Source of the DNA: Sulfobacillus thermotolerans
Lineage (GTDB): Bacteria > Bacillota > Sulfobacillia > Sulfobacillales > Sulfobacillaceae
Assembly (NCBI GenBank): GCA_002951815.1
Contig: CP019454.1
Location: 1,488,001 to 1,552,000 of the forward strand
Direction of reading: 5' to 3'
Length of the DNA stretch: 64,000 nucleotides
Translations under genes and position numbers: made by a program
In this document: positions 1 through 64,000 of the stretch, one piece after another
Numbering within the stretch: the first letter of the stretch is position 1
Layout of the letters: every line of letters begins with the position of its first letter
Notes under the pieces: model-generated
What the model was told of the DNA's origin: nothing
Database searches by the model: none
What the model saw: the letters and a program-made list of their open reading frames with translations, nothing else

Positions 1-1
1 C

Positions 2-61
2 CTCCTCAGCCAAGCGCGGGATCTTCTTGAAGCCTTAATTGCGAAAGGAGGAGCCCTATGA
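2..61 (+). CDS. C-terminal end of an upstream gene, probably SbcD/YhaO-like nuclease (partial)
   Basis: An open frame enters from the left edge and stops at TGA (59-61), giving a 19-residue tail ending in KGGAL. The stop overlaps the ATG of the next gene in an ATGA junction, so the two are translationally coupled. In Firmicutes the gene before a YhaN-type ATPase is usually a YhaO/SbcD-like metallophosphoesterase, so that identity is inferred from context only; the residues visible are too few to show any motif. Confidence 0.45.
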   Translation, partial: LLSQARDLLEALIAKGGAL

Positions 62-3000
62 GACTACGTTCCCTCCGTGTTCGTCAGGTTTTACATTATG
101 ACGAATTTTCCTTAGAGTTCAATAACGAAGCCTCATTTCATGTATTTTATGGCCCGAATGAAACGGGCAAGTCCACGCTGCTTAGTGTCATTGTGGATTT
201 GTTGTTTGGGGGGCCGATCCCCGAAGCGCTGCGGGCACACTATGACAGCCGCTCCCGGTTGCAAGGGATTGTCGAGCGCGGTGACGATGCTATCTATCAC
301 ATTGAGCGAAAGAAACGATATAACCGTCTGGTGTTAAGTGACCCAAGTCACCCGGAACTCCCTGAAGATGTGTTGTGGCCATTTATAGGCGGATATCCAC
401 GCGATCGCTATATGATGCTGTTTGGGTTTGACCATGATCGCCTTCGCGCGGGCGGACAAAGTTTACTCGAGTCCCAGGGAAATGTGGGGATCTCCTTGTT
501 TGAGGCCGGTGGGGGCATCCAGTATTTAACCAAGATTCTCCAACAATTAAGCCAGCGCTCGGAACAACTGCTCGATCCGTCGTTCAACGCCAGATCCGCT
601 AAGGAACTGAATAAACAATGGCGTGCGTTTACCGAAGCGCAAAAGCGGATTAGGCAGTATAGTCTGCGGGCCGAGGAATGGCACCGGGTCCGTGACGAGG
701 TGGCCCAACACGAAGGCCATTTACAGCATTTACAGCAGCAGTGGCAAGAAGCTCAGGCCCAGTTGCATAAGGTGGAACGGCTCATTCGGGTTCGCCCTTT
801 CCTGATCGAGTGGCAAGAGCATATAAAAGCCATGGCGGGTAAAGCAGTGCCGAAGACGTCTCCTGATGTCGAAGATTATATTCGTCAGCAATTCGAGGTG
901 CTCGATACGACCCAATCCCGCTTGTCCCAACTTCATGATGAATATCAGCGCCAACAAGAACGGATGGGGGAGATTATCCGAGATCCGGCGGTCTTAGCGG
1001 TGTTCGACCGAATTGATGCGTTAGGCGAGGGCTTGCAGCATTTTCTTAAATTGCGGGACCACACGTTGCCTGATGCACGCCGGAATCGACAGGTGCTGCA
1101 GACGGATTGTGAACAGCGGATTAAAAATTTGGCGCCGGGACTTTCGTGGACTGAACGCGAACAGTTGCGGCTGCCTATTGCCGTAGTGGACCGGGTTACG
1201 GAACTGATCAAAGGCCTCGCCGATGTGCGGGTTCGCTATGAGCATGAAAAGGCGCAGCATGATGATATTTTACGCGAACACCAATCTGTCCGAGACCAAC
1301 TAAGTCACGTCGGGCCAGTGATCGATACCGCCGTTCTTAGCCAACTTATTCGAAAAATCCGAGAACGAGGAAATCTAAGTGAACAATTAGCCCTTCTTTC
1401 TCGTGACATCACAAAAAAAACCGTGGACCTCGAGCAAAAAGCGCATCAACAGGCGATATTTACGGGTCCTATCGATCAGCTGGCCACCTTGCCGATTCCT
1501 TTGCAAGACACCATGGACCGTTTTGCACAGCAATGGACATACCTAGAACAAGAACTCGCGGATACGGCCAAGACGCTCCAGACGTTAAGTGCTCAATTGC
1601 AGGAAATCCAAAGGGATTTGGAGGCGTTGTCCTTGCAGGGGACTGTGCCGATCCTTCATGATTTGTGGGTTGCACGTGAACAGCGCGATATCTCGTGGGC
1701 GCAGATTAAACGCGTATGGCTCGAAGGCCATGCGGATGAGGTGCCTCATCCGCATGCGTTGGCCGACGCATATGCCCGGCAGGTGGAGAATGCCGACCGT
1801 GTATCTGACGACTTGCGTTTAGATGCTGAACGTTCGGCACGTCGCGCGATGTTATTGCTGCAGCAAAGACAAACGCAAAAAGCTCTGCAAGATAGCCGGG
1901 AACACCAAGCCAATTTGGAAGAGCAGTTTTCTGCGCTGCGCACGCAATGGGCTTTGGAATGGACAGCCTCTGGGATTGTACCGCGCAATCCTGGGGCTAT
2001 GAAAGAATGGCTCAGTATCTTTTATCGCCCCATGATCCAAATGGTCACAGAGCATCAACATATGGAGGAGGCACGTCAAGCGCTCCTAACGGAGATGGAG
2101 ATGTGGCGCAAAGAGCTGGTCGAGACCTTAGATGAACTGCCTGACAGCGAGGTCGACACGAGTCAACCGTTGAATGCTTTATTAACGCAGGCGGAGCGTT
2201 ATGTTGAGCGGATGAACAAAATGGCGGCCGAGCGCTTGACGCTGGAGGACCAAGAGCATAAATTAGCTGACAAAATTGTGCAACGGCGCGAAACCATGGC
2301 CCGCTGGGAGCGGGAAGGTCAGATACTTAAAGACCAATGGCAGGAGATCGTATCACGCTTTCCTTCATTACCGCCGCGCCCTGAAGATGCAGCGCATTAT
2401 ACGGAACATTTGCGTGAGCTATTGCGGCAGTTAACCACGTTAGAAGGAATCGATACACAGATTCGCTATGATGAGGAGCAATGTCAGGGCTTCAGCCAAG
2501 AAGCGAATGCTGTGGCGCAGATGTTAGGGGAGTCTTTAGCGTCGACGATTTCAGTGGAATCGTGGGTAAGAAGCGTCAGGCATCGACTCCAGATAGCTCG
2601 CGAACAAGAGCAATTGTGGCAAGTGAGTGCTCATGATGCGGGCATTTTGCGTGAGGAGATTGAGAAAGCGCAGGATGCTGTCTCACGGGTCGTGAATGAC
2701 TTGACGCAATACGTATCCTTATGCGATGTGGCAGACCTCTCGGCCTTGAGGGCTTATGTTGTAGCCGCCCAACAATTTCGCGAACTGGATACCAAAGGCC
2801 ATAAGCTGGAACAGACGATTCGGCAAACGGCCGATGGAGTGCCTGTCGAACACTTGCTAGGAGCCTTAAAGGAAATGGGTGATGCCGATAAGCTCTTTGC
2901 CCAACAGCTACAGCTCAAGGATAGGAGCGAGCAGCTACAAGGGGATATAGAGCGTGTCAAAGAGCGATTGCAAGAGGTGAAAGGGCAGTTGGCCTCGCTG

Positions 3001-3579
3001 AGCGCTACCCAGGATGCTGCGGCAACAGCCGCTCAAGACGCGCAAAGGTATTGGGCGGAGGTCGATAAGGCATGGTCTGAGTATTTGCGAGTAGAATTGG
3101 CGAGACGCCTTTTAGCGCGTGCGGTCGAGCAATTCCGAGAACGTAATGAGTCAAGCATCTTACGGCGCGCAGAACACTTCTTTACGCGCATGACGCTGGG
3201 ACAATATGAGGGACTGCTAATCGAATACGCTGAACAGACCCCATATTTATTGGCGGTGCATGCAAGTGGTCAACGCCGTGATATTCATCAACTGAGCGAT
3301 GGGACACGAGACCAATTGTTTTTGTCCCTGCGCCTCGCCTTCGTGGAACAGCACCTCGAGGCATCCGAACCGTTGCCGCTGGTGATGGATGATATTTTAG
3401 TCCACTTTGACGATGAAAGGACGTGGGCAACCTTAGCGGTATTACAAGAACTCTCGCAAAAGACCCAAATTCTTTATTTTACGCACCATCAATCCGTGAT
3501 TGAGCAGATCAGAACACTGCCACACCCAGACGGGATTGCTGTTTATGATCTAAAGGCCTGCATTGGCCAAACATCATAA
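58..3579 (+). CDS. YhaN-like AAA/SMC-type ATPase (SbcC/Rad50 relative)
   Basis: Large cytoplasmic ATPase of the SbcC/Rad50/YhaN family, expected to act in DNA end processing together with a nuclease partner encoded just upstream. The Walker A motif GPNETGKST lies at residues 32-40. A very long coiled-coil region rich in Gln, Glu, Arg and Leu fills about residues 170-1040. The ABC-type signature LSDGTRDQ starts near 1079 and the Walker B motif LVMDDILVHFDD near 1107-1119, followed by a switch histidine (THH) near 1142. No CxxC zinc hook is visible in the coiled coil, which fits YhaN better than Rad50/SbcC. An AAAGGAGG site precedes the ATG, and the start overlaps the previous stop (ATGA). Confidence 0.85.
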   Translation: MRLRSLRVRQVLHYDEFSLEFNNEASFHVFYGPNETGKSTLLSVIVDLLFGGPIPEALRAHYDSRSRLQGIVERGDDAIYHIERKKRYNRLVLSDPSHPELPEDVLWPFIGGYPRDRYMMLFGFDHDRLRAGGQSLLESQGNVGISLFEAGGGIQYLTKILQQLSQRSEQLLDPSFNARSAKELNKQWRAFTEAQKRIRQYSLRAEEWHRVRDEVAQHEGHLQHLQQQWQEAQAQLHKVERLIRVRPFLIEWQEHIKAMAGKAVPKTSPDVEDYIRQQFEVLDTTQSRLSQLHDEYQRQQERMGEIIRDPAVLAVFDRIDALGEGLQHFLKLRDHTLPDARRNRQVLQTDCEQRIKNLAPGLSWTEREQLRLPIAVVDRVTELIKGLADVRVRYEHEKAQHDDILREHQSVRDQLSHVGPVIDTAVLSQLIRKIRERGNLSEQLALLSRDITKKTVDLEQKAHQQAIFTGPIDQLATLPIPLQDTMDRFAQQWTYLEQELADTAKTLQTLSAQLQEIQRDLEALSLQGTVPILHDLWVAREQRDISWAQIKRVWLEGHADEVPHPHALADAYARQVENADRVSDDLRLDAERSARRAMLLLQQRQTQKALQDSREHQANLEEQFSALRTQWALEWTASGIVPRNPGAMKEWLSIFYRPMIQMVTEHQHMEEARQALLTEMEMWRKELVETLDELPDSEVDTSQPLNALLTQAERYVERMNKMAAERLTLEDQEHKLADKIVQRRETMARWEREGQILKDQWQEIVSRFPSLPPRPEDAAHYTEHLRELLRQLTTLEGIDTQIRYDEEQCQGFSQEANAVAQMLGESLASTISVESWVRSVRHRLQIAREQEQLWQVSAHDAGILREEIEKAQDAVSRVVNDLTQYVSLCDVADLSALRAYVVAAQQFRELDTKGHKLEQTIRQTADGVPVEHLLGALKEMGDADKLFAQQLQLKDRSEQLQGDIERVKERLQEVKGQLASLSATQDAAATAAQDAQRYWAEVDKAWSEYLRVELARRLLARAVEQFRERNESSILRRAEHFFTRMTLGQYEGLLIEYAEQTPYLLAVHASGQRRDIHQLSDGTRDQLFLSLRLAFVEQHLEASEPLPLVMDDILVHFDDERTWATLAVLQELSQKTQILYFTHHQSVIEQIRTLPHPDGIAVYDLKACIGQTS

Positions 3580-3617
3580 GGCGTGTCTGGGGTGAGCAGG
3601 TGCGATGAAGAGGTGCG

Positions 3618-3655
3618 CTAAAGTCTCCCGCCTACTAGGGGGCAGGAGACTTTAG
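3618..3655. terminator. Hairpin between convergent genes
   Basis: An 11-bp perfect inverted repeat (CTAAAGTCTCC, 3618-3628, pairing with GGAGACTTTAG, 3645-3655) lies 39 bases after the ATPase stop and before the end of the minus-strand cluster. There is no strong T run, so it is only a probable terminator, possibly working in both directions. Confidence 0.55.
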
Positions 3656-3723
3656 GGGGTCCAAGGCGATGTAGAGTCTTAAGGGATGGTTCTAATCAAG
3701 GTGTTGGAGATGAGAGGGCTGTT

Positions 3724-3972
3724 TCATTCATCATGAGGAAGCGAGGGGGGCAAAGACTCTTCGCTATTTTGTCGCTTGCGCCGGACTGGAGCCATCACTG
3801 CGAGCGCTAAGACCGTGCCGATTCCCAATTCGCCGATGCCCAAAAAGAAAGTGCCCGCTCGAAACGGGAAGAGGGCGAGGCTAATGGTGCCAAATCCTAG
3901 GATTCCCAACACGCTTCCTAGGGCAAAACGTATCATCTCTAATGAACGTCGGCAATTCTTAGGACTTTTCAT
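3724..3972 (-). CDS. Small two-helix membrane protein, unknown function
   Basis: I do not recognise the family. The 82-residue product has a basic N-terminus (MKSPKNCRRS), two hydrophobic segments (about residues 15-35 and 38-60) joined by a short turn, then a basic and acidic tail ending in PSLPHDE. The start is the ATG at 3972, because a GGAGG site sits seven bases upstream; a longer open frame to 4020 has no such site. It overlaps the end of the upstream gene by 14 bases, so it is probably the last gene of the cytochrome b operon and could be a small accessory subunit. This role is inferred from position only. Confidence 0.6.
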   Translation of the reverse strand: MKSPKNCRRSLEMIRFALGSVLGILGFGTISLALFPFRAGTFFLGIGELGIGTVLALAVMAPVRRKRQNSEESLPPSLPHDE

Positions 3973-4918
3973 GGGAATCCTCCATGGATGCATGGTGGCG
4001 GTAAAAGTCTTTCCATACAAGTTTGTACACGCCTAAAAACCACGGGAGGCGATTTAATCCGGGAATCCATGGCATTGCGGCCAGCAAGCACCAGACCACA
4101 AATCCGAGGCTCAACGCTATTGCATCGTTAGCGGGAGAATTGGCGACAAACGGCCATTGATAAATCCAGGTGGGGATGGTCATCCACCAAGCCCCTGGAT
4201 ACCCTGGCACCGCAGAGTGAATAATACCCCATTGGGTTCCTTTTAATTGCAAGGGCGCGGCCGCATTGTGAAGGGGCTGACCTTCAAGAAACAACACATA
4301 ATTTTGGTTATCAAACCGGGTGACAACTTTGGGATTTCGGATGAGCGCGCCGGACAACAATCCACTTTCGCCAAGATGCAACATATCATTCATTAATGTC
4401 TGGACCGGCCCATAGTGACCTGGCGGAACAATGACTCGCCCGGCTTGCACCGTGGCGTGGTTTAAGGCGGCCTCGTAGCGATTAGCCCAGGCGATCTGTT
4501 GCGCACTTGAGGCGCGATCGAATCGATGTAACGCGGGGATGAAGGAGGGATTGACGGTTGCTGCCATGTTTAGCGGTTTAAGAATAAAATCTTGCTTGGC
4601 ATTGAGCGGGTGCAAGATCCCAACCCATTTTTGTACGGCGGACTCGAGATTACCGGTGCCATGGTTGTATGGAGGACCATAACTTGCTATGCGTCCTTGC
4701 CCATTGAGGTCCCTTGTCGTCATCGCCTCAAACGCGACGGGATGTTCTCGCGCGTCTTGTCGTATGGTCAAGGGCGCTTTTTCCGGTACACCAAAGAGGA
4801 TTGCGAGAAGAAGAACGAGACCCATAACAATGGCTAACGTTGTTATAAGATGTTTCATAAAATCTTCGGGGACGTATGTGTACTCAGTGACCATATCTGA
4901 AGGATGGGGATACTTCAT
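3959..4918 (-). CDS. Membrane-anchored protein partnered with cytochrome b
   Basis: A 319-residue protein with a transmembrane helix near residues 23-43, a large polar domain of about 215 residues expected outside the membrane, and a second hydrophobic stretch near 260-285 followed by a basic end. It has no CxxCH haem-c motif and no PEWY motif of a normal subunit IV or cytochrome b C-terminal domain. The start is the ATG at 4918: AAAGGAGG precedes it and its first bases overlap the stop of the cytochrome b gene (ATGA). Translational coupling argues that it is a subunit of the same complex. I cannot name the family; it may replace the usual C-terminal half of cytochrome b, but this is inference. 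Confidence 0.6.
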   Translation of the reverse strand: MKYPHPSDMVTEYTYVPEDFMKHLITTLAIVMGLVLLLAILFGVPEKAPLTIRQDAREHPVAFEAMTTRDLNGQGRIASYGPPYNHGTGNLESAVQKWVGILHPLNAKQDFILKPLNMAATVNPSFIPALHRFDRASSAQQIAWANRYEAALNHATVQAGRVIVPPGHYGPVQTLMNDMLHLGESGLLSGALIRNPKVVTRFDNQNYVLFLEGQPLHNAAAPLQLKGTQWGIIHSAVPGYPGAWWMTIPTWIYQWPFVANSPANDAIALSLGFVVWCLLAAMPWIPGLNRLPWFLGVYKLVWKDFYRHHASMEDSHEKS

Positions 4919-5580
4919 GGTTCTGGGACCTCCTTTTTCGGCGCGGAGTGAGGAGACGAGAGGGGATACGGCGGCACGACACCTTTTAAGCGCACGCGCG
5001 CAATATGACCAAAGATAAGGGCTCCTAGGGTGAGTGGTAGGACCACGACATGCATGCCAAACATCTGGCCCGCATTGGGAAGATTGACCCATGCTAGTCC
5101 CAAGGCATTGAGGCCGTCTTTAGCTTGCACGGCATTCCATTGCGAGTAGAAATCGCCATTAATCAAATAGCCGGTAAAGGCGGTGGGAATAGCGATTAAA
5201 AAGGCTAAAGAACCAAGCAACCAGGTCTCCCGCCGCCCCCCGCGCCACGCACCTGTAAAAAAGACACGCCAGAGATGGAGCATCATAAAAAAGAAAAACG
5301 CTTGCACGCCCCAAAAGTGAATAGCTGCTACAAAACGGTCGGCCGGATTATACGACCAGCTTGCCGGACCATTTGCGGCAAGAACAATCCCTGAAATGAC
5401 GAGGACGACAAAGCTCGACGCAGTTAAAGAGCCCAGCATATACATAAAGCCTTGGGCATATTCGGGCATTGTCTCAGGGAGCCAAGTGTCTAGGGAAAGG
5501 ATGTCTTTGAGCATATTACGCGAGGCAGTGGTCCAGTTGGCGATGACAGTCAACTCCTTTGGATCATGGATATTCGGCAA
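4915..5580 (-). CDS. Cytochrome b, N-terminal (b6-type) subunit
   Basis: Membrane-embedded dihaem cytochrome b of the bc/b6f family, expected to oxidise quinol. Four transmembrane helices are visible. The haem ligands are H88 and H102 in helix two and H177 and H192 in helix four; the wider second spacing (14 residues between) is the b6f/Firmicute pattern rather than the mitochondrial one. At about 221 residues it is the b6 half only. The start is uncertain: the TTG at 5580 lacks a ribosome site, while AAAGGAG (about 5553-5559) points to a start further in, where only an ATC at 5544 has good spacing. No Rieske gene lies nearby. It is coupled by ATGA to the next gene. Confidence 0.8.
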   Translation of the reverse strand: MPNIHDPKELTVIANWTTASRNMLKDILSLDTWLPETMPEYAQGFMYMLGSLTASSFVVLVISGIVLAANGPASWSYNPADRFVAAIHFWGVQAFFFFMMLHLWRVFFTGAWRGGRRETWLLGSLAFLIAIPTAFTGYLINGDFYSQWNAVQAKDGLNALGLAWVNLPNAGQMFGMHVVVLPLTLGALIFGHIARVRLKGVVPPYPLSSPHSAPKKEVPEP

Positions 5581-5993
5581 AGGGAATGAGGAAAGTGGCC
5601 GTCCTTATAAGGGGCCAGCCAGTTTATGTACATTTGAGTCAAGCCGTGCGAGACACCACCGCGCACCTGCTGTGAATGTACGTGACGGGCAATGGGTCGA
5701 TGACCGTGACGGCTTGCGTTCGAGTGTTGTGTACTGACCACTATTCTTGCCTGAATTTGGGTTCCATCGCACCTCTTTTCTAGAGTGAAGGTCTCATCGA
5801 TTATTTTCCATAGCATCCTATCGAAACCCTACTTTATAACCATACTATACAATAGCTCCGAACGAAAATATTGTGTAATGTTTCAAAAACATCCACTGAA
5901 ACTGGAATGCGCCTTTCATTGTGCGGTTGCGCGGGGGGCCTTAGAACGTGAATCAGACGTAAGATAACTGGTCTCACGACTAAGATGCGGCTA
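5581..5993. other. Intergenic region upstream of the cytochrome b operon
   Basis: No credible gene in these 413 bases. The stretch 5830-5880 is AT-rich (TTTATAACCATACTATACAA) and could hold the minus-strand promoter of the cytochrome b operon, but I cannot fix -35 and -10 boxes with confidence. Open frames crossing the region have neither ribosome sites nor protein-like composition. Confidence 0.4.
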
Positions 5994-7175
5994 TTACACC
6001 GGTAGATTGCCCCGTAACACCATATAGGCTTTTTGAAAGAGAGACTTCGCCGCCCATGGCCAATGTCCTGCATGCACGATTTCTCGCGATCCTCCGTAAT
6101 ACACATCGCTTTGCACAAATAAGCCGCGCCCTCCGCCGGTTTCAAGAGCCCATAAAAGCTGGGGGCGGTAGGGCTGTGGCAAGGGACGATGATTTTGCAC
6201 GGCGTGCCAGTGTTTAACAGCAATGTGTGCCTGGACCATGGCACTATGTCCCATCTTGGGCCAGGAATGGCTGACAATATCCCCAACGGCGTAGATCTCT
6301 GGGTAGTGGGGATGATTGAGGTACGCATTGGTGGGAACCCATCCGAACCCATCGTCAAGGTCCGTCCCCCGCAAGTACTCTGATCCGATATAGGGCGGAA
6401 TCCAGACGGTCGCGTCATAACGAATGCGCTGGGTTCTTAAAATGATTTCGCTAGCGGTCACTTGATGATATTGGGCTTCGGTCACGACACCAATGTGACG
6501 CCGAGCCAATTCTTGTTGAAGCCAATGTTGGGCTTTGGGGCCAGCGTTTTCGGCAACGGTCTTGGCCGGAGTAAGGACTGTTATTGTCGAATTGCCTCTC
6601 TGGTTTTGTTGGCGAAGATGGGTATCCCACAAGAAGGCAGCTTCGAGGAGCGGACACTCGCATCCCACCGTGATGGGGGGTGTCCAAGCGGGATTGCTGT
6701 CAATGCCGCCCGCGGCAAATACGATGCGACGGGGAATCTGGTGCGTTAACGTTGATGCCAATTGGCGTGCCAAGTAGTCTTCACATATTCCGCCGCAACT
6801 GGGCTCAAGTCCTTTGATAGTATGCCAACCTGGTCGGCTTCCCGTTGCGATGAAAAGAACGGTGTAAGGGACTGGTGGGTGGTTTGCGGTATGAATCAGA
6901 TGTCTGACAGGATCTATGCCTGTGACGACATCATGGACAAACGTGATCGCATGACGTTTTCGGTAGGCCGTGAGGGGAATCTGGACTGACGACATCACTT
7001 TGTTAGGAGGATTGTTGACAGCGTGCACGAGTCCAGGTCGATAGACCGTATCGCGCCATTGGTCTATGACCACGATGGCCAATTGTCCGGGACGATAGAG
7101 TCGCCGCAGCCAAGTGCTCACGGCCAATCCTCCAAATCGGGATCCCAAAATCACTGCCTGTTCGGTGCGGCCCAC
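5994..7175 (-). CDS. FAD-dependent oxidoreductase, sulfide:quinone reductase/NDH-2-like
   Basis: Two-dinucleotide-binding-domain flavoprotein, probably a peripheral membrane enzyme passing electrons to quinone. The N-terminal nucleotide motif is VILGSRFGG (residues 8-16); an ATGSRPG motif lies at 110-116; the FAD-closing motif is YAVGDIVS with a following PKMGHSA. Cysteines at 127, 131, 172 and 174 fall where SQR family members carry an active cysteine. The C-terminal catalytic cysteine of classic SQR is not evident: the matching segment reads LLWALETGGG. I chose the GTG at 7175 (AAGGA about ten bases upstream, starting just before the nucleotide motif); an in-frame ATG at 7280 would add 35 unlikely residues. 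Substrate is therefore uncertain: sulfide, another sulfur compound, or NADH. Confidence 0.7.
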   Translation of the reverse strand: MGRTEQAVILGSRFGGLAVSTWLRRLYRPGQLAIVVIDQWRDTVYRPGLVHAVNNPPNKVMSSVQIPLTAYRKRHAITFVHDVVTGIDPVRHLIHTANHPPVPYTVLFIATGSRPGWHTIKGLEPSCGGICEDYLARQLASTLTHQIPRRIVFAAGGIDSNPAWTPPITVGCECPLLEAAFLWDTHLRQQNQRGNSTITVLTPAKTVAENAGPKAQHWLQQELARRHIGVVTEAQYHQVTASEIILRTQRIRYDATVWIPPYIGSEYLRGTDLDDGFGWVPTNAYLNHPHYPEIYAVGDIVSHSWPKMGHSAMVQAHIAVKHWHAVQNHRPLPQPYRPQLLWALETGGGRGLFVQSDVYYGGSREIVHAGHWPWAAKSLFQKAYMVLRGNLPV

Positions 7176-7444
7176 GAATCCATCATCCTTGCTGTTGGGT
7201 TCATGGGCGTATTGTGTGTCTCTAGGCGATACTCTATGCGGATTGCCGTTACTTAGGCCTCTATCAATAAAACACAACACTTTGGCTGCAAGGGTCCTCT
7301 TTCAGGGGCGACACCATGATGCGGTCTTGGGGCCGATCCTGGCGATTATCTCACAGTGGGCGGAAATGGGCGACATGCTAGTCACCTTTTCGACGTGATC
7401 CCATATTATTCCTATAACAACAGGGATGGAACGGAGGACTCGTC

Positions 7445-7696
7445 ATGGGAGATGGATCAGAATCTGTAGAAGTGCGTGTAGCTCGGCTTGAGGAGCGGAC
7501 GGAGAATCTTGAGAAGTGGATACAGGTCTTGCAGGCGGATATTAAAGAAACCCAACTGCTCATTGCCGCCTTAGATCAAAAGCTTGACCGGGCCATTGAA
7601 TTGAGTCAACGCAGTGTACCGACGTGGGTCACCTATATCTTTTGGCTGCTGTTTTCCTTATTAGGTGTCATGTTAGGAGGGCGCGTGAAGTTTTAG
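7445..7696 (+). CDS. Small coiled-coil membrane protein, XhlA-like
   Basis: An 83-residue protein preceded by a GGAGG site. Residues 8-55 form an amphipathic, probably coiled-coil helix (repeating RLEER...ENLEKW...LDQKLDRA), and residues 58-77 form one transmembrane helix ending in GGRVKF. This layout matches the XhlA (haemolysin/holin-associated) family in Firmicutes, but no holin or lysin gene lies nearby, so a phage-lysis role is not supported. A membrane-tethered structural or sensing role is equally possible. Confidence 0.6.
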   Translation: MGDGSESVEVRVARLEERTENLEKWIQVLQADIKETQLLIAALDQKLDRAIELSQRSVPTWVTYIFWLLFSLLGVMLGGRVKF

Positions 7697-7889
7697 CAGC
7701 CTCTCTATGCATTGCCTTTGTCTCACGGCTCTTGATGGGGGACGACAGGAAGGGACAAATACCCCTACATTAAAGGATGGTTTCAACCGGCTATCTTATT
7801 CTATAGTGGGGTGTGAACAATTTATGTTTAAAAAGAACTAATGCAAAAGCGCTATGGATTGATTCGGCCTGACCGATGGAGGATGCACA

Positions 7890-8369
7890 ATGACTCTAAT
7901 GACATGGGCTTATTTATTGTTTCTAGCCACTTCTACGGGAGGCGGGGTTCTTTTCTTTGCGTACGTATTGCCAGGGCGCAGGTTTCCGTTAATTGCGCTG
8001 GTGGGTCACCTCATTTTAGCAACTATTACGATGGTTTTGCTCTTGTTCGCCTTTCGCCACAATGGGTCGTCCGTTTACCATATTCTAGGCTGGACGGTAT
8101 TCGTGTATATTCTCACTTTCCTGTTGGGCATTATTTTCTTCATGGCATTTGACATGCGCGGTCGGCGATTACCGCTGCGTTATTTAACTCTTCATGTGTC
8201 TTTGACCATTGTGACGTTTGTGCTATTTACCAGTGCTGTCTCTTTGCGGATTCCCTATGGAAATCCCCAAGGAATACTCAAGACAGGCAGTCAAAGCAGT
8301 TTATGGCAGTTAATCCATCGGCACAATAGCCAGCATCATCATCCCGCTTTACCTCCTAAAGGTCTTTAA
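7890..8369 (+). CDS. Four-helix membrane protein, unknown function
   Basis: A 159-residue integral membrane protein with four hydrophobic helices (about residues 5-25, 33-54, 62-86 and 96-118) and a His-rich hydrophilic tail (HRHNSQHHHP). The ribosome site GGAGG lies before the ATG at 7890. The helix pattern with interspersed histidines resembles small cytochrome-like or DUF420-type membrane proteins, but I see no firm motif and do not assign a function. It is a single-gene unit closed by a strong terminator. Confidence 0.6.
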   Translation: MTLMTWAYLLFLATSTGGGVLFFAYVLPGRRFPLIALVGHLILATITMVLLLFAFRHNGSSVYHILGWTVFVYILTFLLGIIFFMAFDMRGRRLPLRYLTLHVSLTIVTFVLFTSAVSLRIPYGNPQGILKTGSQSSLWQLIHRHNSQHHHPALPPKGL

Positions 8370-8386
8370 TGATTGGACTCCCAATG

Positions 8387-8430
8387 AGGTCCACGACGTC
8401 CTGCGCAGGGGATTTCGTGGACTTTTTTTT
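8387..8430 (+). terminator. Rho-independent terminator
   Basis: GTCCACGA (8389-8396) pairs with TCGTGGAC (8415-8422) and is followed directly by eight T (8423-8430). It closes the 7890-8369 gene. Confidence 0.85.
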
Positions 8431-8460
8431 GCATTAAGAGATCAGAATTGACCATTTCCA

Positions 8461-8489
8461 TTGAATTGAGGAAATATTCGTGGTAACAT
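8461..8489 (+). promoter_or_regulatory. Candidate sigma-A promoter of the lipoylation operon
   Basis: TTGAAT (8461-8466), a 17-base spacer and TAACAT (8484-8489) lie about 47 bases before the first operon gene and just after the preceding terminator. The match is moderate; the position is good. Confidence 0.45.
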
Positions 8490-8535
8490 TTGTACCGTAG
8501 TTAAATAAAGCTTAAGATAATTATGGGGTGAGGCC

Positions 8536-9513
8536 GTGTTGCCGCTATATATGGTGGGCGAGGTTGATTGGCTCACCACCCAAGCCTTATATCATGCGTT
8601 GCCGACGATGCATGAAGAAGGAATCGTTCTATGCTGGCCGCGCGATCCTTATGTATCCATCGGTTGTCATCAGGATTGGCAAGAATTTGACGCCCGTGCT
8701 GGGCTTCCTGTGGTAAGGCGGCATGTAGGAGGTACGCTAGTTTATTTAGATCAGCACCAAATTTTTTTTCAAGTTATTGTCAATGCATCCCACCACGTTG
8801 CAAAAAAGTCCCCGCAGCAATGGTACCAATATGCCTTAGCGCCTGTTGTGTCGTATTTGCAGACCATGGGATTTGCTGCGATGTTCAAGAGCCCTGCCGA
8901 TATTCTCATCAATAACCGAAAAATTTCTGGGAATGCAGGGGGTCAAATTGAAGATAGTGTCGTTATTGTAGGGAATATTTTGTTGCGCTTTGACCCCGAA
9001 ATGATGGTCAAAGTGCGAGCGGGCTCCTCTATCTTCAAACACTCCTTTGCAGATGCGCTGGCCCGGCATCTTACCACCCTGGAAGAGCTCAGCGGGCGCG
9101 AGTGGCAACCGGAGACCGTGATGAGGGATTTGGCAACCTCTTTCCATCGGCATTGGGACACCGTGCTGCGCGAGGTTCCTTGGGACCGCTGGAACCCGGT
9201 GGTTGAGCAAGTGGGACGCAGTCTACTTCAACCGCGGTGGCTTTACGCACCGGGAATGCGGCCACGTTACCATCAAATCAAAGTGCGGGAAGGGGTGTAT
9301 TTGCGGCAGCCACGTGAAGATGCCTGGTTTCCTGATATTGTGGCGGAAGTGGATACGGAGCGGCAACTATGTTTGCAGATTTGGAACCTGCCGTTTGAGG
9401 TGCCCCTGCCGTTGCCGTACGCGCAAATTGGCGATTACATAGGGGATCCTCATTTACAAGAAGTATTGCTAAGTCTTATGGACCGTTCGACGTCTTCGTC
9501 CTTATTACCGTAA
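8536..9513 (+). CDS. Lipoate-protein ligase A-like protein (first paralogue)
   Basis: Cytoplasmic BPL/LPL-fold enzyme expected to activate an acyl group (octanoate or lipoate) with ATP and attach it to a lysine of a carrier protein. The substrate-binding RRxxGG motif appears as VVRRHVGGTLVYLD near residues 59-72 and the lysine motif as NNRKISGNAGG near 120-130. About 75 residues of C-terminal accessory domain follow. The start is GTG at 8536 with GGGGTGAGG before it; ATG at 8551 is an alternative. It begins an operon with a GcvH-like carrier, a second ligase and LipS1/LipS2, which fits the sLpl/LipS route of lipoate assembly. Which of the two ligases loads which substrate cannot be told from sequence. 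Confidence 0.8.
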   Translation: MLPLYMVGEVDWLTTQALYHALPTMHEEGIVLCWPRDPYVSIGCHQDWQEFDARAGLPVVRRHVGGTLVYLDQHQIFFQVIVNASHHVAKKSPQQWYQYALAPVVSYLQTMGFAAMFKSPADILINNRKISGNAGGQIEDSVVIVGNILLRFDPEMMVKVRAGSSIFKHSFADALARHLTTLEELSGREWQPETVMRDLATSFHRHWDTVLREVPWDRWNPVVEQVGRSLLQPRWLYAPGMRPRYHQIKVREGVYLRQPREDAWFPDIVAEVDTERQLCLQIWNLPFEVPLPLPYAQIGDYIGDPHLQEVLLSLMDRSTSSSLLP

Positions 9514-9574
9514 AGGTCTCTCCCTTGCGGTGTGTCGATATGTTCTGAAAAATCTTTGTGAGGGGTGGGTAAGT

Positions 9575-9985
9575 ATGGCTATCGAACCGATTCATCGGTG
9601 GAAAGTGGTGCCGGGTAGGTTGTACGATAGGCATCATCAGTGGGTGCTTCAAGAGGATGTACTTATTACGGTGGGAGTCACGGATTATACCCAAGATACT
9701 GCGGGCGATATTCTTTATGCGGCACTGCCGGAGCCCGGAACCGTTCTCGTCGAAGGCATGCCTTTTGGTAGTATCGAGTCGGGCAAGTGGGTGGGGCAGT
9801 TATATGCACCTTTTGACGGGGTTGTGATTGTTGCCAATGCTTTAGTGCAAGACGATCCGCAAATACTGAATCGTGATCCGTATGGACAAGGATGGTTAAT
9901 TAAGGCTAGGGCGACGACGTCCTTGGAGAACTTTTTATCAGCGGACGCGTACAGCGCGTGGCTATCCCAGCAGGATGTGTTGTGA
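9575..9985 (+). CDS. GcvH-like lipoyl carrier protein (probable LbpA type)
   Basis: A 136-residue lipoyl-domain protein. The modified lysine lies in IESGKWVGQLYAP (about residues 66-78), and the downstream GcvH signature is clear (LNRDPYGQGWLIKA). Ordinary glycine-cleavage H proteins read ESVK followed by small residues; from memory the ESGKWVG form is typical of LbpA carriers encoded with sHdr sulfur-oxidation genes. I start at ATG 9575, preceded by GAGGGGTGGG, rather than at 9530. The stop overlaps the next start (TGATG). No gcvT or gcvP genes are in the window. It is either LbpA or a true GcvH; the motif and the neighbouring LipS genes favour LbpA. Confidence 0.8.
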   Translation: MAIEPIHRWKVVPGRLYDRHHQWVLQEDVLITVGVTDYTQDTAGDILYAALPEPGTVLVEGMPFGSIESGKWVGQLYAPFDGVVIVANALVQDDPQILNRDPYGQGWLIKARATTSLENFLSADAYSAWLSQQDVL

Positions 9986-11067
9986 TGGACACGTGGCGGA
10001 TGTTGGATTTAGGGCCGTTGCCTGCATGGAAGCAGATGGCGTTGGATAAAGTGGTTATTGAAGCGCGTGCGCGCGATAGCGTGCCCAACACCTTGCGGTT
10101 TATGGAATTTTATCCACCTACAGCGTTAATTGGATATCACCAGAGTGTGGATTTGGAAATAAATAGAAGTCAAGCCGAGCGATTGGGGGTGGAAATCAAT
10201 CGACGCATTACGGGCGGCGGAGCAATTTATATGGATGCCCAACAACTCGGATGGGAGATATGTATGAAGGTAGGTGCGTCTCAGCGCATTCGTCCAGAAT
10301 CGCTCTATCCACAGCTCGCGCAAGTGGTCGTGGAGGCGTTGGGTTCATGGGGCATTAAGGCGCACTTTCGTCCTGTCAATGATGTGGAAGTCGATGGGCG
10401 TAAAATTTCCGGAACCGGTGGGGTTGATTATTATGGCACCGTGATCTACCAAGGGACACTATTACTGGACTTTGATGTCAAGACCATGCTGGAGGTTTTG
10501 CGGCTTCCTGTTGAAAAACTTTCAGACAAAAGTGTCACATCTTTTGCGCAGCGATTAGTAACGATGCGCGAGTTGCTTGGGCAGTCGCCTCCAATGGATG
10601 AGGTCAAAGAGCGAGTGCAAGCGGCTTTGATGCATGTCCTAGGAGTCCGTTTAGTTCCCTCCTCGTTAACAGACTTTGAGGCGGATGCATGGCAGCAATC
10701 GGCCGAAACCTACCGTATGCCGCAGTGGATTGACCGTCGCAAGCCGCCTCAACCGGATGCCAACTATCCGCTTGAAAATCTGACGTATAAAGCCTCTGGT
10801 GGTCTTCTCCGTTTAACCGTGCAAACCAACATGGCGATGACTCACATTAAAACCATTTTTATTACGGGAGATTTTTTTGTCTATCCCGAACGCGCTGTCT
10901 TGGATTTAGAAGCGGCCTTGAAAGATGCCCCATTAGAGATCCATGCCTTGCAAAGCATCGTACAGCAACATTACCGCACAGGCTATCAATATCTAGGAGT
11001 CAAAGAGGAAGACTGGATTGCCGCATTGTCTCCTCTTTGCCTCAATCGCCGGGAGGGATCGCTATGA
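9985..11067 (+). CDS. Lipoate-protein ligase A-like protein (second paralogue)
   Basis: A 360-residue BPL/LPL-fold ligase, 1-base coupled to the carrier gene (TGATG). It shows the canonical acyl-binding motif INRRITGGGAIYMD near residues 70-83 and the lysine motif VEVDGRKISGTGG near 131-143. The C-terminal 110 residues (from about residue 250) match the LplB-like accessory domain needed for acyl-adenylate formation, so the protein looks like a natural LplA-LplB fusion, the sLpl(AB) layout. It differs clearly from the first ligase in this operon (GGGA against GGTL in the motif). The start at 9985 is fixed by coupling and by AGGA upstream. Confidence 0.85.
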   Translation: MDTWRMLDLGPLPAWKQMALDKVVIEARARDSVPNTLRFMEFYPPTALIGYHQSVDLEINRSQAERLGVEINRRITGGGAIYMDAQQLGWEICMKVGASQRIRPESLYPQLAQVVVEALGSWGIKAHFRPVNDVEVDGRKISGTGGVDYYGTVIYQGTLLLDFDVKTMLEVLRLPVEKLSDKSVTSFAQRLVTMRELLGQSPPMDEVKERVQAALMHVLGVRLVPSSLTDFEADAWQQSAETYRMPQWIDRRKPPQPDANYPLENLTYKASGGLLRLTVQTNMAMTHIKTIFITGDFFVYPERAVLDLEAALKDAPLEIHALQSIVQQHYRTGYQYLGVKEEDWIAALSPLCLNRREGSL

Positions 11068-12200
11068 ACGATGACGCATATCGCCACCAAATTGAGCTGC
11101 GTCCCCAACCACACGTTGCCCATGAGAGTCCGACTCATGTGATGACGTCGTTGGCTGGGGCCATAACATTAGGTTTCGAAAAGGGAAAGTTCGCTCGGCC
11201 AGAAACGGTGTTAAGGGGTCTTAATATTTTAATGACCTATCAAGAAAATTGTGTCGCGAACTGCTCTTATTGTGGGATGTCTCGGGAGCGCAGGGTGCCG
11301 CGTGAAGACGCCACCTTTATTCGGGTCAAGTGGCCCATTGTGGCAGTTGACGATCTCATAGAGCGCAGTGTTCAAGTGCCCCATCAAATGCGCCGATTGT
11401 GCGTCGGTATGTTGGCAAATCATCAGTCGTTTGACCATTCGTTGCAGATTATCCGGCAATTTCATGAGCGTACCCCGTTGTTGATTTCTGGTCTCATCAC
11501 GGCGTCCTTAATCAAGAAGCGTGATGATTTGCAAAAAATCCGCGACGCGGGGGCTGATCGAGTCGATATTGCTATTGATGCCGCGACCCCTGCGCTCTTT
11601 GAGAAGCATCGGGGCCGACCTGTCAAAGGGCCTCATCGATGGGAGCATTTTTGGTGGGTAACAGAGGAGGCCACGAAAGTATTCGAACCGGGCACTGTGG
11701 GAATTCATTTAGTGGCGGGGTTAGGAGAAACAGAACAAGAACTGCTGGAGGCCTGTCAAAAAGCTCAAGATATGAATGTTGTCACGCATTTATTCTCGTT
11801 TAATCCGGAACCGTCAACACTGTTAGGGGATTATCCGCAACCGTCAATGGGTCATTATCGTCGATGCCAACTTGGACGTTACCTTGTCAATGAGTTGGGA
11901 GTATCTGTCCATCAGTTTCGTTTCAATGCGCAAGGGCAGGTTATCGATTTTGGCGTAGACCTTGATGTGCTTGCGCGAATTATTGAATCAGGGCAACCGT
12001 TTATGACGTCGGGATGTCCCGATGAACAAGGAGAAACCGCATGCAATCGGCCTTATGGTAACGGCCGCCCCAGTGAAAAAATTCGCAACTTCGCCTTTCA
12101 GCCGGGACCGCAAGATATCCAAGACATTCGCGCGCAATTATGGACGGATTGGGCCGGGGAGGACATATATCAGGAGGTGGGGCATGAACTGGAGCGATAG
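11064..12200 (+). CDS. lipS1: Radical SAM lipoyl synthase component LipS1
   Basis: A 378-residue radical SAM protein with the 4Fe-4S site CVANCSYC (CX3CX2C) near residues 63-70. Later cysteines (GCPDEQGETACNRP, near 320-335) could bind a second, auxiliary cluster, which sulfur-inserting enzymes need. LipS1 and LipS2 together insert sulfur into octanoyl groups on a carrier protein and replace LipA, as shown for archaeal homologues. The ATG at 11064 follows GGGAGG and overlaps the previous stop (ATGA). Assignment as LipS1 rather than LipS2 rests on length and gene order. Without the operon context it could be mistaken for a biotin-synthase-like protein. Confidence 0.75.
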   Translation: MNDDAYRHQIELRPQPHVAHESPTHVMTSLAGAITLGFEKGKFARPETVLRGLNILMTYQENCVANCSYCGMSRERRVPREDATFIRVKWPIVAVDDLIERSVQVPHQMRRLCVGMLANHQSFDHSLQIIRQFHERTPLLISGLITASLIKKRDDLQKIRDAGADRVDIAIDAATPALFEKHRGRPVKGPHRWEHFWWVTEEATKVFEPGTVGIHLVAGLGETEQELLEACQKAQDMNVVTHLFSFNPEPSTLLGDYPQPSMGHYRRCQLGRYLVNELGVSVHQFRFNAQGQVIDFGVDLDVLARIIESGQPFMTSGCPDEQGETACNRPYGNGRPSEKIRNFAFQPGPQDIQDIRAQLWTDWAGEDIYQEVGHELER

Positions 12201-13137
12201 ACCGCTAGAGGAGCTTATCACCAGGGCGGGGATGCTATCGCAGAATTACTTTGCCCGGTCGTTGACCGTTTCGGCGCCGAGTCAGAAACACTATGATACG
12301 GGGATCTATCAAAATCACCGTACTGCTTTTGCGTCCATGAGCGTCACGGGCAATCATTGTGCACTGCAATGTGACCACTGTGGCACAAAAGTCCTCGAAG
12401 GGATGACGGTTGCGAATAGTCTTAAGCGCTTTCGTGACGCGGCGGATACCTTGGTTGCCAACGGGACGGATGGGGTTTTGATTAGCGGAGGATGTTTAGA
12501 AGACGGGTCGGTGCCTTTAGAACGGTTTGTAGAGGATATTGCGCGTCTTAAAGACCGAGGGCTTACCGTTTTAGTTCACACCGGATTGGTAAAACGTTCG
12601 GTCGCTCACGCTTTGAAGATGGCGGGTGTGGACCAAATTCTTTTAGACATTATTGGTGCCGACGAAACCATTCACCGGGTGTATCATCTCGACAAGACGA
12701 CCCGAGATTACCGTGAGTCCCTGGCGATCTTGCGAGAAGAGGGTTTAAATGCAGTGCCGCATGTCGTGGTTGGATTGCACTTTGGTGCGTTGCTGGGAGA
12801 ATTTAATGCGTTGGAAATGATCCGTGATGAACGCTGCCAACAACTGGTCATTGTGGCGTTAATGCCGTTGCCGGGGACTCCCATGGCAGGGGCTGCACGG
12901 GTTTCAGCCGAGGATGTCGCGCGTGTAATTGCGGCGGCTCGGATTATGATGCCGTCCACGCCTATTTCGTTGGGGTGTGCAAGGCCGCCTGGTCCAGACA
13001 AATTGGCTATGGAAGCATACGCGATTGAATGCGGCGTGCAAAGTATTGCCTACCCCTTGGCCGGGACCATTCGCTATGCGGAAGCTAAAGGGTATACCAT
13101 TCACTACCACGAGAAATGTTGTTCGCTGCTCGCTTAA
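12184..13137 (+). CDS. lipS2: Radical SAM lipoyl synthase component LipS2
   Basis: A 317-residue radical SAM protein with the CX3CX2C motif CALQCDHC near residues 59-66, a GG-type motif ISGGCLEDGS near 102-111, and a C-terminal CC pair (HEKCCSLLA). The open frame extends upstream to 12022, but the ribosome site AGGAGG before ATG 12184 fixes the start, giving a 17-base overlap with lipS1. Paired with LipS1 it should complete sulfur insertion at C6 and C8 of protein-bound octanoate. Its cysteines at the C-terminus are candidates for an auxiliary cluster ligand; that is inference. Confidence 0.75.
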   Translation: MNWSDRPLEELITRAGMLSQNYFARSLTVSAPSQKHYDTGIYQNHRTAFASMSVTGNHCALQCDHCGTKVLEGMTVANSLKRFRDAADTLVANGTDGVLISGGCLEDGSVPLERFVEDIARLKDRGLTVLVHTGLVKRSVAHALKMAGVDQILLDIIGADETIHRVYHLDKTTRDYRESLAILREEGLNAVPHVVVGLHFGALLGEFNALEMIRDERCQQLVIVALMPLPGTPMAGAARVSAEDVARVIAAARIMMPSTPISLGCARPPGPDKLAMEAYAIECGVQSIAYPLAGTIRYAEAKGYTIHYHEKCCSLLA

Positions 13138-13171
13138 TACATTGGTCCATTATAAACGTCCTTAACGACTC

Positions 13172-13213
13172 CCCGGTTTCTGACGCGTCGCTACGCGAGA
13201 GACCGGGATTTTT
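13172..13213 (+). terminator. Rho-independent terminator of the lipoylation operon
   Basis: CCCGGTTTCT pairs with AGAGACCGGG with one mismatch (13172-13207), enclosing a smaller CGCG stem, and is followed by ATTTTT. Confidence 0.75.
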
Positions 13214-13527
13214 CTTGGGACGGTAGGCAGGGATGCCTGTAAATCCCAAGGGTCGCCGATAATCCAAAGGAAGGATCTTGCATTTGATATCCATCGGCTT
13301 GCGCTCTCGAACACCTCATTCAAATGAACTCGTGCCTTCGAGGGGTACGTAGTCAGGGGACAAAGTCACCCTGTTTTTAGGATTGTCGCAGATAGCCTTT
13401 TTTATTAATTTAAGCATTGGCAATACAAATGCACCCACTTTTAAAGAACTAGTTCTATGGGATCGCGTTTTTCGGGCAAACGCTTTATGCCTGGCGTTTG
13501 TCGCAATGTCTGTGAGGAGGTGGCACG
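13214..13527 (+). promoter_or_regulatory. Leader region of the terminal oxidase operon, with a 12-bp palindrome
   Basis: No gene here. A possible promoter is TTGTCG (13383-13388), 17 bases, TAATTT (13406-13411). Downstream of it, AGAACTAGTTCT (13445-13456) is a perfect palindrome, about 72 bases before the cupredoxin start, a position suited to an operator. The ribosome site GGAGG stands before the GTG at 13528. Confidence 0.4.
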
Positions 13528-14166
13528 GTGGATAACAAAAGTCCATTAGAGACAGAATTGCCTGAAGAATCTACGTGGAGTCGGCGCCAATTTCTGTGGG
13601 GTATGGGAGGCGTTGCGGCGGCGGGAGCCGTCACATTGTTTGGTCGGCAGGCGCTTGTTAGCGCGGCTCGAGGGGTCTTTGGGTCTCCGGTGGACTCTGG
13701 CAATCTTAACTTTTACGCCTATGACTATTATTACATTCCCAATTATATGACGTGGCGTGTTGGGGATTATATGCGCGTGACGTTCCAAAATCAAAGTCAT
13801 ACGCACTGGCACGAATGGACCATTGGTCGCCATCTTAATGAAGCATATTTCCAAGCCTTTGGGGAAATGGATGCGGATGCGTGGCAGACGGATTTTTGGG
13901 ATGGTGTCCCTGTCACCTTGAGTAACCCATATAACATTGACAACTTCGTCCCCAACAAAGCCATTGTCACTTACGAGGGTCCCAAATATCTCTATAACAT
14001 TGCGAGCGGCGGGGACTTTAGTCCCACATTGAAGCCGGGAGGAAGTTTGACATTGTCGTTTCAGGTTCCCAATAAACCGGGCTTGTGGGATTTTGGATGC
14101 TTTGTTCAGCAGTACATTCACTACCGGACCGGTATGCGCGGCAAACTGATGATTTTGCCAGCCTAA
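13528..14166 (+). CDS. TAT-exported blue copper protein (cupredoxin, sulfocyanin/rusticyanin-like)
   Basis: A 212-residue protein with a twin-arginine signal (WSRRQFLWG, residues 17-25, then a hydrophobic stretch), so it is exported folded. The type-1 copper ligands are visible: a histidine within HTHWHEW (91-95) and C191, H198 and M203 near the C-terminus (C-x6-H-x4-M). The loop between Cys and the second His is longer than in plastocyanin or rusticyanin. It opens the oxidase operon, so it probably delivers electrons to the CuA site of subunit II in place of cytochrome c. GTG start with GGAGG nearby. An alternative is an accessory cupredoxin subunit of the complex itself. Confidence 0.8.
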   Translation: MDNKSPLETELPEESTWSRRQFLWGMGGVAAAGAVTLFGRQALVSAARGVFGSPVDSGNLNFYAYDYYYIPNYMTWRVGDYMRVTFQNQSHTHWHEWTIGRHLNEAYFQAFGEMDADAWQTDFWDGVPVTLSNPYNIDNFVPNKAIVTYEGPKYLYNIASGGDFSPTLKPGGSLTLSFQVPNKPGLWDFGCFVQQYIHYRTGMRGKLMILPA

Positions 14167-14169
14167 GGG

Positions 14170-15018
14170 GTGATGGCGGAAGGGAGAAGGGTGTCTGTGG
14201 ATGTTTTAGGGTTTGGCATTGTGTGGGTCGTTCTCTCCATTCTCGGAGAAATGGGCGTGCGGGTCATTATTCACAATGACCCGATGTACTATACCGCTTC
14301 CAATATTGGACTCATGGTCGAAAGTGCAATGGATTTTCTGATTGTGGTGCTCGTTCCGATTTTCATTTTCGTTGGGCTCACGCTCGTGTGGTCGATGATT
14401 CGATTTACGGTGAAACGCGGAGAAACCCCGACGTTACCGGAAAAATTTGCCCGCAGTAACAAATGGTTTGTAGGAAGCTGGGTCATTGGCAGTATAGGCA
14501 TCAATTTATTGTTCTTCCTGCATCCTACGGCGTCCGCGACCGAACAATTCTTTGCGATGGAAAATCCGCAAGCGGCCGCCAACAAACAAGCCATTATCGT
14601 AGACGTCACCGCGCGCCAGTGGGAATGGATTTTTAGCTACCCGCAGTACGGGCTGACGCAGACCTTGGATGCCAATGGTCAAGATCAATTGGAATTGCCG
14701 GTGGGGCGGTCGGTGAAATTTGTGTTGCGCTCGTATGACCCGTATCACACCTACGACCAATATGTGGATGTGATTCATAGTTTTTGGGTGCCGTCTTGGG
14801 GTATTAAAGAGGACGTCATTCCAGGTGAGGCGCGTTCCATTTATATTACGCCCACCAAGATCACCTCGTTCGCGCAAAACCCGATGTCTCGCGTACAGTG
14901 CGCCGAAGTCTGCGGCCCCGGACACCCATGGATGGAAGCGCCGTTAAATGTTGTATCGTCGAGCCAGTTTGCTAAATGGATTCAGTACGAGAAAAAGCTG
15001 CAAAGTGGTCTGGGTTAA
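14170..15018 (+). CDS. Cytochrome c oxidase subunit II (CuA)
   Basis: Membrane-anchored CuA subunit of a haem-copper oxidase. Two or three hydrophobic segments lie within residues 10-120, followed by a cupredoxin domain facing outside. The CuA ligands are C244, C248, H252 and M255 (CAEVCGPGHPWM), plus a histidine in VIHSFWVPSWG. The tryptophan-rich ARQWEWIF segment typical for electron entry is present near residue 150. The start is uncertain: GTG 14170, ATG 14173, or GTG 14191 after AAGGGAGAAGG. It lies three bases after the cupredoxin gene. Confidence 0.9.
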   Translation: MMAEGRRVSVDVLGFGIVWVVLSILGEMGVRVIIHNDPMYYTASNIGLMVESAMDFLIVVLVPIFIFVGLTLVWSMIRFTVKRGETPTLPEKFARSNKWFVGSWVIGSIGINLLFFLHPTASATEQFFAMENPQAAANKQAIIVDVTARQWEWIFSYPQYGLTQTLDANGQDQLELPVGRSVKFVLRSYDPYHTYDQYVDVIHSFWVPSWGIKEDVIPGEARSIYITPTKITSFAQNPMSRVQCAEVCGPGHPWMEAPLNVVSSSQFAKWIQYEKKLQSGLG

Positions 15019-15070
15019 TGATAACGGAGGCTAAGCGTAAAGCGATGGCTGAAGCAAGGAGGGAATTTTA

Positions 15071-16987
15071 ATGGCACAAACCACTATGGTGCCGGCCGCC
15101 ACTCGTGCACCCAAGGCGGGGAAACGCAATGTCATGCCGCCCGTCTTAAGGGGCTTTTTGTGGGCCGCTATTGGCTTTGTGGTCGTCAACACGTTTGTTG
15201 ATATTGTCGACCCGTTCCGCGGCCACCCGTTTGTGACGGGCCCATCCGCAACATTTGGATGGGTAGCTGCGGTGATTGGATGGCTACTGGGCGTAGGAGT
15301 TTGGGAATCGGTGGCGTTGCCCCTATTTGGATATAAGGACCGTTGGCACGAAAAGTCTACGGGATGGCGGCGCTATTTCGAATATAGTACCGACCATAAG
15401 GTTATTGGGTTGCAATATCTTGGATCAGCTATGGGGGGATTCCTCATCGCCGGCGCTGTGGCTATGTTGATGAGGATTCAGCTTATGAGCGACCACCTGA
15501 CAATTTTCCACTATCCGAGCAATTACCTTACCGCGGTTGGTATTCACGGAACGATTATGATGTTTTCCGTGGCCAACGTGGCTCTTCTCGGTGGGTTCGG
15601 CAATTACATGGTGCCCATGATGATTGGGTCTCGGAGCACTGCCTTCCCCAAATTGTCCGGCATTAGCGTCTGGTTAGTACCGGCGGGAATTCTTACGGTA
15701 CTATTCAGTCCATTGTTAGGGGCTTGGACGACAGGGTGGCGTGGGTATGAGCCGTTGGCCAGTCAGGATGCTAATGGGATTCTATACTACTACCTTGGTG
15801 TCGCAGCGCTGACAATGTCTACATTCATCGTCGGACTCAACATGGTGACCACCGTGATGTTCCGCCGGGCCCAGGGAATGACATGGAGTCGATTGCCCTT
15901 ATTTGCGTGGGGACAGCTCACCGTGGGATTGCTCGTGCTCATATGGATTCCGGAAATTCAGACGACGTTCGTCCTCGCGTTGCTGGAAAAACTGGTGCCG
16001 TTTAATTTCTTTGCTGCTACGGGCAGTGTAATGAGTTATCTCGAGTTGTTTTGGCTGTTTGGTCATCCTGAGGTCTATATGATTGCGGTGCCGGCGTTCG
16101 CGTTGTGGAATGAAATTATTCCCGTGATGTCGCAGAAGTCGCTGTTTGCCCGCGACTGGGCTGTTATCGGATTGGTTTTCGTAATGATGCTGAGTGGCTT
16201 GGTCTGGGCGCACCACATGTTTACGAATATCCGCAACAGTGAACTTTTGCCCTTCTCCTTCTTCACGGAAATGATATCGATTCCCACGGGGTTTGCCTAC
16301 ATGGCGGCGATTGGGACCATGTGGAAGGGAAAAATTCGCCTGACGACGCCCATGCTCTTGATTTTGATGAGTATGTTCAACTTCCTTATCGGCGGATTGA
16401 CAGGGGTTTTGTTGGCTGACCCCATGGTCAACTTGCAGTTGCATGATACGTTTTATGTTGTAGGACACTTCCATTACACCGTGATTGGCAGTTTAGTCTT
16501 TACAGGCTTAGCCGGTGTGTACTATTGGCTGCCTAAAATGTCGGGGCGGTTGTACAACGAGTTTTGGGGTAAGTTCTTGTCGATTGTGTTGTTCCTCACC
16601 TTCAACCTGACCTTTAGCCAGTTCTTCCTGTTGGGACTGCATGGGATGAACCGGTGGGTGCCTGCCTATCCTCAGTATTTGCAACCGATGAATTTTGAAG
16701 TCTCGATTTTCGCGTTCTTCCTTGGCGCTTCGTTCCTCGGTCACTTCATTCACATCTTCTGGGCATGGGCTAAAGGCGCTAAAGCCACGGAAAACCCATG
16801 GAATGCGCGGACCCCGGAATGGTTTACGACGTCGCCGCCGCCTCGTTACAACTTCCCCGTCGAGCCGGAAATCGTGTCGAGTCTATACATTTATGGGTCC
16901 AAGCAGCCAGTGTCGGTGCAATTCCCCGCAGAGCAGGAGTTGGCTGCGACTAAAGATCCTCAAGATGAAGGAGGGCCTCACGAATGA
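15071..16987 (+). CDS. Cytochrome c oxidase subunit I
   Basis: Catalytic haem-copper subunit reducing O2 to water. Ligands are visible: H159 (low-spin haem), H332 with Y336 (CuB, GHPEVY), H381 and H382 (CuB), H466 (high-spin haem) and H468 (low-spin haem). About 100 extra N-terminal residues with two hydrophobic helices precede the normal core. E334 of GHPEVY is present, but the D-channel aspartate (IGAxDxAFP in standard enzymes) is S189 (IGSRSTAFP) and the K-channel lysine (PTGIK) is A409 (PTGFA). AAGGAGGG precedes the ATG. The stop overlaps the subunit III start. Confidence 0.95.
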   Translation: MAQTTMVPAATRAPKAGKRNVMPPVLRGFLWAAIGFVVVNTFVDIVDPFRGHPFVTGPSATFGWVAAVIGWLLGVGVWESVALPLFGYKDRWHEKSTGWRRYFEYSTDHKVIGLQYLGSAMGGFLIAGAVAMLMRIQLMSDHLTIFHYPSNYLTAVGIHGTIMMFSVANVALLGGFGNYMVPMMIGSRSTAFPKLSGISVWLVPAGILTVLFSPLLGAWTTGWRGYEPLASQDANGILYYYLGVAALTMSTFIVGLNMVTTVMFRRAQGMTWSRLPLFAWGQLTVGLLVLIWIPEIQTTFVLALLEKLVPFNFFAATGSVMSYLELFWLFGHPEVYMIAVPAFALWNEIIPVMSQKSLFARDWAVIGLVFVMMLSGLVWAHHMFTNIRNSELLPFSFFTEMISIPTGFAYMAAIGTMWKGKIRLTTPMLLILMSMFNFLIGGLTGVLLADPMVNLQLHDTFYVVGHFHYTVIGSLVFTGLAGVYYWLPKMSGRLYNEFWGKFLSIVLFLTFNLTFSQFFLLGLHGMNRWVPAYPQYLQPMNFEVSIFAFFLGASFLGHFIHIFWAWAKGAKATENPWNARTPEWFTTSPPPRYNFPVEPEIVSSLYIYGSKQPVSVQFPAEQELAATKDPQDEGGPHE

Positions 16988-17553
16988 CGAACCAACCTGT
17001 GAGCATGGGTTCTGCGCCGCGCAAAGGGCGGCCGGATTCGAGTCGTCGGATGGGGCGCTTTGGAATGTTCATGTTCATTGCCAGTCAATTGGTGCCCATT
17101 ATCGTGTTAATCGATGTACGCTACCTCTTTGTGGGAAGCTACGTCTCCTCCTCCGCAGACCAACCGGTTGCCCTTTTAGTGGCGGTTCTCATGGCCGTAA
17201 GTGGGATTATGGCGTGGACCGTTCGGGGATCGGCGATTCGCGGGGTGGACCAAGTCGCCCGGGTGAAATGGATGGTGCTGTTGGGGGCTGGGGCGTTACT
17301 GGGCGTGCTGTACCAATGGTCTGTGCGGTATCTGTCGCCTGGTACACGTTATGGTGAGGTGTTCTTCACCATGACGGGATTTGCCGTGTTTTATCTCGTT
17401 GTGGGCCTTATCGCATTGCTTTCATATATCTCGCGGGTGCGGTTTGTGGCGTCCGCCGATGATGGGTATTGGCATATGGAGGCTGTGTCATTATTGTGGG
17501 CAGGAATTTCAGTGATTTGGCTTGTGGTATACATTGTACTCTATCTGTTGTAA
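16984..17553 (+). CDS. Cytochrome c oxidase subunit III
   Basis: A 189-residue protein with five hydrophobic helices, the short bacterial form of subunit III. The family signature near the C-terminus is YWHMEAVSLLWAG (compare YWHFVDVVWL in standard enzymes), followed by the last helix. It starts at ATG 16984, overlapping the stop of subunit I by four bases (ATGA), with AAGGAGGG upstream. It should stabilise the catalytic core. Confidence 0.85.
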   Translation: MTNQPVSMGSAPRKGRPDSSRRMGRFGMFMFIASQLVPIIVLIDVRYLFVGSYVSSSADQPVALLVAVLMAVSGIMAWTVRGSAIRGVDQVARVKWMVLLGAGALLGVLYQWSVRYLSPGTRYGEVFFTMTGFAVFYLVVGLIALLSYISRVRFVASADDGYWHMEAVSLLWAGISVIWLVVYIVLYLL

Positions 17554-17577
17554 CGAAAGAGAAGGGAGGACGAAGTC

Positions 17578-17769
17578 ATGGGTAACAACTTTTGGCCCCA
17601 CTTGCCCTTGCGGATTCCCTACAGCATTGGGATGGCCCACTGGTGGGATCCGATGTGGTGGATCTTTCAAATTGTGGTGATGACGGTATTATTGATTACC
17701 TTGCGCAAGGTCGCGATGGACATCGATCGGGAACGCGCAGAAAAACGTTCGTCTAACGCCAACCGTTAG
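17578..17769 (+). CDS. Small oxidase-operon membrane protein (subunit IV-like)
   Basis: A 63-residue, single-helix membrane protein (hydrophobic residues about 27-44) with a Trp/His-rich N-terminus (WPHLPLRIPYS, MAHWWDPMWW) and a charged basic tail. GGGAGG precedes the ATG. As the last gene before the operon terminator it is probably a small accessory or assembly subunit of the oxidase. The sequence does not match a family I can name. Confidence 0.7.
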   Translation: MGNNFWPHLPLRIPYSIGMAHWWDPMWWIFQIVVMTVLLITLRKVAMDIDRERAEKRSSNANR

Positions 17770-17780
17770 CTTTGAGTGAC

Positions 17781-17813
17781 AAGAACAGTGGCATTCGCTG
17801 TGCCACTGTTCTT
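17781..17813. terminator. Terminator hairpin of the oxidase operon
   Basis: Perfect 13-bp inverted repeat (AAGAACAGTGGCA, 17781-17793, with TGCCACTGTTCTT, 17801-17813). The T run is weak, but the place (11 bases after the last oxidase gene and before an independent ribosome site) fits termination or attenuation. Confidence 0.7.
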
Positions 17814-17850
17814 AAATTACCAACACGATACCGAAATGGGAGGCGAGACG

Positions 17851-19206
17851 GTGGACGAAGAACGGAAGATGCCAAAACAGCGCTGGGACGCACACCGTGT
17901 CACAAGCGCCCTCCACGAACGGCAGGCCAAAGGGTTGTCGATGGCATCAGAGCGGGTGCGTATTGAAGACAGCGCCTTATGGGCAGCCGCTCGCCGCTAT
18001 TATAAAAGTTGGGCGAAAGCGCTTGAGGCTAGTGACATTGCGGAGGAATTAGGCCACAAAGGGCCTAAGGAGGAGCGGTGGTCTCGTGAACGCATCATCG
18101 CTGAAATCCAATCCTATGCCGAACGTGGGGAACCGCTCTATGCTCATCACATGCGATCTCAAAACAACAAACTGGTTTCTGCCGCGACCTATTATTTTGG
18201 ATCGTGGAGCCGGGCCCTCGAGGCAGCCGGATTCAACGCCGAGGCCGTCCGGGCGTCCATACCGTGGTCGGCGGAACGTGTTCAGACCTTGCTTCAGGAT
18301 GCGTATGCGTCGGGCGCCGACCTCCGTGATAGTTCGGCGAGGTTTTGGAACCGTGCGCTTTACCGTGCCGCGTGTGACCATTTTGGATCATGGAGTCGTG
18401 CTGTGGAACTGGCAACGGGATCTCAAGCGGTGCGGGCAGAGCGGTGGACGAAAGAACGGGTGTTGGCGTTGCTTCGCAACTATTTGAGTCATGGGTTTAC
18501 AGTGAAAGAAACGTTAGCGTATCATCCACGTTTGTCGCAAGCGATTGCTGATACCTTTGGCGATTGGGAAAATGTTGCTAGGGAATTTGGTCCCACGCCC
18601 GACTGGGACCATAATCAGGTGAGCGTGAGGTTGCGCCGATTCCGTGAAGCTAGAGGGTGGTCGCAGGCGGATTTAGCCGAGGCTATTCGCTGGCCGTTGT
18701 TTCTAGTAGAATCTTATGAGAGCGGACTGGTTCCCGTGCCGTGGGCGGCGGTATGGGCGTGGGCAAAGGCAACCTCGCACCGCAGTGAAGCCATTCGGTG
18801 GGCTAAACGTGGCTTAGGATTGTCTTTTCGTCGGCGGTTATCGGCATCCAAGGCTGTCAAGAAGGATGTAACTACCGCCAGTAACTCGCCGTGTTTTGTT
18901 GTAGGCCAAAACGGCCATATTCAATTTTGGAGCGAGTCGCTTAGTCAATTAACTGGGTTATCGCGAGAACGTGTCGAGGGTCAATTATGTGCCGACATTG
19001 TGCGAACGTCGCGCATAGACGGCACACCGTATTGTGGAAGTCCTTGCCCCGTGCGTAAAGAGGGGCTGGGGACGTCCGCTCCGGTGCTGGTCATGTCCGG
19101 GCCAGAGACTAAGGCGCCTGTGCGGTTCCATATGGCTATCGATGGACATTCTGGCGCGATTACGCATTGGGTGGAACCCACGCGCTATCAAGATATTAGG
19201 GGATAG
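17851..19206 (+). CDS. Transcription regulator: four homing-endonuclease-associated repeats, XRE helix-turn-helix, PAS
   Basis: A 451-residue protein with an unusual layout. Four degenerate repeats of about 53 residues (about 11-63, 76-128, 138-190, 198-247) each run from a W(S/T)xER element to FGSWSRALE-like ends, the pattern of homing-endonuclease-associated (HNH_repeat) modules, which bind DNA. An XRE-type helix-turn-helix follows (257-305, RLRRFREARGWSQADLA), then a PAS domain (346-445) with C380, C395 and C399. No nuclease domain is visible. The start is GTG 17851 after GGGAGG; the frame further up runs through the terminator. Next to the oxidase operon and two PAS-LuxR genes with the same cysteine spacing, it probably senses redox state or a bound cofactor. 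Confidence 0.75.
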   Translation: MDEERKMPKQRWDAHRVTSALHERQAKGLSMASERVRIEDSALWAAARRYYKSWAKALEASDIAEELGHKGPKEERWSRERIIAEIQSYAERGEPLYAHHMRSQNNKLVSAATYYFGSWSRALEAAGFNAEAVRASIPWSAERVQTLLQDAYASGADLRDSSARFWNRALYRAACDHFGSWSRAVELATGSQAVRAERWTKERVLALLRNYLSHGFTVKETLAYHPRLSQAIADTFGDWENVAREFGPTPDWDHNQVSVRLRRFREARGWSQADLAEAIRWPLFLVESYESGLVPVPWAAVWAWAKATSHRSEAIRWAKRGLGLSFRRRLSASKAVKKDVTTASNSPCFVVGQNGHIQFWSESLSQLTGLSRERVEGQLCADIVRTSRIDGTPYCGSPCPVRKEGLGTSAPVLVMSGPETKAPVRFHMAIDGHSGAITHWVEPTRYQDIRG

Positions 19207-19221
19207 GTGGGAGGACGTCAT

Positions 19222-19746
19222 ATGTGGAGCAATGTTCCGACGTTTCTCGTCGGGAGTGATTGGCGCATTATGGATATGGATCCTCAAGTGGCCGAATGGA
19301 TTGGCAAGCCCGCGCATGCCACGATTGGGCAATTTTGCTATGAAGCTATTGATGCACAAAACTTGGACGGCTCGCCTTTTTGTCGTCCAGAGTGTCCTTT
19401 ATTGACGGCATTTAAGGAACGCAGAGCCGTTGATGCTGTGGTACGTCTGGGGCCTCAATCGCGAAAGGATTTGCGGGTAGGGGTACACTATGCCATTTTC
19501 GATGATCCGCTCCGGATCTTGCATAGCGTTGTGCCGCTAGAATCAGAGGGCTCATTTCACAGTGTTTTGACTCGCCGTCAATATGATATTATTGAGAAAC
19601 TTGCGCGTGGATTGTCCCATGGGGAGATCGCACAACAATGCCATGTGGCACCTAGTACAATTGAAACGCATTTGAAGCGAATGCGGTCGATGTTGAGTTG
19701 CCACTCGGATCGTGAATTAATTGCGTGGTATCGGGAACATCATTAG
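19222..19746 (+). CDS. PAS-LuxR family transcription regulator
   Basis: A 174-residue regulator with an N-terminal PAS-like sensor (residues 1-100) and a C-terminal LuxR/GerE helix-turn-helix (about 118-165, LTRRQYDIIEKLARGLSHGEIA, APSTIETHLKRM). No receiver domain is present, so it likely responds directly to a ligand or redox signal. Cysteines C39, C54 and C58 form C-x14-C-x3-C, the same spacing as in both neighbouring regulators. Start ATG 19222 follows GGGAGG; it lies 15 bases after the repeat-XRE-PAS gene, so the two are probably co-transcribed. Confidence 0.8.
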   Translation: MWSNVPTFLVGSDWRIMDMDPQVAEWIGKPAHATIGQFCYEAIDAQNLDGSPFCRPECPLLTAFKERRAVDAVVRLGPQSRKDLRVGVHYAIFDDPLRILHSVVPLESEGSFHSVLTRRQYDIIEKLARGLSHGEIAQQCHVAPSTIETHLKRMRSMLSCHSDRELIAWYREHH

Positions 19747-19755
19747 GTGTGAAGG

Positions 19756-20295
19756 TTATTCGTTGCGAGCTGTTGGAGAAGAGGATGCACTGGCTGCTAT
19801 TTGGGCGAGTGCTTCTTGTTCGGTGCGGACACCAAGAATTTCCCGCACACGTTTGATGTGCGTATTCACCGTGCTGAGCTGGATATGAAGTTCCTTGGCG
19901 ATGGCAGCCCGTGAATATCCTTGGGAACGCAGGGCAAAAATGGCCTGTTGACGAGGAGTTAGGTGCCATGTCGGAGAGACGACCTGGTCGGAGAGTGTGA
20001 GCCAGTGTACAATAACCGGCGGAGTATCCAACATGGTGACACGCAATTCCGCAATTCGGTGACCCGTGTACCGAGTAGGAACTAAGATGTTCGACGGGAC
20101 GGTGCCCGTTGTCAGCAAGGTACAAGAGGCCTGGCAAAACACACTGCCATCGAGATTGGCGCCTCGTATCACGTCATAGCAACGTCGACCCAAGACGGCT
20201 TCTTCCGAGAGGCCCGTCATTTGACTGATCGCAGGGTTCCAATGCTCAATGGCTAAATCGTTATTAACAATAAAGCAGGCTCCATTGCTCCACAT
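19756..20295 (-). CDS. PAS-LuxR family transcription regulator (convergent paralogue)
   Basis: A 179-residue paralogue of the convergent regulator: both begin MWSN and both carry C39, C54 and C58 at identical positions inside the PAS domain. The LuxR helix-turn-helix is near residues 118-165 (LTPRQQAIFALRSQGYSRAAIA, STVNTHIKRVRE). I prefer ATG 20295 (GTGAGGTG upstream) over GTG 20307 because it aligns with the paralogue. The C-terminus is rich in Ala and Ser. The two genes end only nine bases apart. Confidence 0.8.
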   Translation of the reverse strand: MWSNGACFIVNNDLAIEHWNPAISQMTGLSEEAVLGRRCYDVIRGANLDGSVFCQASCTLLTTGTVPSNILVPTRYTGHRIAELRVTMLDTPPVIVHWLTLSDQVVSPTWHLTPRQQAIFALRSQGYSRAAIAKELHIQLSTVNTHIKRVREILGVRTEQEALAQIAASASSSPTARNE

Positions 20296-20634
20296 GTTTG
20301 CGTGCACCTCACAGGGTAAGACTCTTTTGCATTATCTCGTAGACGAGGCTTGATGACCAACGAAATAACTAAAAATTGGTTATAAAAGTTGTGGCTGAAA
20401 TCATTACACGGAAGTATAGTCGGATTCAACTAGTATGAAATTATTATATCACAAGGGCTTTCTCTCTGTCTAATCTACTGAGAAGGGGTAAAGCCTGGGA
20501 GAGAATGGCGATGCGATATAACTCCATAACCTGATGGCCGGAAGTCATTCGAGGGGGTTTAAAGGCGAAAGCGGCACGGATATCGGTCATGTTTTGCGGG
20601 CTTGGCCTTATAATCCAGACAACAAGCTCGGCAA
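20296..20634. other. Intergenic region upstream of the minus-strand PAS-LuxR gene
   Basis: No credible gene. The AT-rich part 20370-20455 (including ATTATTATATC) is the likely minus-strand promoter area for the regulator, though I cannot assign boxes. A 10-base word ACTAGTATGA (20429-20438) recurs at 20945-20954. Confidence 0.35.
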
Positions 20635-20664
20635 CAAAAAACACCGCGCGAGCTTCGCGCGGTG
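20635..20664 (-). terminator. Rho-independent terminator of the zinc-ribbon gene
   Basis: Perfect 10-bp stem CACCGCGCGA/TCGCGCGGTG (20642-20664) with a 3-base loop. On the minus strand it is followed by TTTTTTG, so it terminates the gene at 20699-20914. Confidence 0.85.
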
Positions 20665-20698
20665 AGCAAAGGATGGTCATGGGAGTCGCATAGTCGTG

Positions 20699-20914
20699 TC
20701 AAGGGCTCAACCATTCCCGCACCACCTGTTGCAATAACGAATCGGTCGCGGATTTGGTTCCTAGTTGATCCCACAATTGCAATTGGCATTCGCGTTGCAC
20801 TTGCAGCCGGCAAGGGAGGCACCAATAGACCGTAGGGCGTGATTCTTGTCCGGCTTTGGTCCATTCCGGCTCATTAATCCATTGGCCACAGTTGGCACAA
20901 CGACGACGCGTCAT
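20699..20914 (-). CDS. Small zinc-ribbon protein, unknown function
   Basis: A 71-residue protein with two CxxC pairs (CANCG near residues 6-10 and CLPC near 32-35), enough for one structural zinc site, followed by a Gln-rich helix (LQVQRECQLQLWDQ). AAGGAGGG precedes the ATG and a strong terminator follows, so it is a genuine single-gene unit. Function is unknown; nucleic-acid or protein binding is typical of such ribbons. Confidence 0.65.
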   Translation of the reverse strand: MTRRRCANCGQWINEPEWTKAGQESRPTVYWCLPCRLQVQRECQLQLWDQLGTKSATDSLLQQVVREWLSP

Positions 20915-21022
20915 GGTTAATCCCTCCTTATCTCGTGATTACTTACTAGTATGAGAGGGGGATAATTGCGCATCAACGATTCCGCTAATGGCAGAAAAAT
21001 CATAATTCCCAGGCTATTATTT

Positions 21023-22270
21023 TTATCGGTCATTCAGTATGGTTCCTGATCCGATGGAACGAATGGGCGCGCGGCCGACATCGAGTTGGCTTAAGACCGG
21101 AAGAGGCGTAAGGGGAAGCGCGCGTGATAGCGCTAATCCGGCGGCTCCAATAGCGACCATGTCTGGGTCGGCGGCAAATATCTCCACGTTTTTGTTGACG
21201 CCAATGGCCCGTTTGCGCAGAACGGAGGTGATTTCGGGTAGAATCCATCGCGACGCGCGGGCAATGGTGCCGCCGACGATAATGTAGCGAGGATTTAAGG
21301 CGTTGAGGATATTGGCAATGCCGATGCCCAAGTAGTGGCCCACTTGTCTGAAGGCCTCCTGAAAGCGTGGATCGTCGGGGGCGTTAATCAGGGCAGAATC
21401 CATAAAAGAGGGCGCAAACGGGTCTCCATCAGGAACGCCCTCTTCTTTTAAATAGCGCGCTAAAGCGCGTTCGGACGCGTATAACTCCCAGCACCCGTAG
21501 CTGCCGCACGCGCAAAGCAAGCCCATCGCGTCGATCGTAGTGTGTCCCCATTCACCAGCAATACCATGGTGCCCGCGAACCAATTGCCCCCCTAAAATGA
21601 GACCGGCGCCAACACCGATTCCCGCATTGATAAAGACGAGGCTCTCCACAGGGCGACGCAAAAACTCTGCCCAGGCTCCGCAATTGGCATCGTTGTCGAT
21701 CGCTACGGGCAGCTGCACACGGCTGGCCAGGGCGTTCGTAAAATTCCAATTTTGTACATCAACATTGGGCAAATAATGAACGTGGCCGGTTTGATAGTTC
21801 ACCATGCCGGGTAAGGCGATCCCCACCCCAAACACCCCGTGGGCGCTTGGGGGACATTGAGCGGTAATGTCGCGGACATGCTCCGTAATCACCTGCAGCA
21901 TGACTTCGCGAAACGCCCCGTGGCTCGCTGGACGCAATGACGAAAAGCGCCGATCCAATACGTGGCCGCGCGCGTCCGTCAGTACGGTTTTAACCGATGA
22001 AATTTGGACATCGACGCCAATGCTGAACCCCGTGCGGGCATTGAATTGAAGAATGATGGGCCTGCGTCCACCCGAGGAATTGCCTTGCCCGATTTCCGAA
22101 ATATATTGTTCGAATAATAATTCATCAACTAACGACGAAACCGTGGCGCGATTAAGGCCGGTCAGTTTGGCAATGTCGGCGCGTGAGACATTTTCGTGGG
22201 AATAAATCCACTGCAATACCGTGTACTTATTAAGTTGTCGCATGGTTTGCGCATCGATATTTGTTCGCAC
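21023..22270 (-). CDS. ROK family transcriptional repressor (XylR/NagC type)
   Basis: A 415-residue sugar-responsive repressor. An N-terminal winged helix-turn-helix (residues 8-60, SRADIAKLTGLNRATVSSLVDEL) is followed by a ROK kinase-like sugar-binding domain with DNDANCGAWAE near 190 and the zinc motif GEWGHTTID...CACGSYGCWE near 235-260. It is divergent from a sugar ABC transporter operon and most likely represses it until sugar is bound. The start is GTG 22270 with GGAG about ten bases before. Operator candidates lie in the AT-rich 22300-22345. Confidence 0.88.
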   Translation of the reverse strand: MRTNIDAQTMRQLNKYTVLQWIYSHENVSRADIAKLTGLNRATVSSLVDELLFEQYISEIGQGNSSGGRRPIILQFNARTGFSIGVDVQISSVKTVLTDARGHVLDRRFSSLRPASHGAFREVMLQVITEHVRDITAQCPPSAHGVFGVGIALPGMVNYQTGHVHYLPNVDVQNWNFTNALASRVQLPVAIDNDANCGAWAEFLRRPVESLVFINAGIGVGAGLILGGQLVRGHHGIAGEWGHTTIDAMGLLCACGSYGCWELYASERALARYLKEEGVPDGDPFAPSFMDSALINAPDDPRFQEAFRQVGHYLGIGIANILNALNPRYIIVGGTIARASRWILPEITSVLRKRAIGVNKNVEIFAADPDMVAIGAAGLALSRALPLTPLPVLSQLDVGRAPIRSIGSGTILNDR

Positions 22271-22395
22271 GGACGTCGCTCCATGAAAAAAGTTTTATAG
22301 TTAATATACCATATCAATTAAGTTATCGAAAACAACGTTCGAACTTTGGTGATTTTGGCCTATTTGCAGAGAAATTAACGAATTTAAATTGGATA

Positions 22396-22424
22396 TTGTC
22401 TTCGCTTTGTTTATTTGTTACATT
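22396..22424 (+). promoter_or_regulatory. Candidate promoter of the sugar ABC operon
   Basis: TTGTCT (22396-22401), a 17-base spacer and TACATT (22419-22424), 73 bases before the lipoprotein gene. A second possible -10 (CATTAT) overlaps. The region between this and the repressor gene is AT-rich and probably holds ROK operators. Confidence 0.4.
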
Positions 22425-22496
22425 ATATCCGCACTAAATGTTGTCTCGGTTGCTAGAACTGTGGAAATTGCCAATAAGTTTGAGGAGGATGCATTA

Positions 22497-23789
22497 ATGG
22501 GAACACGTCGTATAGGGATAGGTTTTGCGGCTTTACTTGCGGCCAGTACGGTCGGGTTAGCAGGTTGTGGTTCACAAAGCGCGCAGGCGCCAGCGACCGT
22601 CAACAATTCCCCAAAACAGCTTCAAATTTTTAGCTGGTGGACAGGTGTGGCCAGTAGTAAGGCGTTGGCGGCCCTTAACGCTCAGTTCAACAAAGAATAT
22701 CCCCAGATCAAAGTGATTAACGAAGCGGTGGCAGGAGGAGCTGGATCGAACGCCAAGGCCGTGCTTGCGAGCCGCATGGAGGCCAACAATCCTCCGGGTA
22801 CATTTCAAGTCCATGCCGGACATGGATCGTTATATTCTTGGGTTCAAGCGGGCGATATGGCCCCATTAAATTCCTTGTACAAGCAAGAAGGTTGGTATCA
22901 TGATTATCCCGCATCATTGTTGAACTTACTGACCTTCAATGGCAAAATCTATGCGGTGCCGGTCGATATGCAACGAGGCAACGTACTATGGTACAATCCT
23001 GCCATTTTTCAAAAATATAACTTAACCCCGCCGACAACATTTACGCAATTCTTTAACGATGCCCAGGTTCTCGAGGCACATCATATTACGCCGTTGGCGT
23101 TAGCGAATCATGGGGACTGGGAAGCCACGCTTTTGTGGAGTGATGTTTTATTAGGCACAGTGGGACCTCAGGAATATGATGCGTTATTAAGCGGGAAAGC
23201 CTCGTGGAGTAGTCCTGGGGTAACCACGGCGACCCAAACCTTTGTGAAGATGCTGCAGTATACCAACAGTGACTACACCGCATTGCATTGGCAGCAGGCC
23301 GATCAATTAGTTGCTCAGGGATCAGCCGCGATGAATGTCATGGGGGATTGGGCGCAAGGCTACTTTACGACGGACTTACATCTAACGCCTGGCAAAGGAT
23401 TTGGCTGGGCACCTACACCAGGAACTGCTGGCACATTTGCCGTGGTGTCTGACGTCTTCGGACTGCCATCGCATTTAAAGAACAAGACAGCGACGTTAGA
23501 TTACCTCAAAGTTTTGGGATCCAAGACCGGGCAAGATATCTTCAACCCCTTAAAAGGGACCTTTTCGCCGCGACTTGATGCGAATCCGGCAGACTATGAC
23601 GCCTATTCGCGTGCTGCGATGCAATCGTACAAGAAGGACAAACTGGTATTAGTCATCGGTCAGGGGGCTGTCAATCCTGGCTTTACGACTGCGGTCAACA
23701 ATGCGATGGATATCCTCCTGAGTAATCACAATGTTTCGCAGTTCGTGACCGCGTTGGAAAACGCTGCCCAGTCCAATCCATTATCATAA
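22497..23789 (+). CDS. Sugar ABC transporter, solute-binding lipoprotein
   Basis: A 430-residue extracellular solute-binding protein of family 1. A lipoprotein signal with lipobox LAGC ends near residue 24. The mature part begins with a typical ISWWTG-like strand (LQIFSWWTGVASSKAL) and contains a late MNVMGDWAQGYF segment common in sugar binders. The start is ATG 22497 after GAGGAGG; the open frame further upstream is promoter sequence. It is the first gene of the transporter operon controlled by the divergent ROK repressor. Exact sugar is unknown; the GH76-like gene downstream suggests oligosaccharide or mannoside. Confidence 0.9.
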   Translation: MGTRRIGIGFAALLAASTVGLAGCGSQSAQAPATVNNSPKQLQIFSWWTGVASSKALAALNAQFNKEYPQIKVINEAVAGGAGSNAKAVLASRMEANNPPGTFQVHAGHGSLYSWVQAGDMAPLNSLYKQEGWYHDYPASLLNLLTFNGKIYAVPVDMQRGNVLWYNPAIFQKYNLTPPTTFTQFFNDAQVLEAHHITPLALANHGDWEATLLWSDVLLGTVGPQEYDALLSGKASWSSPGVTTATQTFVKMLQYTNSDYTALHWQQADQLVAQGSAAMNVMGDWAQGYFTTDLHLTPGKGFGWAPTPGTAGTFAVVSDVFGLPSHLKNKTATLDYLKVLGSKTGQDIFNPLKGTFSPRLDANPADYDAYSRAAMQSYKKDKLVLVIGQGAVNPGFTTAVNNAMDILLSNHNVSQFVTALENAAQSNPLS

Positions 23790-23797
23790 GGCGCTTG

Positions 23798-23823
23798 GGT
23801 CGTCCGTGCGTGCACGGACGACC
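23798..23823 (+). other. Intercistronic hairpin between binding protein and permease
   Basis: Perfect 12-bp inverted repeat GGTCGTCCGTGC/GCACGGACGACC with almost no loop, nine bases after the lipoprotein stop and without a T run. Such hairpins usually lower downstream expression or protect the upstream message, giving more binding protein than permease. Confidence 0.6.
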
Positions 23824-23851
23824 GGTATTGCTTGTGGCAGGAGGGTTCAGG

Positions 23852-24847
23852 TTGATTAAACATGCTATAAAAGACACTCCGAGCTCCATTCCGACATTGC
23901 CTCAACCGCGTCGGCGTTGGTCCTGGGATAAAGCGTCGGCGATTTTAGTGTTGGCACCGTCGTTGGTCGCCTTAGGTATTTTTGTCTATGGTTTCATTTT
24001 TTGGAATGGCTATATTTCTTTAACGAACTGGAACAGTTACATTCCGAATTTTTCTTATGCGGGTCTGGCAAACTATCTCGCGGTATTTCGGACCTTTCGA
24101 TTTCAGTCCGACATTCGCAATATCATTGTCTTCACAACCTTGTTTATTTTGGGCTGTCTCAGCCTCGGACTTTTTCTCGCGGTGCTGATTGACCAGAAGA
24201 TTCGCTTCGAAAGCCTTTTTCGCAGCATCTTTATTTTTCCTATGGCGATTTCATTTGTGGCCACAGGGGTAATCTGGGCGTGGGTATTAAATCCGCAGCC
24301 TAACGCTGGGGTCAATCTGATCTTGCGCGCCTTGGGCGATAAACATCCTCCGACATGGTTTCTCAGCCCTCTCATTATTCCGTCGCTGGGTTGGGGCCAA
24401 ATTAAAGTCGGCATTCCCTTAGCCTTAGTGGCCGTCGCCATCGCCGCAGTGTGGCAAATGTCGGGATTCGCTATGGCCATTTATTTGGCGGGCTTGCGGG
24501 CAGTACCTGAAGAAATCAAGGAAGCAGCCCGCATTGATGGAGCGGGTTCGTGGCGTTTGTTCTGGTCCGTCATTTATCCGCAGTTGGCCAGTTCAACGGT
24601 CACCGCTGTCATCATTCTGACGGCGGCGTCGTTGAAAGTGTTTGGGCTGGTCTATGCCATGACAGGACCGGGTCAAGATTTTAGTACGGATATGCCGACC
24701 TTAAACATGTTTGATACGACGTTCCAAGGGAGTCAGTTTGCCCAAGGCGCAGCCATTGCCACTATCTTGTTTTTACTGATGGCGGCCTTTAGTGTCCCCT
24801 ATCTAATCTCGGTGTTGCGGCGCGAAAATCGAGAGGAGGAGATGTGA
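23852..24847 (+). CDS. Sugar ABC transporter permease (MalF/UgpA type)
   Basis: A 331-residue inner-membrane permease with six predicted helices. The EAA loop that contacts the ATPase is EEIKEAARIDGAGSWRLFW near residues 210-228. I start at TTG 23852, eight bases after AGGAGG; the longer frame begins inside the hairpin. The stop overlaps the next gene (TGATG). No transporter ATPase gene lies in the operon, so a shared MsmX-type ATPase elsewhere in the genome is likely. Confidence 0.88.
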   Translation: MIKHAIKDTPSSIPTLPQPRRRWSWDKASAILVLAPSLVALGIFVYGFIFWNGYISLTNWNSYIPNFSYAGLANYLAVFRTFRFQSDIRNIIVFTTLFILGCLSLGLFLAVLIDQKIRFESLFRSIFIFPMAISFVATGVIWAWVLNPQPNAGVNLILRALGDKHPPTWFLSPLIIPSLGWGQIKVGIPLALVAVAIAAVWQMSGFAMAIYLAGLRAVPEEIKEAARIDGAGSWRLFWSVIYPQLASSTVTAVIILTAASLKVFGLVYAMTGPGQDFSTDMPTLNMFDTTFQGSQFAQGAAIATILFLLMAAFSVPYLISVLRRENREEEM

Positions 24848-25668
24848 TGGCACTAAGACGTCTGAATCGGTCTATCCTTTATCTCGTGCTTACCGTGTTT
24901 GCCATTCTCTATCTCATGCCGGTCTATCTCGTTGTGACGACTAGCTTAAAAGCGGGTGCAGCTCTGCATTTGTCGCAGATGTGGGATTTACCGACGCACT
25001 GGAGTACATCAAGTTTAGTTTCTGCATGGCAAAAATTAGGCCCAAACTTCCTTAATAGTGTCTATCTTGCTGTGCCCGCGACCGTGATTTCGTCGCTCAT
25101 TGGAGCGGTGAACGGATATTCTTTGGCGAAGTGGAAGTTTCGCGGCGCCAATGTGGTGTTTTTCATTATTCTTATGGGGATGTTCATTCCCTATCAGGCC
25201 GTGCTCATTCCGGTATTGCGGGTTTTAGATGCGATGGGATTATACGGCACGATTCCCGGTCTTATTCTGGTGAACGTGGTCTATGGAATTCCCATTACGA
25301 CTCTTATTTTTCGAAACTTCTATGCAGCGATTCCGGCCGAAATGATTGAAGCCGCCCAAATTGACGGCGCCGGATATTGGGGTATATTCCGCCGTATTAT
25401 CCTGCCATTATCCGCTGCAGGGTTTGTAGTGGCCGGTATTTGGCAATTTACGCAAATCTGGAACAACTTCTTATTTGCGGTCGCGATCACCGTACCTCCG
25501 CACCAACCGGTGACGGTTGCGGTGGTGAATATTGCCGGAAGCCAAACCATTCAGTGGAATGTCCAGATGGCTAGTGCGCTGATGGCATCCATTCCGACCT
25601 TGGTCGTGTATATCTTTTTGGGCAAGTATTTTGTTCGGGGTCTTTTAGCCGGGTCCGTGAAGGGTTAG
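24847..25668 (+). CDS. Sugar ABC transporter permease (MalG type)
   Basis: A 273-residue permease with six helices and EAA loop AEMIEAAQIDGAGYWGIFRR near residues 163-182, the partner of the preceding permease. It starts at ATG 24847, overlapping the previous stop by one base, with GGAGGAG before it; GTG 24844 is an alternative. A strong terminator follows. Confidence 0.88.
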   Translation: MALRRLNRSILYLVLTVFAILYLMPVYLVVTTSLKAGAALHLSQMWDLPTHWSTSSLVSAWQKLGPNFLNSVYLAVPATVISSLIGAVNGYSLAKWKFRGANVVFFIILMGMFIPYQAVLIPVLRVLDAMGLYGTIPGLILVNVVYGIPITTLIFRNFYAAIPAEMIEAAQIDGAGYWGIFRRIILPLSAAGFVVAGIWQFTQIWNNFLFAVAITVPPHQPVTVAVVNIAGSQTIQWNVQMASALMASIPTLVVYIFLGKYFVRGLLAGSVKG

Positions 25669-25710
25669 ATGCTGCGATACAGTGCATGACGATAGGCGAG
25701 TTATGGGGTT

Positions 25711-25746
25711 CAAAGAGGATAGGGGCGTGCGCCCCTATCCTCTTTG
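25711..25746 (+). terminator. Terminator of the sugar ABC operon
   Basis: Perfect 16-bp stem CAAAGAGGATAGGGGC/GCCCCTATCCTCTTTG (25711-25746) with loop GTGC, followed by ATTT. It separates the transporter from the GH76-like gene. Confidence 0.85.
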
Positions 25747-25835
25747 ATTTGCTGACTTTCGGCGACGATCAGACGCTAAGATCAAACTGTGGAATACTAA
25801 GAATGCAAAGGATACCTCGTTGAAGGAGGAAGGTG

Positions 25836-26897
25836 ATGGCGCCAGCAAGCCCAGAGTGGAGGGATTTTGATGCGGTGGTGTGTGCATGGGAACGGCTGTG
25901 GGCCGAATATAAGGTGGGTCGATGGTCGGGGTTCAAAGAATCAACAGAGGTGGGTCACCATCCCTTTTGGGCCTATAACTGGAGTTTTGGTGCATTGTTG
26001 TCAGCCTGTGGTAAACTTACGTGGTTGCCAGATGGCCGAACATTGGTTGAAGAGGTCGAAGGGGACCTTCTTGCTTCGGTGCGGACCTATGAGTCTGGGG
26101 ATGGCCTTATGGACAGTATTCCTCATCAATCTGACGAGTTTCCGGGTGGCATCTACTTCGACGATAATGCCTGGATTGGTTTAGCTGCCCTTGACTTATA
26201 TGAAGGATTACGGCATAAGCCGTGGCTTGAGATAGCGCAAGGTCTCTATCAAGGCATTGTGTCCCGCGGCCTTGATGTGGGCAGTGGAGGGATATTGTGG
26301 CGTCAAATCCCCCCTCGGACAGTTCATGTGTGTTCGACTGGCCCCACCTTATTGTTAGGACTGCGTTTATGGCGGCTGGCTCAGGGTGACGGTCGAGGAA
26401 TTGATGCGAAAATGTTGGCCATGGAGCAGTGGGTTCGTTCCATGCAGCGCGCGGATGGGTTGTTTAACGATCATGTAGATTTGGTTTCAGGGCGCGTTGA
26501 TACACGGGTGTTTACGTATAATGCTGGCACGCCTTTAGAAGCGTATATGCATCTTGCGGCAGTGGACGTTTTACGTGCACCCTTATGGAAGGACCGTGCC
26601 ATGTCGGTTTTGCGGGGCCTGCCGCTATTTTTTCACGAGACGGGCAGATATCCCTGTACGCCTTGGTTTAATGTGGTTCTCTTGCGCGCGCTTCTTCAAG
26701 CGGCAACTGCTTTCGATGTGTCTGCATTCGTTCAGCCATTTATGCTTGCGATAGAAGAATCGTGGGACGCATTTCTCCATACGCGGGAATGTTTGAGCCT
26801 AGCGTGTCTTCGTGACGAATCGATCACGCGTTTATTACGTGACAAGGCTGCCGCTTTAGAAACGCTCGTGTTACTGCATCACTACGCATACGCTTGA
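25836..26897 (+). CDS. Glycoside hydrolase, family 76-like (alpha-mannanase fold)
   Basis: A 353-residue enzyme with an (alpha/alpha)6-barrel look: regularly spaced aromatic helices and the GH76 active-site motif YFDDNAWIGLA with two adjacent aspartates (D109, D110). It has no signal peptide, so it is cytoplasmic, unlike most GH76 enzymes, which are secreted. It follows the sugar transporter and probably cleaves or processes an imported oligosaccharide. ATG 25836 follows AAGGAGGA; GTG 25833 is an alternative. It could instead belong to a related family (GH88/GH105-like); the DD motif favours GH76. Confidence 0.7.
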   Translation: MAPASPEWRDFDAVVCAWERLWAEYKVGRWSGFKESTEVGHHPFWAYNWSFGALLSACGKLTWLPDGRTLVEEVEGDLLASVRTYESGDGLMDSIPHQSDEFPGGIYFDDNAWIGLAALDLYEGLRHKPWLEIAQGLYQGIVSRGLDVGSGGILWRQIPPRTVHVCSTGPTLLLGLRLWRLAQGDGRGIDAKMLAMEQWVRSMQRADGLFNDHVDLVSGRVDTRVFTYNAGTPLEAYMHLAAVDVLRAPLWKDRAMSVLRGLPLFFHETGRYPCTPWFNVVLLRALLQAATAFDVSAFVQPFMLAIEESWDAFLHTRECLSLACLRDESITRLLRDKAAALETLVLLHHYAYA

Positions 26898-26950
26898 CAA
26901 ATCCAGGAAACCGGAATACATTGTGAATGAAATCACAAAAGGAGTGGGTG

Positions 26951-27280
26951 ATGACGATGGCAGCCAAGAAATCCGTTACGTATGGAGTATTGTGGACGGG
27001 ACGCCAATGGGGGGACCCTGTGGTGTTTTATCGCGTGCAGACGAATGAAAGCTTTCGGGTGCTGCAACAATATTTAATGAGTCATACAGAATGGGAGAGC
27101 CGTTTTCATTGGAGCCCGAGGCGGTGGCGGCACTATCAACAGGAGTTAACGCGTCAAGGCATTCCCTGGATGGTCTATGAAGAAACGCGTACGGGATGGC
27201 GCGTGAGCACGAAGACACCTGCGCCACCATGGCAAGGGGAACACAAAACGGTCAGTCTCCAGTCTCTAAAGGTCTCATGA
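26951..27280 (+). CDS. Hypothetical protein, unknown function
   Basis: About 109 residues, soluble, rich in Trp, Arg and Thr (WGDPVVFYRVQT, WSPRRWRHYQQEL). It has no membrane helix, signal or cysteine motif and I do not recognise it. AAAGGAG precedes ATG 26951. It follows the GH76-like gene by 53 bases and may share its transcript. Confidence 0.5.
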   Translation: MTMAAKKSVTYGVLWTGRQWGDPVVFYRVQTNESFRVLQQYLMSHTEWESRFHWSPRRWRHYQQELTRQGIPWMVYEETRTGWRVSTKTPAPPWQGEHKTVSLQSLKVS

Positions 27281-27342
27281 CAAGGCACCCCGGCAAGCAG
27301 GTCAAAGAGGTGGCGGGTGGCTCTTCGCAATCCTCAGAGATT

Positions 27343-27385
27343 TGAACAGAAGTCCTCATTGGGAGGATGGGTTGGCTTCTGTTCA
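27343..27385. terminator. Hairpin downstream of the hypothetical gene
   Basis: TGAACAGAAG (27343-27352) pairs with CTTCTGTTCA (27376-27385), enclosing an inner TCCTC/GAGGA stem. It sits between convergent genes and has no T run. The rest of 27281-27567 shows no gene I would support. Confidence 0.45.
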
Positions 27386-27567
27386 GGTCTGTGGGGATTT
27401 CCACCGCATCAGGTGATCTGGTGTGTAAGCACGAGAAGACCATATTATTCCGCCGCGTGTGCGTGGGGGTCTTTCCGTTCCGTCAACGTGCCATTTTTGT
27501 CGTCAGACGTTTCTCTGTGTTACTTTTTGCCTACCGTGCAACAAGATACCCCCGCGTCGATACTAGG

Positions 27568-28911
27568 TTACAAAGTTTCTGTCCGCTTTGTCTTGACGGG
27601 CAGTCCTACGCTTAAGATGCCGCTTAGTGCACTGGCCATTGTGAGGGCGACAAACAGCACAACTAGGGTGTGAGTGGCCTCAAAGGCTTGGGCGAGAACA
27701 ACCGAAGAGGCTATAGTGCCCACATAGCGCAATAAGCTATAGAGTCCCGAAGCGGTGCCAGACTGATGCGCGGGAGCGAGTTCCAAGAACATTTGTTGGA
27801 GAACGACATTGGTTACGGCGAAGCTTAGACCCAAAAGCACTAAGGCGAGGCCAATCCAGATTAAGGAGGCCCAAGACTGGCTCCACAGTATAAGACTTGC
27901 AGCAACCAGCAGAATGCTTGATAGGAGAATAGGCGATCGACGGCTTTGGGAACGCGCCAAATATCCACCGAGGGGAGAAGCTACCGCTAGCGTGGCGGCA
28001 AAAAGTAAAAGCATGAAACCACTCATACTCACGGATAAATGCCTATCGGTTTCTAAAAAAATGGGAATCCCATACAACGCGAGATACATAACCAGGTTGG
28101 TTAACAGGGTAATCAGGGCAGCCAAGGTAAATGCACGGCGCAGAAACCACCGAACGGGGATTGTGGGATAGTCATGACGCTTTTCGACCACGATTAACAC
28201 CACGAGAATCATTAGTCCACCTAAGCTCGCCACCACACTTGCCTTATTTGTTGCTTGCAGAAACGCGAGCATGAGCAACACAAAGAGAACGCTTCCGAGA
28301 ACGTCTTCGTGGGGTTTGACCGACGATGATGGCCGGGTTGTGTGAGGAATACTGATGGCCAGTAAGAGACCTGCGGCGATCGCGATGGGGATATTGAGCC
28401 AAAAAATTGCTTGCCATCCGAAGTGCGCGATGAGCAGCCCGCCTACGGGGGGACCGACTGCCAAAGCGATGCCGGCTGCCATTCCAATCCATCCTAAGAT
28501 TGTGGGCAGGCGTTTCGTTTGCCATTGGCGTACTAATCCAATGGCATTGGGATAGACCATGGATGTTCCGATCGCTTGCACTACGCGCCATCCGACAAAA
28601 ACCCACAATTGATGCGAGAGCGGGGCCAAGATCGCCGTAATCAGCACGAGCGTCAACCCCCAATAAAAGAAACGACGATAACCAAACCGATCGCCCAAGC
28701 GCCCCATAATCGGTTGCGCCACAGCGCTTCCCAAATAGTATCCTGACACGATCCAAGTAATGCCTTCCGAACTGCTGTGAAAGGCCCGCAGGAGAATGGT
28801 TAAACCGACGGAGATGGTTGCGGAATTTAACGGATTTAAGACCACGGCCATTAAGATGGAAGGAGTAAATCCCCACCGTACAGGTCTCGCTGTTTCACGA
28901 CTGCTATCCAT
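27568..28911 (-). CDS. MFS transporter, drug exporter type (EmrB/QacA-like)
   Basis: A 447-residue major facilitator protein with about twelve to fourteen helices. The loop 2-3 motif reads GRLGDRFGYRRFF (near residues 70-82). The conserved motif C-like proline/glycine stretch GPPVGGLL lies near 153-160. AAGGAGG precedes the ATG at 28911. It is divergent from an ArsR-family regulator 135 bases away, which suggests joint control of efflux. Substrate is not predictable. Confidence 0.85.
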   Translation of the reverse strand: MDSSRETARPVRWGFTPSILMAVVLNPLNSATISVGLTILLRAFHSSSEGITWIVSGYYLGSAVAQPIMGRLGDRFGYRRFFYWGLTLVLITAILAPLSHQLWVFVGWRVVQAIGTSMVYPNAIGLVRQWQTKRLPTILGWIGMAAGIALAVGPPVGGLLIAHFGWQAIFWLNIPIAIAAGLLLAISIPHTTRPSSSVKPHEDVLGSVLFVLLMLAFLQATNKASVVASLGGLMILVVLIVVEKRHDYPTIPVRWFLRRAFTLAALITLLTNLVMYLALYGIPIFLETDRHLSVSMSGFMLLLFAATLAVASPLGGYLARSQSRRSPILLSSILLVAASLILWSQSWASLIWIGLALVLLGLSFAVTNVVLQQMFLELAPAHQSGTASGLYSLLRYVGTIASSVVLAQAFEATHTLVVLFVALTMASALSGILSVGLPVKTKRTETL

Positions 28912-28998
28912 CTGGGCCTCCTTGCACAGCTCTTAGTGTACCAAACACGGTGAAAAATTTCTTCAACAGCAATATGCATATATGAAAACCTATTAATA

Positions 28999-29032
28999 TT
29001 CACAGATAATAACTTTATGGTATAATAAAGTT
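28999..29032 (+). promoter_or_regulatory. Sigma-A promoter with overlapping operator of the ArsR gene
   Basis: TTCACA (28999-29004), 16 bases, TATAAT (29021-29026). The perfect inverted repeat AACTTTAT (29011-29018)/ATAAAGTT (29025-29032) overlaps the -10 box, the classic place for autorepression by an ArsR-family protein. The MFS promoter faces the other way in the same gap. Confidence 0.7.
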
Positions 29033-29046
29033 GGGAAAGGAGGCCA

Positions 29047-29370
29047 GTGGCTGTGGATGCTATGTATGCGTTTAAGGCCGAACTATATAAAACCTTGGGC
29101 CATCCTATCAGATTGCGGATTTTAGATCTCTTGCGAGATGGGGAGCGAAGTGTGTCTGAGCTGCAACAGGCTTTGAACATTGAGCCGTCGTCCGTTTCTC
29201 AGCAGTTGGCAGTACTACGTTCGCATCATCTGGTCGAATCGCGCAAAAGCGGCACGAATGTGTTTTACAGTGTTCCAGACGTGTTGATCTTTGAGTTGTT
29301 GGACATCGCGCGTTCGATATTTCAACATCAAGTCGACAGCATGAATTCGGTATTACGTTCTCAACCCTAG
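29047..29370 (+). CDS. ArsR-family winged-helix regulator
   Basis: A 107-residue regulator. The helix-turn-helix spans about residues 30-75 (RSVSELQQALNIEPSSVSQQLAVLR), preceded by the ArsR-typical LGHPIRLRILDLL. No CVC metal site is visible in the recognition helix, so it may sense something other than arsenite or soft metals. Start GTG 29047 follows AAAGGAGG. A dyad overlapping its -10 box is a likely autoregulatory operator. The hydrogenase-4-like operon begins 52 bases downstream in the same direction, so it may be read from the same promoter. Confidence 0.85.
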   Translation: MAVDAMYAFKAELYKTLGHPIRLRILDLLRDGERSVSELQQALNIEPSSVSQQLAVLRSHHLVESRKSGTNVFYSVPDVLIFELLDIARSIFQHQVDSMNSVLRSQP

Positions 29371-29422
29371 AGGATGGCACTGGCCGTGTGGTCTCGACCG
29401 AACGAATGGAGAATGTCAGGTT

Positions 29423-31309
29423 ATGTTAGTAATGGGGCTTTTACTGAGTGGACTCATGATAATGGTTCTTGCCTGGTATGAACAAGGGGCCCGAATCGCG
29501 TACATCGCCTGGAGTGTCGCCTTAGTTGTCGTGGCCCTTTTGGGGCTGTGCGATCCGACGTTATCGTGGCTTCAGGGGTCTCAATGGGCCCTAACCCCTT
29601 TGCGATCGTGGTTTCTTTTCCTATTAGGGGTGGTAGCGTTGGCCGCTTCTATTTACACCTTAGGTTACCGTTTGCATCATCCATTATGGAGCGCCTTTTG
29701 GACTCCGTTATTTTTGGTCAGCATGGTCGGGGTGTTAACAGCCCAAAATCTTTGGGGGTTCATGACGGCATGGGAAATCATGGCGTTGTCCTCTTTTTTC
29801 TTAGTCATATCGCACCCTGAACGACCCGGTGTCGTCAAGGCCGGATACGTTTATTTGGTCATGTCGCAAGTGAGCGCCATGCTCATTGTTTTAGGATTGT
29901 TGCTGATGGCCTATCATGTACAGTCGGGTGAGTTTGCAATGTGGGCGATAAAAGCCCATGAACTCTCTGCGCCTGAAAAAAATGTGATCTTTGGCCTCTT
30001 AACCGCAGGATTCGCCATCAAAAGCGGTGTGGCTCCTTTTCATATATGGCTTCCGCGGGCGCATCCGGCAGCGCCGGCACCGGTATCAAGTTTAATGTCG
30101 GGCGTCATGATTAAAGTGGCCGTTTTTGGCATTATACAGTTTGCCATTATGGATTTGGGCCCCACGAACGGCGCTTGGCCTATGGTCTTATTCGTCATTG
30201 GGGCTCTTTCAAGCCTCCTCGGGGTGTTATATGCCCTAATGGAAAGAGAGTTCAAGAAATTTTTAGCCTACAGCAGCATGGAAAACATGGGGATTATTTT
30301 TATGGCTCTAGGCATCATGGCGGCGGGACTCGACTGGCATCGCCCGAGTTTAGAGGTGATTGGCGGCGTGGGTGCCCTGCTTCATGCATTGAATCATGCC
30401 TTGTTTAAGAGTCAGTTGTTTTTGATAGCGGGTGGGGTAGAGCAGCACACAGGCCGTTTGACTATGGACCAATTAGGGGGCTTGATTCACACCTTGCCCG
30501 GCATTGGGCTGTCTTTCGTGATGGGAGCCATGGCAATCAGCGGCTTGCCGCCGTTCAATGGTTTTGTCAGCGAATGGCTCGTGTTGCGGGGGATGTTGTT
30601 GATGACCTTGCAATCTCCTGTGCTTGTTCGCGTGACAGCGTTGACTTTGGCCTTAATATTGGGGTTGATCGCAGCTTTGGCGGGCATGGCCTTTGTGAAG
30701 GCGGTGGGCGTTATGTTTCTTGGACAGGCGCGCCAGCCATTACCTTATACGTCTCTTCCACGAACCATGGGGGCGCCTGTTCTTGTGCTGGGCGTCATTT
30801 CATTGTTGTTAGGCATCTTTCCCGGACCTGTCATTGCATTCATCGCTCGACGTCTCTTGGCAACGCGGGCTAGCTCAGGCGCCCTATTGGTACCGGTTCA
30901 CGTCATAGTGGTTGCGAGTATGCTCCTTCTGGGGATTGGTATCGCAGCGATTACCTCACGCGTTTGGGATGCACCGGAAGTGCCGCGCTGGGGAGGGGGG
31001 CGCCAAACGACTTCGGCTATGCAATTTTCTGCGGCCTCTTTTACCAAGGCGATTCGAACCACTTTTGCGGTGATTTACCGGCCCCATCGCCATCTCGCCC
31101 GGTTGGGGCCCTATCGTGAGGATTTTCCTGAACGCATTGTCTATCAAGGGGGAACAACGCCAACGTGGGAACGGTATCTATATCGACCTGTGTCTCAAGC
31201 TATTTGGCGCATCGCCCAATATAGTACCCGGGTACAAGCGGGGCCTGTCCGACTGTACTTGACGTATTTGCTGGTGACTATCGGGGTCCTGTTGCTGACG
31301 CTGCGCTAA
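29423..31309 (+). CDS. hyfB: Hydrogenase-4 component B-like membrane subunit (HyfB, NuoL/Mrp antiporter-like)
   Basis: A 628-residue antiporter-like subunit with about fourteen helices and a long C-terminal part. Conserved blocks include WEIMALSSFFLV (near 113-124), KSGVAPFHIWLPRAHPAAPAPVS (around 195-217, containing the buried lysine) and LHALNHALFKSQLFL (around 321-335). It should form an ion-translocation channel in a complex-I-like machine. The ribosome site is weak. It begins the six-gene hyf-like operon. Confidence 0.85.
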   Translation: MLVMGLLLSGLMIMVLAWYEQGARIAYIAWSVALVVVALLGLCDPTLSWLQGSQWALTPLRSWFLFLLGVVALAASIYTLGYRLHHPLWSAFWTPLFLVSMVGVLTAQNLWGFMTAWEIMALSSFFLVISHPERPGVVKAGYVYLVMSQVSAMLIVLGLLLMAYHVQSGEFAMWAIKAHELSAPEKNVIFGLLTAGFAIKSGVAPFHIWLPRAHPAAPAPVSSLMSGVMIKVAVFGIIQFAIMDLGPTNGAWPMVLFVIGALSSLLGVLYALMEREFKKFLAYSSMENMGIIFMALGIMAAGLDWHRPSLEVIGGVGALLHALNHALFKSQLFLIAGGVEQHTGRLTMDQLGGLIHTLPGIGLSFVMGAMAISGLPPFNGFVSEWLVLRGMLLMTLQSPVLVRVTALTLALILGLIAALAGMAFVKAVGVMFLGQARQPLPYTSLPRTMGAPVLVLGVISLLLGIFPGPVIAFIARRLLATRASSGALLVPVHVIVVASMLLLGIGIAAITSRVWDAPEVPRWGGGRQTTSAMQFSAASFTKAIRTTFAVIYRPHRHLARLGPYREDFPERIVYQGGTTPTWERYLYRPVSQAIWRIAQYSTRVQAGPVRLYLTYLLVTIGVLLLTLR

Positions 31310-31324
31310 GGAAGGGGACAAATC

Positions 31325-32239
31325 ATGGAGTGGTGGGGACAAGCAATCAGCATGGCCGCATCGATCGCCCTAGCGCCGTTGTTGGTAGGCCTCAGTCAGA
31401 CGACGAAGGCGCGAATTCAAGGGCGCATGGGCCCGTCTGTGTTCCAAGCGTACCGCATTTTGTGGAAGACTTGGCATAAAGAAACGACCGTACCCCAAGA
31501 CAGTTCCTGGATATTTCGTTTGGCTCCGAGCGTTAATGTGGCTACTATGCTCGTCATCGTTACTATGCTGCCGTGGACGGGAAAATTGCCATCTTCTTGG
31601 CCGCATAATGCGCTTGTTCTATTCTTTTTGCTGGCAGTGGAACGATTTTGGAGCGCCTTGGCCGGCATGGATAGTGCGGGAGCCTTTGGCGGGTTGGGAG
31701 CTAGCCGAGTGTCAACGGTGGGAAGTGGCATTGAGCCTGCCCTGTTAGCGGCATTTGGCGTGCTCTGGGCCGTGAGCGGTCATACCGCCATCGCGCCGTT
31801 AGCCCCTTGGCTACGACACCAAGCCTTAGGTATTCTGCCTTGGATATTGGCCGCATCGAGCTATGTGCTGGTACTGCTAGCTGAAACAGGACGCTTGCCG
31901 GTGGATAATCCCGATACCCATTTAGAGCTAACGATGATGCACGAAGCGACCGTATTGGAATATAATGGGCGATTTCTTGCGGAGCAGCAAATGGCTGGTG
32001 CGCTCAAATTCACTGCCCTTATCGGATTAGGATGGATTTATTTAGGCCCGGTGATGTCCTCTGTGTGGGCGAACCTTTTCATGCGTGTTGGGGAATTAGC
32101 CGTTACGAGTATGGCGTTAGGATGGGCAGAGAGTCGTTTTGTGAAATTACGGTATTTTCAATTGCCAACGTATTTTGCCATGGCGACCGGGGTGGGACTA
32201 TTGGCATTTTATCTTGTGGCGTCGGGGAGCGTGAGCTAA
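31325..32239 (+). CDS. hyfC: Hydrogenase-4 component C-like membrane subunit (HyfC/NuoH)
   Basis: A 304-residue membrane subunit of the NuoH/HycD family, which connects the membrane arm with the catalytic module. The family signature RLPVDNPDTHLELTMMHEA lies near residues 194-212. About eight helices are visible. GGAAGGGG stands before the ATG. It overlaps nothing, with 15 bases after hyfB. Confidence 0.88.
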   Translation: MEWWGQAISMAASIALAPLLVGLSQTTKARIQGRMGPSVFQAYRILWKTWHKETTVPQDSSWIFRLAPSVNVATMLVIVTMLPWTGKLPSSWPHNALVLFFLLAVERFWSALAGMDSAGAFGGLGASRVSTVGSGIEPALLAAFGVLWAVSGHTAIAPLAPWLRHQALGILPWILAASSYVLVLLAETGRLPVDNPDTHLELTMMHEATVLEYNGRFLAEQQMAGALKFTALIGLGWIYLGPVMSSVWANLFMRVGELAVTSMALGWAESRFVKLRYFQLPTYFAMATGVGLLAFYLVASGSVS

Positions 32240-32240
32240 G

Positions 32241-32864
32241 GTGGCAACCGCGGGGCTATTGGTCTTTTTGGCGGCGGGTGGTTTGTTGTGGTCTCGCAAT
32301 ATTGCTCGTGGGATTTGGTTTTTGGTTTTCGAGGGAGGAGCACTGGGGGTCATGGTTTGGACATCCGGCCCATTGACCCTAGCGGTCGCGGTGATTGGGG
32401 CGGTCACTATGATAGTGAAGGCAGGTCTGATTCCTTATGTCATGCATCGCGTGATGCATAGGTGGCCCCAAGAATTTCGCCAAGATTCTTCTTTGCCTCT
32501 TTGGGCCTATGGCATGGCGGCCCTGTTGGTATTAGCGGTTACGCATGCGATGCATCTATTAGCGTCTACTGGAATTATGTTACATCAGGCGCTCTTTTTC
32601 TATGGATTGGCCACGATCCATTGGGGTCTATTAATGGTTGTGAGTCGCAGGCACGTCCTCTCGCAAGTCGCCGCCTTGGTTAGTGTCGAAAACGGGTTGG
32701 TTATCTTGGCTGCCTCTGTGGCGGGGGCATTGCCCACCTTTATGGAGTTGGGTATGTTAGGAGACTTACTTGTTGCGGCGGGGTTATTGGTTTGGATGAG
32801 CTGGCGCATTCATCATCACCTTCAATCCACCGATGTGGCGACCTTGAAGCAGCTAAGGGGGTAA
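32241..32864 (+). CDS. hyfE: Hydrogenase-4 component E-like membrane subunit (HyfE)
   Basis: A 207-residue, six-to-seven-helix protein of the HyfE family (NuoK-like core with extra helices). The buried acidic residue typical of this subunit is in VSVENGLVILAAS near residue 150. It starts at GTG 32241, one base after the hyfC stop. It should lie between the antiporter-like subunits. Confidence 0.78.
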   Translation: MATAGLLVFLAAGGLLWSRNIARGIWFLVFEGGALGVMVWTSGPLTLAVAVIGAVTMIVKAGLIPYVMHRVMHRWPQEFRQDSSLPLWAYGMAALLVLAVTHAMHLLASTGIMLHQALFFYGLATIHWGLLMVVSRRHVLSQVAALVSVENGLVILAASVAGALPTFMELGMLGDLLVAAGLLVWMSWRIHHHLQSTDVATLKQLRG

Positions 32865-32868
32865 CAAC

Positions 32869-34206
32869 ATGGTCATATGGGACGGGCTAGGCCCCGTGGG
32901 CGTAATGGTTTTCGTGCTGGCGGCGAAGGGGCCAAACGTGCATAAACTGCCCCGGCAGGTCGCTTGGTGGGCGACAATGACATGCCTTGCGACGGCAGGA
33001 CTTTCGTTTCCGGCCATATGGCGGGGACAGGATACAGCTATTTTAGAGGGAATAGTGAATCTAATCGCCGTCAGCAGTGCCTGGGATAGTGTGATATGGC
33101 GGCGTGAGCACCAGGCGATCTCCTTGCGCGCTTATTATTGGTGGTGGTCGTTGTTTTGGCTATCGCTGAACGTCATTGCGTGGTCGCCAAATCTCGCTGT
33201 GTCGTGGTTGGCGATTGAATTTTCCACCTTAGCGTCGGGGGCTTTAATCGTACTGGGCAATACGCCGCAAGCGCTGGAAGCAGCATGGAAGTATATTGTT
33301 ATTGCATCGGTCGGCTTAGCCTTGGGACTCATGGGGATTATTTTCATCTATGGAAGTTTGAGATCGCAAGGACTGGGATGGCAGACGCTGTCATATGTCA
33401 ATTTATGGCGGCATCATGCCCATATCGCAGAGATAATACGGGCGGTTGCGACGTTGTTGGTTGTGGGGGGGATCGGCACCAAGGTCGGCTTAGTACCCTT
33501 TCACACGTGGTTGCCGGATGCTCACTCAGAAGCCCCATCGCCGGTCAGTGGATTGCTGTCGGGCGTGCTTCTAGGGCTCTGTCTTATCACTCTTGTACGT
33601 TTTATTCAGGCGGTTCCCGTACCCTCAGAAAGTGTGTTGTCAGGTCCCCATCTGCTTTTGGGCTTTGGCATGGCCTCAGTGGCTATGGGGGCACTTGCGC
33701 TGTTTGTCCAGCACGACATCAAACGCTTGTTGGCGTATTCAAGCATCGAACAAATGGGCATTATGGCGATTGGATTTGGCTTGGGCACGCCGCTTGCCGA
33801 AACGGCGGCGCTGTGGCAGTACGCGTTTCATGCCGTGATTAAGTCCACGCTATTTTTCACCAGTGGCCATTTAACAGAGCGGTATCATTCCAAGAACCTT
33901 GGTCATATCACGGATCTGGCGCGTCAGCATCCAAAAATGGCCGGGCTTTGGGCGGTGGGTATCTTGGCCTTAGCAGGCCTGCCGCCCTTAGGGCTGGCGT
34001 ATAGTGAATGGATGATACTTTGGGCCTTATGGCAATCCCACGCACTTTGGGCCTTAGTGACGATGAGTACCGCGCTTGTCTTGACTTTTACGGCATTGCT
34101 GTACCATCTGTTGAAAGGGCTGTGGGGAGGCTTGGAATCATGGCCACAACTTAAAGCCAACACCCCAGGAGGTAAGACGCTTGCAGAAACCTCAGCGGAG
34201 ATGTGA
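32869..34206 (+). CDS. hyfF: Hydrogenase-4 component F-like membrane subunit (HyfF, NuoN/L-like)
   Basis: A 445-residue antiporter-like subunit. It repeats the conserved block KVGLVPFHTWLPDAHSEAPSPVS (around 205-227) and the helix-eight region YAFHAVIKSTLFFTSGHL near 322-339. It gives the complex a second ion channel. Its 3' end overlaps the next gene by 26 bases, and the ribosome site for that gene lies inside it. Confidence 0.85.
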   Translation: MVIWDGLGPVGVMVFVLAAKGPNVHKLPRQVAWWATMTCLATAGLSFPAIWRGQDTAILEGIVNLIAVSSAWDSVIWRREHQAISLRAYYWWWSLFWLSLNVIAWSPNLAVSWLAIEFSTLASGALIVLGNTPQALEAAWKYIVIASVGLALGLMGIIFIYGSLRSQGLGWQTLSYVNLWRHHAHIAEIIRAVATLLVVGGIGTKVGLVPFHTWLPDAHSEAPSPVSGLLSGVLLGLCLITLVRFIQAVPVPSESVLSGPHLLLGFGMASVAMGALALFVQHDIKRLLAYSSIEQMGIMAIGFGLGTPLAETAALWQYAFHAVIKSTLFFTSGHLTERYHSKNLGHITDLARQHPKMAGLWAVGILALAGLPPLGLAYSEWMILWALWQSHALWALVTMSTALVLTFTALLYHLLKGLWGGLESWPQLKANTPGGKTLAETSAEM

Positions 34207-35650
34207 ACCGGCCCAGTGGATCCAGGCCAATGAACACGCAAAGCAGGCGAAGAGCCATCTGTTAGCGTTAACAGCCTATTCGGACAGGCGTCTTCGTAGT
34301 GATTGGCTGAAGGAAGACGGCGATATGCTCACCTATGAGGTGGACGTGGCAGACGGGACCTTTCCCTCCTTAACCCCAAGTCTGCCCGAAGTGTCATGGG
34401 ATGAGCGAGAAATTCATGATCTATTTGGGTATATCCCACAAGGGCATCCGGATATGCGCCCGTTGATACGAACCCCGCGGTGGCCCCGTAAATTTTTCCC
34501 TATGATTATGGAAGCACCCCAGTTTGTGCCCGGTGACGAGTGTGACGTAGGCAATCCACCACGCGTTGTCGACGGCGATGGCGTTACCATCATGACCGTC
34601 GGACCCACGCATGCAGGCATTATTGAATCGGGGCATTTTGTGTTTAGTATCATGGGCGAAAATGTTTTGCATTTAGACTTGCATTTGTTTCAGAATCACC
34701 GGGGGGTGGAGTCTTGGCTTCAGGGCTTGCCGGTAACCTCCGTGGCAGCTGTTGTGAGCCGTATTTGTGGAGCCGATACCGTGTCTCATCAAGTTAATTG
34801 GACCATGGCCGTGGAACACCTCGCAGGCCAAGAACCTCGTCCCGAGGTCGTACAGCAACGTCTTTTGCTGTTAGAATCTGAACGCGTCCTCAACCATCTC
34901 AATGATTTAGCGCAAATTCCTGCTGGGGTGGGCTTTGCTGTAGCCAACCAGCGGGCTATGGCCATGAAAGAAATGTGGCAGCGTGCTATGCACCAATTAA
35001 CGGGTCACCGCTTACTCTTTGACACCGTGTCGCCGCACAGAACCGTTCGCATCGAACCGTCTTTGCTTTTGACCCTGATTGCTGAAATGAGGCAGGTCTG
35101 GGCCCCGTGGCGCAAATGGGTGGAAGGCCACCATGGATTTCAAGACCGAATGGCAGGGACAGGCGTGGTGACGCAGGAAGAAGCGTGGCGGCTTGGAGCC
35201 CAAGGAGTGGTGGCCAGAGCGTCGGGCTTGGGCTTTGATGCCCGTTTGTTGACTCCTGGGTATGGCGATTTAGACTGGATCCCTGCGTGCGAATCCCGAG
35301 GTGATGTCGCAGCGCGGTTTCGGGTCAGACTTCATGAAGTTGAGGAATCGTGGCGTATTCTCGAACAGGTAGCGCGTAATCTCATAGGCGCACCGGATCC
35401 AGAGTCGTCTGGGGTGGGGGTCATATTGCCTGACTTAAGTGGCGATATCACGACGTATACCGAGTCTCCACATGGGTTGAATGCCCATGTGATCTCCTTA
35501 GACCATGGGCGTGTGCGCCGTTATCATGTGCGCTCAGGCACTTTTCGCAATTGGCCGCTTATGGTCAAGGCGGTGTCAGGCGGCGCGGTGGGTGACTTTC
35601 CCTTGATCAACAAGAGTTTCGAGTTGTGTTATAGCTGTACAGATCGATAG
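34181..35650 (+). CDS. hyfG: Hydrogenase-4 large-subunit-like protein (HyfG; NuoC-NuoD fusion) with incomplete NiFe site
   Basis: A 489-residue fusion: residues 1-105 are NuoC-like (SWDEREIHDLFG, GHPDMRPL), the rest is the NuoD/NiFe large-subunit fold. Active [NiFe] enzymes have RxCGxC near the N-terminus and DPCxxC at the C-terminus. Here the first reads RICGAD, keeping C196 but with Asp199 in place of the second cysteine; H203 is kept. The second reads ELCYSCTDR, keeping C483 and C486, and the protein ends there without the usual cleaved tail. Three of four metal ligands remain, so it may not be a hydrogenase. TTG start 34181 has AGGAGG eight bases before. Confidence 0.85.
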   Translation: MQKPQRRCEPAQWIQANEHAKQAKSHLLALTAYSDRRLRSDWLKEDGDMLTYEVDVADGTFPSLTPSLPEVSWDEREIHDLFGYIPQGHPDMRPLIRTPRWPRKFFPMIMEAPQFVPGDECDVGNPPRVVDGDGVTIMTVGPTHAGIIESGHFVFSIMGENVLHLDLHLFQNHRGVESWLQGLPVTSVAAVVSRICGADTVSHQVNWTMAVEHLAGQEPRPEVVQQRLLLLESERVLNHLNDLAQIPAGVGFAVANQRAMAMKEMWQRAMHQLTGHRLLFDTVSPHRTVRIEPSLLLTLIAEMRQVWAPWRKWVEGHHGFQDRMAGTGVVTQEEAWRLGAQGVVARASGLGFDARLLTPGYGDLDWIPACESRGDVAARFRVRLHEVEESWRILEQVARNLIGAPDPESSGVGVILPDLSGDITTYTESPHGLNAHVISLDHGRVRRYHVRSGTFRNWPLMVKAVSGGAVGDFPLINKSFELCYSCTDR

Positions 35651-35673
35651 ATAGCTGGAAGGAGTAAAGGCAT

Positions 35674-36207
35674 ATGGGCCACCATTCACATTCACGGTCG
35701 TTGCAATGCCGCCATGTTGATGCGGGGAGCTGCAACGGTTGCGAGCAAGAACTAAACGCTTTGACGGGGTCCTTTTACGATATGCAGCATGTGGGACTGG
35801 ACATCGTCGCCTCTCCACGCCACGCCGATGCCTTGATTGTAACAGGGCCCGTCTCTGATACGATGATGACGCCGCTCAGAGCAGTATGGGCCGCGTTGCC
35901 GCGTCCCAAACGGTTGGTGGCATTGGGCGATTGTGCTGCAGGCTACGGGGTGTTTCAAGGAGCCTATGCGACGCGGGGGGGAGTCGAAGGCAGCATGCGT
36001 CCACCCGATGTTGTCATTCGGGGATGCCCGCCAACCCCCGCCGAGATTCTGCAAGGGCTTACGGCTGTTATGGATACATTATTGGAACCGTCTTCATTCA
36101 TTGATAGTCAGCCCTCGGCCGACTTGGTCGAGGCGCGCCGGATTCCGCCGCTTGAGCAACCACGCGGTGACCAAACCCCAGGCGATGTAGGCGAACGTGA
36201 GATATAA
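35674..36207 (+). CDS. hyfI: Hydrogenase-4 small-subunit-like protein (HyfI/NuoB)
   Basis: A 177-residue NuoB-family subunit. The four ligands of the proximal [4Fe-4S] cluster are C20 and C23 (GSCNGCEQEL), C87 (GDC) and C118 (GCPPTP). The family core ends near residue 145; about 30 further polar residues follow, and this tail overlaps the convergent APC permease gene by 114 bases. GGAAGGAG precedes the ATG. No ferredoxin-like HyfA or HyfH gene accompanies it, so how electrons reach this cluster is unclear. Confidence 0.85.
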   Translation: MGHHSHSRSLQCRHVDAGSCNGCEQELNALTGSFYDMQHVGLDIVASPRHADALIVTGPVSDTMMTPLRAVWAALPRPKRLVALGDCAAGYGVFQGAYATRGGVEGSMRPPDVVIRGCPPTPAEILQGLTAVMDTLLEPSSFIDSQPSADLVEARRIPPLEQPRGDQTPGDVGEREI

Positions 36208-37515
36208 AAACAAATTAAGGGGCCACGGGGGGATAGGCACAATGGTGGAGACTAATGGAATAGCCATCACCAGGGCGCCCAGCAGTGAGGGCACGATTCC
36301 CACTAGCCAGGACATGTGATAGTGCTCGGGGTGCTTGAACCACATAGTCACCCACGCTAGGTTGACTAAAATGTAAAGAGTGAGACCCAGCACGTCTGCT
36401 GCGGCGACTAAATCGCTGAAGCCTTGGGGATAGGGCTTGACAGACACGGCCATGATGGTCAGCAAAAACCCTGAAAAGAGAGCTAAACCGGCCATAGCAT
36501 GAAAGGGCGTGCCAAAACGGTGATGAACTGTGGCAAACCAGCGGGGAATCACGCCGTCCCGCCCCATGGTATAGATGACGCGTGCGCTGGCTGTTGCACT
36601 CGCCAAGGCAATGCCCAGTGCCGATGCCATCCCGGCCAGTTCGACGGCCAGCGCCATCCACGGCCCCACATAGCGCGTGGCTAGGACACTTAAAGGCAAG
36701 GTAGCGGTGGCCAATGCGTGACCATGGCCGACACCGTAGCCGATAGCAATGGCATAAGCCACCAGGATATAAAGAAAGCCGCCTACGATGATTGTGGCAA
36801 ATATGGCTAAGGGGATGGTGCGAAAGCGTTGCTGGGTTTCCTCGGCCACGGTGGCGGACGCTTCAAAGCCTGCAAAAGCCCCAACGCCATAGAGCATGCC
36901 GAAGATAATACCTACCCAGTGGGTTCGGGCGCGGAACGGGGAGAAGACAGCCCAGGTATTGCCGTTGGCGCCTCCTTGCCCAATAATGGCGGCAGCCAAT
37001 GCCACAATGATACTAGTTTCGAGAATGACCAACACGAGATCCACGCGCGAGGACATGCGAACACCTCGCATAACCAAGAGCGTGATAGCTAAAAGCGCCG
37101 CCACCGTGAAGAGAAACCAGGACAGGTGAATGCCCCAAATCTGCATGGCAAATGCCTGTGAAAAGTAGCCAAACACCAACAAGTTGGAAGGCAAGGAGAG
37201 TCCATATGCTAAAAACAGCATCCAGCCGGATACAAATCCCATGACTTTATTGAATGCTAAACTATTAAAGGTATAGGCCGCTCCGGCGGATGCGAAGCGT
37301 TTCACAAAGTGCAAAATGGAGGCGGCGGTGAGAAACGAGGCGATCATGGCGAATACAAATGCTAAGGGAACGGCTGTTCCAGTAAATTGTGCCATAGCCT
37401 GGGGCAAGAACAAGACGCTTGCGGCCGGTGCCATGTTCCCAAAAGATATGGCAAACGCTCCCCAAAAATTTAGCGTACCTGCTCTAAGAGTCTGTCTTGA
37501 TTCGGCGTTCCCCAT
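36094..37515 (-). CDS. APC superfamily amino-acid permease
   Basis: A 473-residue transporter with about twelve helices, of the amino acid-polyamine-organocation family. The first helix reads NFWGAFAISFGNMAPAASVLF, and the motif GFEASATVAEETQ near residue 215 is typical. The start is ATG 37515 with GAGGTG before it, rather than the frame start at 37584. Its 3' end overlaps the convergent hyfI gene by 114 bases. Substrate not predictable, probably an amino acid. Confidence 0.82.
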   Translation of the reverse strand: MGNAESRQTLRAGTLNFWGAFAISFGNMAPAASVLFLPQAMAQFTGTAVPLAFVFAMIASFLTAASILHFVKRFASAGAAYTFNSLAFNKVMGFVSGWMLFLAYGLSLPSNLLVFGYFSQAFAMQIWGIHLSWFLFTVAALLAITLLVMRGVRMSSRVDLVLVILETSIIVALAAAIIGQGGANGNTWAVFSPFRARTHWVGIIFGMLYGVGAFAGFEASATVAEETQQRFRTIPLAIFATIIVGGFLYILVAYAIAIGYGVGHGHALATATLPLSVLATRYVGPWMALAVELAGMASALGIALASATASARVIYTMGRDGVIPRWFATVHHRFGTPFHAMAGLALFSGFLLTIMAVSVKPYPQGFSDLVAAADVLGLTLYILVNLAWVTMWFKHPEHYHMSWLVGIVPSLLGALVMAIPLVSTIVPIPPWPLNLFLYLTFAYIAWGLVTAWLLKRRNPARLDQVGRGLTINE

Positions 37516-37564
37516 CCATGCACCTCGCGTTTCGTTTTGGGAACTCCCTCGATCCGTAAACAGA

Positions 37565-37705
37565 TTAGTGGGTGAATAACACAAGGAAACTGCCCATGCT
37601 CAAGGATAAAAAGATTAAGGCAATGAAAACGGCAAAGAGTTTTTGCCACATGGGCATGGGCTGCGGTGCTCTTTCTTCGTGTTTTTGACGTCTAGGTGAA
37701 CGCAT
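37565..37705 (-). CDS. 46-residue single-helix membrane protein
   Basis: A short gene ahead of the APC permease. The product starts with a basic stretch (MRSPRRQKHEERAP), then one hydrophobic helix (about residues 22-42) ending in LFTH. AAGGAGA lies about eleven bases before the ATG at 37705; another ATG at 37710 is closer but in a frame giving no protein-like product. Tail anchoring is probable. It resembles small single-helix Firmicute proteins (DUF4044-like), with no known function. Confidence 0.55.
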   Translation of the reverse strand: MRSPRRQKHEERAPQPMPMWQKLFAVFIALIFLSLSMGSFLVLFTH

Positions 37706-37817
37706 GGCATGCTAATCTCCTTCGTCAACTCTGTATCCTAACCATAGCACAAAATAAGAAAAGCGGCAGCGGTTTCGGGGGGCCATGCCGTGTGTTGGTA
37801 TCACGAGCCTAAGAATT

Positions 37818-37846
37818 TTGACACGGATGACCCCCACCAGTATCCT
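37818..37846 (+). promoter_or_regulatory. Candidate sigma-A promoter of the FMN reductase gene
   Basis: Consensus TTGACA (37818-37823), a 17-base spacer and TATCCT (37841-37846), about 32 bases before the ribosome site. Confidence 0.6.
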
Positions 37847-37890
37847 AAAGGAGAGGTGTCTTCAAGCACTAAGTTTAGGAGGGAATATCG

Positions 37891-38475
37891 ACGGCTAAGT
37901 TATTGGTTGTGATTGGAAGTACCCGACCCGGGCGCGTCGCATTGCCTGTTGGGCAATGGATTGCCCAGCGGGCTGAAGCCATGGGGGGATGGGATGTCGC
38001 TATCGCGGACTTAGCAGAAATCAATCTGCCGTTTATGGATGAGCCCAAACACCCCCGTTTTCATCAATATGTCCATGATCATACGAAAAAATGGAGTGCG
38101 CAGGTCGAGTCGGCTGATGCGGTGGTCTTCGTGACCCCGGAATATAACTATGGATTTAGCGCTCCCCTAAAAAACGCGATCGACTATCTTTTTAGCGAGT
38201 GGCACTATAAGCCCGTGGGATTTGTCAGTTATGGGGGTGTTTCAGGTGGGGTGCGAGCGGTTCAGATGCTGAAACAAGTCGTCACGACCTTGAAAATGGT
38301 GCCGGTTACTGAAGCCGTAAATATCCCATTCATTCAGCAGTATTTTGATGACCACCACCAGTTTCATCCCAGTGAAGCCACAGAACAAGCGGCCCAGGAT
38401 ATGCTCCAAGAGTTGCGTCGCTGGAGTCATTCTCTGCAGTCTATGAGGAGCACGAACCATCACGTGACCCCCTAA
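37891..38475 (+). CDS. NADPH-dependent FMN reductase family protein, apparent ACG start
   Basis: A 194-residue flavodoxin-like oxidoreductase. The phosphate-binding loop VVIGSTRPGR is at the N-terminus, and the family motif VTPEYNYGFSAPLKNAIDYL lies near residues 79-98, followed by YGGVSGGVRA. It probably reduces FMN or a quinone/chromate-like acceptor with NAD(P)H. The start is odd: GGAGGG (37878-37883) is seven bases before an in-frame ACG whose reading gives (M)AKLLVVIGS, exactly the family's usual beginning. The nearest normal start, TTG 37903, is 19 bases away and would trim the first strand. Confidence 0.85.
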   Translation, partial: TAKLLVVIGSTRPGRVALPVGQWIAQRAEAMGGWDVAIADLAEINLPFMDEPKHPRFHQYVHDHTKKWSAQVESADAVVFVTPEYNYGFSAPLKNAIDYLFSEWHYKPVGFVSYGGVSGGVRAVQMLKQVVTTLKMVPVTEAVNIPFIQQYFDDHHQFHPSEATEQAAQDMLQELRRWSHSLQSMRSTNHHVTP

Positions 38476-38669
38476 AAAATAAACGCGGGCATGCTGTTCG
38501 CAACGATCGGCCTATGACCGATGGGCCGTTTGTCCTTTATCTGCGTCCTGATGCCCTATTGTGATTCTCTCGTCCCTATCGTACGATGACCTGAGACAGC
38601 ACCAGTAGGGCGCGGTGAAACAATGGTGCCTCTTGGGACACGACTGCGGGGAAGCGGAGGAATGACGAA

Positions 38670-39344
38670 ATGGCTGAAATTGCGATCTCGACGCTCAGCC
38701 GATGCCGACAAGATGCGGCGCGGGCGGCAATGCGCTTTTCATTAGAAGCAGAAACGCACTTTCGAGCTCGGCGATATAAGAGTGCGGCTTTTTGGGCTGT
38801 GGCCTCATTAGAGGAATCGGGGCGAGCCATACTCTGCCAAGAATGGGTGGCAAGCAGCCATCCTGGCTGCTTAATGACCGCTGTGCCTCAAAAGGCATGG
38901 AATGCGGTGCGTTTTGCCGATGCCGATGATGGTCATCAAATTCGCCTCCGCGCCGCGCAAGCAGGAACGGCGATCATGATGAATGCCTTTTTGTTGCACA
39001 CCCAAGACCAAGAATCCGCGTCTGTCCGGGATTTCCACCAACAACGTGTGCGCGATATTCTGCGGCGCTATCCGGTCGTCAAAGCGTGGGTGCGGGATTG
39101 GATTTCCGCATTCATCGGCGGAAGTTTCCAGAGCTCGTTGCCACTGGGACCCTTAGAATCCGGTCCTCAGGCCTTGCCTATGTGGTCGCCTTCTAAGCAG
39201 AAGGCGGAGGCTGATGAGGCTCTCGTTTTAGCTCCAGGGTCTACGTCTATCGCAGTAGGATTGCGCCATAAGGTGCGTGCTTATGTGGGGTGGGCTTTAT
39301 TGCTCAGCAACCTCTTTCGCGTGCAAGAGACCGTGATGTCTTAA
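38670..39344 (+). CDS. AbiV-like protein (possible abortive-infection/HEPN family)
   Basis: A 224-residue helical protein. The N-terminal half shows the AbiV-type pattern: repeated helices with HFRARRYKSAAFWAVASLEESGRA near residues 30-53, compared with the AbiV signature of a grown-or-aged cell segment ending in LALEELGKA. A C-terminal hydrophobic stretch is weak. GGAGG precedes the ATG. AbiV of lactococci blocks phage by arresting translation; whether this relative does the same is unknown. It stands alone between unrelated genes and has its own terminator. The match is to the pattern, not to a confirmed domain. Confidence 0.55.
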   Translation: MAEIAISTLSRCRQDAARAAMRFSLEAETHFRARRYKSAAFWAVASLEESGRAILCQEWVASSHPGCLMTAVPQKAWNAVRFADADDGHQIRLRAAQAGTAIMMNAFLLHTQDQESASVRDFHQQRVRDILRRYPVVKAWVRDWISAFIGGSFQSSLPLGPLESGPQALPMWSPSKQKAEADEALVLAPGSTSIAVGLRHKVRAYVGWALLLSNLFRVQETVMS

Positions 39345-39367
39345 GCGAGATGATACAACTGTTTTAG

Positions 39368-39401
39368 ATGCCCGTCTTCTGTGTATGCAGAAGACGGGCA
39401 T
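39368..39401 (+). terminator. Terminator of the AbiV-like gene
   Basis: Perfect 14-bp stem ATGCCCGTCTTCTG/CAGAAGACGGGCAT (39368-39401) with loop TGTATG, followed by a T-rich stretch. Confidence 0.8.
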
Positions 39402-39471
39402 TGCTGTCTTAGCCTAGATGACCAGTCCTTATTGCGCGAACCCATTTCAACGAGCTTACGTTAAATAGGCG

Positions 39472-39501
39472 TTGACGTCTGAGTTAAAACATTAGTAACA
39501 T
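39472..39501 (+). promoter_or_regulatory. Candidate promoter of the SSF-like transporter gene
   Basis: TTGACG (39472-39477), 18 bases, TAACAT (39496-39501), about 24 bases before the start codon. Confidence 0.55.
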
Positions 39502-39524
39502 GATAGGAAATAGGGGGTATGGCC

Positions 39525-41063
39525 ATGACGTTGGTCGGTATCGTTTTATACACAGGGATTTTATTAGCCTCCGGCTACCATGCTAAGCGTCGGAGACCAG
39601 GAGGGTTTTGGGATGGTGGCCACCAAATATCCACAATCACGACGTTTATCTTGGTGACAGCCCTATGGGCTTCGTCGTGCATCGTCGTGGAGATCGATAC
39701 GGCGTATGCGGTCGGGTGGTCGGCGGCGTGGTATGGCGTTTCTATCTTCACCTTATCGGTTTTGGTAGCTCTTTTACTGCCTTTTTTTCAATCCCGAAGC
39801 TATATCTCTAATAGCGGTTTGTTAGGTGCCGTCTATGGACCGGCTGTGCGTCGCCTTTCGGGATTAATTATTGGCATTACTTTTCCGATTTTTGCGATGT
39901 CTAATGCGGTGTTTTCTGCCGTTTTCTTTCATGTGCTATGGGCATGGCCCATGGCATGGAGTCTTGCGATCACCACAGCCGTCTTAATCGCGAGTATTCA
40001 GTTTGCGGGAATGAGGTCTTTAGCAGCCACTCAAGGATCAAATTTAGTCTTGATGATGGGCTCTTTGGTGATGATCGCGTGGATTATGCATCAACAACCT
40101 CTGACCCATCCGGTTCCTATTCTGTTGGCGAACCGATTGATGGGGTGGGAAAGTGTAGGACTTCCCACCATTCTGGTATGGTTTGGGATGAACTGGCTCA
40201 ATGTTTTTGCGGCGCAGGCCGAATTTCAAATGTTAGCAGCCTCTCGTTATCCTGGCAAGGTTCGGATGATTGTAGGGTGTTCTTCGGCCGTCCTCCTCGG
40301 CGTTGTTGGGATTTCCACTTGGATAGGCCTGCGCCTGCGCATGTTGGCGCCCAGGCCTGGACCCGGAGCTCTTGTTCACCTGGCGGTCTTGTTGACGCGC
40401 CACGCACAGCCGTGGCAGATGCTGGTCATTGGGTTAGGCATTTGGGCGATGGCGCTTAGTTGGTGCAGTCCGCTGCTGTTTTCCGGGGCCATTAGCTTGG
40501 GCGCCGATGTCATGCCCCAGAAGGCTAGTATGATGGCGACCAAGTGGGCGCTTGGGGTGGAGGGGGCCTTGATGATTGCTTACGCTTTATGGAGACCCGG
40601 GGAGATGGCGTGGTGGAGAGTTTTTGGGCTTACCCTGCGTAATGCGGGTGTGGTCGGCCCGACGGTAGGCTTGCTTTTATGGGGGGACGACATGCCGAGT
40701 ACGGTGATAACGTGGGCCATGGTGAGCGCAGTGGGGGTTGGCTTTGTGTTGAACGCCCTCACTGGATTCTCACCGGTGCATTTCGTTGATGGGGTGAATC
40801 CGATGTGGGCTGCTCAAACTGTCTCATTTTTAATACTGGCGGCGGGACGGTGGAGCGCAATCAAGCAGCTTAGACACGGTATCGCGTGGTTAGCCGGGGC
40901 GTTACTGATGATGGTGGATGTGGCCTGCAGTGCGTGGAGTGCGGGGGCTTTGCGCGGCATTTTGCTTTTAGGCATCAGTGCGGCATTGGTGGGGTTGACG
41001 TGGCATCTGACGGCAGAGCACGCGCCCGGCGATGGGGTGAGCCTCGAGGCGGGCGATTTCTAG
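39525..41063 (+). CDS. Sodium:solute symporter (SSF)-like membrane protein
   Basis: A 512-residue integral membrane protein with twelve to fourteen helices. The opening GYHAKRRRPGGFWDGGHQIS and the second-helix ALWASSCIVVEIDTAYAVGWSA resemble the SSF family start. Motif support is weaker than for well known members, and the substrate is unknown. I start at ATG 39525, seven bases after AGGGGG; ATG 39519 is too close to that site. It has a good upstream promoter and is probably monocistronic. Confidence 0.65.
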   Translation: MTLVGIVLYTGILLASGYHAKRRRPGGFWDGGHQISTITTFILVTALWASSCIVVEIDTAYAVGWSAAWYGVSIFTLSVLVALLLPFFQSRSYISNSGLLGAVYGPAVRRLSGLIIGITFPIFAMSNAVFSAVFFHVLWAWPMAWSLAITTAVLIASIQFAGMRSLAATQGSNLVLMMGSLVMIAWIMHQQPLTHPVPILLANRLMGWESVGLPTILVWFGMNWLNVFAAQAEFQMLAASRYPGKVRMIVGCSSAVLLGVVGISTWIGLRLRMLAPRPGPGALVHLAVLLTRHAQPWQMLVIGLGIWAMALSWCSPLLFSGAISLGADVMPQKASMMATKWALGVEGALMIAYALWRPGEMAWWRVFGLTLRNAGVVGPTVGLLLWGDDMPSTVITWAMVSAVGVGFVLNALTGFSPVHFVDGVNPMWAAQTVSFLILAAGRWSAIKQLRHGIAWLAGALLMMVDVACSAWSAGALRGILLLGISAALVGLTWHLTAEHAPGDGVSLEAGDF

Positions 41064-41139
41064 TGGGCTGCTCCTTCGGCGCATAGGACGATGAGGCTCG
41101 ACTCATACTAGGGCCATCATGGTAATAAGGAGGGGTCAA

Positions 41140-41574
41140 ATGAAAGTCAAAGACATTATGACGCATAAGGTGTCGACGGTCGCGCCGAGCGATTCGATCG
41201 AGCATGCGGCAAAAATCATGAAGCAATTGCATTGCGGCAGCACGCCCGTGGTTGAAGGCGGCAAAGTGGTGGGAATAATAACCGACCGGGACATTAGCAT
41301 CAAGGCGGTAGCCGAAGGCAAGGGGCCCAATACGGCAGTCAAGGATATTATGTTTACGCAGGTGGTGACGTGCACACCAGAAACGGATGCCCGGCAAGCA
41401 GCGGACATCATGGCCGACAAGCAAATTCGGCGGTTACCTGTTATAGACCAAGGCAAGCTCGTAGGGATTGTCGCCATTGGTGATTTAGCCCGGGTTGACA
41501 TTTTTACCCACGAATCAGGTCATGCCTTAAGCGATATTTCAGAGCCAAGCCAACGGCCTAACGCGGTGCAATAA
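41140..41574 (+). CDS. Two-CBS-domain protein
   Basis: A 144-residue soluble protein made of two CBS domains (about residues 1-60 and 68-125), starting MKVKDIMTHKVSTVAP and with the second repeat VKDIMFTQVVTCTP. Such stand-alone pairs bind adenine nucleotides and act as energy or redox sensors. AAGGAGGGG precedes the ATG at 41140. A tight terminator follows, so it is monocistronic. The partner protein is not predictable. Confidence 0.9.
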   Translation: MKVKDIMTHKVSTVAPSDSIEHAAKIMKQLHCGSTPVVEGGKVVGIITDRDISIKAVAEGKGPNTAVKDIMFTQVVTCTPETDARQAADIMADKQIRRLPVIDQGKLVGIVAIGDLARVDIFTHESGHALSDISEPSQRPNAVQ

Positions 41575-41601
41575 GTCCAAAACGCGCCTGACATGACAAC
41601 A

Positions 41602-41624
41602 AAGCCGCCGGTTGGCGGCTTTTG
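41602..41624 (+). terminator. Terminator of the CBS gene
   Basis: AAGCCGCC (41602-41609), loop GGTT, GGCGGCTT (41614-41621), then T. It lies upstream of the nucleoside hydrolase start and rules out the longer reading of that gene. Confidence 0.75.
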
Positions 41625-41646
41625 CCGTGTGCTGGCTAAAGGAGAT

Positions 41647-42561
41647 ATGAATGCCCCTATGAAACGTGTCATTTTAGATATGGACCCCGGGATTGACGAT
41701 GCACTGGCTTTAATAATCGCGCTTAAGCGCTTTGATGTCCTTCGTGTTTGTACAGTAGGAGGGAACGTGAAGCTCGAGGATACATATCAAAACGCGCGAT
41801 TTCTCTTAGAGCAGGCTGGACGGTCTGATATTACCGTGTGGGCAGGTGCTTCGCGTCCGTTGTTCTATCCCCTTATCAAGGCCGCCGCCATTCATGGCGG
41901 CCATGGTCTCGGATTGTTGACGGATATTCCCAAGCAGAGGTTACCGGAAGACCGGGCATGGATGGAGTTGGCCGCTCTTGCTCATCAAGACGTTGGGCCC
42001 ATGCATTTGATTTCGACGGGGCCCTTAACAAATTTAGCGCTTCTCTTCTTAGCCCATCCCGATCTCGCCACGCGCTGGACGAGCATTACCTGTATGTTTG
42101 GAGCTCTGCCCGGGACGCACGTTGACCGTTTTGAAGAATTCAATGTGTATTTAGATCCCCACGCAGCAGATGTGGTGTTACGTTATGGGGAAAATGTGCA
42201 ATTAATTGGCATCAATGTGGCGCACCGCGCGTTACTGCCCCTAAAAGATGTCCAGCGTTTTCGCCAATATGGACGAATTGGTCAATTGCTGTTCGAATTA
42301 ATGACGTTCTACGGGACGAAATCTCAGGGGGAAGGCGGTGATCCGGAGGCCTTTCCGATTGATGATGTCTTAACAATTGCGGCGGTGGATGCGCCTGACT
42401 TGTTTCAATGGGTGGAATTGCCACTGGCCGTGGTGCGCGAAGGTCCCTTGCGGGGCACGGTGGTGGTGGCGCAAGGGCCTGCGGATCGCCCTCTTTGCAA
42501 AATTGCGTCTTCTATTGATGTCGACGCCTTTTTAAACTGGTTGTGGCAGAGTTTCGCATAA
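41647..42561 (+). CDS. Inosine/uridine-preferring nucleoside hydrolase
   Basis: A 304-residue cytosolic enzyme that hydrolyses the N-glycosidic bond of ribonucleosides for purine or pyrimidine salvage. The calcium-binding DxDxGxDD motif reads DMDPGIDDALAL near residues 10-21, and IHGGHGLG near 81-88 is the family's second block. The last catalytic segment EFNVYLDPHAADVVL (near 162-176) contains the expected asparagine and aspartate. Start is ATG 41647 or 41659; AAAGGAG lies just before. The CBS gene's terminator excludes an earlier start. Confidence 0.85.
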   Translation: MNAPMKRVILDMDPGIDDALALIIALKRFDVLRVCTVGGNVKLEDTYQNARFLLEQAGRSDITVWAGASRPLFYPLIKAAAIHGGHGLGLLTDIPKQRLPEDRAWMELAALAHQDVGPMHLISTGPLTNLALLFLAHPDLATRWTSITCMFGALPGTHVDRFEEFNVYLDPHAADVVLRYGENVQLIGINVAHRALLPLKDVQRFRQYGRIGQLLFELMTFYGTKSQGEGGDPEAFPIDDVLTIAAVDAPDLFQWVELPLAVVREGPLRGTVVVAQGPADRPLCKIASSIDVDAFLNWLWQSFA

Positions 42562-42650
42562 CAGAATACTCCATTTCCTATGATCGCCTATGGGCGCGGA
42601 ATAGAGTAGAATAACCGCATCTAAGGGTATCAGGGATGGAGCGTTGGGCG

Positions 42651-43934
42651 ATGTGGCCATACTACCGCAAGAAGCGGGGCGCGCAAGTCGAGCCATTGCA
42701 AGAAGAGGACGTGGATGTGCGGCACAATCAAGCCGTCAATGTCTGGAATGGGCTGCTTAAAGCCGTCGAGTTACGCCTCGTAAACCCCTATTTGGGCATT
42801 AATATGGTGCGTTTGGGCGCCCCTAATTTATTTTTAGGGGTCATGATTGCCGTGCCATATCTTGCGCAAGCGTTGGCTGCAGCGATCGGGACGGGTTGGC
42901 TACTGCGTGCGCGTCGTCCCAAGCGCTTTACGGCTCAATTATTTCTTGCGGCACGGTTGGGATTTTTGCTTTTAGCGGCCGTGGACTTCTGGGGCAATAA
43001 ACCCCACGCGGCGCTGTGGTTTTTGTTGGCCGTCATCGTGCTGAATCTGCCAGGCGCTTTAGCGGTCATTGGCTGGCAAACGCTGCTCGGCCAGGTCCTA
43101 CCGCCCTCGGGGCGTGCGCAAGCGGTGATGTGGCGGCAATGGGGGATGAATGCCATTGGCTTGGTCACTCTCCTCGTGGGGGGGTGGGCCATAGGTACGG
43201 CCCCTGGCGTTCATGCCTATGGGGTCATGGACGTTATTGCGGCTGCTGTGGGCATTGGAGAAGTCCTAATTTATCAACGGTTTCGTGTCGGCGAGTATCC
43301 AACGCCTCAGGTCACAACATGGCACCGCGAAGCGCCTGGTTTGTGGCGGGATATTCCTTTTCGGCGTTTTGCCTTGGGCGCTGCGGTCTTTTACTTTGGT
43401 TGGATTTTTCTGTGGCCCGTTTCCCTCCGCTACCAAGTGTCGGGATTACATGCTACCAATGCGTGGATGGCAATTTGGGCGGCCACCAACGGGGCCGCGA
43501 CGATGTTCGCTTTACCGGTCTGGAAACGCTTACAAAAACCGATTTCCACAGCTCGGCTGGTGCCTATTGCGGCATTGCTGCTGGTCTTGGTTCCGGTCGG
43601 TTACATATGGCATCCAAGCATGATGGGGGTCTTAGGCTTGAATATCGTTGGCGGAATAGCCGGAGCGGGGATGAATCTCCTTATGTTTGTACGCTTGTTG
43701 GACGTGGTTCCGGAGTCGACCCGGCTCATGGCGATAAGCGCGTACGGCATCTTGACAAACTTAACTGGAGGACTAGGAGCGGTCGTTGCGATTGGCGCGT
43801 TAAACTTTTGGGGGGTGCCGCTGGCAGCGGGCATTGCTGCTGCCATGCGGCTTTTGGGCGTTGCACTCTTAGTTTGGGCCACCACGACCCGTAAATGGGC
43901 GTTGCGCGCTCCGGGTATGCCTATGGAGTTATAG
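42651..43934 (+). CDS. MFS-like membrane transporter
   Basis: A 427-residue membrane protein with about twelve helices and an acidic N-terminal cytosolic stretch (EPLQEEDVDVRHNQ). The layout (two six-helix halves, with a charged loop near residues 190-230) fits the major facilitator superfamily; family-specific motifs are not clear. ATG 42651 has GGAG nine bases before it; ATG 42636 is also in frame. It converges with and overlaps the dehydrogenase gene by six bases. Substrate unknown. Confidence 0.65.
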   Translation: MWPYYRKKRGAQVEPLQEEDVDVRHNQAVNVWNGLLKAVELRLVNPYLGINMVRLGAPNLFLGVMIAVPYLAQALAAAIGTGWLLRARRPKRFTAQLFLAARLGFLLLAAVDFWGNKPHAALWFLLAVIVLNLPGALAVIGWQTLLGQVLPPSGRAQAVMWRQWGMNAIGLVTLLVGGWAIGTAPGVHAYGVMDVIAAAVGIGEVLIYQRFRVGEYPTPQVTTWHREAPGLWRDIPFRRFALGAAVFYFGWIFLWPVSLRYQVSGLHATNAWMAIWAATNGAATMFALPVWKRLQKPISTARLVPIAALLLVLVPVGYIWHPSMMGVLGLNIVGGIAGAGMNLLMFVRLLDVVPESTRLMAISAYGILTNLTGGLGAVVAIGALNFWGVPLAAGIAAAMRLLGVALLVWATTTRKWALRAPGMPMEL

Positions 43935-45005
43935 AGGCGGATATAGGTGGCGAAGTTCCGTCATTACCGCTTCGGTTACCGATTGCGTTGAGTCCGTTCC
44001 TCCTAAATCAGGCGTTTTATGGCCCTTTTCCAAGGCTCGTTCAATGGCTTCTAAGATGTTTGCTCCGACGTCGGGAAAGCCGAGATGGTCGACCATCAAT
44101 TTGGCCGTCCAAATTTGGCCGATGGGATTGGCAAGACCCTTGCCCGCGATGTCCGGGGCCGATCCATGCACGGGTTCAAACATCGAGGGATACTGGCCTT
44201 CGGGGTTGATGTTCGCGGACGCGGCAATGCCAATGCTGCCTTGAATGGCGGCTCCCAAATCGGTTAGTATATCGCCAAACAAATTAGATCCGACGACCAC
44301 ATCAAACGTCTGGGGCCGTGTTACAAAATACGCGGCCAGCGCGTCGATGTGGTAGAGCACTTGTTTTACATCGGGATATTCTTCTCCGACTTCCTGAAAT
44401 ACTTCATCCCAAAACGGCATGGAAAAGTTAATGCCATTGGATTTGGTAGCAGAGGTAAGGGACTGGCGAGAGGCACGGGCTAGGTTAAACGCATAGCGGA
44501 TAACGCGTTCGGTGCCGAAACGGGTAAACACGCTATTTTGCACCACCACTTCTTGTGGCGTACCTACGCGAAGGCGTCCGCCACTGTTGGAATATTCGCC
44601 TTCTGTATTTTCCCGAATGACGACAAAATCAATGTCGCCGGGATGATACCCGCACAAAGGGCTTGTAATCCCGCGTAAGAGTTTGATGGGCCGCAAGTTG
44701 ATATATTGGTCAAATCCGCGCCGAATCGGCAATAACAGACCCCATAGTGACACGTGGTCGGGAACGGGCGGAAAGCCGACGGCTCCTAAGAAGATCGCGT
44801 CAAAGGGTTTCAGTAAATCGAGGCCATTCTCCGGCATCATATGCCCATGGCGTTGAAAATAGGCGCAACTCCAGTCAAAGACGTGGGAACGTACGGCGAA
44901 TGCGTTGGATAACTGCCCAGCTAACTCCAAAACCCGCCAAGCTGCCGGAACGGTTTCTTGTCCAACCCCGTCCCCGGGGATGACAGCAATATTGAATGTT
45001 TTCAT
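43929..45005 (-). CDS. Tartrate/D-malate dehydrogenase-like decarboxylase (isopropylmalate dehydrogenase family)
   Basis: A 358-residue NAD-dependent beta-decarboxylating dehydrogenase. Motifs: IPGDGVGQETVPA near residues 9-21; ENTEGEYS near 132-139; SNLFGDILTDLGAAIQGSIG near 238-257; EPVHGSAPDIAGKG near 273-286. The substrate loop reads RRGFDQYINLRP, which is the tartrate/D-malate (TtuC, DmlA) form rather than LeuB. It should oxidise D-malate or tartrate to pyruvate or oxaloglycolate-derived products. AAAGGAG stands about 11 bases before the ATG. Alone on the minus strand, facing the FAH gene upstream. Confidence 0.85.
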   Translation of the reverse strand: MKTFNIAVIPGDGVGQETVPAAWRVLELAGQLSNAFAVRSHVFDWSCAYFQRHGHMMPENGLDLLKPFDAIFLGAVGFPPVPDHVSLWGLLLPIRRGFDQYINLRPIKLLRGITSPLCGYHPGDIDFVVIRENTEGEYSNSGGRLRVGTPQEVVVQNSVFTRFGTERVIRYAFNLARASRQSLTSATKSNGINFSMPFWDEVFQEVGEEYPDVKQVLYHIDALAAYFVTRPQTFDVVVGSNLFGDILTDLGAAIQGSIGIAASANINPEGQYPSMFEPVHGSAPDIAGKGLANPIGQIWTAKLMVDHLGFPDVGANILEAIERALEKGHKTPDLGGTDSTQSVTEAVMTELRHLYPPL

Positions 45006-45270
45006 GCAGTCGTTGACTCCTTTGGCATGGGAATAGACACGTTATAATGCATAATACAGGGAATCCTCACAATAGCATAGTTTGTGAATTGACTTGCCAA
45101 TTAGAGGGTAAACGAGTAGTTTTTGTATCGAGAATCATGGGTGTTGTCTTAAGGCCTCTCGGACTGGTTCTGGTTGGCCTTTGCATATCACGCGTTAATT
45201 CCGTGACTCTGTGGAGGTGCAACAAGGCCATAAGCATGGACAGCAAACATCAAAGGAGGAGGGCCCTGAT

Positions 45271-46125
45271 ATGCAAATTGCGAATGTTTTCTATGGTGGG
45301 GAAGAGCGGCTTGCGGTATACCACGCCGAGTCATGGATGATCGTGCCGAAGACGTGGCACGGGTTAACCATGAGCACCACCGACGATTTTCTTTTGCATC
45401 AATCGACGTCATCATTTTCTGTGCCGGACTTGCTAGAGGCAGCGGTTCCCGTAAAGTCTGGTGAATGGACGTGGCGGCCTGCGCTGACGCGCCCCGAAAA
45501 AATTTTTTGCATTGGACTCAATTATAAGCAACATGCGTTAGAAAGTGGTATGCCTCTGCCTACTTCTCCGGTGGTGTTTAGTAAAATTTCGAATACTCTT
45601 GCGGCGCATGAGGAAGGGGTTCCCATTCCGGAAGCCTCATCGCAAGTGGATTATGAAGCGGAATTGGCGATGGTTATTGGCCGTGTGACACACAATGTGT
45701 CGGTTGACGAAGCGCTGCAAAGCGTTTGGGGCTATACGATTGCCAATGATATCTCTGCCCGTGACTTGCAAACCAAAACAAGCCAATGGTTGCTAGGCAA
45801 GTCATGCGATAAGTTTTTGCCGTTGGGACCTGTAGTCACTTCGGCTGATGCTATTCCCGATCCCAATCGCTTGGCTATTGATCTTTGGCTTAATGGCGAA
45901 AACCGCCAGCATTCGAATACCCGCGATATGATTTTTTCGTGTGCGGAAATTGTGTCATACTTGTCGAAAGTATGGACGCTGAAGCCTGGGGATGTCATTT
46001 GTACGGGCACGCCCCAAGGCGTCATCTTAGGTCGGCCGGAAGGACAAAGAGACTGGCTGAAGGCGGGCGATGTGGTTCGGTTGCGGATTGAGGGTCTTGG
46101 CGAACAACTGTCACACTTTGTTTAA
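45271..46125 (+). CDS. Fumarylacetoacetate hydrolase (FAH) family protein
   Basis: A 284-residue metal-dependent hydrolase or decarboxylase. The catalytic/metal motifs are ENFCIGLNY-like (FCIGLNYKQHALE, near 80-92), DYEAELAMVIGR near 128-139, and ANDISARDLQTK near 159-170, with the final CTGTPQGV. AAGGAGGAGG precedes ATG 45271; the longer frame lacks support. It leads the lut-like operon by 45 bases. Family members act in aromatic-acid degradation or as oxaloacetate decarboxylases; the latter would fit its lactate and malate surroundings, but this is not shown. Confidence 0.88.
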   Translation: MQIANVFYGGEERLAVYHAESWMIVPKTWHGLTMSTTDDFLLHQSTSSFSVPDLLEAAVPVKSGEWTWRPALTRPEKIFCIGLNYKQHALESGMPLPTSPVVFSKISNTLAAHEEGVPIPEASSQVDYEAELAMVIGRVTHNVSVDEALQSVWGYTIANDISARDLQTKTSQWLLGKSCDKFLPLGPVVTSADAIPDPNRLAIDLWLNGENRQHSNTRDMIFSCAEIVSYLSKVWTLKPGDVICTGTPQGVILGRPEGQRDWLKAGDVVRLRIEGLGEQLSHFV

Positions 46126-46170
46126 CCAAGCCGAAATCACGCCTGTCGCGTGAGAAAGGAGGGGATTGTC

Positions 46171-46965
46171 ATGCCCCAAGCAGCCATATTTGTCACTTGT
46201 CTGGTGGACCTCTTTAAACCGCAAACAGGCTATGCCGCGGCTGAAGTCATGGAGCGCCATGGGTGGGAGGTTGAAGTGCCTATATCGCAGACGTGTTGCG
46301 GACAGTTTGCGTATAATGCAGGTCATTTTGCCGAAGCCATCAAGCTAGCTCAACATTTTATTGAGGTCTTTGAGAGCGCTAATGCGTCCACCATTGTGGG
46401 CTTATCGGCTTCATGTACCGCTATGGTAGCGCATGAATACCCGGAACTTTTCCAGCGTGAAGGAGCCAATATGGGACTAGCGTCCGAAGAGGTCGCCCAA
46501 TGGGTGCAGCGTGCAACGGTGATGGCGGAACGACTCATGGAATTTGGAGAGTGGGTGCATGGGCAAGAGGCTCTGGCCTTACCGGCGGTCAAGCCAGAAA
46601 AGGTGGCGGTGCATCATGGGTGTCATATGCGCCGCGTGTTAAAAGCCATGCAACCGACCGATGAGGCGTTGCGGGCCTATGGAGCGGAATTGGTCGAGTA
46701 TCCTGATGAGACCCAGTGTTGTGGTTTTGGTGGTACCTACAGCATGATTGAACCCACGATATCGACCCAACTTGCTGATGCGAAGCGGGAGGCGTTGAGC
46801 CAAGCGCAAGCCGCAGGTGCCACCAGTCTGATTAGTGGGGACTGGGGATGTCTTTTGCATTTGAGCGGGCGGATGGAATACGAAGGGGATCGTTGGCCGG
46901 TGTTGCATGTGGCGGAATGGATTAACCAGCGAGAAAAAATGTCAGCACAGAAAAAAGGAGAGTGA
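46171..46965 (+). CDS. lutA: Lactate utilisation protein A-like (iron-sulfur subunit)
   Basis: A 264-residue protein with two CCG domains (TCCGQF near 41-46 and QCCGFGG near 192-198) plus cysteines in ATLSASCT-like and HHGCHMRR segments, the set of heterodisulfide-reductase-type iron-sulfur ligands. LutA works with LutB and LutC to oxidise L-lactate to pyruvate. ATG 46171 follows AAAGGAGG. It is followed after five bases by lutB. Confidence 0.85.
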   Translation: MPQAAIFVTCLVDLFKPQTGYAAAEVMERHGWEVEVPISQTCCGQFAYNAGHFAEAIKLAQHFIEVFESANASTIVGLSASCTAMVAHEYPELFQREGANMGLASEEVAQWVQRATVMAERLMEFGEWVHGQEALALPAVKPEKVAVHHGCHMRRVLKAMQPTDEALRAYGAELVEYPDETQCCGFGGTYSMIEPTISTQLADAKREALSQAQAAGATSLISGDWGCLLHLSGRMEYEGDRWPVLHVAEWINQREKMSAQKKGE

Positions 46966-46969
46966 TGGC

Positions 46970-48391
46970 ATGGAACGATTGCCGCATGATCCCAGACCCT
47001 GGCCAGCAAGACGTGACGAAGCTTTGCATGATCCGGTTTTACAAGCCACATTAAGGCGCGTAACGCACCGTTTGAACACCGCGCGCATCCAAGCCTATCA
47101 AAATTACCCGGCCGGCGCAGAGGCGAGGGAGCGTGCTAAACACCGCAAGCGTGAAGCAGTTCGCGAGTGGGAGCCATTATTGGCCCAAGCCGAACAGCAA
47201 ATTACCGCACACGGTGGGCAAGTGTTTCGTGCTGCCACGCCCGGTGACGTAGGAGCCTACATCAAAAAAGTGGCGCAAGAGCACGGCGTGCAACGCATTA
47301 TTAAGTCGAAGTCGATGGCCACGGAGGAAGTGCAACTCAACGCCCAATTGGAAGCCACTGGATTTGCAGTAAGGGAGACAGACTTGGGCGAGTATATTAT
47401 TCAACTAGCGCATGAAAAACCGTCCCACATTTTGGCCCCGGCGGCTCATAAAAATCGCCAACAAATTCAGGCTCTTTTTCGTGAGACCGTTGCGGATGCA
47501 CACGATGTTGTCTCTGATGACATTCCCGGTCTGACGCAGTTTGCACGGCAGAAGTTACGCCAAGACTTTTTGTCGGCAGATATGGGCATTACCGGGGGAA
47601 ATTTTCTGGTCGCGGAAACAGGCACGGTAGTGGTCATTACCAATGAAGGCAATGCCGATATGGTGACAACCCTGCCTCGTATTTTAATTTCGCTTGTCGG
47701 GTTGGAAAAAATTGTCCAAGACTGGGATGCTCTTATCGATATTATTCAACAACCCGCGTTAAGTGGCGTGGGCCAACGGCTTTCTTCGTATACGACAATG
47801 ATTTCTGGTCCCCGCGGTCCAGAGAGTTGGGAGGGGCCTGATGAATGGCATGTTGTTTTGCTGGATAATGGCCGTCAGGCCATTCATGATGGCCCATACC
47901 AAGATGTTTTAGCATGTATCCGCTGTGGTGCCTGCTTGAATGTCTGCCCGGTCTTCCAACAAGTCGGAGGGCACGGATATGGATCCGTGTATTCAGGGCC
48001 CATCGGCACCGTCATTAGTCCTCTAATCGGCGGCATGCAGACGTTCGGCGAGCTGCCACGTTATTTGTGTACCGTCTGTTATGCCTGTCAAGAAGCCTGT
48101 CCCATGGACATTCCGTTGCCGGAGCAGATTATCGGCTTGCGTTCCCAAGCTGTAGCTGAAGACCGCGAGCCCGCTGCTGTTCGAACGCAGTATCGGTTGT
48201 GGGGACAGGCTTGGTCGACCGTTCATGGCTATCGCCGTTCGGTGCAAGCCGCCCGCATCGCTCAGCGTCTGGCGCTTAGGCACGTAGGATTGGCAGCGGG
48301 TTGGCTGAAAACGCGTAAGATGCCCCCTGTGGCAGCGCGCACGTTTCTCGAAGGGTGGGCACACGAACAAAGGAGGCGGCGCCGTGCATGA
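46970..48391 (+). CDS. lutB: Lactate utilisation protein B-like (LUD plus ferredoxin domain)
   Basis: A 473-residue protein: an N-terminal LUD domain (about 60-290, with TGGNFLVAETGTVVV near 210-224) and a C-terminal ferredoxin-like pair of 4Fe-4S motifs (CIRCGACLNVCPV near 316-328 and CTVCYACQEACPMDIP near 366-381). It is the electron-transfer core of the lutABC lactate oxidase. GGAG precedes ATG 46970. It overlaps lutC by eight bases. Confidence 0.9.
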   Translation: MERLPHDPRPWPARRDEALHDPVLQATLRRVTHRLNTARIQAYQNYPAGAEARERAKHRKREAVREWEPLLAQAEQQITAHGGQVFRAATPGDVGAYIKKVAQEHGVQRIIKSKSMATEEVQLNAQLEATGFAVRETDLGEYIIQLAHEKPSHILAPAAHKNRQQIQALFRETVADAHDVVSDDIPGLTQFARQKLRQDFLSADMGITGGNFLVAETGTVVVITNEGNADMVTTLPRILISLVGLEKIVQDWDALIDIIQQPALSGVGQRLSSYTTMISGPRGPESWEGPDEWHVVLLDNGRQAIHDGPYQDVLACIRCGACLNVCPVFQQVGGHGYGSVYSGPIGTVISPLIGGMQTFGELPRYLCTVCYACQEACPMDIPLPEQIIGLRSQAVAEDREPAAVRTQYRLWGQAWSTVHGYRRSVQAARIAQRLALRHVGLAAGWLKTRKMPPVAARTFLEGWAHEQRRRRRA

Positions 48392-48965
48392 GCCAGTAGA
48401 TCTCTTCACCACACAATGGCGATTATTAGGCGGCGAAGTCGTGCTGGCTGACGCCGCGGTGGGCTGGTCACACACGATAGAGGACGTCTTAGCCGGCGTC
48501 ATTGACCCGGCTTTCCCAACAGTTGTGGGATTTGACACTGGGGATTGGCCGAAAGACGTGCCTTGGTCAGCGTTATGTGAGACAATCGGAGCACGTTTTT
48601 ATGATAGACACGATCTAGACGTTCTCAGCCGTCAAGAGGCTTTGCAGGATATCGTCGCTCATGCGAGCGTCGGAGTGACGGGCGCGGCATGGGCGGCGGC
48701 AGATACTGGAACCGTAGCGCTTTATGCTTCGGCCCAAACGAGTTTGTCGGCGAGCTTGTTGCCACCGACGCATGTGGTATTGCTGCCGAAACGGCGCATT
48801 TATGCAACCCTAGCCGAGGGATTGCGGGCAGTGCATGCGCAAGGAGCGGTTCCACACTTGGTGAAATTGATTAGTGGGCCGAGCATGACGGCGGACATTG
48901 AAGGACAGCTTGTAGTTGGGGTGCATGGTCCCAGACGCGTCGTCACCGTTATTGGCGATTGGTGA
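48384..48965 (+). CDS. lutC: Lactate utilisation protein C-like (LUD domain)
   Basis: A 193-residue LUD-domain protein. The conserved GVTGAAWAAADTGTVALYAS block (near 97-116) and HLVKLISGPSMTADIEG (near 159-175) are LutC signatures. It starts at GTG 48384, inside the lutB end, with AAAGGAGG before it. No lactate permease (lutP) is attached. It completes the operon for lactate oxidation. Confidence 0.88.
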   Translation: MHEPVDLFTTQWRLLGGEVVLADAAVGWSHTIEDVLAGVIDPAFPTVVGFDTGDWPKDVPWSALCETIGARFYDRHDLDVLSRQEALQDIVAHASVGVTGAAWAAADTGTVALYASAQTSLSASLLPPTHVVLLPKRRIYATLAEGLRAVHAQGAVPHLVKLISGPSMTADIEGQLVVGVHGPRRVVTVIGDW

Positions 48966-49139
48966 TAGTCGTGTTGCCGGCCAGTCATTGCGGATAGAAG
49001 AGACAATCGATAGACTGAGAAAAGGGTTGGCAGGAGGCTGGTAGTCACCCATTAGCCCATCTACGGACGGTCGAGGTATCCGAATAAGCTTCACGACTCA
49101 GATGGGGGCCGAACTGTAGCGTGGTTGAGGAGGAATTGT

Positions 49140-50243
49140 GTGTATATTGCTAAGCTGAATCCTTATGCCTTTCACATTGGTCCGGTGGGCGTGCATTGGT
49201 ATGGGATTTTTATGGTGATGGCCATCTTAGGCGGTTCGTACTACCTAATTGAGCGGGGGAGGCAATTAGGCGAAGACCCTGATGCTCTTTCGAATATTCT
49301 GCTCTGGACAGTCTTGTGGGGGGTTGTGGGCGCTCGCGTCGTCTTTGTTCTTGCTAACGAACCCCAATGGATTTGGACCGATCCCGTGCAGATCTTGCGG
49401 ATATGGGATGGGGGATTGGCCATTGACGGGGCCCTCGGGTTTGGCGTCTTAGCCTTTTGGTATCAACTCCGTCGCAAACCTCTCATATTTAATCATATTG
49501 TGGACTGGGCGGTTCCTGGTATTGCGCTCGGCATTTTCATGGTACGGATTGGCAATATCTTTGACCATCAGGTATTAGGTCGCATGACCGAGTTAGGCTT
49601 TGGTCGATGGCCCGAGCAGTTGTGGGGATCGTTCATCGGGGTATTTTTGATTTTGCGTTACTTTTGGGTCGAACGCCGCAAGGCTGTGCCTCCGGGCTAT
49701 CAATTTTGGTCGGCGATGTTCTATTATGCGATCTTGCGTGGCTTTATTGGGGAAACTACGCGCGATAATCCGTTGTATATTTGGCATTACATCAATCCCT
49801 ATTGGGGCATTGGATTTACGACCCTGATGCAATTATTTACCCCGCCTATTATGATTTTCACGGGATGGATGATGTGGCGCACATGGCGCGTATCGGCGAA
49901 AAAGCTTCCGGACCTTTTAAAGGAACAGCCCCAGCCCCCGGTCGACCAAAGTTCGCGATTGTTACCGGGTCGACGCCTCATACGGGTGGTTGGTGGGATT
50001 AGCATCGTGGGGGCTGCTATTTTTTACGCCATCGCAGTGCCGAGTATTGCTATCTATTTGTTAGGAGCAGGCATTATTTTTGAAATAGCTACGTTGGGTT
50101 GGCACCAACGCTATCAACATGTTCTGGAGGCGCCACCCCCTGAATATGAGCCTACAGGAGAGATTTACGCCAATCCAGGTGCGGAACATCCTGTGGCTGT
50201 GTGGCAACACGGCATTCACCGGGTCTATGTCGAGAAGGTGTGA
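49140..50243 (+). CDS. Prolipoprotein diacylglyceryl transferase (Lgt)-like protein
   Basis: A 367-residue membrane protein of the Lgt family, expected to attach diacylglycerol to the lipobox cysteine of lipoproteins. The family's RIGN motif is present (VRIGNIFDHQVLGRM, near 136-150) with its arginine and asparagine. Two oddities: the essential HGG motif reads WDGGLAIDGALG, Asp in place of His, and the end carries about 100 extra residues with two hydrophobic segments. GTG 49140 has GAGGAGG before it; the frame opens at 49125. It may be a functional variant or a non-catalytic relative beside a true Lgt elsewhere. Confidence 0.7.
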   Translation: MYIAKLNPYAFHIGPVGVHWYGIFMVMAILGGSYYLIERGRQLGEDPDALSNILLWTVLWGVVGARVVFVLANEPQWIWTDPVQILRIWDGGLAIDGALGFGVLAFWYQLRRKPLIFNHIVDWAVPGIALGIFMVRIGNIFDHQVLGRMTELGFGRWPEQLWGSFIGVFLILRYFWVERRKAVPPGYQFWSAMFYYAILRGFIGETTRDNPLYIWHYINPYWGIGFTTLMQLFTPPIMIFTGWMMWRTWRVSAKKLPDLLKEQPQPPVDQSSRLLPGRRLIRVVGGISIVGAAIFYAIAVPSIAIYLLGAGIIFEIATLGWHQRYQHVLEAPPPEYEPTGEIYANPGAEHPVAVWQHGIHRVYVEKV

Positions 50244-50358
50244 CGCATTCCGGTAAATTAGGGACAAATGGGCAAAGAAAATCGGCCGATAGGTCCTACG
50301 CGAGGCTTAATTGCCTTCTTTAGAGTAGAAACATAGGGGTTTAGCAAGGAGTGTGGTT

Positions 50359-51438
50359 ATGAAATACGCATTTGACGGCGATTTCCAAACGTCTTCTTGG
50401 CTGAAAATGATGCGAGGCGGACTGGAATATGTGATGGATGCTTACGGTCATGAACACGTCGGGCATCCGGATGACGGCGAGCTTGTGTTTCACCTGGTCG
50501 ACGCCCATAGGCCGCGACCATTTCGGCGTCAGTCCAAGGCTGTGTTTGTGGTCGGAATCACCGAGGTACCTCCCGTAGAGGGATCGCCTTTGAATCACGC
50601 CTACCCGTTATTATTGCGGTCGTTGTCCAATCTGCTCATTTATGGCGGACCGGATCCCGAACCTTGGGTATATCTAGTGACTCCTGAATTAGGGTGTTAT
50701 CCGGCCGAGCCGACCCGAGACCGCGACCAGTGGTTTCACACGATTTATGACCGAATCGCTCCGTTGGCCACCTCGCGTCTGGTGATTGACAATATTTTTG
50801 ATGAAGATTTACCCCCGGAATTGGCCGAAGGGACGACGGTGACGGACCAGATGCGGCACGCCAGTCGCACGCTGGCCGCTTGGAATTTGTTTCCTACCCC
50901 GTATCCGTTGTCGGAGATGTTATCGCCCGCAGACTACCGGCACTTGCAATATGTTTTTAGCATCGGGGGCATTAGCTACGGCAATCTCAGCGCCCGTCAT
51001 GATCGGCACCGCTTTTGGATGTCAGCGAGTGGGGTCGATAAAGGTAAAATTGGCACGGTGAGCCGGGATATTCTTCTGGTTAAGGGCTATGACGCCGAAG
51101 CCAACGCGATGCGTCTGTCCGTTTCCCCGGGCTCATCCCCCTTACGTGTGTCTGTGGATGCGGTAGAACATTGGGGGATCTATGAAGCGCACCCCGAAAT
51201 TGGAGCGATGATTCACATACATGCATGGGTGGATGGCATCCCCCAAACATCGGTAAATTATCCGTGCGGGACCGTCGAAATGGGTAATGCCATGGCGACC
51301 TTATTAGATCAAGATCCTCATCCCGAACGCACCATTATCGGCCTACGTAATCATGGGATTACCGCGACCGGGCCGGATTTCTTGGATATTCTGTCCCGGT
51401 TGGAAGGACATGTTCGCACGCAAGTGCCTATGAGTTAA
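50359..51438 (+). CDS. Class II aldolase/adducin-domain protein with an N-terminal extension
   Basis: A 359-residue protein. Residues about 180-359 are a class II aldolase (FucA/RhaD/adducin) domain: GNLSARHDRHRFWMSASGVDKG near 212-233 and HIHAWVDG near 290-297, where the first histidines bind the metal, plus a late NHG. The N-terminal 170 residues are of unknown type. It probably cleaves or isomerises a sugar phosphate or related acid. AAGGAG precedes the ATG. It is monocistronic, closed by a terminator. Confidence 0.75.
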   Translation: MKYAFDGDFQTSSWLKMMRGGLEYVMDAYGHEHVGHPDDGELVFHLVDAHRPRPFRRQSKAVFVVGITEVPPVEGSPLNHAYPLLLRSLSNLLIYGGPDPEPWVYLVTPELGCYPAEPTRDRDQWFHTIYDRIAPLATSRLVIDNIFDEDLPPELAEGTTVTDQMRHASRTLAAWNLFPTPYPLSEMLSPADYRHLQYVFSIGGISYGNLSARHDRHRFWMSASGVDKGKIGTVSRDILLVKGYDAEANAMRLSVSPGSSPLRVSVDAVEHWGIYEAHPEIGAMIHIHAWVDGIPQTSVNYPCGTVEMGNAMATLLDQDPHPERTIIGLRNHGITATGPDFLDILSRLEGHVRTQVPMS

Positions 51439-51455
51439 GAACCGGGACAGGCGGA

Positions 51456-51491
51456 CCCTCGCTCCCCATACATAGGGGGGCGAGGATTTTT
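51456..51491 (+). terminator. Terminator of the aldolase gene
   Basis: CCCTCGCTCCCC (51456-51467) pairs with GGGGGGCGAGG (51475-51485) apart from small bulges and is followed by ATTTTT. Confidence 0.75.
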
Positions 51492-51576
51492 CTTGCTCCG
51501 GTAGGTTTTCGAGAATCGGTCGTTTACGTTTTGTGAACGGCATCCGTTCGCTAATGGGTCAGTTTGGGCACCGCCG

Positions 51577-52656
51577 CTAGCCTTCGGCTTCTTGCGCGAT
51601 GGTACTAAGGGCCCTTTGAAGATAGTGAGAGACCTCGGGGCGGCTAAATTCGGCAGGAAGGTTTTGGCCAGCCCGTAAGGTTTCTCGTACTTGTGTGCCT
51701 GACAGCGTAAACCACTCGCTACGGTGGGGACACGTGCGTTCGGAGACCGTTTGTTGGCAACGCGGGCAAAATCCCACAGCAGGAAATGCCAAAGGAGTGA
51801 GCCCTAACTCCTGCGCATGCTGCTCTAGGAGATGGATGGCGTCATAGGGGCCATAAAAGTCGCCTACCCCGGCGGCATCACGTCCGATAATGAAATGGGT
51901 TGCTCCATAGTTCTTGCGCACAATTGCATGAAAGAGCGCCTCGCGGGGGCCGGCGTACCGCATTGCCGCGGGAAACGTGGCCAAAATGACGCGATGCTTG
52001 GGATAATAGGCATCGAGCAGGATGTGATAACTGGCCATGCGGATAGCCGCTGGGATATCATCCCTTTTGGTTGACCCGATGAGCGGATGAAGCAACAGAC
52101 CGTCGCAGACTTCTAACGCGACCTTATGGAGATATTCGTGAGCACGGTGGATCGGATTGCGGGTCTGAAAGGCGGCGATGGTTCGCCACTGGTACTTGCG
52201 GATAAGCGCTTTGACCTGGTCTGGATGGACCGGTTCACGAAATGGTAAATCAGGTGGATGTAGGACTTTGATGTCTCCGGCGAGACACCATGGGCTTTGC
52301 GATAAAAGGTGCGCAACGCCGGGGTGTCGGATATCGGTCGTCAAATAGACCGTTGCCGCTTCATCGAGTAGGTCTCGCTTAAAAATTTCGGTGACTTTGA
52401 TCTGGCCTGCAAACCCATATCGCCCAACCATCTCTAGGTCTTCGCCCGGATGAACAGCTTCGGCCACGGACGCTGGCACGGGCAAGACCATAGGAAGAGG
52501 AAAAATCGTCCCGTTGGGCAAGCGCATCGTTTCGCAGACGCTGTGATACTCTTCACCCGTCATGAGGTGCTGCAGGGGAGCATAGGCCCCCCAGGTGAGA
52601 AGGGTGACATCCCACGCGACGTCCGCCGTAACCGCAATGACTTTGGCGTATGTCAT
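51577..52656 (-). CDS. sat: Sulfate adenylyltransferase (ATP sulfurylase)
   Basis: A 359-residue enzyme that makes APS from ATP and sulfate. The nucleotide-binding HxxH is in FQTRNPIHRAHEYLHK (near 177-192), and GRDAAGVGDFYGPYDA lies near 266-281. A zinc-type knuckle CPRCQQTVSERTC follows, and the end reads SGTQVRETLRAGQNLP. The start is ATG 52656, overlapping the cysH stop (ATGA) with no strong ribosome site, so translation depends on coupling. No APS kinase gene is attached. It may work in assimilation with cysH or, reversed, in sulfur oxidation. Confidence 0.93.
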   Translation of the reverse strand: MTYAKVIAVTADVAWDVTLLTWGAYAPLQHLMTGEEYHSVCETMRLPNGTIFPLPMVLPVPASVAEAVHPGEDLEMVGRYGFAGQIKVTEIFKRDLLDEAATVYLTTDIRHPGVAHLLSQSPWCLAGDIKVLHPPDLPFREPVHPDQVKALIRKYQWRTIAAFQTRNPIHRAHEYLHKVALEVCDGLLLHPLIGSTKRDDIPAAIRMASYHILLDAYYPKHRVILATFPAAMRYAGPREALFHAIVRKNYGATHFIIGRDAAGVGDFYGPYDAIHLLEQHAQELGLTPLAFPAVGFCPRCQQTVSERTCPHRSEWFTLSGTQVRETLRAGQNLPAEFSRPEVSHYLQRALSTIAQEAEG

Positions 52657-53336
52657 CGGTGTAACCCACATTCTGTCTTGGTAAATCCCGACCACCGTCC
52701 ACTACGTTCACTGGTTCCATCGCTCGGCTGGGTACAGGGCATACAGCCAATACTGGGATAGCCTTGGTCGTGTAACGGATTGTAAGGAACCTGCCGCTGA
52801 TGAATGTATTCCCACACGGCATCATGCGTCCAAAACGCTAGAGGATTGACTTTGATGCGCGAAAAAATGGGATCCCATTCGACGACTTCAGCTGTTTGGC
52901 GCGTCGGACTTTGACTGCGGCGAATACCTGTTATCCACGCGGAAGCGTCGGCCAATCTTTCGCGCAGCGGTTCGACTTTGCGTAGTCGGCAGCAAACATC
53001 AGGGTGCGTTTCCCAAAGACGGGGACCATACTGTTCGGCTTGGTCGGCAAGGCTTTGCTTGGGGGTGATGAGCTCAATGTGAATGTCGTAGAGATGGCAT
53101 GCTTGGTCCAATAGGGCGAGGGTTTGGGGGAAGAGGACGCCAGTATCAAGACAAATGACGTGAGGGGTCCATCCGGTAGCATGGGCGGCATCAAGAATGA
53201 CCATATCTTCCGGTCCCAAACTGGAGGCGATGACAATCGTGTCGCCAAAGGTCTCTTTGGCCCAAATCAGAATGTCTTGGAGGGGGGCGTGGCGTAAAGT
53301 GTGTTGCCACTGATTGATGCGCAAGTCAGGGGTCAC
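52653..53336 (-). CDS. cysH: Assimilatory APS/PAPS reductase (CysH), iron-sulfur type
   Basis: A 227-residue enzyme reducing APS (or PAPS) to sulfite. The double-cysteine motif DVCCRLRKVEPL and the second pair GCMPCT supply four ligands for a [4Fe-4S] cluster; the catalytic cysteine is in ECGLHR at the end. Presence of the cluster ligands marks the APS-type reductase. I chose GTG 53336 (AAAGGATG about nine bases before); the longer frame starts at TTG 53387 without a site. It is followed by sat with a 4-base overlap. Confidence 0.92.
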   Translation of the reverse strand: MTPDLRINQWQHTLRHAPLQDILIWAKETFGDTIVIASSLGPEDMVILDAAHATGWTPHVICLDTGVLFPQTLALLDQACHLYDIHIELITPKQSLADQAEQYGPRLWETHPDVCCRLRKVEPLRERLADASAWITGIRRSQSPTRQTAEVVEWDPIFSRIKVNPLAFWTHDAVWEYIHQRQVPYNPLHDQGYPSIGCMPCTQPSDGTSERSGRWSGFTKTECGLHR

Positions 53337-53577
53337 GATCTGTTCATCCTTTCTTGAAAAGTTTCTAAACGCGGTGGTGTCTGCCAACTTGAGAGCGGCT
53401 TTACACTAATATGGCTAAAAAGACGATCGGGTTACTATTATATTAATGGGGTCATGCATTCGGTTGGGAAAGCGAACCGGTCGTCCTGTATGGCACCCTA
53501 TCTGCGTCGTGTTTCAACGCGTGCGGACCGTGGTCAAGTCGTTTTGAAATCCGCTATAGTAAAAGGGGAGCAATGAA

Positions 53578-54600
53578 ATGGAAGGTGGGATACAAGTGGC
53601 CAGTCTCAGGGAGCGCATCTTAGGCGCGTGGTATGGACAAATGGCGGGTGACACGCTGGGCAGTCAAGTCGAATTCAAGAGTGCGGAATTTCTCCACGAA
53701 CACTATCCTGGTGGTGTGCGCAGCATGGAACCGAGTCCTGTTTTTGGGACACTGGCTGGGCAGATTACTGATGATACCGAATTAGCGATTGCGTTAGGGC
53801 ACGCCCTCATTGAGAGTCCTGATGGACGCTATCATGCGGATTTGGCAGCTAAGCACTATCGCTTATGGTTGGATAGCGGCCCGTTTGACTTGGGACGCAC
53901 CATCGGGCGAGCTCTTAGCGGTATTCCGCGCTGGGACGAGGAGGCAGGCACGGAAGGTTTAGCCCGGGCGGCACAGCGTCATGCCGATAAGAAGAGCCAG
54001 GCGAATGGAGCGTTAATGCGGCATAGCATTTTGGGCATTTGGGGGTACAATCAAAGTCCCGAGGACGTCGCAAACGTCGCCCGGGAAGACAGTCTTTTAA
54101 CGCATCCGCACATCGTGTGCCAAGATGCTTCGGCCGTTTATGTGGCGACGATAGCGACCGTGGTCCGAGAAGGGCTCAATGCGCAAGGGGCATATGCTTT
54201 TGCGAAAGAGTTTGCAAAACAGCAGTCACTCCATGCGGATGTACAAACGGTGATGGAGGAGGCGGCGACCAAGGCTCCCCCGTGGTCAACGGTTCACCAC
54301 GGATGGGTGTTGGTGGCGTTGCATAATGCGTTTTATCAACTCCTGCACGCCCCATCGTTGGAGGAGGGCATTGTCGCGACGATCATGCTAGGCCACGATA
54401 CCGATACCAATGCGGCTATTGCAGGCGCTTTGTTGGGAGCCGTGTACGGGTTTTCCCAAATGCCCGAGCCATGGGTGCAAGTTTTAGACCACTGCCGGCC
54501 TGCGCCAGAACCTGGTTGTTTTCGGCCTCGCGCCCCCATCTATTGGCCTGCTAATGCTCAAGAGTTTTTGAAACAGCTGGGCGTTCTTCCTCCGGTTTAG
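53578..54600 (+). CDS. ADP-ribosylglycohydrolase family protein
   Basis: A 340-residue DraG/ARH-type hydrolase that removes ADP-ribose from proteins or small molecules with two magnesium ions. Metal ligands are visible in ITDDTELAI (D65, D66) and GHDTDTNAA (D274, D276). GTLAGQITDD is the family's first signature. A GGGGAG site precedes the ATG. No nitrogenase or DraT partner is seen, so the target is unknown. The intergenic region of 241 bases upstream (53337-53577) contains no gene. Confidence 0.9.
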   Translation: MEGGIQVASLRERILGAWYGQMAGDTLGSQVEFKSAEFLHEHYPGGVRSMEPSPVFGTLAGQITDDTELAIALGHALIESPDGRYHADLAAKHYRLWLDSGPFDLGRTIGRALSGIPRWDEEAGTEGLARAAQRHADKKSQANGALMRHSILGIWGYNQSPEDVANVAREDSLLTHPHIVCQDASAVYVATIATVVREGLNAQGAYAFAKEFAKQQSLHADVQTVMEEAATKAPPWSTVHHGWVLVALHNAFYQLLHAPSLEEGIVATIMLGHDTDTNAAIAGALLGAVYGFSQMPEPWVQVLDHCRPAPEPGCFRPRAPIYWPANAQEFLKQLGVLPPV

Positions 54601-54609
54601 CGTATAAGT

Positions 54610-54649
54610 TCCAAGGAGCAAAGCGACCCCGTCGCATCCACTCCTTGGA
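54610..54649. terminator. Bidirectional hairpin between convergent genes
   Basis: TCCAAGGAG (54610-54618) pairs with CTCCTTGGA (54641-54649), with an inner GCGAC/GTCGC stem. It ends the hydrolase gene and, five bases before the oligopeptidase stop, may serve both. Confidence 0.6.
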
Positions 54650-54654
54650 GCCGC

Positions 54655-56709
54655 TTATTGGTTAGGGGCTATCTTATCCAAGATAAACGCAAATTCCTGC
54701 GCAAGCTCAGCGAAGCGCTGGTAGCGGCCCGAAGCCCCCGCGTGGCCCGCTCCCATCGCCGTGCGCAGCACAAGAGTGTGGGAATCGGTTTTCACCTCGC
54801 GCAGCTTGGCAACAAACTTGGCCGGTTCCCAATAGCCGACGCGTGGATCATTTAGTCCCGTGAATAGCATCATATGGGGATAGTCCTGTGCGGTGATGTT
54901 ATCATAAGGACTGTAAGATTTCATATACCAGTAGTCTTCTACATGGGCCGGATTGCCCCATTCGTCCCATTCTAATGTGGTCAGTGGGATACTGGCATCA
55001 AGCATCGTCGTGAGGACATCCACGAAAGGCACGCCGGGGACGATGACCTGAAACAGATCGGGGGCCATATTGGCGACTGCGCCCATCAGCAAACCGCCCG
55101 CACTGCGGCCGCGTGCCGCAAGCTTTTGGGGCGTCGTGTAGCCTTCCTTGATTAAATACCGAGCGGCATCGATAAAGTCGGTAAAGGTATTGCGTTTATG
55201 TTGGAGCTTCCCTTGTTCATACCACGCGCGTCCAAGTTCGGCGCCTCCACGGACGTGAGCCGTGACGAGCACAATGCCGCGATCTAACAAAGGGATTTGG
55301 GCAGGGTCAAAATGCGGGTCGACACTGACTCCGTAAGATCCGTAGCCATAGAGTATCAGGGGAGCCGGGCCTTGTGACAACGCGTCTACGCGGTATACCA
55401 CGGACAAAGGAATGGACGGACCGTCTATGGCGGGGGCCCAAAGCCGTTTTTGTTCATAGTGATGGGACTCAAACGGGCGCCCTCCCACCTGTTTGTGGAG
55501 CACGGTACGTGTTTGAGTCGTCAGGTTGAATCCCAAGGTGGTTTTCGGGGTGAGAAAAGATTCATAGTCTATCAAGACTTCATCCGTCTCATAGCTACGG
55601 TTAGGGCCTAATGCGACATGATAGAGGTTCTCCGGCCATTTCAGTTTTTCGAGACGTTGGTCTTGGTAATAGATCCAGATTTGGCTCAGGCCCTCTTGAC
55701 GCCCTTCCAGAATCAATGCATGCGCGAACGGAACAACATCTTGTAGGTAGACGGTCGGATCCACGGGTACGAGATCACGCAAGGAGTCCCATCCAGCAGA
55801 CTCGTCTTCACAGACCTTGACCGCGAAGTTAGGGGCGCCGTCATTAGTGAGGACAACAAATTGATGGTGCCAATGTTCCATAGAGTATATGAGGCCCGTG
55901 CGCCGCGGTGTGAACACGGTCCATGGTTCTAGCGGCTGGTTAGCATCGAGCCACCGCACCTCGCTGGTCTCTTTATTTTGTGACGTTAAAAGAAGAAAGC
56001 GGCCATCTCGCGTTTTTTTCAATGCCAGCGAAAAAGTGGTGTCCTGTTCTTCGTAAATTAAGCTATCCATGGCTGGGTCTGTGCCCCGCTGATGGCGCAT
56101 GAGACGGTAAGGACGTTGCGAAGCATCAACTAGCGTATAAAACAAGTAGGTATTCGTCGCGTCCCATTCCACGCTTTGACTGAGAAACACATTGGGAATG
56201 GTTTCAGGCAAATACGTTTCGGTGTCGATATGTTTAATGCGTAAGGTATAACGGTCTGTACCGTCGCGATTTTCGAGATAGGCTAACCATTGTTGGTCGG
56301 GACTCAGCCGGATGAGGCTAACGTGGTAAAAGGTCTGACCTGCGGCGTGTACGTTGATGTCTAACAGCACTTGCTCGTGGGCTGTGCTGAGATCTTTCCG
56401 GTGGTGTGCGGCCTTGCGCGCATAGATGGGATATTGCTGGCCCTTGGCCGTGCGCCGATAATAGTAGTAGGGTGGTTGCGCGGCGGCGACTTCCTCGTCG
56501 TCTTCGGGCACATAGGCTAGCATCTCTTGATAGAGAGCGTCTGTAAGACTTCGAAGCGGCTGCATGGTTTCTTCGAAATAACGATTTTCATCGTCTAGAT
56601 AACGAATGACCTCGGGATTATTGCGGTCTTTCAACCAATAATAATTGTCTTCACGCACATCACCGTGAAGGATGTGGAGATAGGGAATTTTTTCAGCGCG
56701 TGGAATCAT
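54655..56709 (-). CDS. Oligopeptidase B (prolyl oligopeptidase family, S9A)
   Basis: A 684-residue cytosolic serine peptidase with an N-terminal seven-bladed propeller (about 70-400) that admits only short peptides, and a C-terminal alpha/beta-hydrolase domain. The triad is S536 (GRSAGG), D621 (NDPRV) and H656 (GAGHAG). Length agrees with oligopeptidase B, which cuts after basic residues. The start at 56709 precedes PRAEKIPYLHILHGDVREDNYYWLKDR, the family's opening. A GAGGC-type site is near. Monocistronic. Confidence 0.9.
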   Translation of the reverse strand: MIPRAEKIPYLHILHGDVREDNYYWLKDRNNPEVIRYLDDENRYFEETMQPLRSLTDALYQEMLAYVPEDDEEVAAAQPPYYYYRRTAKGQQYPIYARKAAHHRKDLSTAHEQVLLDINVHAAGQTFYHVSLIRLSPDQQWLAYLENRDGTDRYTLRIKHIDTETYLPETIPNVFLSQSVEWDATNTYLFYTLVDASQRPYRLMRHQRGTDPAMDSLIYEEQDTTFSLALKKTRDGRFLLLTSQNKETSEVRWLDANQPLEPWTVFTPRRTGLIYSMEHWHHQFVVLTNDGAPNFAVKVCEDESAGWDSLRDLVPVDPTVYLQDVVPFAHALILEGRQEGLSQIWIYYQDQRLEKLKWPENLYHVALGPNRSYETDEVLIDYESFLTPKTTLGFNLTTQTRTVLHKQVGGRPFESHHYEQKRLWAPAIDGPSIPLSVVYRVDALSQGPAPLILYGYGSYGVSVDPHFDPAQIPLLDRGIVLVTAHVRGGAELGRAWYEQGKLQHKRNTFTDFIDAARYLIKEGYTTPQKLAARGRSAGGLLMGAVANMAPDLFQVIVPGVPFVDVLTTMLDASIPLTTLEWDEWGNPAHVEDYWYMKSYSPYDNITAQDYPHMMLFTGLNDPRVGYWEPAKFVAKLREVKTDSHTLVLRTAMGAGHAGASGRYQRFAELAQEFAFILDKIAPNQ

Positions 56710-57093
56710 CGTTGCCTCCTAAGCCATAGAACGTCGTGTTGTTAGCGTATGTAGTTATGATGTGACATCTTTGTAGTTCGCGCTAATGCCTTCTCATTCC
56801 TCCCCGACCCAGGTGTTTGGCAAAATTTCTTGCCACGAAGAACGCCGGAAGACGCCCGTGTCGTACCTCTTGTGGTATAAGCGGTCATAATGCCCCACGG
56901 ATGCACGCCAGAAGGGGACACGTAAGCTATCTGAGAGCTCTTTGGATCTTGTATTATGGAGACGTAATTCCTCTTCGCTGGTTGTTTGCCTTGTGCGAAA
57001 TAAGGTGTTTTAGGGGTGAGGTGGCATAAAAAGAAAGCACCAAACCGCTTGATAGCTCATCACAGACCATCACTGATATTAAGGAGAGCACAC
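56710..57093. other. Intergenic region between oligopeptidase B and the PNPOx-like gene
   Basis: No gene supported. A weak minus-10-like TATTAT occurs near 56953-56958. A 70-codon frame (56817-57029) has neither a ribosome site nor family character. The ribosome site for the next gene (AAGGAGAG) is at the right end. Confidence 0.35.
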
Positions 57094-57735
57094 ATGGACC
57101 CAAACATTTCGTCACGCATCCGCGTACACAGGCACTCGGAGCGCGGGCATTACGATTTTAACACCATCTACAGTATTATGGATGAAGCCCTGTATTGTCA
57201 TATCGCCGTAATTCGGGACGGTGTGCCGGTGGTCTTGCCGACGTTGCACGTGCGTATTGAAGACCAAGTATATTTCCACGGAGCTGTCGCTGCGGGGATT
57301 TTTAAAGATCTAAAGGAAGAGGCCCATGCGACCTTATCAGTCACCCTCTTAGATGGGCTCGTCCTCGCGCGCTCTGCGTATAATCATTCGCTTAACTACC
57401 GGTCGGTGGTGGTTATGGGCACGCCGTATGAAGTCACCGATGTTCGGCACAAAACCTCGGTGTTGAAGGCCATGGTCGAGCATGTCATGCCGGGGCGATG
57501 GAATGATTGCCGCAGACCAACGGACGTGGAAATCAAAACCACGCGCGTCTTTGGGATCCCGTTAACGGAAGCTTCAGCAAAAATTCGCTCAGGCCCACCT
57601 CTTGATGATGTGTCCGACTTGAGCTTGCCATTTTGGGCAGGCGTGGTAAATATGAAGCAATTGGCTGTAGAGTGTGTACAAGACCCTCAACAGTCGCCAG
57701 ACATCAAGGTCCCGCCGTATTTGCCCGCCAAATGA
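57094..57735 (+). CDS. Pyridoxamine 5'-phosphate oxidase-like flavoprotein (NimA/DUF447-type)
   Basis: A 213-residue FMN-binding split-barrel protein. The N-terminal region (RHSERGHYDFNTIYSIMDEALYCHIAVI) is the nitroimidazole-resistance-type opening and IKTTRVFGIPLTEASAKIRSG near the C-terminus is the other family block. Members reduce nitro compounds or bind flavins. The start is ATG 57094 after AAGGAG; an upstream in-frame ATG has no site. The physiological substrate is unknown. It stands alone. Confidence 0.82.
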   Translation: MDPNISSRIRVHRHSERGHYDFNTIYSIMDEALYCHIAVIRDGVPVVLPTLHVRIEDQVYFHGAVAAGIFKDLKEEAHATLSVTLLDGLVLARSAYNHSLNYRSVVVMGTPYEVTDVRHKTSVLKAMVEHVMPGRWNDCRRPTDVEIKTTRVFGIPLTEASAKIRSGPPLDDVSDLSLPFWAGVVNMKQLAVECVQDPQQSPDIKVPPYLPAK

Positions 57736-57827
57736 TGCGCTCCTGAGTCCATGGCACTGGTGGTTCTTTGAGAATGCCGGAATGTTGCGACTAAATTCAG
57801 CGTGTGACTAAGACGGGGGGCATGTTG

Positions 57828-58304
57828 ATGCACTCAGTGGTTGTCGGATTCGATGGGTCGGATGGGAGTTTTGCGGCGGCAGCTGCTGCTTACCGCATAT
57901 TGGATGCAAGCGGGACATTATGGGCTATTGACATCAAGACGGTGAAGACCTTCTACCGGGACGAAGCCCGAGCTGATTTAGGGGGGGCTTTGCCTCATGA
58001 CCCTGATTTTTTTGAAAAGCAGTGGGATAGCGCAGCTCACGCGGCGTTTACCCAGTTGGTGCAGATGCCGCATGCGCCCGGGATTGCTGTACGCCATCAC
58101 GTTTTAACCCTGATGCCAGGACAACATGGGAGCATTGCTGCCATGCTTGAGGCGTGGGCATGTGAGCACCACGCGGAGGCCATTTGTGTTGGGCGTCATC
58201 AGGGGTCTCCCGTTAAGGAAAATTTCCTGGGCAGTGTACCGCACTGGTTAACCACTCACAGTACGTTGCCTGTCCTGATAGCGCCTAGCCCTACAGCGCG
58301 TTAA
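57828..58304 (+). CDS. Universal stress protein family protein
   Basis: A 158-residue single-domain UspA-fold protein. The N-terminal strand reads MHSVVVGFDGSDGSFAAAA, and the ATP-binding GxGxxG-type end appears as ICVGRHQGSPVKENFLGSVPHWLTTHSTLPVLIAP. ATG 57828 is seven bases after GGGGGG. Such proteins bind ATP under stress. It follows the flavoprotein by 92 bases. Confidence 0.8.
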   Translation: MHSVVVGFDGSDGSFAAAAAAYRILDASGTLWAIDIKTVKTFYRDEARADLGGALPHDPDFFEKQWDSAAHAAFTQLVQMPHAPGIAVRHHVLTLMPGQHGSIAAMLEAWACEHHAEAICVGRHQGSPVKENFLGSVPHWLTTHSTLPVLIAPSPTAR

Positions 58305-58702
58305 AGGAGGCCGCATGTCCTCATACGACATAGCACGAGTCATGCTTTGGTGGCGAAACCGTGTGGTCTCTTTCGGGAGGGGTGGGCGAGTCGAGCCCCT
58401 CAGGTAGTACGCGGTGCGAATTCACGATGTATGAGAAATATATCGCCTTGGGCCCATCTACGGCACGATTTGCAGGATTGGGAAGGTTATAAGGTTCTAA
58501 TATTAAACAGACAATTGCTACAGATTATTGAAGTTTTAGGGAAGGTTTTATGGTAGCATAACCTTATCGACTGCAAGGTGTCTGAGGACTGATAGCAGAT
58601 TTCCTCGTTTTTCCTCTCGTGATGAAACCCGCTGAGGACAGGCAGCCTCTGAAGTCACAAGCATAAAATCCCACAGCAGATGCGTTTTTTGGAGGAGGCA
58701 GT
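58305..58702. other. Intergenic region upstream of gapN
   Basis: No gene supported in 398 bases. An AT-rich part (58490-58560) may contain the gapN promoter. The 58347-58556 open frame lacks a ribosome site. Short complementary pieces occur around 58620-58660 but no riboswitch class can be recognised. Confidence 0.35.
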
Positions 58703-60163
58703 ATGGCAAATACATCAGTATTTATTCCTAACGGTGCCGATGATTGTGTACAGTTAGGACCACAGGGGTGGACATCGTGTCAGAGCGGAGAACATGTGGC
58801 CGTCTATGGTCCTGTTCACGGTCAAATTATTGGCAAGGTGCATGCCTTTTCGCGAGAAGAAGTTGACCAGGCGATTGGACGATTACAAGAAGGTTTTCAA
58901 AGTTGGAAGCGTATGCTTCTCACCGAACGTGCTCAGCTGCTTCATCAATGGGCAGATAAGCTAGAAGCGAACAGGGCGGAGCTAGCGGAGCTACTGATGT
59001 TAGAAATCGCCAAGAACCACCGTGATTCTCTCGATGAAGTGCAGCGATCGGCGGATTTCATCCACTACACCGCCGAGGAAGGGTTGCGACTGGCAGGCGA
59101 AACGTTGTTTGGAGACGCGTTTCCGGGTCAAACGCGACAGAAAGTCAGTATTGTTGGCCGCGTACCACTAGGGGTGGTTTTGGCCATTCCTCCGTTTAAT
59201 TATCCCATCAACCTGGCTGTCACGAAGATTGCGCCTGCTTTAATGGGGGGCAATGTCGTCGTCTTGAAACCGCCGACACAAGGCGCTATTGCGGGGCTGA
59301 ATATCACACGATTGGCCTACGAAGCGGGGATTCCAGACAACGTCATCATCGCCATTACAGGTTCCGGACGGGTGATTGGCGATTATCTGATTAGCCATCC
59401 CCGCGTCAATATGATTAACTTCACGGGTTCGACGCAGACGGGCCAACATATTGCGTCCAAAGCCATTATGGTCCCCTTGCTCCTCGAGCTGGGCGGGAAA
59501 GATGCGGCCATTGTGCTCGCTGATGCCAATATTGAACGGGCTCGAGACAATATTGTGAGCGGGGCCTTTTCTTATTCAGGCCAACGCTGTACGGCAGTCA
59601 AACGGGTTTTGGTGGTCGAGGAGATCGCGGATCAATTGGCTACGGCCGTGGCCCAAAAGGTGATGACTTTATCGGTGGGGGCACCAGAGGCGGATAGTGT
59701 GGTGACGCCTTTGATTTCAAATGAAGCCGCCGATTTTGTTTGGGATATGATACATGAAGCGGTGGCGCAAGGGGCGGTGGCATTGACTCCACTTCGGCGG
59801 GAGGGGAATTTGATTTATCCTGTCGTGCTGGATTTTGTAACGCGCGATATGCGGGTAGCTTGGGAAGAACCCTTTGGACCGGTGTTACCGATTATCCGAA
59901 TTCATGACGCGGAAGAAGGCGTGGAGTTAGCCAACGCCAGTGAGTACGGGCTGCAAGGCGCCATCTTTACACAAGACGTGTCCCAAGCGTTCTTATTGGC
60001 CGAAGAGTTGGACGTGGGAACCGTTCAAATTAACGGCAAAACCTCGCGAGGTCCGGACCATTTTCCATTTGTGGGCACTAAAGCCTCGGGCATGGGTGCC
60101 CAAGGCGTGCGCTACTCCTTACTCGCTATGACGCGACTGAAGTCAACCGTGTTGAATCTCTAA
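58703..60163 (+). CDS. gapN: Non-phosphorylating glyceraldehyde-3-phosphate dehydrogenase (GapN)
   Basis: A 486-residue aldehyde dehydrogenase that oxidises glyceraldehyde 3-phosphate to 3-phosphoglycerate with NADP. Catalytic residues are C296 (SGQRCTAVKR), E262 (LELGGKDAA), N166 and K189. The GapN-specific end motif GPDHFPFVGTKASGMGAQG is present and separates it from other ALDHs. GGAGGAGG precedes the ATG. It is monocistronic with a strong terminator. It bypasses the substrate-level ATP step of glycolysis and supplies NADPH. Confidence 0.9.
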   Translation: MANTSVFIPNGADDCVQLGPQGWTSCQSGEHVAVYGPVHGQIIGKVHAFSREEVDQAIGRLQEGFQSWKRMLLTERAQLLHQWADKLEANRAELAELLMLEIAKNHRDSLDEVQRSADFIHYTAEEGLRLAGETLFGDAFPGQTRQKVSIVGRVPLGVVLAIPPFNYPINLAVTKIAPALMGGNVVVLKPPTQGAIAGLNITRLAYEAGIPDNVIIAITGSGRVIGDYLISHPRVNMINFTGSTQTGQHIASKAIMVPLLLELGGKDAAIVLADANIERARDNIVSGAFSYSGQRCTAVKRVLVVEEIADQLATAVAQKVMTLSVGAPEADSVVTPLISNEAADFVWDMIHEAVAQGAVALTPLRREGNLIYPVVLDFVTRDMRVAWEEPFGPVLPIIRIHDAEEGVELANASEYGLQGAIFTQDVSQAFLLAEELDVGTVQINGKTSRGPDHFPFVGTKASGMGAQGVRYSLLAMTRLKSTVLNL

Positions 60164-60194
60164 GAGCCTTTCGAAGGAGATTTGTACCAGCCAG

Positions 60195-60226
60195 AAAAAC
60201 CTCTCCCGTTATCGGGAGAGGTTTTT
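60195..60226 (+). terminator. Terminator of gapN
   Basis: AAAAACCTCTCCCG (60195-60208), loop TTAT, CGGGAGAGGTTTTT (60213-60226). The A/T ends make it usable in both directions. Confidence 0.9.
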
Positions 60227-60254
60227 GTGCAATTGTCTCAAATATCGCAATGAA

Positions 60255-60334
60255 TATTCACACAAATAAAGGTTGTACCGTATCGACTTATTTTAGGGTA
60301 TTATTCAGTAGTATGCAGTATTCACACAAATAAA
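60255..60334 (+). repeat. 16-bp direct repeats upstream of the branched-chain amino acid transporter
   Basis: TATTCACACAAATAAA occurs at 60255-60270 and again at 60319-60334, 64 bases apart. A -10-like TATTAT (60300-60305) lies between the copies and the second copy ends about 21 bases before the start codon. This suits two binding sites for a regulator of the operon. Confidence 0.65.
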
Positions 60335-60355
60335 TCCTTTTGGGAGGATTCTTCT

Positions 60356-61588
60356 ATGCGTAAACGCAAGCAAACGATGGCGTTATTTAGCTTATCTGCA
60401 GCGTTGCTTGGCACCACATTGGCGGGCTGTGGCACGTCATCTACGACGTCGGTGCCTCCGGCGAAAAATGTTTCCCAAATCACGATCGGGACCTTATATG
60501 CGGGGAGTGGATCGTTTGCAACGTCATCGCTCCCAGAATATGATGGATTGAAGTTTTGGGCCAATCAGGTGAACAAGGCGGGCGGGGTGTTTGTCAAAGC
60601 CCTGAATAAGAAAGTGCCCATCAAAATTGTGGCCTATAATGATCAAAGTTCAGCGACAACGGCTACGAGTTTGTATTCGCAATTAATCTCGGTTAACCAC
60701 GTCAACATATTGGTGGCGGACTTTGGTTCGGTGCTAACATCTGTGGCGGTGCCTGTGGCTGAAGAAAACAAAATGGTGCTGTTCGACCAAAGTGGGACAG
60801 GTACCACCTTTTTTACGCCCAATAACCCCTATATTGTTTTGACATCCTTGCCTAACTCAGGGTTATGGCCCGATTCCTTAGCGCAATATTTGATTGGTAA
60901 GCATTATTCGCGGATTGCGATTTTGTATGATACCAATGACTTTGACCAGTCTCAGGATCAGACCCTGGTGACCAAATTGAAGGCGGCGGGGATCACGCCC
61001 GTCTATAACTCGGGGGTTCCGACGAGCACCTCAAGTTACTCGGTGTTGCTGAATAACATCGCGCAGACCAAACCTCAGGCCGTCATCGAGTTCGGATATC
61101 CGAATAATGATGTTTCATTCCTTCAAGCGCTCAAGGCCAGCGGAAGCCACTATAAGATGGTATTTACGGTCTTCCCCGGACAACTGCCGTCGCTATTTAC
61201 GAGTAGTGTTGGGCCTTCAGCGATTAATGGAACATACACGTATCCCGCTCCGCCGTTGATTTCTCATGCACACGTCAACTACGGGATGGATTCCAGCCAA
61301 TTTATTGCCGCGTTCAAGAAGGCGACGGGGGACAATGCCAACTTCTTGAACATTGCTGGTTACAACACGGGTCTTATCATCCAGAAAACGCTGCAAACCG
61401 CTAATAGTCTGAGTCAGTTGTCGTTGCGTCACGCCGTGTCCCGTTTTTCGGGCACGATTGAAACATTAGATGGCAAGTTCCAAATTAACTCCGAGGGTGC
61501 CCAAACCGGAGAAACCTTGCCCGTTGGAAAAATTTCTGCCAACGCCCAAGGTCAAGTATCTGTCCAATTGATGACCCCGCTTTCATAA
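60356..61588 (+). CDS. Branched-chain amino acid-type ABC transporter, solute-binding lipoprotein (LivK-like)
   Basis: A 410-residue solute-binding protein of the periplasmic-binding-protein type 1 class. The lipobox LAGC lies near residues 22-25. The mature part starts with ITIGTLYAGSGSFATSS and includes the LivK-like DQSSATTATSLYSQLIS and NNAIQFIA-like segments. GGAGG precedes the ATG. It leads the LivKHMG-type operon. The ligand may be a branched-chain amino acid, another amino acid or an amide. Confidence 0.88.
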   Translation: MRKRKQTMALFSLSAALLGTTLAGCGTSSTTSVPPAKNVSQITIGTLYAGSGSFATSSLPEYDGLKFWANQVNKAGGVFVKALNKKVPIKIVAYNDQSSATTATSLYSQLISVNHVNILVADFGSVLTSVAVPVAEENKMVLFDQSGTGTTFFTPNNPYIVLTSLPNSGLWPDSLAQYLIGKHYSRIAILYDTNDFDQSQDQTLVTKLKAAGITPVYNSGVPTSTSSYSVLLNNIAQTKPQAVIEFGYPNNDVSFLQALKASGSHYKMVFTVFPGQLPSLFTSSVGPSAINGTYTYPAPPLISHAHVNYGMDSSQFIAAFKKATGDNANFLNIAGYNTGLIIQKTLQTANSLSQLSLRHAVSRFSGTIETLDGKFQINSEGAQTGETLPVGKISANAQGQVSVQLMTPLS

Positions 61589-61640
61589 CGCATTTTATGC
61601 CCCTGGTTTACGTGCCAGGGGCCATTCATAGGAGGGGCGA

Positions 61641-62516
61641 ATGCTCGAATACAGTCTTATTGCCGGTATCTTATTTGGCGTCTTTTTTGGATTTATGGCC
61701 CTGGGGCTCAATTTGATCTTTGGTGTGATGCAGGTTGTGAACTTAGCGCATGGCGATTTTGTGGTTCTTGGTGGGTACCTAGCCGTCGTGGCGTACTCAT
61801 CTGCCCATGTCAATCCATTGATGAGTCTAATCTTAGCGTTGGTTCTATTTGTTGTGGTGGCGTACGTGTTGTACTTTCCTTTAATTCCCCGACTAACCAA
61901 GTCGAAGGATCCGGAAATGCTCTCGTTGATTCTATTCTTTGGGTTATCACAAATTATTGAGGCGCTTGATGTGATTGGATTTGGCAACAATCCGCGTTCG
62001 TTGCCGTTAGCCATTATGGGATCCGTTCCCCTTCATTTTTTGGGCCAGAATTATCAAATGGCATGGGTAATCACCGCACTTGTGAGTTTGATTATGATTG
62101 GCGTCACGTATGGGTTTTTATACTATACCCGCATTGGGTATGCGGCGCGAGCCGTTATGGGCAACCGCGACGAAGCGATGGCGAGCGGATTGCCGGTAGC
62201 GCAAACTTCTGCCATTATTTTTGCAGTGGGGATTGGTTTGGCTGCGATGGCGGGGGTGATGAGTCCTTTTATGATTGGCAGCATCGACCCGTCTACGGGA
62301 TTGGGGCTGACCACCATCGCGTTTGCCATTGTGGTGATTGGTTCTCTAGGTAATCCCTTGGGTTCGGTTCTTGGGGGCTTAGTCTACGGCATTTCGGTCA
62401 TGCTGATGCAAACGTATTTTTCATCGTGGTCTAATCTTGTGCCGTATCTTCTGCTGTTGATTATTGTGTTGGTCAAACCCTCGGGGCTGTTAGGCAGGGG
62501 GGTGCGCAATGCTTAG
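61641..62516 (+). CDS. Branched-chain amino acid ABC transporter permease (LivH-like)
   Basis: A 291-residue permease with eight helices. The family block NLIFGVMQVVNLAHGDFVVLGGYLA is near residues 25-49 with conserved Asn and His-Gly. GRAVMGNRDEAM-like RAVMGNRDEAMASGLPV near 170-186 is the ATPase-contact loop. AGGAGGGG precedes the ATG. It overlaps the next gene by eight bases. Confidence 0.88.
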   Translation: MLEYSLIAGILFGVFFGFMALGLNLIFGVMQVVNLAHGDFVVLGGYLAVVAYSSAHVNPLMSLILALVLFVVVAYVLYFPLIPRLTKSKDPEMLSLILFFGLSQIIEALDVIGFGNNPRSLPLAIMGSVPLHFLGQNYQMAWVITALVSLIMIGVTYGFLYYTRIGYAARAVMGNRDEAMASGLPVAQTSAIIFAVGIGLAAMAGVMSPFMIGSIDPSTGLGLTTIAFAIVVIGSLGNPLGSVLGGLVYGISVMLMQTYFSSWSNLVPYLLLLIIVLVKPSGLLGRGVRNA

Positions 62517-63453
62517 TCCGAAGCTCGTGAGTCGGCGTTCTCATATGGGCACGAATGTCGCCATCCCGGTTGTCTTACTGGCAGCATTTTCTGTGGCCCC
62601 CATGGTTTACGCTAATCAAGCGGTGATTTTTCAAATGATGGCCTTTATGGTTTTGGCCCAAGGTGTGAACTTATTATATGGGTTTACAGGCTATTTGCCG
62701 TTTGGTTATGTCGGTTTTTTCGGCATTGGGGCGTATGGCATGGCCATAGGCATTGAGCTTTTTCATCTTCCGGGGCTGGTGGCACTCGTTGTGGGTGCCT
62801 TGTTTTCCGTCATTGTGGCATTGATTCTATCTCCGCTATTGCGTCTATCGGGGGCCTATTTTGCTATTAGCAGTCTTGCCGCGTCTGAGGTTTTGTATAA
62901 TGTGGTCGCCAATCCGGCCCTCGTGCATCTCACGAATGGGCCGTATGGGGAATCATTAGTGCAAAGCTATCATCCTGAAACGAGTTACATCGCCATGGTC
63001 GTGTTGTTGATTGTGACCACGATCATTGTCATCGTCATCAAAAATACCGCGTTTGGCCGTGCCCTCATGGCCATCCGTGAAGATCCCGTGAGCGCTGAGA
63101 TGGCGGGCATTGCAGTCGTGCGCACGCGCACCATAATTTGGATTGTCAGCGCAGTCATCGCCGGGTTGACGGGCGCGATTTTTGGCTGGCATTTGTCTGT
63201 GTTTTACCCCAGTACCGTGTTTGATCTCAGCATCAGCATCCTGGCCATTGTGTTTACGTTATTTGGGGGAGGCGGCACCGCGATTGGCCCTATTTTGGGG
63301 TCTGTCGTCTTGTACGGGCTCTATAACGCGATTGGGATCTCCGACCCCCAATATTTCGAATTGATTTATGGACTGCTCATTGTGCTGTTGGTATTGTTTT
63401 TGCCTGGCGGGGTGGTCTCACTCTTGCAACGGAGGGGAAACTATGTCCCGTGA
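62509..63453 (+). CDS. Branched-chain amino acid ABC transporter permease (LivM-like)
   Basis: A 314-residue permease with about ten helices, partner of the preceding one. The LivM block QGVNLLYGFTGYLPFGYVGFFGIGAYG lies near 51-77 and the contact loop RALMAIREDPVSAEMAGI near 184-201. It starts at ATG 62509 within the LivH end. Its stop overlaps the livG start. Confidence 0.88.
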   Translation: MLSPKLVSRRSHMGTNVAIPVVLLAAFSVAPMVYANQAVIFQMMAFMVLAQGVNLLYGFTGYLPFGYVGFFGIGAYGMAIGIELFHLPGLVALVVGALFSVIVALILSPLLRLSGAYFAISSLAASEVLYNVVANPALVHLTNGPYGESLVQSYHPETSYIAMVVLLIVTTIIVIVIKNTAFGRALMAIREDPVSAEMAGIAVVRTRTIIWIVSAVIAGLTGAIFGWHLSVFYPSTVFDLSISILAIVFTLFGGGGTAIGPILGSVVLYGLYNAIGISDPQYFELIYGLLIVLLVLFLPGGVVSLLQRRGNYVP

Positions 63454-64000
63454 ACCCCTATTACTCGTCGATAAAATTGTGAAGACCTTTGGCGGATTTA
63501 AGGCCTTAGATGGCGTGAGCCTTCAAGTTGCGCCAGGGGAAATTCTAGGGTTGGTGGGGCCCAATGGCTCCGGTAAAACGACCCTTATCAACGTCATTTC
63601 GGGACTCTATCATCCGGATGGCGGGCTTGTGCAATATCAGGGCCGCACCATCACGAACTGGCCTATGCATCGGCGTGCACGGCACGGGATTAATCGGACG
63701 TTTCAAATTCCTAAGCCATTTAAAACCTTGACGGTGGCGGAAAATGTTGAACTCGCGCATCATTTTGCCCGGCCCGGAGCGATGACTCCGCGGGAAGTTC
63801 TGGAGTTTACCGGCTTAGCGGATGCTGCGGATCGGTTAGCGCAGAGCCTCAATAGCAGTCAACAGAAGCTGTTGGATTTAGCCCGGGCCTTAACGACAGG
63901 GCCCGAGTTGGTGCTCGTGGACGAATTGGCGGCGGGTCTTGGCCCCCACGAACTCCACCAAATGGCGGACAGCTTGCGGCATTTGGCGGATCGGGCGATG
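63443..64000 (+). CDS. Branched-chain amino acid ABC transporter ATPase (LivG-like), cut by the window edge
   Basis: The first 186 residues of an ABC ATPase. Walker A GPNGSGKTT is at 39-47, the Q-loop near FQIPKPF (87-93), Walker B LVLVDE at 156-161. The signature motif reads LNSSQ (136-140) instead of LSxGQ, so the usual glycine is a serine. Start ATG 63443 overlaps the LivM stop, with GGAGGGG before it. A LivF gene probably follows outside the window. Confidence 0.88.
   Translation, partial: MSREPLLLVDKIVKTFGGFKALDGVSLQVAPGEILGLVGPNGSGKTTLINVISGLYHPDGGLVQYQGRTITNWPMHRRARHGINRTFQIPKPFKTLTVAENVELAHHFARPGAMTPREVLEFTGLADAADRLAQSLNSSQQKLLDLARALTTGPELVLVDELAAGLGPHELHQMADSLRHLADRAM

Follow-up and report, generated by a model that had tools for sequence, protein, structure and literature searches.

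The locus considered here raises the question of why an operon for lipoate assembly should encode two LplA-like proteins around a carrier, and what each of them would contribute. It lies in a 64,000-nucleotide stretch of the Sulfobacillus thermotolerans contig CP019454.1 (positions 1,488,001 to 1,552,000; hereafter the window), where all five lipoate genes are present on the forward strand at 8536-13137 and are translationally coupled (Table 1). The sequence-only reading had described five overlapping or abutting genes, which gene calls, family matches and conserved order bear out. Start codons were chosen with support from orthologues and re-reading of the sequence; the start listed for gene 2 at GTG 9530 is probably too long. 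The identical five-gene order is kept across the genomes of Sulfobacillus relatives and, because of this conservation, the arrangement is not due to chance. The operon is distant from both sHdr sulfur-oxidation clusters of S. thermotolerans. Scanning for promoters and terminators yielded fewer sites than shuffled sequences did, and an Rfam search returned zero matches.

Table 1 Genes of the lipoate-assembly operon (coordinates of the window)
Feature	Position	Strand	Details
Gene 1, LplA-derived half-ligase, candidate lipoyl/octanoyl transferase	8536..9513	+	GTG start, 325 aa
Gene 2, GcvH-like carrier	9575..9985	+	ATG start, 136 aa, modified Lys in ESGKWVG
Gene 3, Lpl(AB) ligase	9985..11067	+	ATG start, 360 aa, 1-base overlap
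Gene 4, LipS2 radical SAM protein	11064..12200	+	ATG start, 378 aa, 4-base overlap
Gene 5, LipS1 radical SAM protein	12184..13137	+	ATG start, 317 aa, 17-base overlap

Gene 3 matches the LplA catalytic domain PF21948 (2e-43) and the LplB C-terminus NF053749 (3e-12). Judged by the motifs RRITGGG and NDVEVDGRKISG, the catalytic Lys, the LplB domain and the GDFF motif, its product is the sole complete ligase predicted for the operon. Gene 4 matches LipS2 NF053743 (1e-60; 206 bits, clearly under the NCBI cut-off of 270) and gene 5 matches LipS1 NF053742 (6e-67; 226 bits, just under the cut-off of 230, with the scores of genus relatives falling on both sides of it). Both products carry the CX3CX2C site (CVANCSYC and CALQCDHC, respectively), and their auxiliary-cluster ligands were compared with the positions mapped in T. 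kodakarensis (PMC9585515). The three LipS2 cysteine positions are found in gene 4 (RRLCVGM and SGCPDEQGETACNRP, the last two being spaced CX8C, not CX2C), and the three cysteines and conserved His of LipS1 are found in gene 5 (GCARPP, C-terminal CC and VYHLDK). Profile models, ligands and neighbourhood together, with LipS1 and LipS2 homologues adjoining an Lpl(AB) gene, assign genes 4 and 5 to LipS2 and LipS1. The same evidence upholds the initial description of an operon that combines LipS1/LipS2 lipoate assembly with a carrier gene and an Lpl(AB) fusion, as well as the CX3CX2C sites of the radical SAM pair, the order of which is corrected to LipS2 followed by LipS1.

The further suggestion that this route replaces LipA does not agree with the genome, in which lipA and lipB adjoin a 2-oxoacid dehydrogenase E2 gene; across the order, 38 of 42 genomes encode LipA, and bacteria with LipS usually have both routes (PMC10332631). 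Additionally, the genome holds two sHdr clusters, each with its own complete sLpl(AB), and encodes elsewhere a LipL-like protein with the Cys loop YCEGPYDL.

The product of gene 1 is not a second ordinary ligase, as had been supposed. It matches PF21948 (4e-27) and has the motifs RRHVGGT and PADILINNRKISGNAGG. The catalytic Lys (Lys129) is retained, as are the Arg-Arg and Gly-Gly residues of the pocket; the "ND" motif of ligases has lost its Asn (PADILINNRK, with Ala at position 121) and the LplB motifs PGGL and GDFF are lost. The NCBIfam LplB model matches gene 3, A_sLpl and B_sLpl and gives no match to gene 1 or to two other half-ligases. The same combination recurs in related sequences: 36/36 half-ligases with residues at these positions retain both the catalytic Lys and the "ND" Asp, the Asn being replaced by Ala, Cys or Ser, and the GD motif position of LplB is retained in 71/82 Asn-type sequences versus 2/36 others, where both cases lie in unrelated tails. 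On these marks, gene 1 looks like a transferase-like half-ligase rather than a second ligase, and the two LplA-like proteins probably divide the work between them, as originally proposed.

Assignment of gene 1 to LipM or LipL was rejected, as it has no Cys loop ahead of the [YW][DE] motif. Cys33, which does not vary among the Ala and Cys types, was considered as a nucleophile and dropped, since several Asn-type ligases carry it too; moreover, it precedes the Trp of the E. coli lipoyl pocket and should presumably face away. A Foldseek search with the gene 1 structure model gave bovine lipoyltransferase (2e5a) as the best match, with ligases tied (Z-scores 22-25); the model does not tell LIPT1 apart from ligases, and the fold search was not counted as evidence.

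The carriers provide the second line of evidence. Gene 2 matches GCV_H (1e-32), but its lysine site reads ESGKWVG, not the ESVKAVSD type, and it lies outside the GcvH clade. It is not the single carrier that the sequence-only reading had assumed, as the genome encodes six GcvH-type proteins, namely five LbpA-type carriers and one GcvH; the latter, a member of the GcvH clade located at 1126507, is the second gcvH that had been proposed as a search target together with lipA and lipB. In the carrier tree, the carriers adjacent to assembly genes (hub carriers), gene 2 among them, group with GcvH (20 hub and 6 GcvH rows, support 96/92), whereas the client carriers (of sHdr and of GlcD/GlcF) fall elsewhere; two hub-position carriers, those of genomes G164 and G165, sit just outside the hub and GcvH group. 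Within the order, the hub-type carrier is present only alongside lipS operons.

The distribution of the half-ligase is equally strict. Among the 42 genomes of the order, gene 1 with its adjoining carrier occurs in 13/13 LipS1 genomes and in 0/29 others, several of which still have sHdr, LbpA and a full sLpl(AB). Similar half-ligases exist in Alicyclobacillus, Desulfosporosinus, Pelosinus and others, and LipS1 and a full Lpl(AB) accompany the Ala/Cys-type half-ligase in each of the 12 further genomes searched. The hub-Lpl(AB)-LipS2-LipS1 operon of G164 and G165 stands alone, and the half-ligase is located at another locus together with a client LbpA, GlcD and GlcF; the Pelosinus half-ligase also sits with a client and not with the ligase. 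Half-ligases of Thermoplasmata occur without LipS1, and the tree, which does not support a single origin for all half-ligases, indicates that those of Thermoplasmata and Hydrothermarchaeota arose apart from the bacterial group. That the Asn and LplB were lost a further time in Thermoplasmata suggests convergent evolution of relay enzymes.

Taking together the observed arrangement and families of the genes, the motifs lost and retained, the co-occurrence pattern and the carrier tree, we consider, with slightly better than even confidence, that the operon forms a self-sufficient unit for making lipoate, of the sLpl(AB)-LipS1/S2 type, and works by lipoyl relay. Gene 3, with ATP, would load gene 2, acting as the assembly hub, at its Lys with free octanoate (or lipoate); LipS2 would then insert sulfur at C8, followed by LipS1 at C6, activities known for homologues of the three enzymes. 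Gene 1, presumably no longer able to activate a free acid, is predicted to pass lipoyl groups on to client carriers once their assembly on the hub is complete. The most likely clients are the LbpA proteins encoded in the two sHdr clusters, at other sites of the genome. The earlier idea of octanoate loading against transfer comes close to this scheme if loading is assigned to gene 3 and transfer to gene 1. At the same time, each sHdr cluster has its own complete sLpl(AB), so a relay is not strictly needed to load the LbpAs of the cluster, and direct loading of sHdr LbpAs is what sLpl(AB) enzymes have been published to do; both points were counted against the relay. Further points against it are that gene 1 does not have the Cys used by the bacterial relay enzyme LipL, that the structure model fails to tell LIPT1 from ligases, that the G164 and G165 carriers fall outside the hub and GcvH group, and that Thermoplasmata have half-ligases but no LipS1 with them.

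Four other explanations have to be weighed. Gene 1 could be an octanoyltransferase from acyl carrier protein to the carrier, providing de novo entry, with gene 3 serving as the salvage ligase. The loss of LplB is also typical of LipM-type octanoyltransferases, which adjoin LipS1/S2 and GcvH in gcv operons of the same class, and de novo entry would be useful because sLpl(AB) needs free octanoate (PMC10332631). However, LipM and LipB need a catalytic Cys, whereas the LipM loop ACFDxPSWYE is missing in gene 1 and an Ala occupies the position where its deep relatives have a Cys; LipB is already in the genome, and the existence of a hub carrier apart from any client enzyme would be left unexplained. 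We therefore regard this explanation as unlikely. A similarly low probability is given to gene 1 as the transfer half of a split ligase, which would use octanoyl- or lipoyl-AMP made by gene 3 to serve other carriers. The retained pocket residues agree with it, as does the ability of LIPT1 itself to use lipoyl-AMP (PMC7253636), and a full ligase always accompanies relatives of gene 1; nevertheless, lipoyl-AMP is labile and held tightly by known ligases, and the half-ligase accompanies a client, not the ligase, in G164, G165 and Pelosinus.

It is very unlikely that gene 1 is a non-catalytic partner helping gene 3 to choose carriers, or a decaying paralogue. Several ligase motifs are indeed lost, and in Sulfobacillia half-ligases so is the third Gly of RRxxGGG, but the catalytic Lys is invariant in all members, gene 1 is under purifying selection (dN/dS 0.12-0.15) and co-occurrence with LipS1 is strict. 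Just as improbable is the explanation that genes 1 and 3 are two ligases differing in carrier preference and gene 2 a third sHdr LbpA: Firmicutes Group III sHdr clusters with two or three LbpA genes have been reported (PMC6067878) and the operon adjoins an sHdr cluster in G099, G118 and G096, but activation motifs are missing from gene 1, and gene 2 groups apart from sHdr LbpA1/LbpA2 and is missing from sHdr genomes without LipS1.

Extended beyond this genome, the relay reading would mean that many Bacillota and some other bacteria build LipS1/S2 lipoate on a dedicated GcvH-like hub and spread it by a half-ligase of sLpl(AB) ancestry that evolved independently of LIPT1 and LipL, a possibility that we rate a little short of even. 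If true, the half-ligases would be among the unknown amidotransferases postulated by Tanabe et al. Lipoyl relay has already been described alongside LipA, both in B. subtilis-type bacteria and in mitochondria, and our literature search found no paper linking it to LipS1/LipS2. If the half-ligase relays, the LipS1/S2 pathway has its own hub-and-client logic, and relay enzymes have evolved from ligases on at least one further occasion, by a LIPT1-like change. This bears on how several LbpA proteins are charged in sulfur oxidisers, and the "ND" Asn and LplB motifs offer a testable mark separating ligases from half-ligases in an easily mis-annotated family.

The closest known system is the sLpl(AB)-LipS1/LipS2 pathway of sulfur oxidisers and archaea (PMC10332631, PMC9585515, PMC6067878), with which the operon shares Lpl(AB) with an LplB domain, LipS1, LipS2, an LbpA-type acceptor, coexistence with LipA and sHdr clusters in the genome. 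Unlike that pathway, it has an extra half-ligase and an extra GcvH-near carrier, contains no lipT, has the order lipS2-lipS1 and, in S. thermotolerans, lies far from both sHdr clusters. LipM resembles gene 1 in its LplA fold without an LplB domain and in adjoining LipS1/S2 and GcvH, but differs by its Cys loop. The proposed reaction, from carrier to carrier with a GcvH-type donor, is that of the Bacillus subtilis amidotransferase LipL, which relies on a Cys whose loop gene 1 does not have.

The nearest parallel is LIPT1, a relay enzyme that descended from a ligase with a failed C-terminal activation domain and takes lipoyl groups from GcvH to hand them on to other proteins (PMC7253636). Bovine LIPT1 (2e5a) reads KRFDLLLDGQFKISG, where the ligase Asn is lost as in gene 1 and the Lys is kept; both proteins combine an LplA fold with a non-functional activating C-terminal domain, and the expected donor of gene 1 is likewise a GcvH-type protein. 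The likeness is one of marks and fold and does not imply common descent: the Asn position is occupied by Phe in LIPT1 and by Ala in gene 1, which would have originated independently from the archaeal-type sLpl(AB) lineage and for which relay activity is predicted only, and the partner synthase is LipA for LIPT1 and LipS1/S2 for gene 1.

The five genes proposed in the sequence-only reading are all real + strand genes, as judged from orthologue alignments, the DNA and Pfam/NCBIfam families, and the operon is a member of the published sLpl(AB)-LipS1/S2 pathway. The window (1488001-1552000) belongs to a single-contig genome of 3,317,203 bases. Within the operon, lipS2 precedes lipS1, and overlaps of 1, 4 and 17 bases were found between genes 2/3, 3/4 and 4/5, respectively. 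The NCBIfam scores were just below the NCBI cut-off for LipS1 and clearly below it for LipS2, both being the best families by far. Both radical SAM proteins retain the CX3CX2C site, together with the positions that mutagenesis in Thermococcus LipS1/LipS2 assigned to the auxiliary clusters (PMC9585515). The last two auxiliary-cluster Cys residues of LipS2 are spaced as CX8C, a long form common to hub-type operons (those with a carrier beside lipoate-assembly genes) and Hydrothermarchaeota, whereas the Thermococcus and gcv-type proteins have CX2C. The operon is also carried by a genome of the same genus, G104.

Coordinates of the operon genes (families from Pfam/NCBIfam, starts from orthologue alignments and DNA) and of other features; L-numbers are loci cut from genomes, with their own coordinates
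Feature	Position	Strand	Description
Gene 1	start 8536	+	LplA catalytic domain
Gene 2	start 9575	+	GCV_H
Gene 3	start 9985	+	LplA plus LplB
Gene 4	11064-12200	+	LipS2
Gene 5	start 12184	+	LipS1
Operon flank	5994-7280	-	protein resembling type III sulfide:quinone reductases
Operon flank	13528-17553	+	Tat-signal cupredoxin-like protein at head of haem-copper oxidase operon
LipL-like protein	L053:1831-2646 (genome about 883331-884146)	-	271 aa, Cys loop GSYCEGPYDLV
Interrupted HdrA	L049:3328-8163 (genome 1223327-1228162, outside window)		~3.8 kb transposon between residues 3-280 and 278-349
sHdr cluster, Etf-type	genome 1.22-1.24 Mb		Hdr, EtfBA, LbpA1, LbpA2, full sLpl(AB)
sHdr cluster	genome 235-244 kb		HdrC1B1A-hyp-C2B2, two LbpAs, full sLpl(AB)
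LbpA-GlcD/GlcF	L198:7881-11936
LbpA-GlcD/GlcF	L176:7995-12114
LbpA-GlcD/GlcF	L255:5963-9544
LbpA-GlcD/GlcF	L256:11647-15202
LbpA-GlcD/GlcF	L263:9161-12713

The expectation of two ligases did not hold, since gene 1 is not an ordinary one. Its PADILINNRKISGNAGG stands in place of the NDxxVxxRKIxG shared by gene 3 and the sHdr ligases; its C-terminal part, aligned with ligases, has neither of the LplB motifs PGGL and GDFF; and the NCBIfam LplB model, which matches all three full ligases of the genome, has no match in gene 1. Among 118 homologues with residues at the site, the motif Lys and Asp were invariant, the Lys count being biased upward by the patterns used to fetch the set, which covered part of the motif. 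The Asn position lay outside these patterns; Asn was kept in 82 sequences and replaced by Ala, Cys or Ser in 36 (the half-ligases), and the GD motif position of LplB was kept in 71 of the 82 versus 2 of the 36, those two in unrelated tails. The gene is under purifying selection (dN/dS = 0.12-0.15), and its confident AlphaFold model (pLDDT 94.7) combines a complete LplA fold and a small C-terminal domain; transferase and ligase cannot be separated by fold searches with this model.

LipS1 was present in 13 of the 42 genomes of the order. Exactly these 13 also had orthologues of genes 1 and 2, side by side and next to genes 3-5; the remaining 29 had neither (Fisher p about 4e-11, with independence overstated as the genomes are related). 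Both states were found inside each of two genera. Several of the 29 carry sHdr clusters that include LbpAs and full sLpl(AB), so genes 1 and 2 track lipoate synthesis and not sulfur oxidation as such. Four such clusters are L237-L240 (G098, G121, G093 and G087), for whose LbpAs LipA or scavenged lipoate are the candidate sulfur sources. Elsewhere in the class, most families (L138-L155) have LipS1-LipS2 and a LipM-type transferase inside the glycine cleavage operon with the GcvH of the genome.

When 84,980 species genomes were scanned, relatives of gene 1 turned up in Alicyclobacillus tolerans, Desulfosporosinus and Pelosinus, among other taxa. In a tree built without the Asn column, 26 Ala- and Cys-type sequences formed one supported group (SH-aLRT 97) within the sLpl(AB) family, and the Thermoplasmata Ser-types and the Hydrothermarchaeota half-ligases arose separately from this group. 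All 12 genomes examined with an Ala- or Cys-type half-ligase, including Thermoplasmata L179, placed outside the group, encode LipS1 as well as a full Lpl(AB) of the gene-3 type. None of the seven genomes with a Thermoplasmata-type Ser half-ligase had LipS1, which suggests that half-ligases can serve other lipoate sources. Most of these independent Ser-types (L220, L228, L231-L235; Thermoplasmata and one MAG) adjoin an LbpA of divergent, ESEKWVGH-like sequence and an sHdr cluster equipped with its own full ligase.

In half-ligase genomes, one carrier, the hub, adjoins Lpl(AB), LipT or LipS2, and another accompanies a client enzyme, sHdr or a GlcD-GlcF pair. The two sets are separate in G164 and G165, where hub carrier-Lpl(AB)-LipS2-LipS1 has no client and half-ligase-LbpA-GlcD-GlcF is located elsewhere in the genome; in Pelosinus, the client LbpA is the direct neighbour of the half-ligase, and the hub-type carrier that of Lpl(AB)-LipT-LipS2-LipS1. 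In the carrier tree, 20 of 22 hub-position carriers grouped with GcvH (support 96/92), and the GlcD/GlcF clients formed their own group (100/93), separate from sHdr LbpA1/LbpA2. The coupling of LbpA to a GlcD-like FAD oxidase and a GlcF/HdrD-like iron-sulfur protein recurs in Bacillota and a myxococcal MAG and is possibly an undescribed lipoyl-dependent 2-hydroxyacid oxidoreductase.

Most likely, to judge from these comparisons, lipoate would be assembled on the gene 2 carrier by genes 3, 4 and 5, and gene 1 would relay lipoyl from it to LbpA clients. The clients in this genome are uncertain, because the sHdr LbpAs have their own full ligases, and this is the chief weakness of this reading. 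Genome-wide, seven LplA-type and six GcvH-type proteins are encoded. The genome has an LplJ-like ligase and the LipL-like protein, which coexists with LipB. Neither sHdr cluster contains LipS genes, the only LipS1 and LipS2 being those of the window operon, in agreement with the published view that LbpA maturation genes can be located away from hdr genes (PMC6067878). HdrA of the Etf-type cluster is interrupted by a transposon and intact in relatives, and this second sHdr complex may be inactive in the strain. LipA had been thought replaced by LipS1/LipS2; however, the E1/E2 genes of a 2-oxoacid dehydrogenase are immediately followed by lipA and lipB, so LipA is not replaced in this genome, consistent with the common coexistence of LipA and LipS1/S2 in bacteria (PMC10332631).

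A conserved pairing of a half-ligase with a GcvH-near hub carrier was not found in the literature searched. In known relay systems, GcvH is the hub. Bovine LIPT1 (2e5a) reads KRFDLLLDGQFKISG, with Asn replaced at the same position as in gene 1 and Lys retained. Asn is also missing from the Cys-dependent LipM of the same class (ACFDxPSWYE) and the LipL-like protein of the genome (YCEGPYDL), and because all three lack it, Asn tracks ATP-dependent ligation in what could be compared. The Cys loops of LipM and LipL are missing in gene 1, which makes LIPT1 its nearest functional likeness.

Follow-up and report, generated by a model that had tools for sequence, protein, structure and literature searches.

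A repeat-XRE-PAS protein as a candidate regulator of a cupredoxin-like/cytochrome oxidase operon in Sulfobacillus thermotolerans

Introduction

The proteins closest to the regulator described here combine four repeats with an XRE domain. They include the plasmid proteins WP_173600033 (Brevibacillus) and WP_021298697 (Alicyclobacillus), both annotated as helix-turn-helix transcriptional regulators, the proteins of the IMG/VR viral contigs L081 and L082, and those of the sister-genus loci L049, L059 and L060. Like our regulator, they carry the repeats first and then the XRE domain, at about 25-38% identity to it. Unlike our regulator, they have no PAS domain and are found on plasmids, on viral contigs or next to ECF sigma genes, not with cox genes. 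The repeats belong to the Pfam family PF18780 (HNH_repeat), and in contrast to some other proteins of this family, the regulator has neither a nuclease nor a helicase partner domain.

Two further systems are comparable in part. Caur_2278 (3pxp), the best Foldseek match of our full model (E 2.7e-4), also has a DNA-binding domain and a PAS domain, but it lacks the repeat array, and at a whole-chain TM of 0.15 the likeness is one of domains only. WhiA resembles the regulator in that a homing-endonuclease-related part is joined to a helix-turn-helix. On the other hand, this part of WhiA has a LAGLIDADG fold instead of HNH-associated repeats (PMC3781837). We also know of no PAS domain in WhiA. In our literature searches, the PF18780 repeat appeared in a single passing table entry, and no paper was found on the combination of XRE, PAS, cysteine and redox.

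The genome of S. thermotolerans Kr1 comprises 3,317,203 bases (PMC6803676). Here we analysed a 64,000-nucleotide stretch of the species' contig CP019454.1 (positions 1,488,001 to 1,552,000), hereafter the window; all coordinates refer to it.

Results

The regulator gene occupies positions 17851-19206 of the forward strand, as assigned from Pfam and orthologs. It starts with a GTG at 17851, has GGGAGG directly 5' of this codon, stops at 19206 and encodes 451 amino acids. Over the whole protein, Pfam matched PF18780 at 51.2 bits (cut-off 26) and HTH_31 at 33.3 bits (cut-off 27), while the PAS_9 and PAS matches stayed under their cut-offs, and no nuclease family was found by the Pfam and NCBIfam scans. 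The full-length AlphaFold model (mean pLDDT 77.5, pTM 0.29) shows the repeats, then five XRE helices and then a PAS core; the placement of the units relative to each other is not confident, either in this model or in that of residues 8-250 (mean pLDDT 86.4, pTM 0.43). An initial annotation of this DNA had proposed a repeat array with XRE and PAS domains and without a nuclease, and these scans and models agree with it. The regulator is a novel form among XRE-PAS regulators.

The array lies on the forward strand and has a period of 60-65 residues, made up of units of 50-53 residues and linkers. Repeat 1 (17884-18042, residues 12-64) runs from WDAHRV to YKSWAKALE, repeat 2 (18079-18237, residues 77-129) has the sequence FGSWSRALEAAG, repeat 3 (18265-18420, residues 139-190) carries FGSWSRAVE and repeat 4 (18445-18594, residues 199-248) the degenerate FGDWENVAR. 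The initial annotation had described four repeats of about 53 residues, each ending in a motif like FGSWSRALE; the four units stand, but the exact motif occurs in repeat 2 only, with repeat 3 nearly matching it. Tested singly against PF18780, repeat 2 passed the family cut-off (40.5 bits), whereas repeats 1 (12.6 bits) and 3 (15.8 bits) fell below it and repeat 4 gave no match, so that the profile recovers the proposed repeats only in part. Repeats 1 and 3 were assigned by internal similarity and the models, repeat 1 showing four helices in AlphaFold. In both AlphaFold models, repeat 4 shows the same helix pattern as repeats 1 to 3, giving four equal four-helix units, and its alignments to repeats 2 and 3 beat 500 of 500 shuffles (z 7.0 and 8.1, respectively). 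We count it as a repeat because of this internal similarity and the models. The repeats are strongly conserved in sequence, and in repeats 3 and 4 there is no net positive charge, the net charge being about zero.

Structural searches with the repeats returned little. Foldseek found no match of the array alone in the PDB at E 0.001 or better, and in BFVD a single match, to an uncharacterised siphovirus protein (E 3.9e-4). All VIA-align matches of the repeat models to solved folds were weak (Z at most 4.3) and scattered, and included TPR and other helical repeats as well as TetR-type DNA-binding domains; as all stayed under Z 5, we assign no fold to the array. Searching solved structures by profile gave a match to the XRE part alone and none to the repeats.

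The XRE part (18604-18816, forward strand, residues 252-322) is a Cro/C1-type helix-turn-helix. As a separate piece it matched HTH_31 at 37.9 bits, and its model superposes on 3eus_B with Z 11.6 over 74 residues (rmsd 2.2). The C-terminal domain (18877-19185, forward strand, residues 343-445) matched PAS_9 at 23 bits, under the cut-off, and in the model it has a PAS fold, aligning with known PAS structures at Z 11-12 and rmsd 2.3-3.1 over 95-105 residues. The heme-PAS domains of FixL and EcDos are among the tied best folds, and PAS domains with other ligands tie as well. The cysteine-bearing PAS domain noted initially was confirmed: its four cysteines (C348, C380, C395 and C399) are invariant in eight orthologs, as is H439, and C380, C395, C399 and H439 are invariant across 22 PAS domains of the three regulators encoded at the locus. 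This Cys3-His set suggests that the domain may sense a redox or metal signal.

Orthologs were found in seven of the eight genus members searched, those outside the window's genome being 42-61% identical to the protein of the window; the one genome without an ortholog is 61% complete. A family-wide profile search added one ortholog, in G420 of another genus. In a midpoint-rooted tree of the repeat-XRE part, the genus's PAS-bearing proteins group as a single clade (100/99), separate both from four-repeat-XRE proteins that lack PAS and from repeat proteins that lack XRE. PAS-free four-repeat-XRE proteins are present in further families of the phylum, on Brevibacillus and Alicyclobacillus plasmids and on the viral contigs L081 and L082; the Brevibacillus protein WP_173600033 reads identical to that of L081, and among named phages the XRE part alone of L081 was matched. 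In sister genera (L048, L049, L059 and L061), the four-repeat-XRE gene was seen by eye to be divergent to an ECF sigma/anti-sigma pair. From this tree, with its midpoint root, the repeat-XRE combination is probably the older unit, which PAS would have joined later in the Sulfobacillus line.

Planctomycetota, WOR-3 and other groups likewise have repeat-only proteins. One genus holds several copies of three-repeat proteins that lack XRE (L144-L148; genomes G417, G420, G422 and G423), some of these copies with stop codons, and a protein of SF2 helicase/PLD type (L002, G000:C1:646505) contains a sub-threshold PF18780 match.

In all nine operons found in eight genomes, the regulator is the last gene after those for a cupredoxin-like protein, coxII, coxI, coxIII and a small protein. 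In the window these genes lie on the forward strand: the first gene (13528-14166), assigned by eye as a cupredoxin-like protein with a TAT signal and lacking a Pfam match; cytochrome oxidase subunits II (COX2, 14170-15018) and I (COX1, 15071-16987); a putative subunit III, assigned by position and likewise without a Pfam match (16984-17553); and a small conserved protein of 63 amino acids (17578-17769). In G006 (L045), an insertion of about 5.7 kb separates coxIII from the small gene. Downstream, PAS-LuxR regulator 1 (19207-19746, forward strand, likely ATG at 19222) abuts the stop codon of the regulator, and PAS-LuxR regulator 2 (19756-20307, reverse strand) is convergent to it; this pair (19207-20307) is kept in seven operons of the genus and has the Cys3-His set in common with the repeat regulator. 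Just 5' of the oxidase operon, positions 8536-13137 hold genes for two LplA-type ligases, a GCV_H-like protein and two radical SAM proteins (one with BATS), a set that we take to resemble the lipoate-assembly set of sulfur-oxidising sHdr systems.

Upstream of the oxidase operon, the forward strand carries a candidate operator dyad, GGGGACA-AAG-TCACCCT (13356-13372), and, 25 bp downstream of the dyad start, GATTGT (13381-13386), a -35-like element or third half-site. We compared 30 regions upstream of cupredoxin-like genes, nine with the regulator and 21 without. The regulator-linked promoters align poorly apart from a common dyad, RGGGGACA-N3-TGTCCYCY. A dyad matching at 11-14 of 14 positions, combined with GATTGT at 25-26 bp from the dyad start, was present in 9/9 regulator-linked promoters, which include two near-identical copies, and in 0/21 paralogous promoters without the regulator, which are a subset of the paralogs. 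The best of the latter reached 11 of 14 dyad positions, once, and lacked the GATTGT spacing. The dyad thus co-segregates with the regulator gene.

Among the 34 genomes of the family, exact GGGGACANNNTGTCSYC lies at the oxidase-operon promoter in G001 (both copies), G003, G004, G006, G007 and G420, and all remaining exact matches fall within ORFs; the subset of single-mismatch matches that we looked at in the genus also fell within ORFs. The genome of the window and G005 have a degenerate dyad in common (11 of 14 positions), and its sole exact match in each genome is the oxidase promoter. Across the window, a loose dyad pattern gave four matches against 2.4 expected, which is not beyond chance, and the case for the dyad therefore rests on its conservation between genomes. 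A second conserved stretch of the leader (13395-13460) follows a putative -10 element and ends in ACTAGT; it may serve as an additional binding site or as an RNA element. The shared ECF-sigma/XRE promoters of the sister genera hold conserved stretches of their own in the alignment, in which visual inspection did not reveal the dyad.

Discussion

We have described a four-repeat, XRE and PAS architecture, its linkage to an oxidase operon, and a promoter dyad that co-segregates with the gene. We consider it reasonably probable that the protein regulates transcription of its own cupredoxin-like/cytochrome oxidase operon as a one-component system, acting through the dyad, the repeat arm and the PAS domain. 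The parts of this model that we infer are binding, the role of the repeats, the ligand and the sign of regulation. During promoter recognition, the XRE domain would bind RGGGGACA-N3-TGTCCYCY, probably in dimeric form, just 5' of the -35-like element, and the four-repeat arm would contact neighbouring DNA, giving a longer and more stable site. The Cys3-His set of the C-terminal PAS domain would sense the redox or metal state and thereby switch the protein. Considering that the dyad is located just 5' of the -35-like element, an activator fits better than a repressor.

Which protein of the locus binds the dyad has to be weighed against the neighbouring PAS-LuxR pair. LuxR-type domains commonly bind dyads, and PAS-LuxR1 and/or PAS-LuxR2, which adjoin in seven of nine operons and have a PAS domain with the same Cys3-His set, may bind this dyad and control the oxidase operon. 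In that case, the repeat-XRE-PAS protein would have another target or would modulate the LuxR proteins. We regard this as unlikely, since G420 keeps the cox operon, the repeat-XRE-PAS regulator and the dyad, and a search of this genome, which is 90% complete, did not find PAS-LuxR1/2. Judged from these gene contents, the repeat-XRE-PAS protein is the likeliest, predicted binder of the dyad. Contig G420:C18 (L142) is 99.6% identical to G001:C94 (L114) over 13.4 kb including the oxidase operon, so that the two, although assigned to two genera, count as one lineage; the identity is possibly due to a recent transfer or to a mis-binned contig in one of them.

The role of the repeats is a separate question. 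It is quite possible, if below an even chance, that they act as a helical scaffold on which the protein oligomerises or binds partner proteins, without touching DNA, the XRE domain alone reading the site; this reading is compatible with the regulator model and rivals it solely over the repeats. The TPR and helical-repeat folds among their scattered matches and the near-zero net charge of repeats 3 and 4 are consistent with a scaffold, as is WhiA, whose homing-endonuclease-like part is not the one that reads DNA (PMC3781837). The strong conservation of the repeat sequences and their alignments, though weak, with DNA-binding domains of the TetR type (Z at most 4.3) argue against it. That the regulator is an exapted remnant of a homing endonuclease, as was initially suggested, appears very improbable. 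The Pfam family is named after nuclease-associated repeats, and some haloarchaeal plasmid matches carry an HNH endonuclease annotation. However, PF18780 was found at E 1e-5 in 23 of 398 sampled genomes of the phylum, and among 20 of its proteins scanned in this sample one contained HNH_3 and four ResIII/helicase domains, with no nuclease family in the others. The initial statement that such repeats usually accompany HNH nucleases therefore does not hold in this sample, and the name of the family suggests, in this case at least, a closer tie to nucleases than is seen. Furthermore, the nearest relatives are nuclease-free four-repeat-XRE or repeat-only proteins, which leaves exaptation from a homing endonuclease unsupported. 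The accompanying proposal of a nuclease-free sensor-regulator tied to the upstream oxidase fared better, in that operon linkage and a candidate operator were found for it.

PF18780 repeats are widespread, yet our searches found little on them among solved structures or in the literature. For those of the regulator, there is an evident candidate target along with a candidate site that is conserved, which makes a role in DNA recognition testable. As a tentative and rather doubtful extension, HNH-associated repeats might be modular DNA-reading arms; four of them with an XRE dimer would then recognise a longer stretch of promoter, covering the dyad, GATTGT and perhaps the conserved leader as far as ACTAGT, and the Cys3-His PAS domain would tune oxidase expression to redox or metal conditions. 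For an iron- and sulfur-oxidising acidophile of biomining, the regulator model would provide a candidate regulator of an oxidase operon.

Follow-up and report, generated by a model that had tools for sequence, protein, structure and literature searches.

The window analysed here, a 64,000-nucleotide stretch of the Sulfobacillus thermotolerans genome, contains seven plus-strand genes separated by gaps of at most 52 bp (Table 1). Six of them make up a hyfB-hyfC-hyfE-hyfF-hyfG-hyfI operon and are preceded by a gene for an ArsR-type regulator. The closest solved structure to this regulator is Rv0081 of Mycobacterium tuberculosis (E=4e-18), and an ArsR-type gene is found at the same place, before hyfB, in 16 of 26 related loci. 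In M. tuberculosis the Rv0081-Rv0087 genes constitute the same kind of operon; the window operon is likewise headed by an Rv0081-like ArsR protein.

Table 1. Features of the hyf-like operon (positions in the window)
Feature	Position	Strand	Evidence
ArsR-family regulator without cysteines, first operon gene	29047..29370	+	NCBIfam HTH_metalloreg; PDB 6jmi
hyfB-like antiporter subunit	29423..31309	+	NF005086 E=2.8e-143 (below curated cut-off); PF00361
hyfC-like membrane anchor (NuoH/ND1 family)	31325..32239	+	PF00146 E=5e-26
hyfE-like membrane subunit	32241..32864	+	NF008556 E=5.5e-14 (below curated cut-off)
hyfF-like antiporter subunit	32869..34206	+	PF00361; alignment
hyfG-like large subunit, NuoC-like N-terminal domain fused to NuoD/hydrogenase large-subunit domain	34181..35650	+	
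N-terminal ligand motif CGAD (C196, D199)	34766..34777	+	translation, alignment
C196 codon (TGT)	34766..34768	+	
D199 codon (GAT)	34775..34777	+	
H431 replacing canopy Arg (HycE R478), co-fixed with D199	35471..35473	+	alignment
C-terminal motif ELCYSCTDR (E481, C483, C486), then stop	35621..35647	+	translation, alignment
C483 codon (TGT)	35627..35629	+	
C486 codon (TGT)	35636..35638	+	
hyfI-like small subunit, no ferredoxin domain	35674..36207	+	PF01058; alignment with HycG

The alignments show that most of the key Glu and Lys residues of the antiporter subunits are retained. HyfB keeps E118, K200, K231 and E384, aligned with E144, K234, K265 and E407 of NuoM; HyfF keeps E117, K205 and E380 and is missing the Lys of TM8, as is HyfF of Escherichia coli. 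The small subunit HyfI carries the hydrogenase-type cysteines of the proximal cluster (SCNGC, DC, GC). Its CxxC is like that of HycG and is distinct from the tandem CC of the NuoB-type cluster, which reads ACC in NuoB of the same genome; the S. thermotolerans genome encodes two further, separate complex-I-type clusters outside the window (L108 and L109), one of them with NuoE/F/G. In three Chloroflexi loci (L053, L054, L067) HyfI is without some of the proximal-cluster cysteines (GSDNS..DWE, GDPP) and HyfG keeps all four Ni-type cysteines. The operon includes no ferredoxin-like subunit of the HycB/HycF type, and comparison of related loci found no conserved electron-donor gene beside the operon in the clade described below. 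GlpABC-like genes occur at three loci only, immediately 3' of the operon (L023, L025, L044), and an FMN reductase gene at three, the window included.

The hyfG-like gene encodes a protein of 489 amino acids. It has a TTG start with an AGGAGGT ribosome-binding site just 5' of it, and its start region overlaps hyfF by 26 bp. A phmmer search with this protein gave E. coli HycE as the top match (1.7e-46), followed by MbhL and complex I. The N-terminal ligand motif reads RICGAD at residues 194–199, and the C-terminal motif at residues 481–489 is directly followed by a TAG stop codon. Instead of the four ligand cysteines in two CxxC pairs that characterize group 4 hydrogenases, HyfG has C196, D199, C483 and C486, aligned with C241, C244, C531 and C534 of HycE. 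The translation and the HycE alignment thus bear out the initial annotation, which described a relative of group 4 hydrogenases that keeps three of the four NiFe cysteines and has Asp in the fourth place. In established NiFe structures, the second of the two N-terminal Cys is a bridge between Ni and Fe, hence the ligand missing from HyfG is a bridging one. The absence of a cleavable tail had also been pointed out. The stop does follow the motif directly, but this is not special: all 54 four-Cys relatives end right after CY(S/A)CxDR or DL, and a tail is present in HycE and HyfG of E. coli. Tail loss as an argument against a hydrogenase was dropped because the four-Cys relatives lack the tail too.

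The Asp at position 199 is a conserved feature. A scan of 84,980 species yielded 488 confirmed loci, and residue 199, read in the best 80 of the 488, is Asp in 26, Cys in 54 and no other residue in any of these. Among 40 genomes related to that of the window, 12 have an ortholog, with 54–63% identity, and every one of these has Asp199. The complete Asp clade has 30 members from 30 distinct genomes, with 49–63% identity, and CxxD takes the place of the N-terminal CxxC of group 4f in all 30. It is formed mostly by Sulfobacillaceae and Actinomycetota from acidic sites; among the members are Sulfobacillus, one Alicyclobacillaceae isolate and Actinomycetota MAGs, and the record names refer to mine and solfatara sites. 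Sequencing error or decay at D199 is rejected by the invariance of Asp in 30 sequences. Neither such an error nor random residues in relatives, the two outcomes named in the initial annotation as fatal to its reading, was found, since residue 199 is conserved as Asp.

The nearest outgroups are 54 HydDB group-4f-like sequences, all of them with Cys199. In a tree of the quick type, with SH-aLRT values as support and no bootstrap, the Asp sequences make one clade (SH-aLRT 100) that is nested inside the four-Cys sequences and requires one change of state. This places the clade among 4f-like sequences, the 4f reference (L075) being identified by organism and gene set. In the alignment, the Asp and Cys groups have fixed differences at positions 168, 199, 206, 237, 266, 281, 431 and others, including R431H, A/G206N and R/Q/K168H in the Cys to Asp group direction. 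The canopy Arg has thus become His431; the canopy Asp is Glu. C196, C483 and C486 are kept throughout the clade, and H203 mostly so. A second local clade of Ehr type, from the same family in Sulfobacillales (L014–L020), has lost all four ligand positions and ends in VADxDR.

HypCD assembles the Fe(CN)2CO unit and transfers it to the apo-hydrogenase (PMC11565642). Cells that lack HypD do not form this unit. HypD is absent from 22 of the 30 D199 genomes, a count to be read with the caveat that gaps in MAGs can mimic HypD absence; RecA, used as a control, was detected in 47 of 50 genomes. In the remaining eight D199 genomes, the HypD gene is never more than about 5 kb from the gene of a different [NiFe] large subunit. 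HypA (above cut-off) is also missing from seven HypD-less D199 genomes that are 93–99% complete (G001, G010, G017, G021, G022, G023, G024), and in another D199 genome, G019, HypA is present and HypD absent. The S. thermotolerans genome encodes HypA-F; these hyp genes are part of the cluster of a group-1-type hydrogenase, at a distance of about 1.27 Mb. The sister clade with four Cys and the ending CYACxDR (hereafter CYACC; L048–L052, L055, L057, L061, L064) has HypD in none of nine genomes, and the remaining four-Cys genomes have it in 29 of 44. HypD absence is therefore not specific to the Asp form, because HypD is patchy among the four-Cys relatives as well. The Asp clade and its near neighbours (HypD in 8 of 47) differ from the rest with a Fisher p = 2e-6, computed on genomes that are related and so not independent. 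On this pattern, reliance on the NiFe cofactor may have been lost before the Cys-to-Asp change.

The AF2 model of the window HyfG has a mean pLDDT of 84 and a pTM of 0.87. It matches HycE (7z0s_E) with a VIA Z of 40.2 over 469 residues and the 49-kDa subunits of complex I with Z of 36–38. The model does not allow the site geometry to be judged because loop 142–146 and the last residues have low confidence. In the alignment, the proton-path residues shared by FHL and complex I are kept (H239, R346, E386), as is the acidic β1-β2 residue E149, which is absent in complex I; the roles of these residues have been described (PMC9474812). The His and Tyr of the complex I quinone site (H38 and Y87 of Thermus thermophilus Nqo4) correspond to I148 and G197. 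The shortened loop of the three-Cys proximal cluster of MBS is absent too, HyfI being aligned with HycG in this region without gaps. Thus neither of the known pocket chemistries can be simply transferred to HyfG. The retained proton-path residues, cluster ligands and pump residues would fit a proton-coupled oxidoreductase.

HydDB group 4f is one of the closest known systems. We take L075 to be the published 4f enzyme of Candidatus Jettenia ecosi, on the basis of organism and gene set. HypD was not found for L075 despite two published [NiFe] hydrogenases in this organism, possibly due to an assembly gap. The membrane hydrogenase of Ca. J. ecosi was published as group 4f (PMC6828613), and the 4f complexes of this organism and of Desulfosporosinus have in common with the window complex the six genes and a tail-less ending of the KSFELCYSCxDR type (PMC6828613, PMC7248197). 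The window HyfG has about 36–46% identity to group 4f proteins and falls in the same larger clade; it differs from them in having Asp199 instead of Cys, His431 instead of Arg, and Asn206. In Desulfosporosinus (L069, L070, L086, L101), genes for a sigma-54 activator, an aldehyde ferredoxin oxidoreductase and MoeA/ThiF-like proteins adjoin the 4f operon. HycE of E. coli FHL-1 (7z0s) and HyfG of Hyd-4 share with the window HyfG the fold, the domain fusion, the H/R/E proton path and the CYSCTDR motif. Unlike the window protein, HycE has four Cys, DPC in place of ELC and the canopy Arg; its motif is followed by a tail, and the protein works with the ferredoxin subunits HycB and HycF. MBS of Pyrococcus furiosus (MbsL/MbsJ) is also derived from a hydrogenase and has partly lost the Ni ligands (PMC7684303); it has two Cys and a three-Cys proximal cluster, whereas the window complex combines three Cys and one Asp with an ordinary four-Cys cluster motif. 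Justice et al. (2014) described Sulfobacillus group-4 complexes without NiFe motifs, called them Ehr and gave their function as unknown (PMC4378227). These complexes resemble that of the window in six syntenic genes similar to complex I and FHL and in a large subunit without full NiFe motifs; in all likelihood they are identical with it or sister to it. The motifs are said there to be lacking, and no conserved CxxD/CxxC form is described.

An operon with complex-I-like subunits and a large subunit without intact NiFe motifs (RICGAD) is what defines an Ehr (energy-converting hydrogenase-related) complex. The window complex is of this type. In the reading that we consider likely, HyfG is an Ehr-type large subunit that stems from a four-cysteine, group-4f-like ancestor, and the Asp form would no longer build NiFe(CN)2CO or handle H2. 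The hydrogenase pocket would have been remade once, in a lineage composed mainly of acidophiles, into the conserved C196/D199/C483/C486 site, with simultaneous changes to H431, N206 and H168. The proximal [4Fe-4S] cluster of HyfI, with its four Cys, would carry electrons towards or away from a substrate bound in the pocket, and this reaction would be coupled to proton movement through HyfB and HyfF. The initial annotation had proposed an enzyme with a different metal site. A different site is supported by the fixation of D199 with H431 and N206 and by the lack of HypD in most carriers; this support does not extend to the word metal. Speaking against the Ehr reading, the residues kept (C196, C483, C486 and mostly H203) might point to a surviving hydrogenase-like metal centre.

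Two refinements of the Ehr reading differ in what the pocket holds. The pocket could be metal-free, as in MBS and complex I, a cavity by the proximal cluster in which D199, H431 and the Cys residues serve proton transfer or bind a substrate, e.g. a quinone or a sulfur compound. We regard this as a real possibility that falls short of an even chance. MBS and complex I both function after the loss of Ni ligands (PMC7684303), the FHL/complex I proton path is preserved, and the related clade L014–L020 persists without any of the four ligands. However, this form of the pocket has neither the complex I quinone residues nor the MBS-type cluster loop, and it leaves four strictly conserved ligand-type residues unexplained.

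Alternatively, and only tentatively, three Cys and Asp, perhaps with H431, could hold a single metal (Fe, Zn or Ni) as a redox or Lewis-acid site that replaces NiFe(CN)2CO. All four ligand positions are invariant in diverged sequences and occupied by metal-binding residues, and a particular residue, Asp, was fixed together with the canopy Arg to His change. Examples of Cys3Asp sites exist among other metalloproteins, which counts for such a metal. On the other side, no metal is part of the AF2 model, which is of low confidence at the C-terminus, and the two leftover Cys of MBS are not needed for catalysis (PMC7684303). In a bolder version, which we consider rather unlikely, NiFe(CN)2CO would have given way, within a proton-pumping complex, to Cys3Asp (with His431) as a novel catalytic metal site, and the sister four-Cys "4f" proteins from genomes that lack HypD would likewise be non-hydrogenases with another cofactor.

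H2 chemistry by the Asp-form complex is unlikely. A working [NiFe] hydrogenase with Asp in place of one bridging Cys could invoke the three Cys, H203, E149 and the FHL proton path, as well as the HypA-F set of the window genome. Yet the lost ligand is a bridging one, the canopy Arg is His and the canopy Asp is Glu; since HypD is missing from most carriers and lies beside another hydrogenase in the others, such an enzyme is very unlikely. Least probable of all is that the Asp form stands between hydrogenase and complex I in evolution, the intermediate that the initial annotation considered: three of the four ligands are kept and MBS illustrates a two-Cys state (PMC7684303), but the tree rejects a step towards complex I, the Asp form having arisen once inside the four-Cys clade, away from NuoD, as a derived side branch. 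It also retains E149, which complex I does not have, and is without the quinone His and Tyr of complex I.

The literature searched mentions neither the conserved CxxD/CxxC variant nor its origin in one event, nor the canopy His fixed along with it, nor the HypD pattern; as far as we checked, all of these are new, and priority is not certain. Few examples are known of a NiFe pocket turned into another pocket, such as that for polysulfide in MBS or quinone in complex I. The Asp clade adds another independent and stably conserved outcome of such a change, one that is testable by mutation of a single residue. The HypD data also call for caution: annotation of a member of this family as a hydrogenase, even with all four Cys as in the CYACC clade, is no proof of H2 metabolism.
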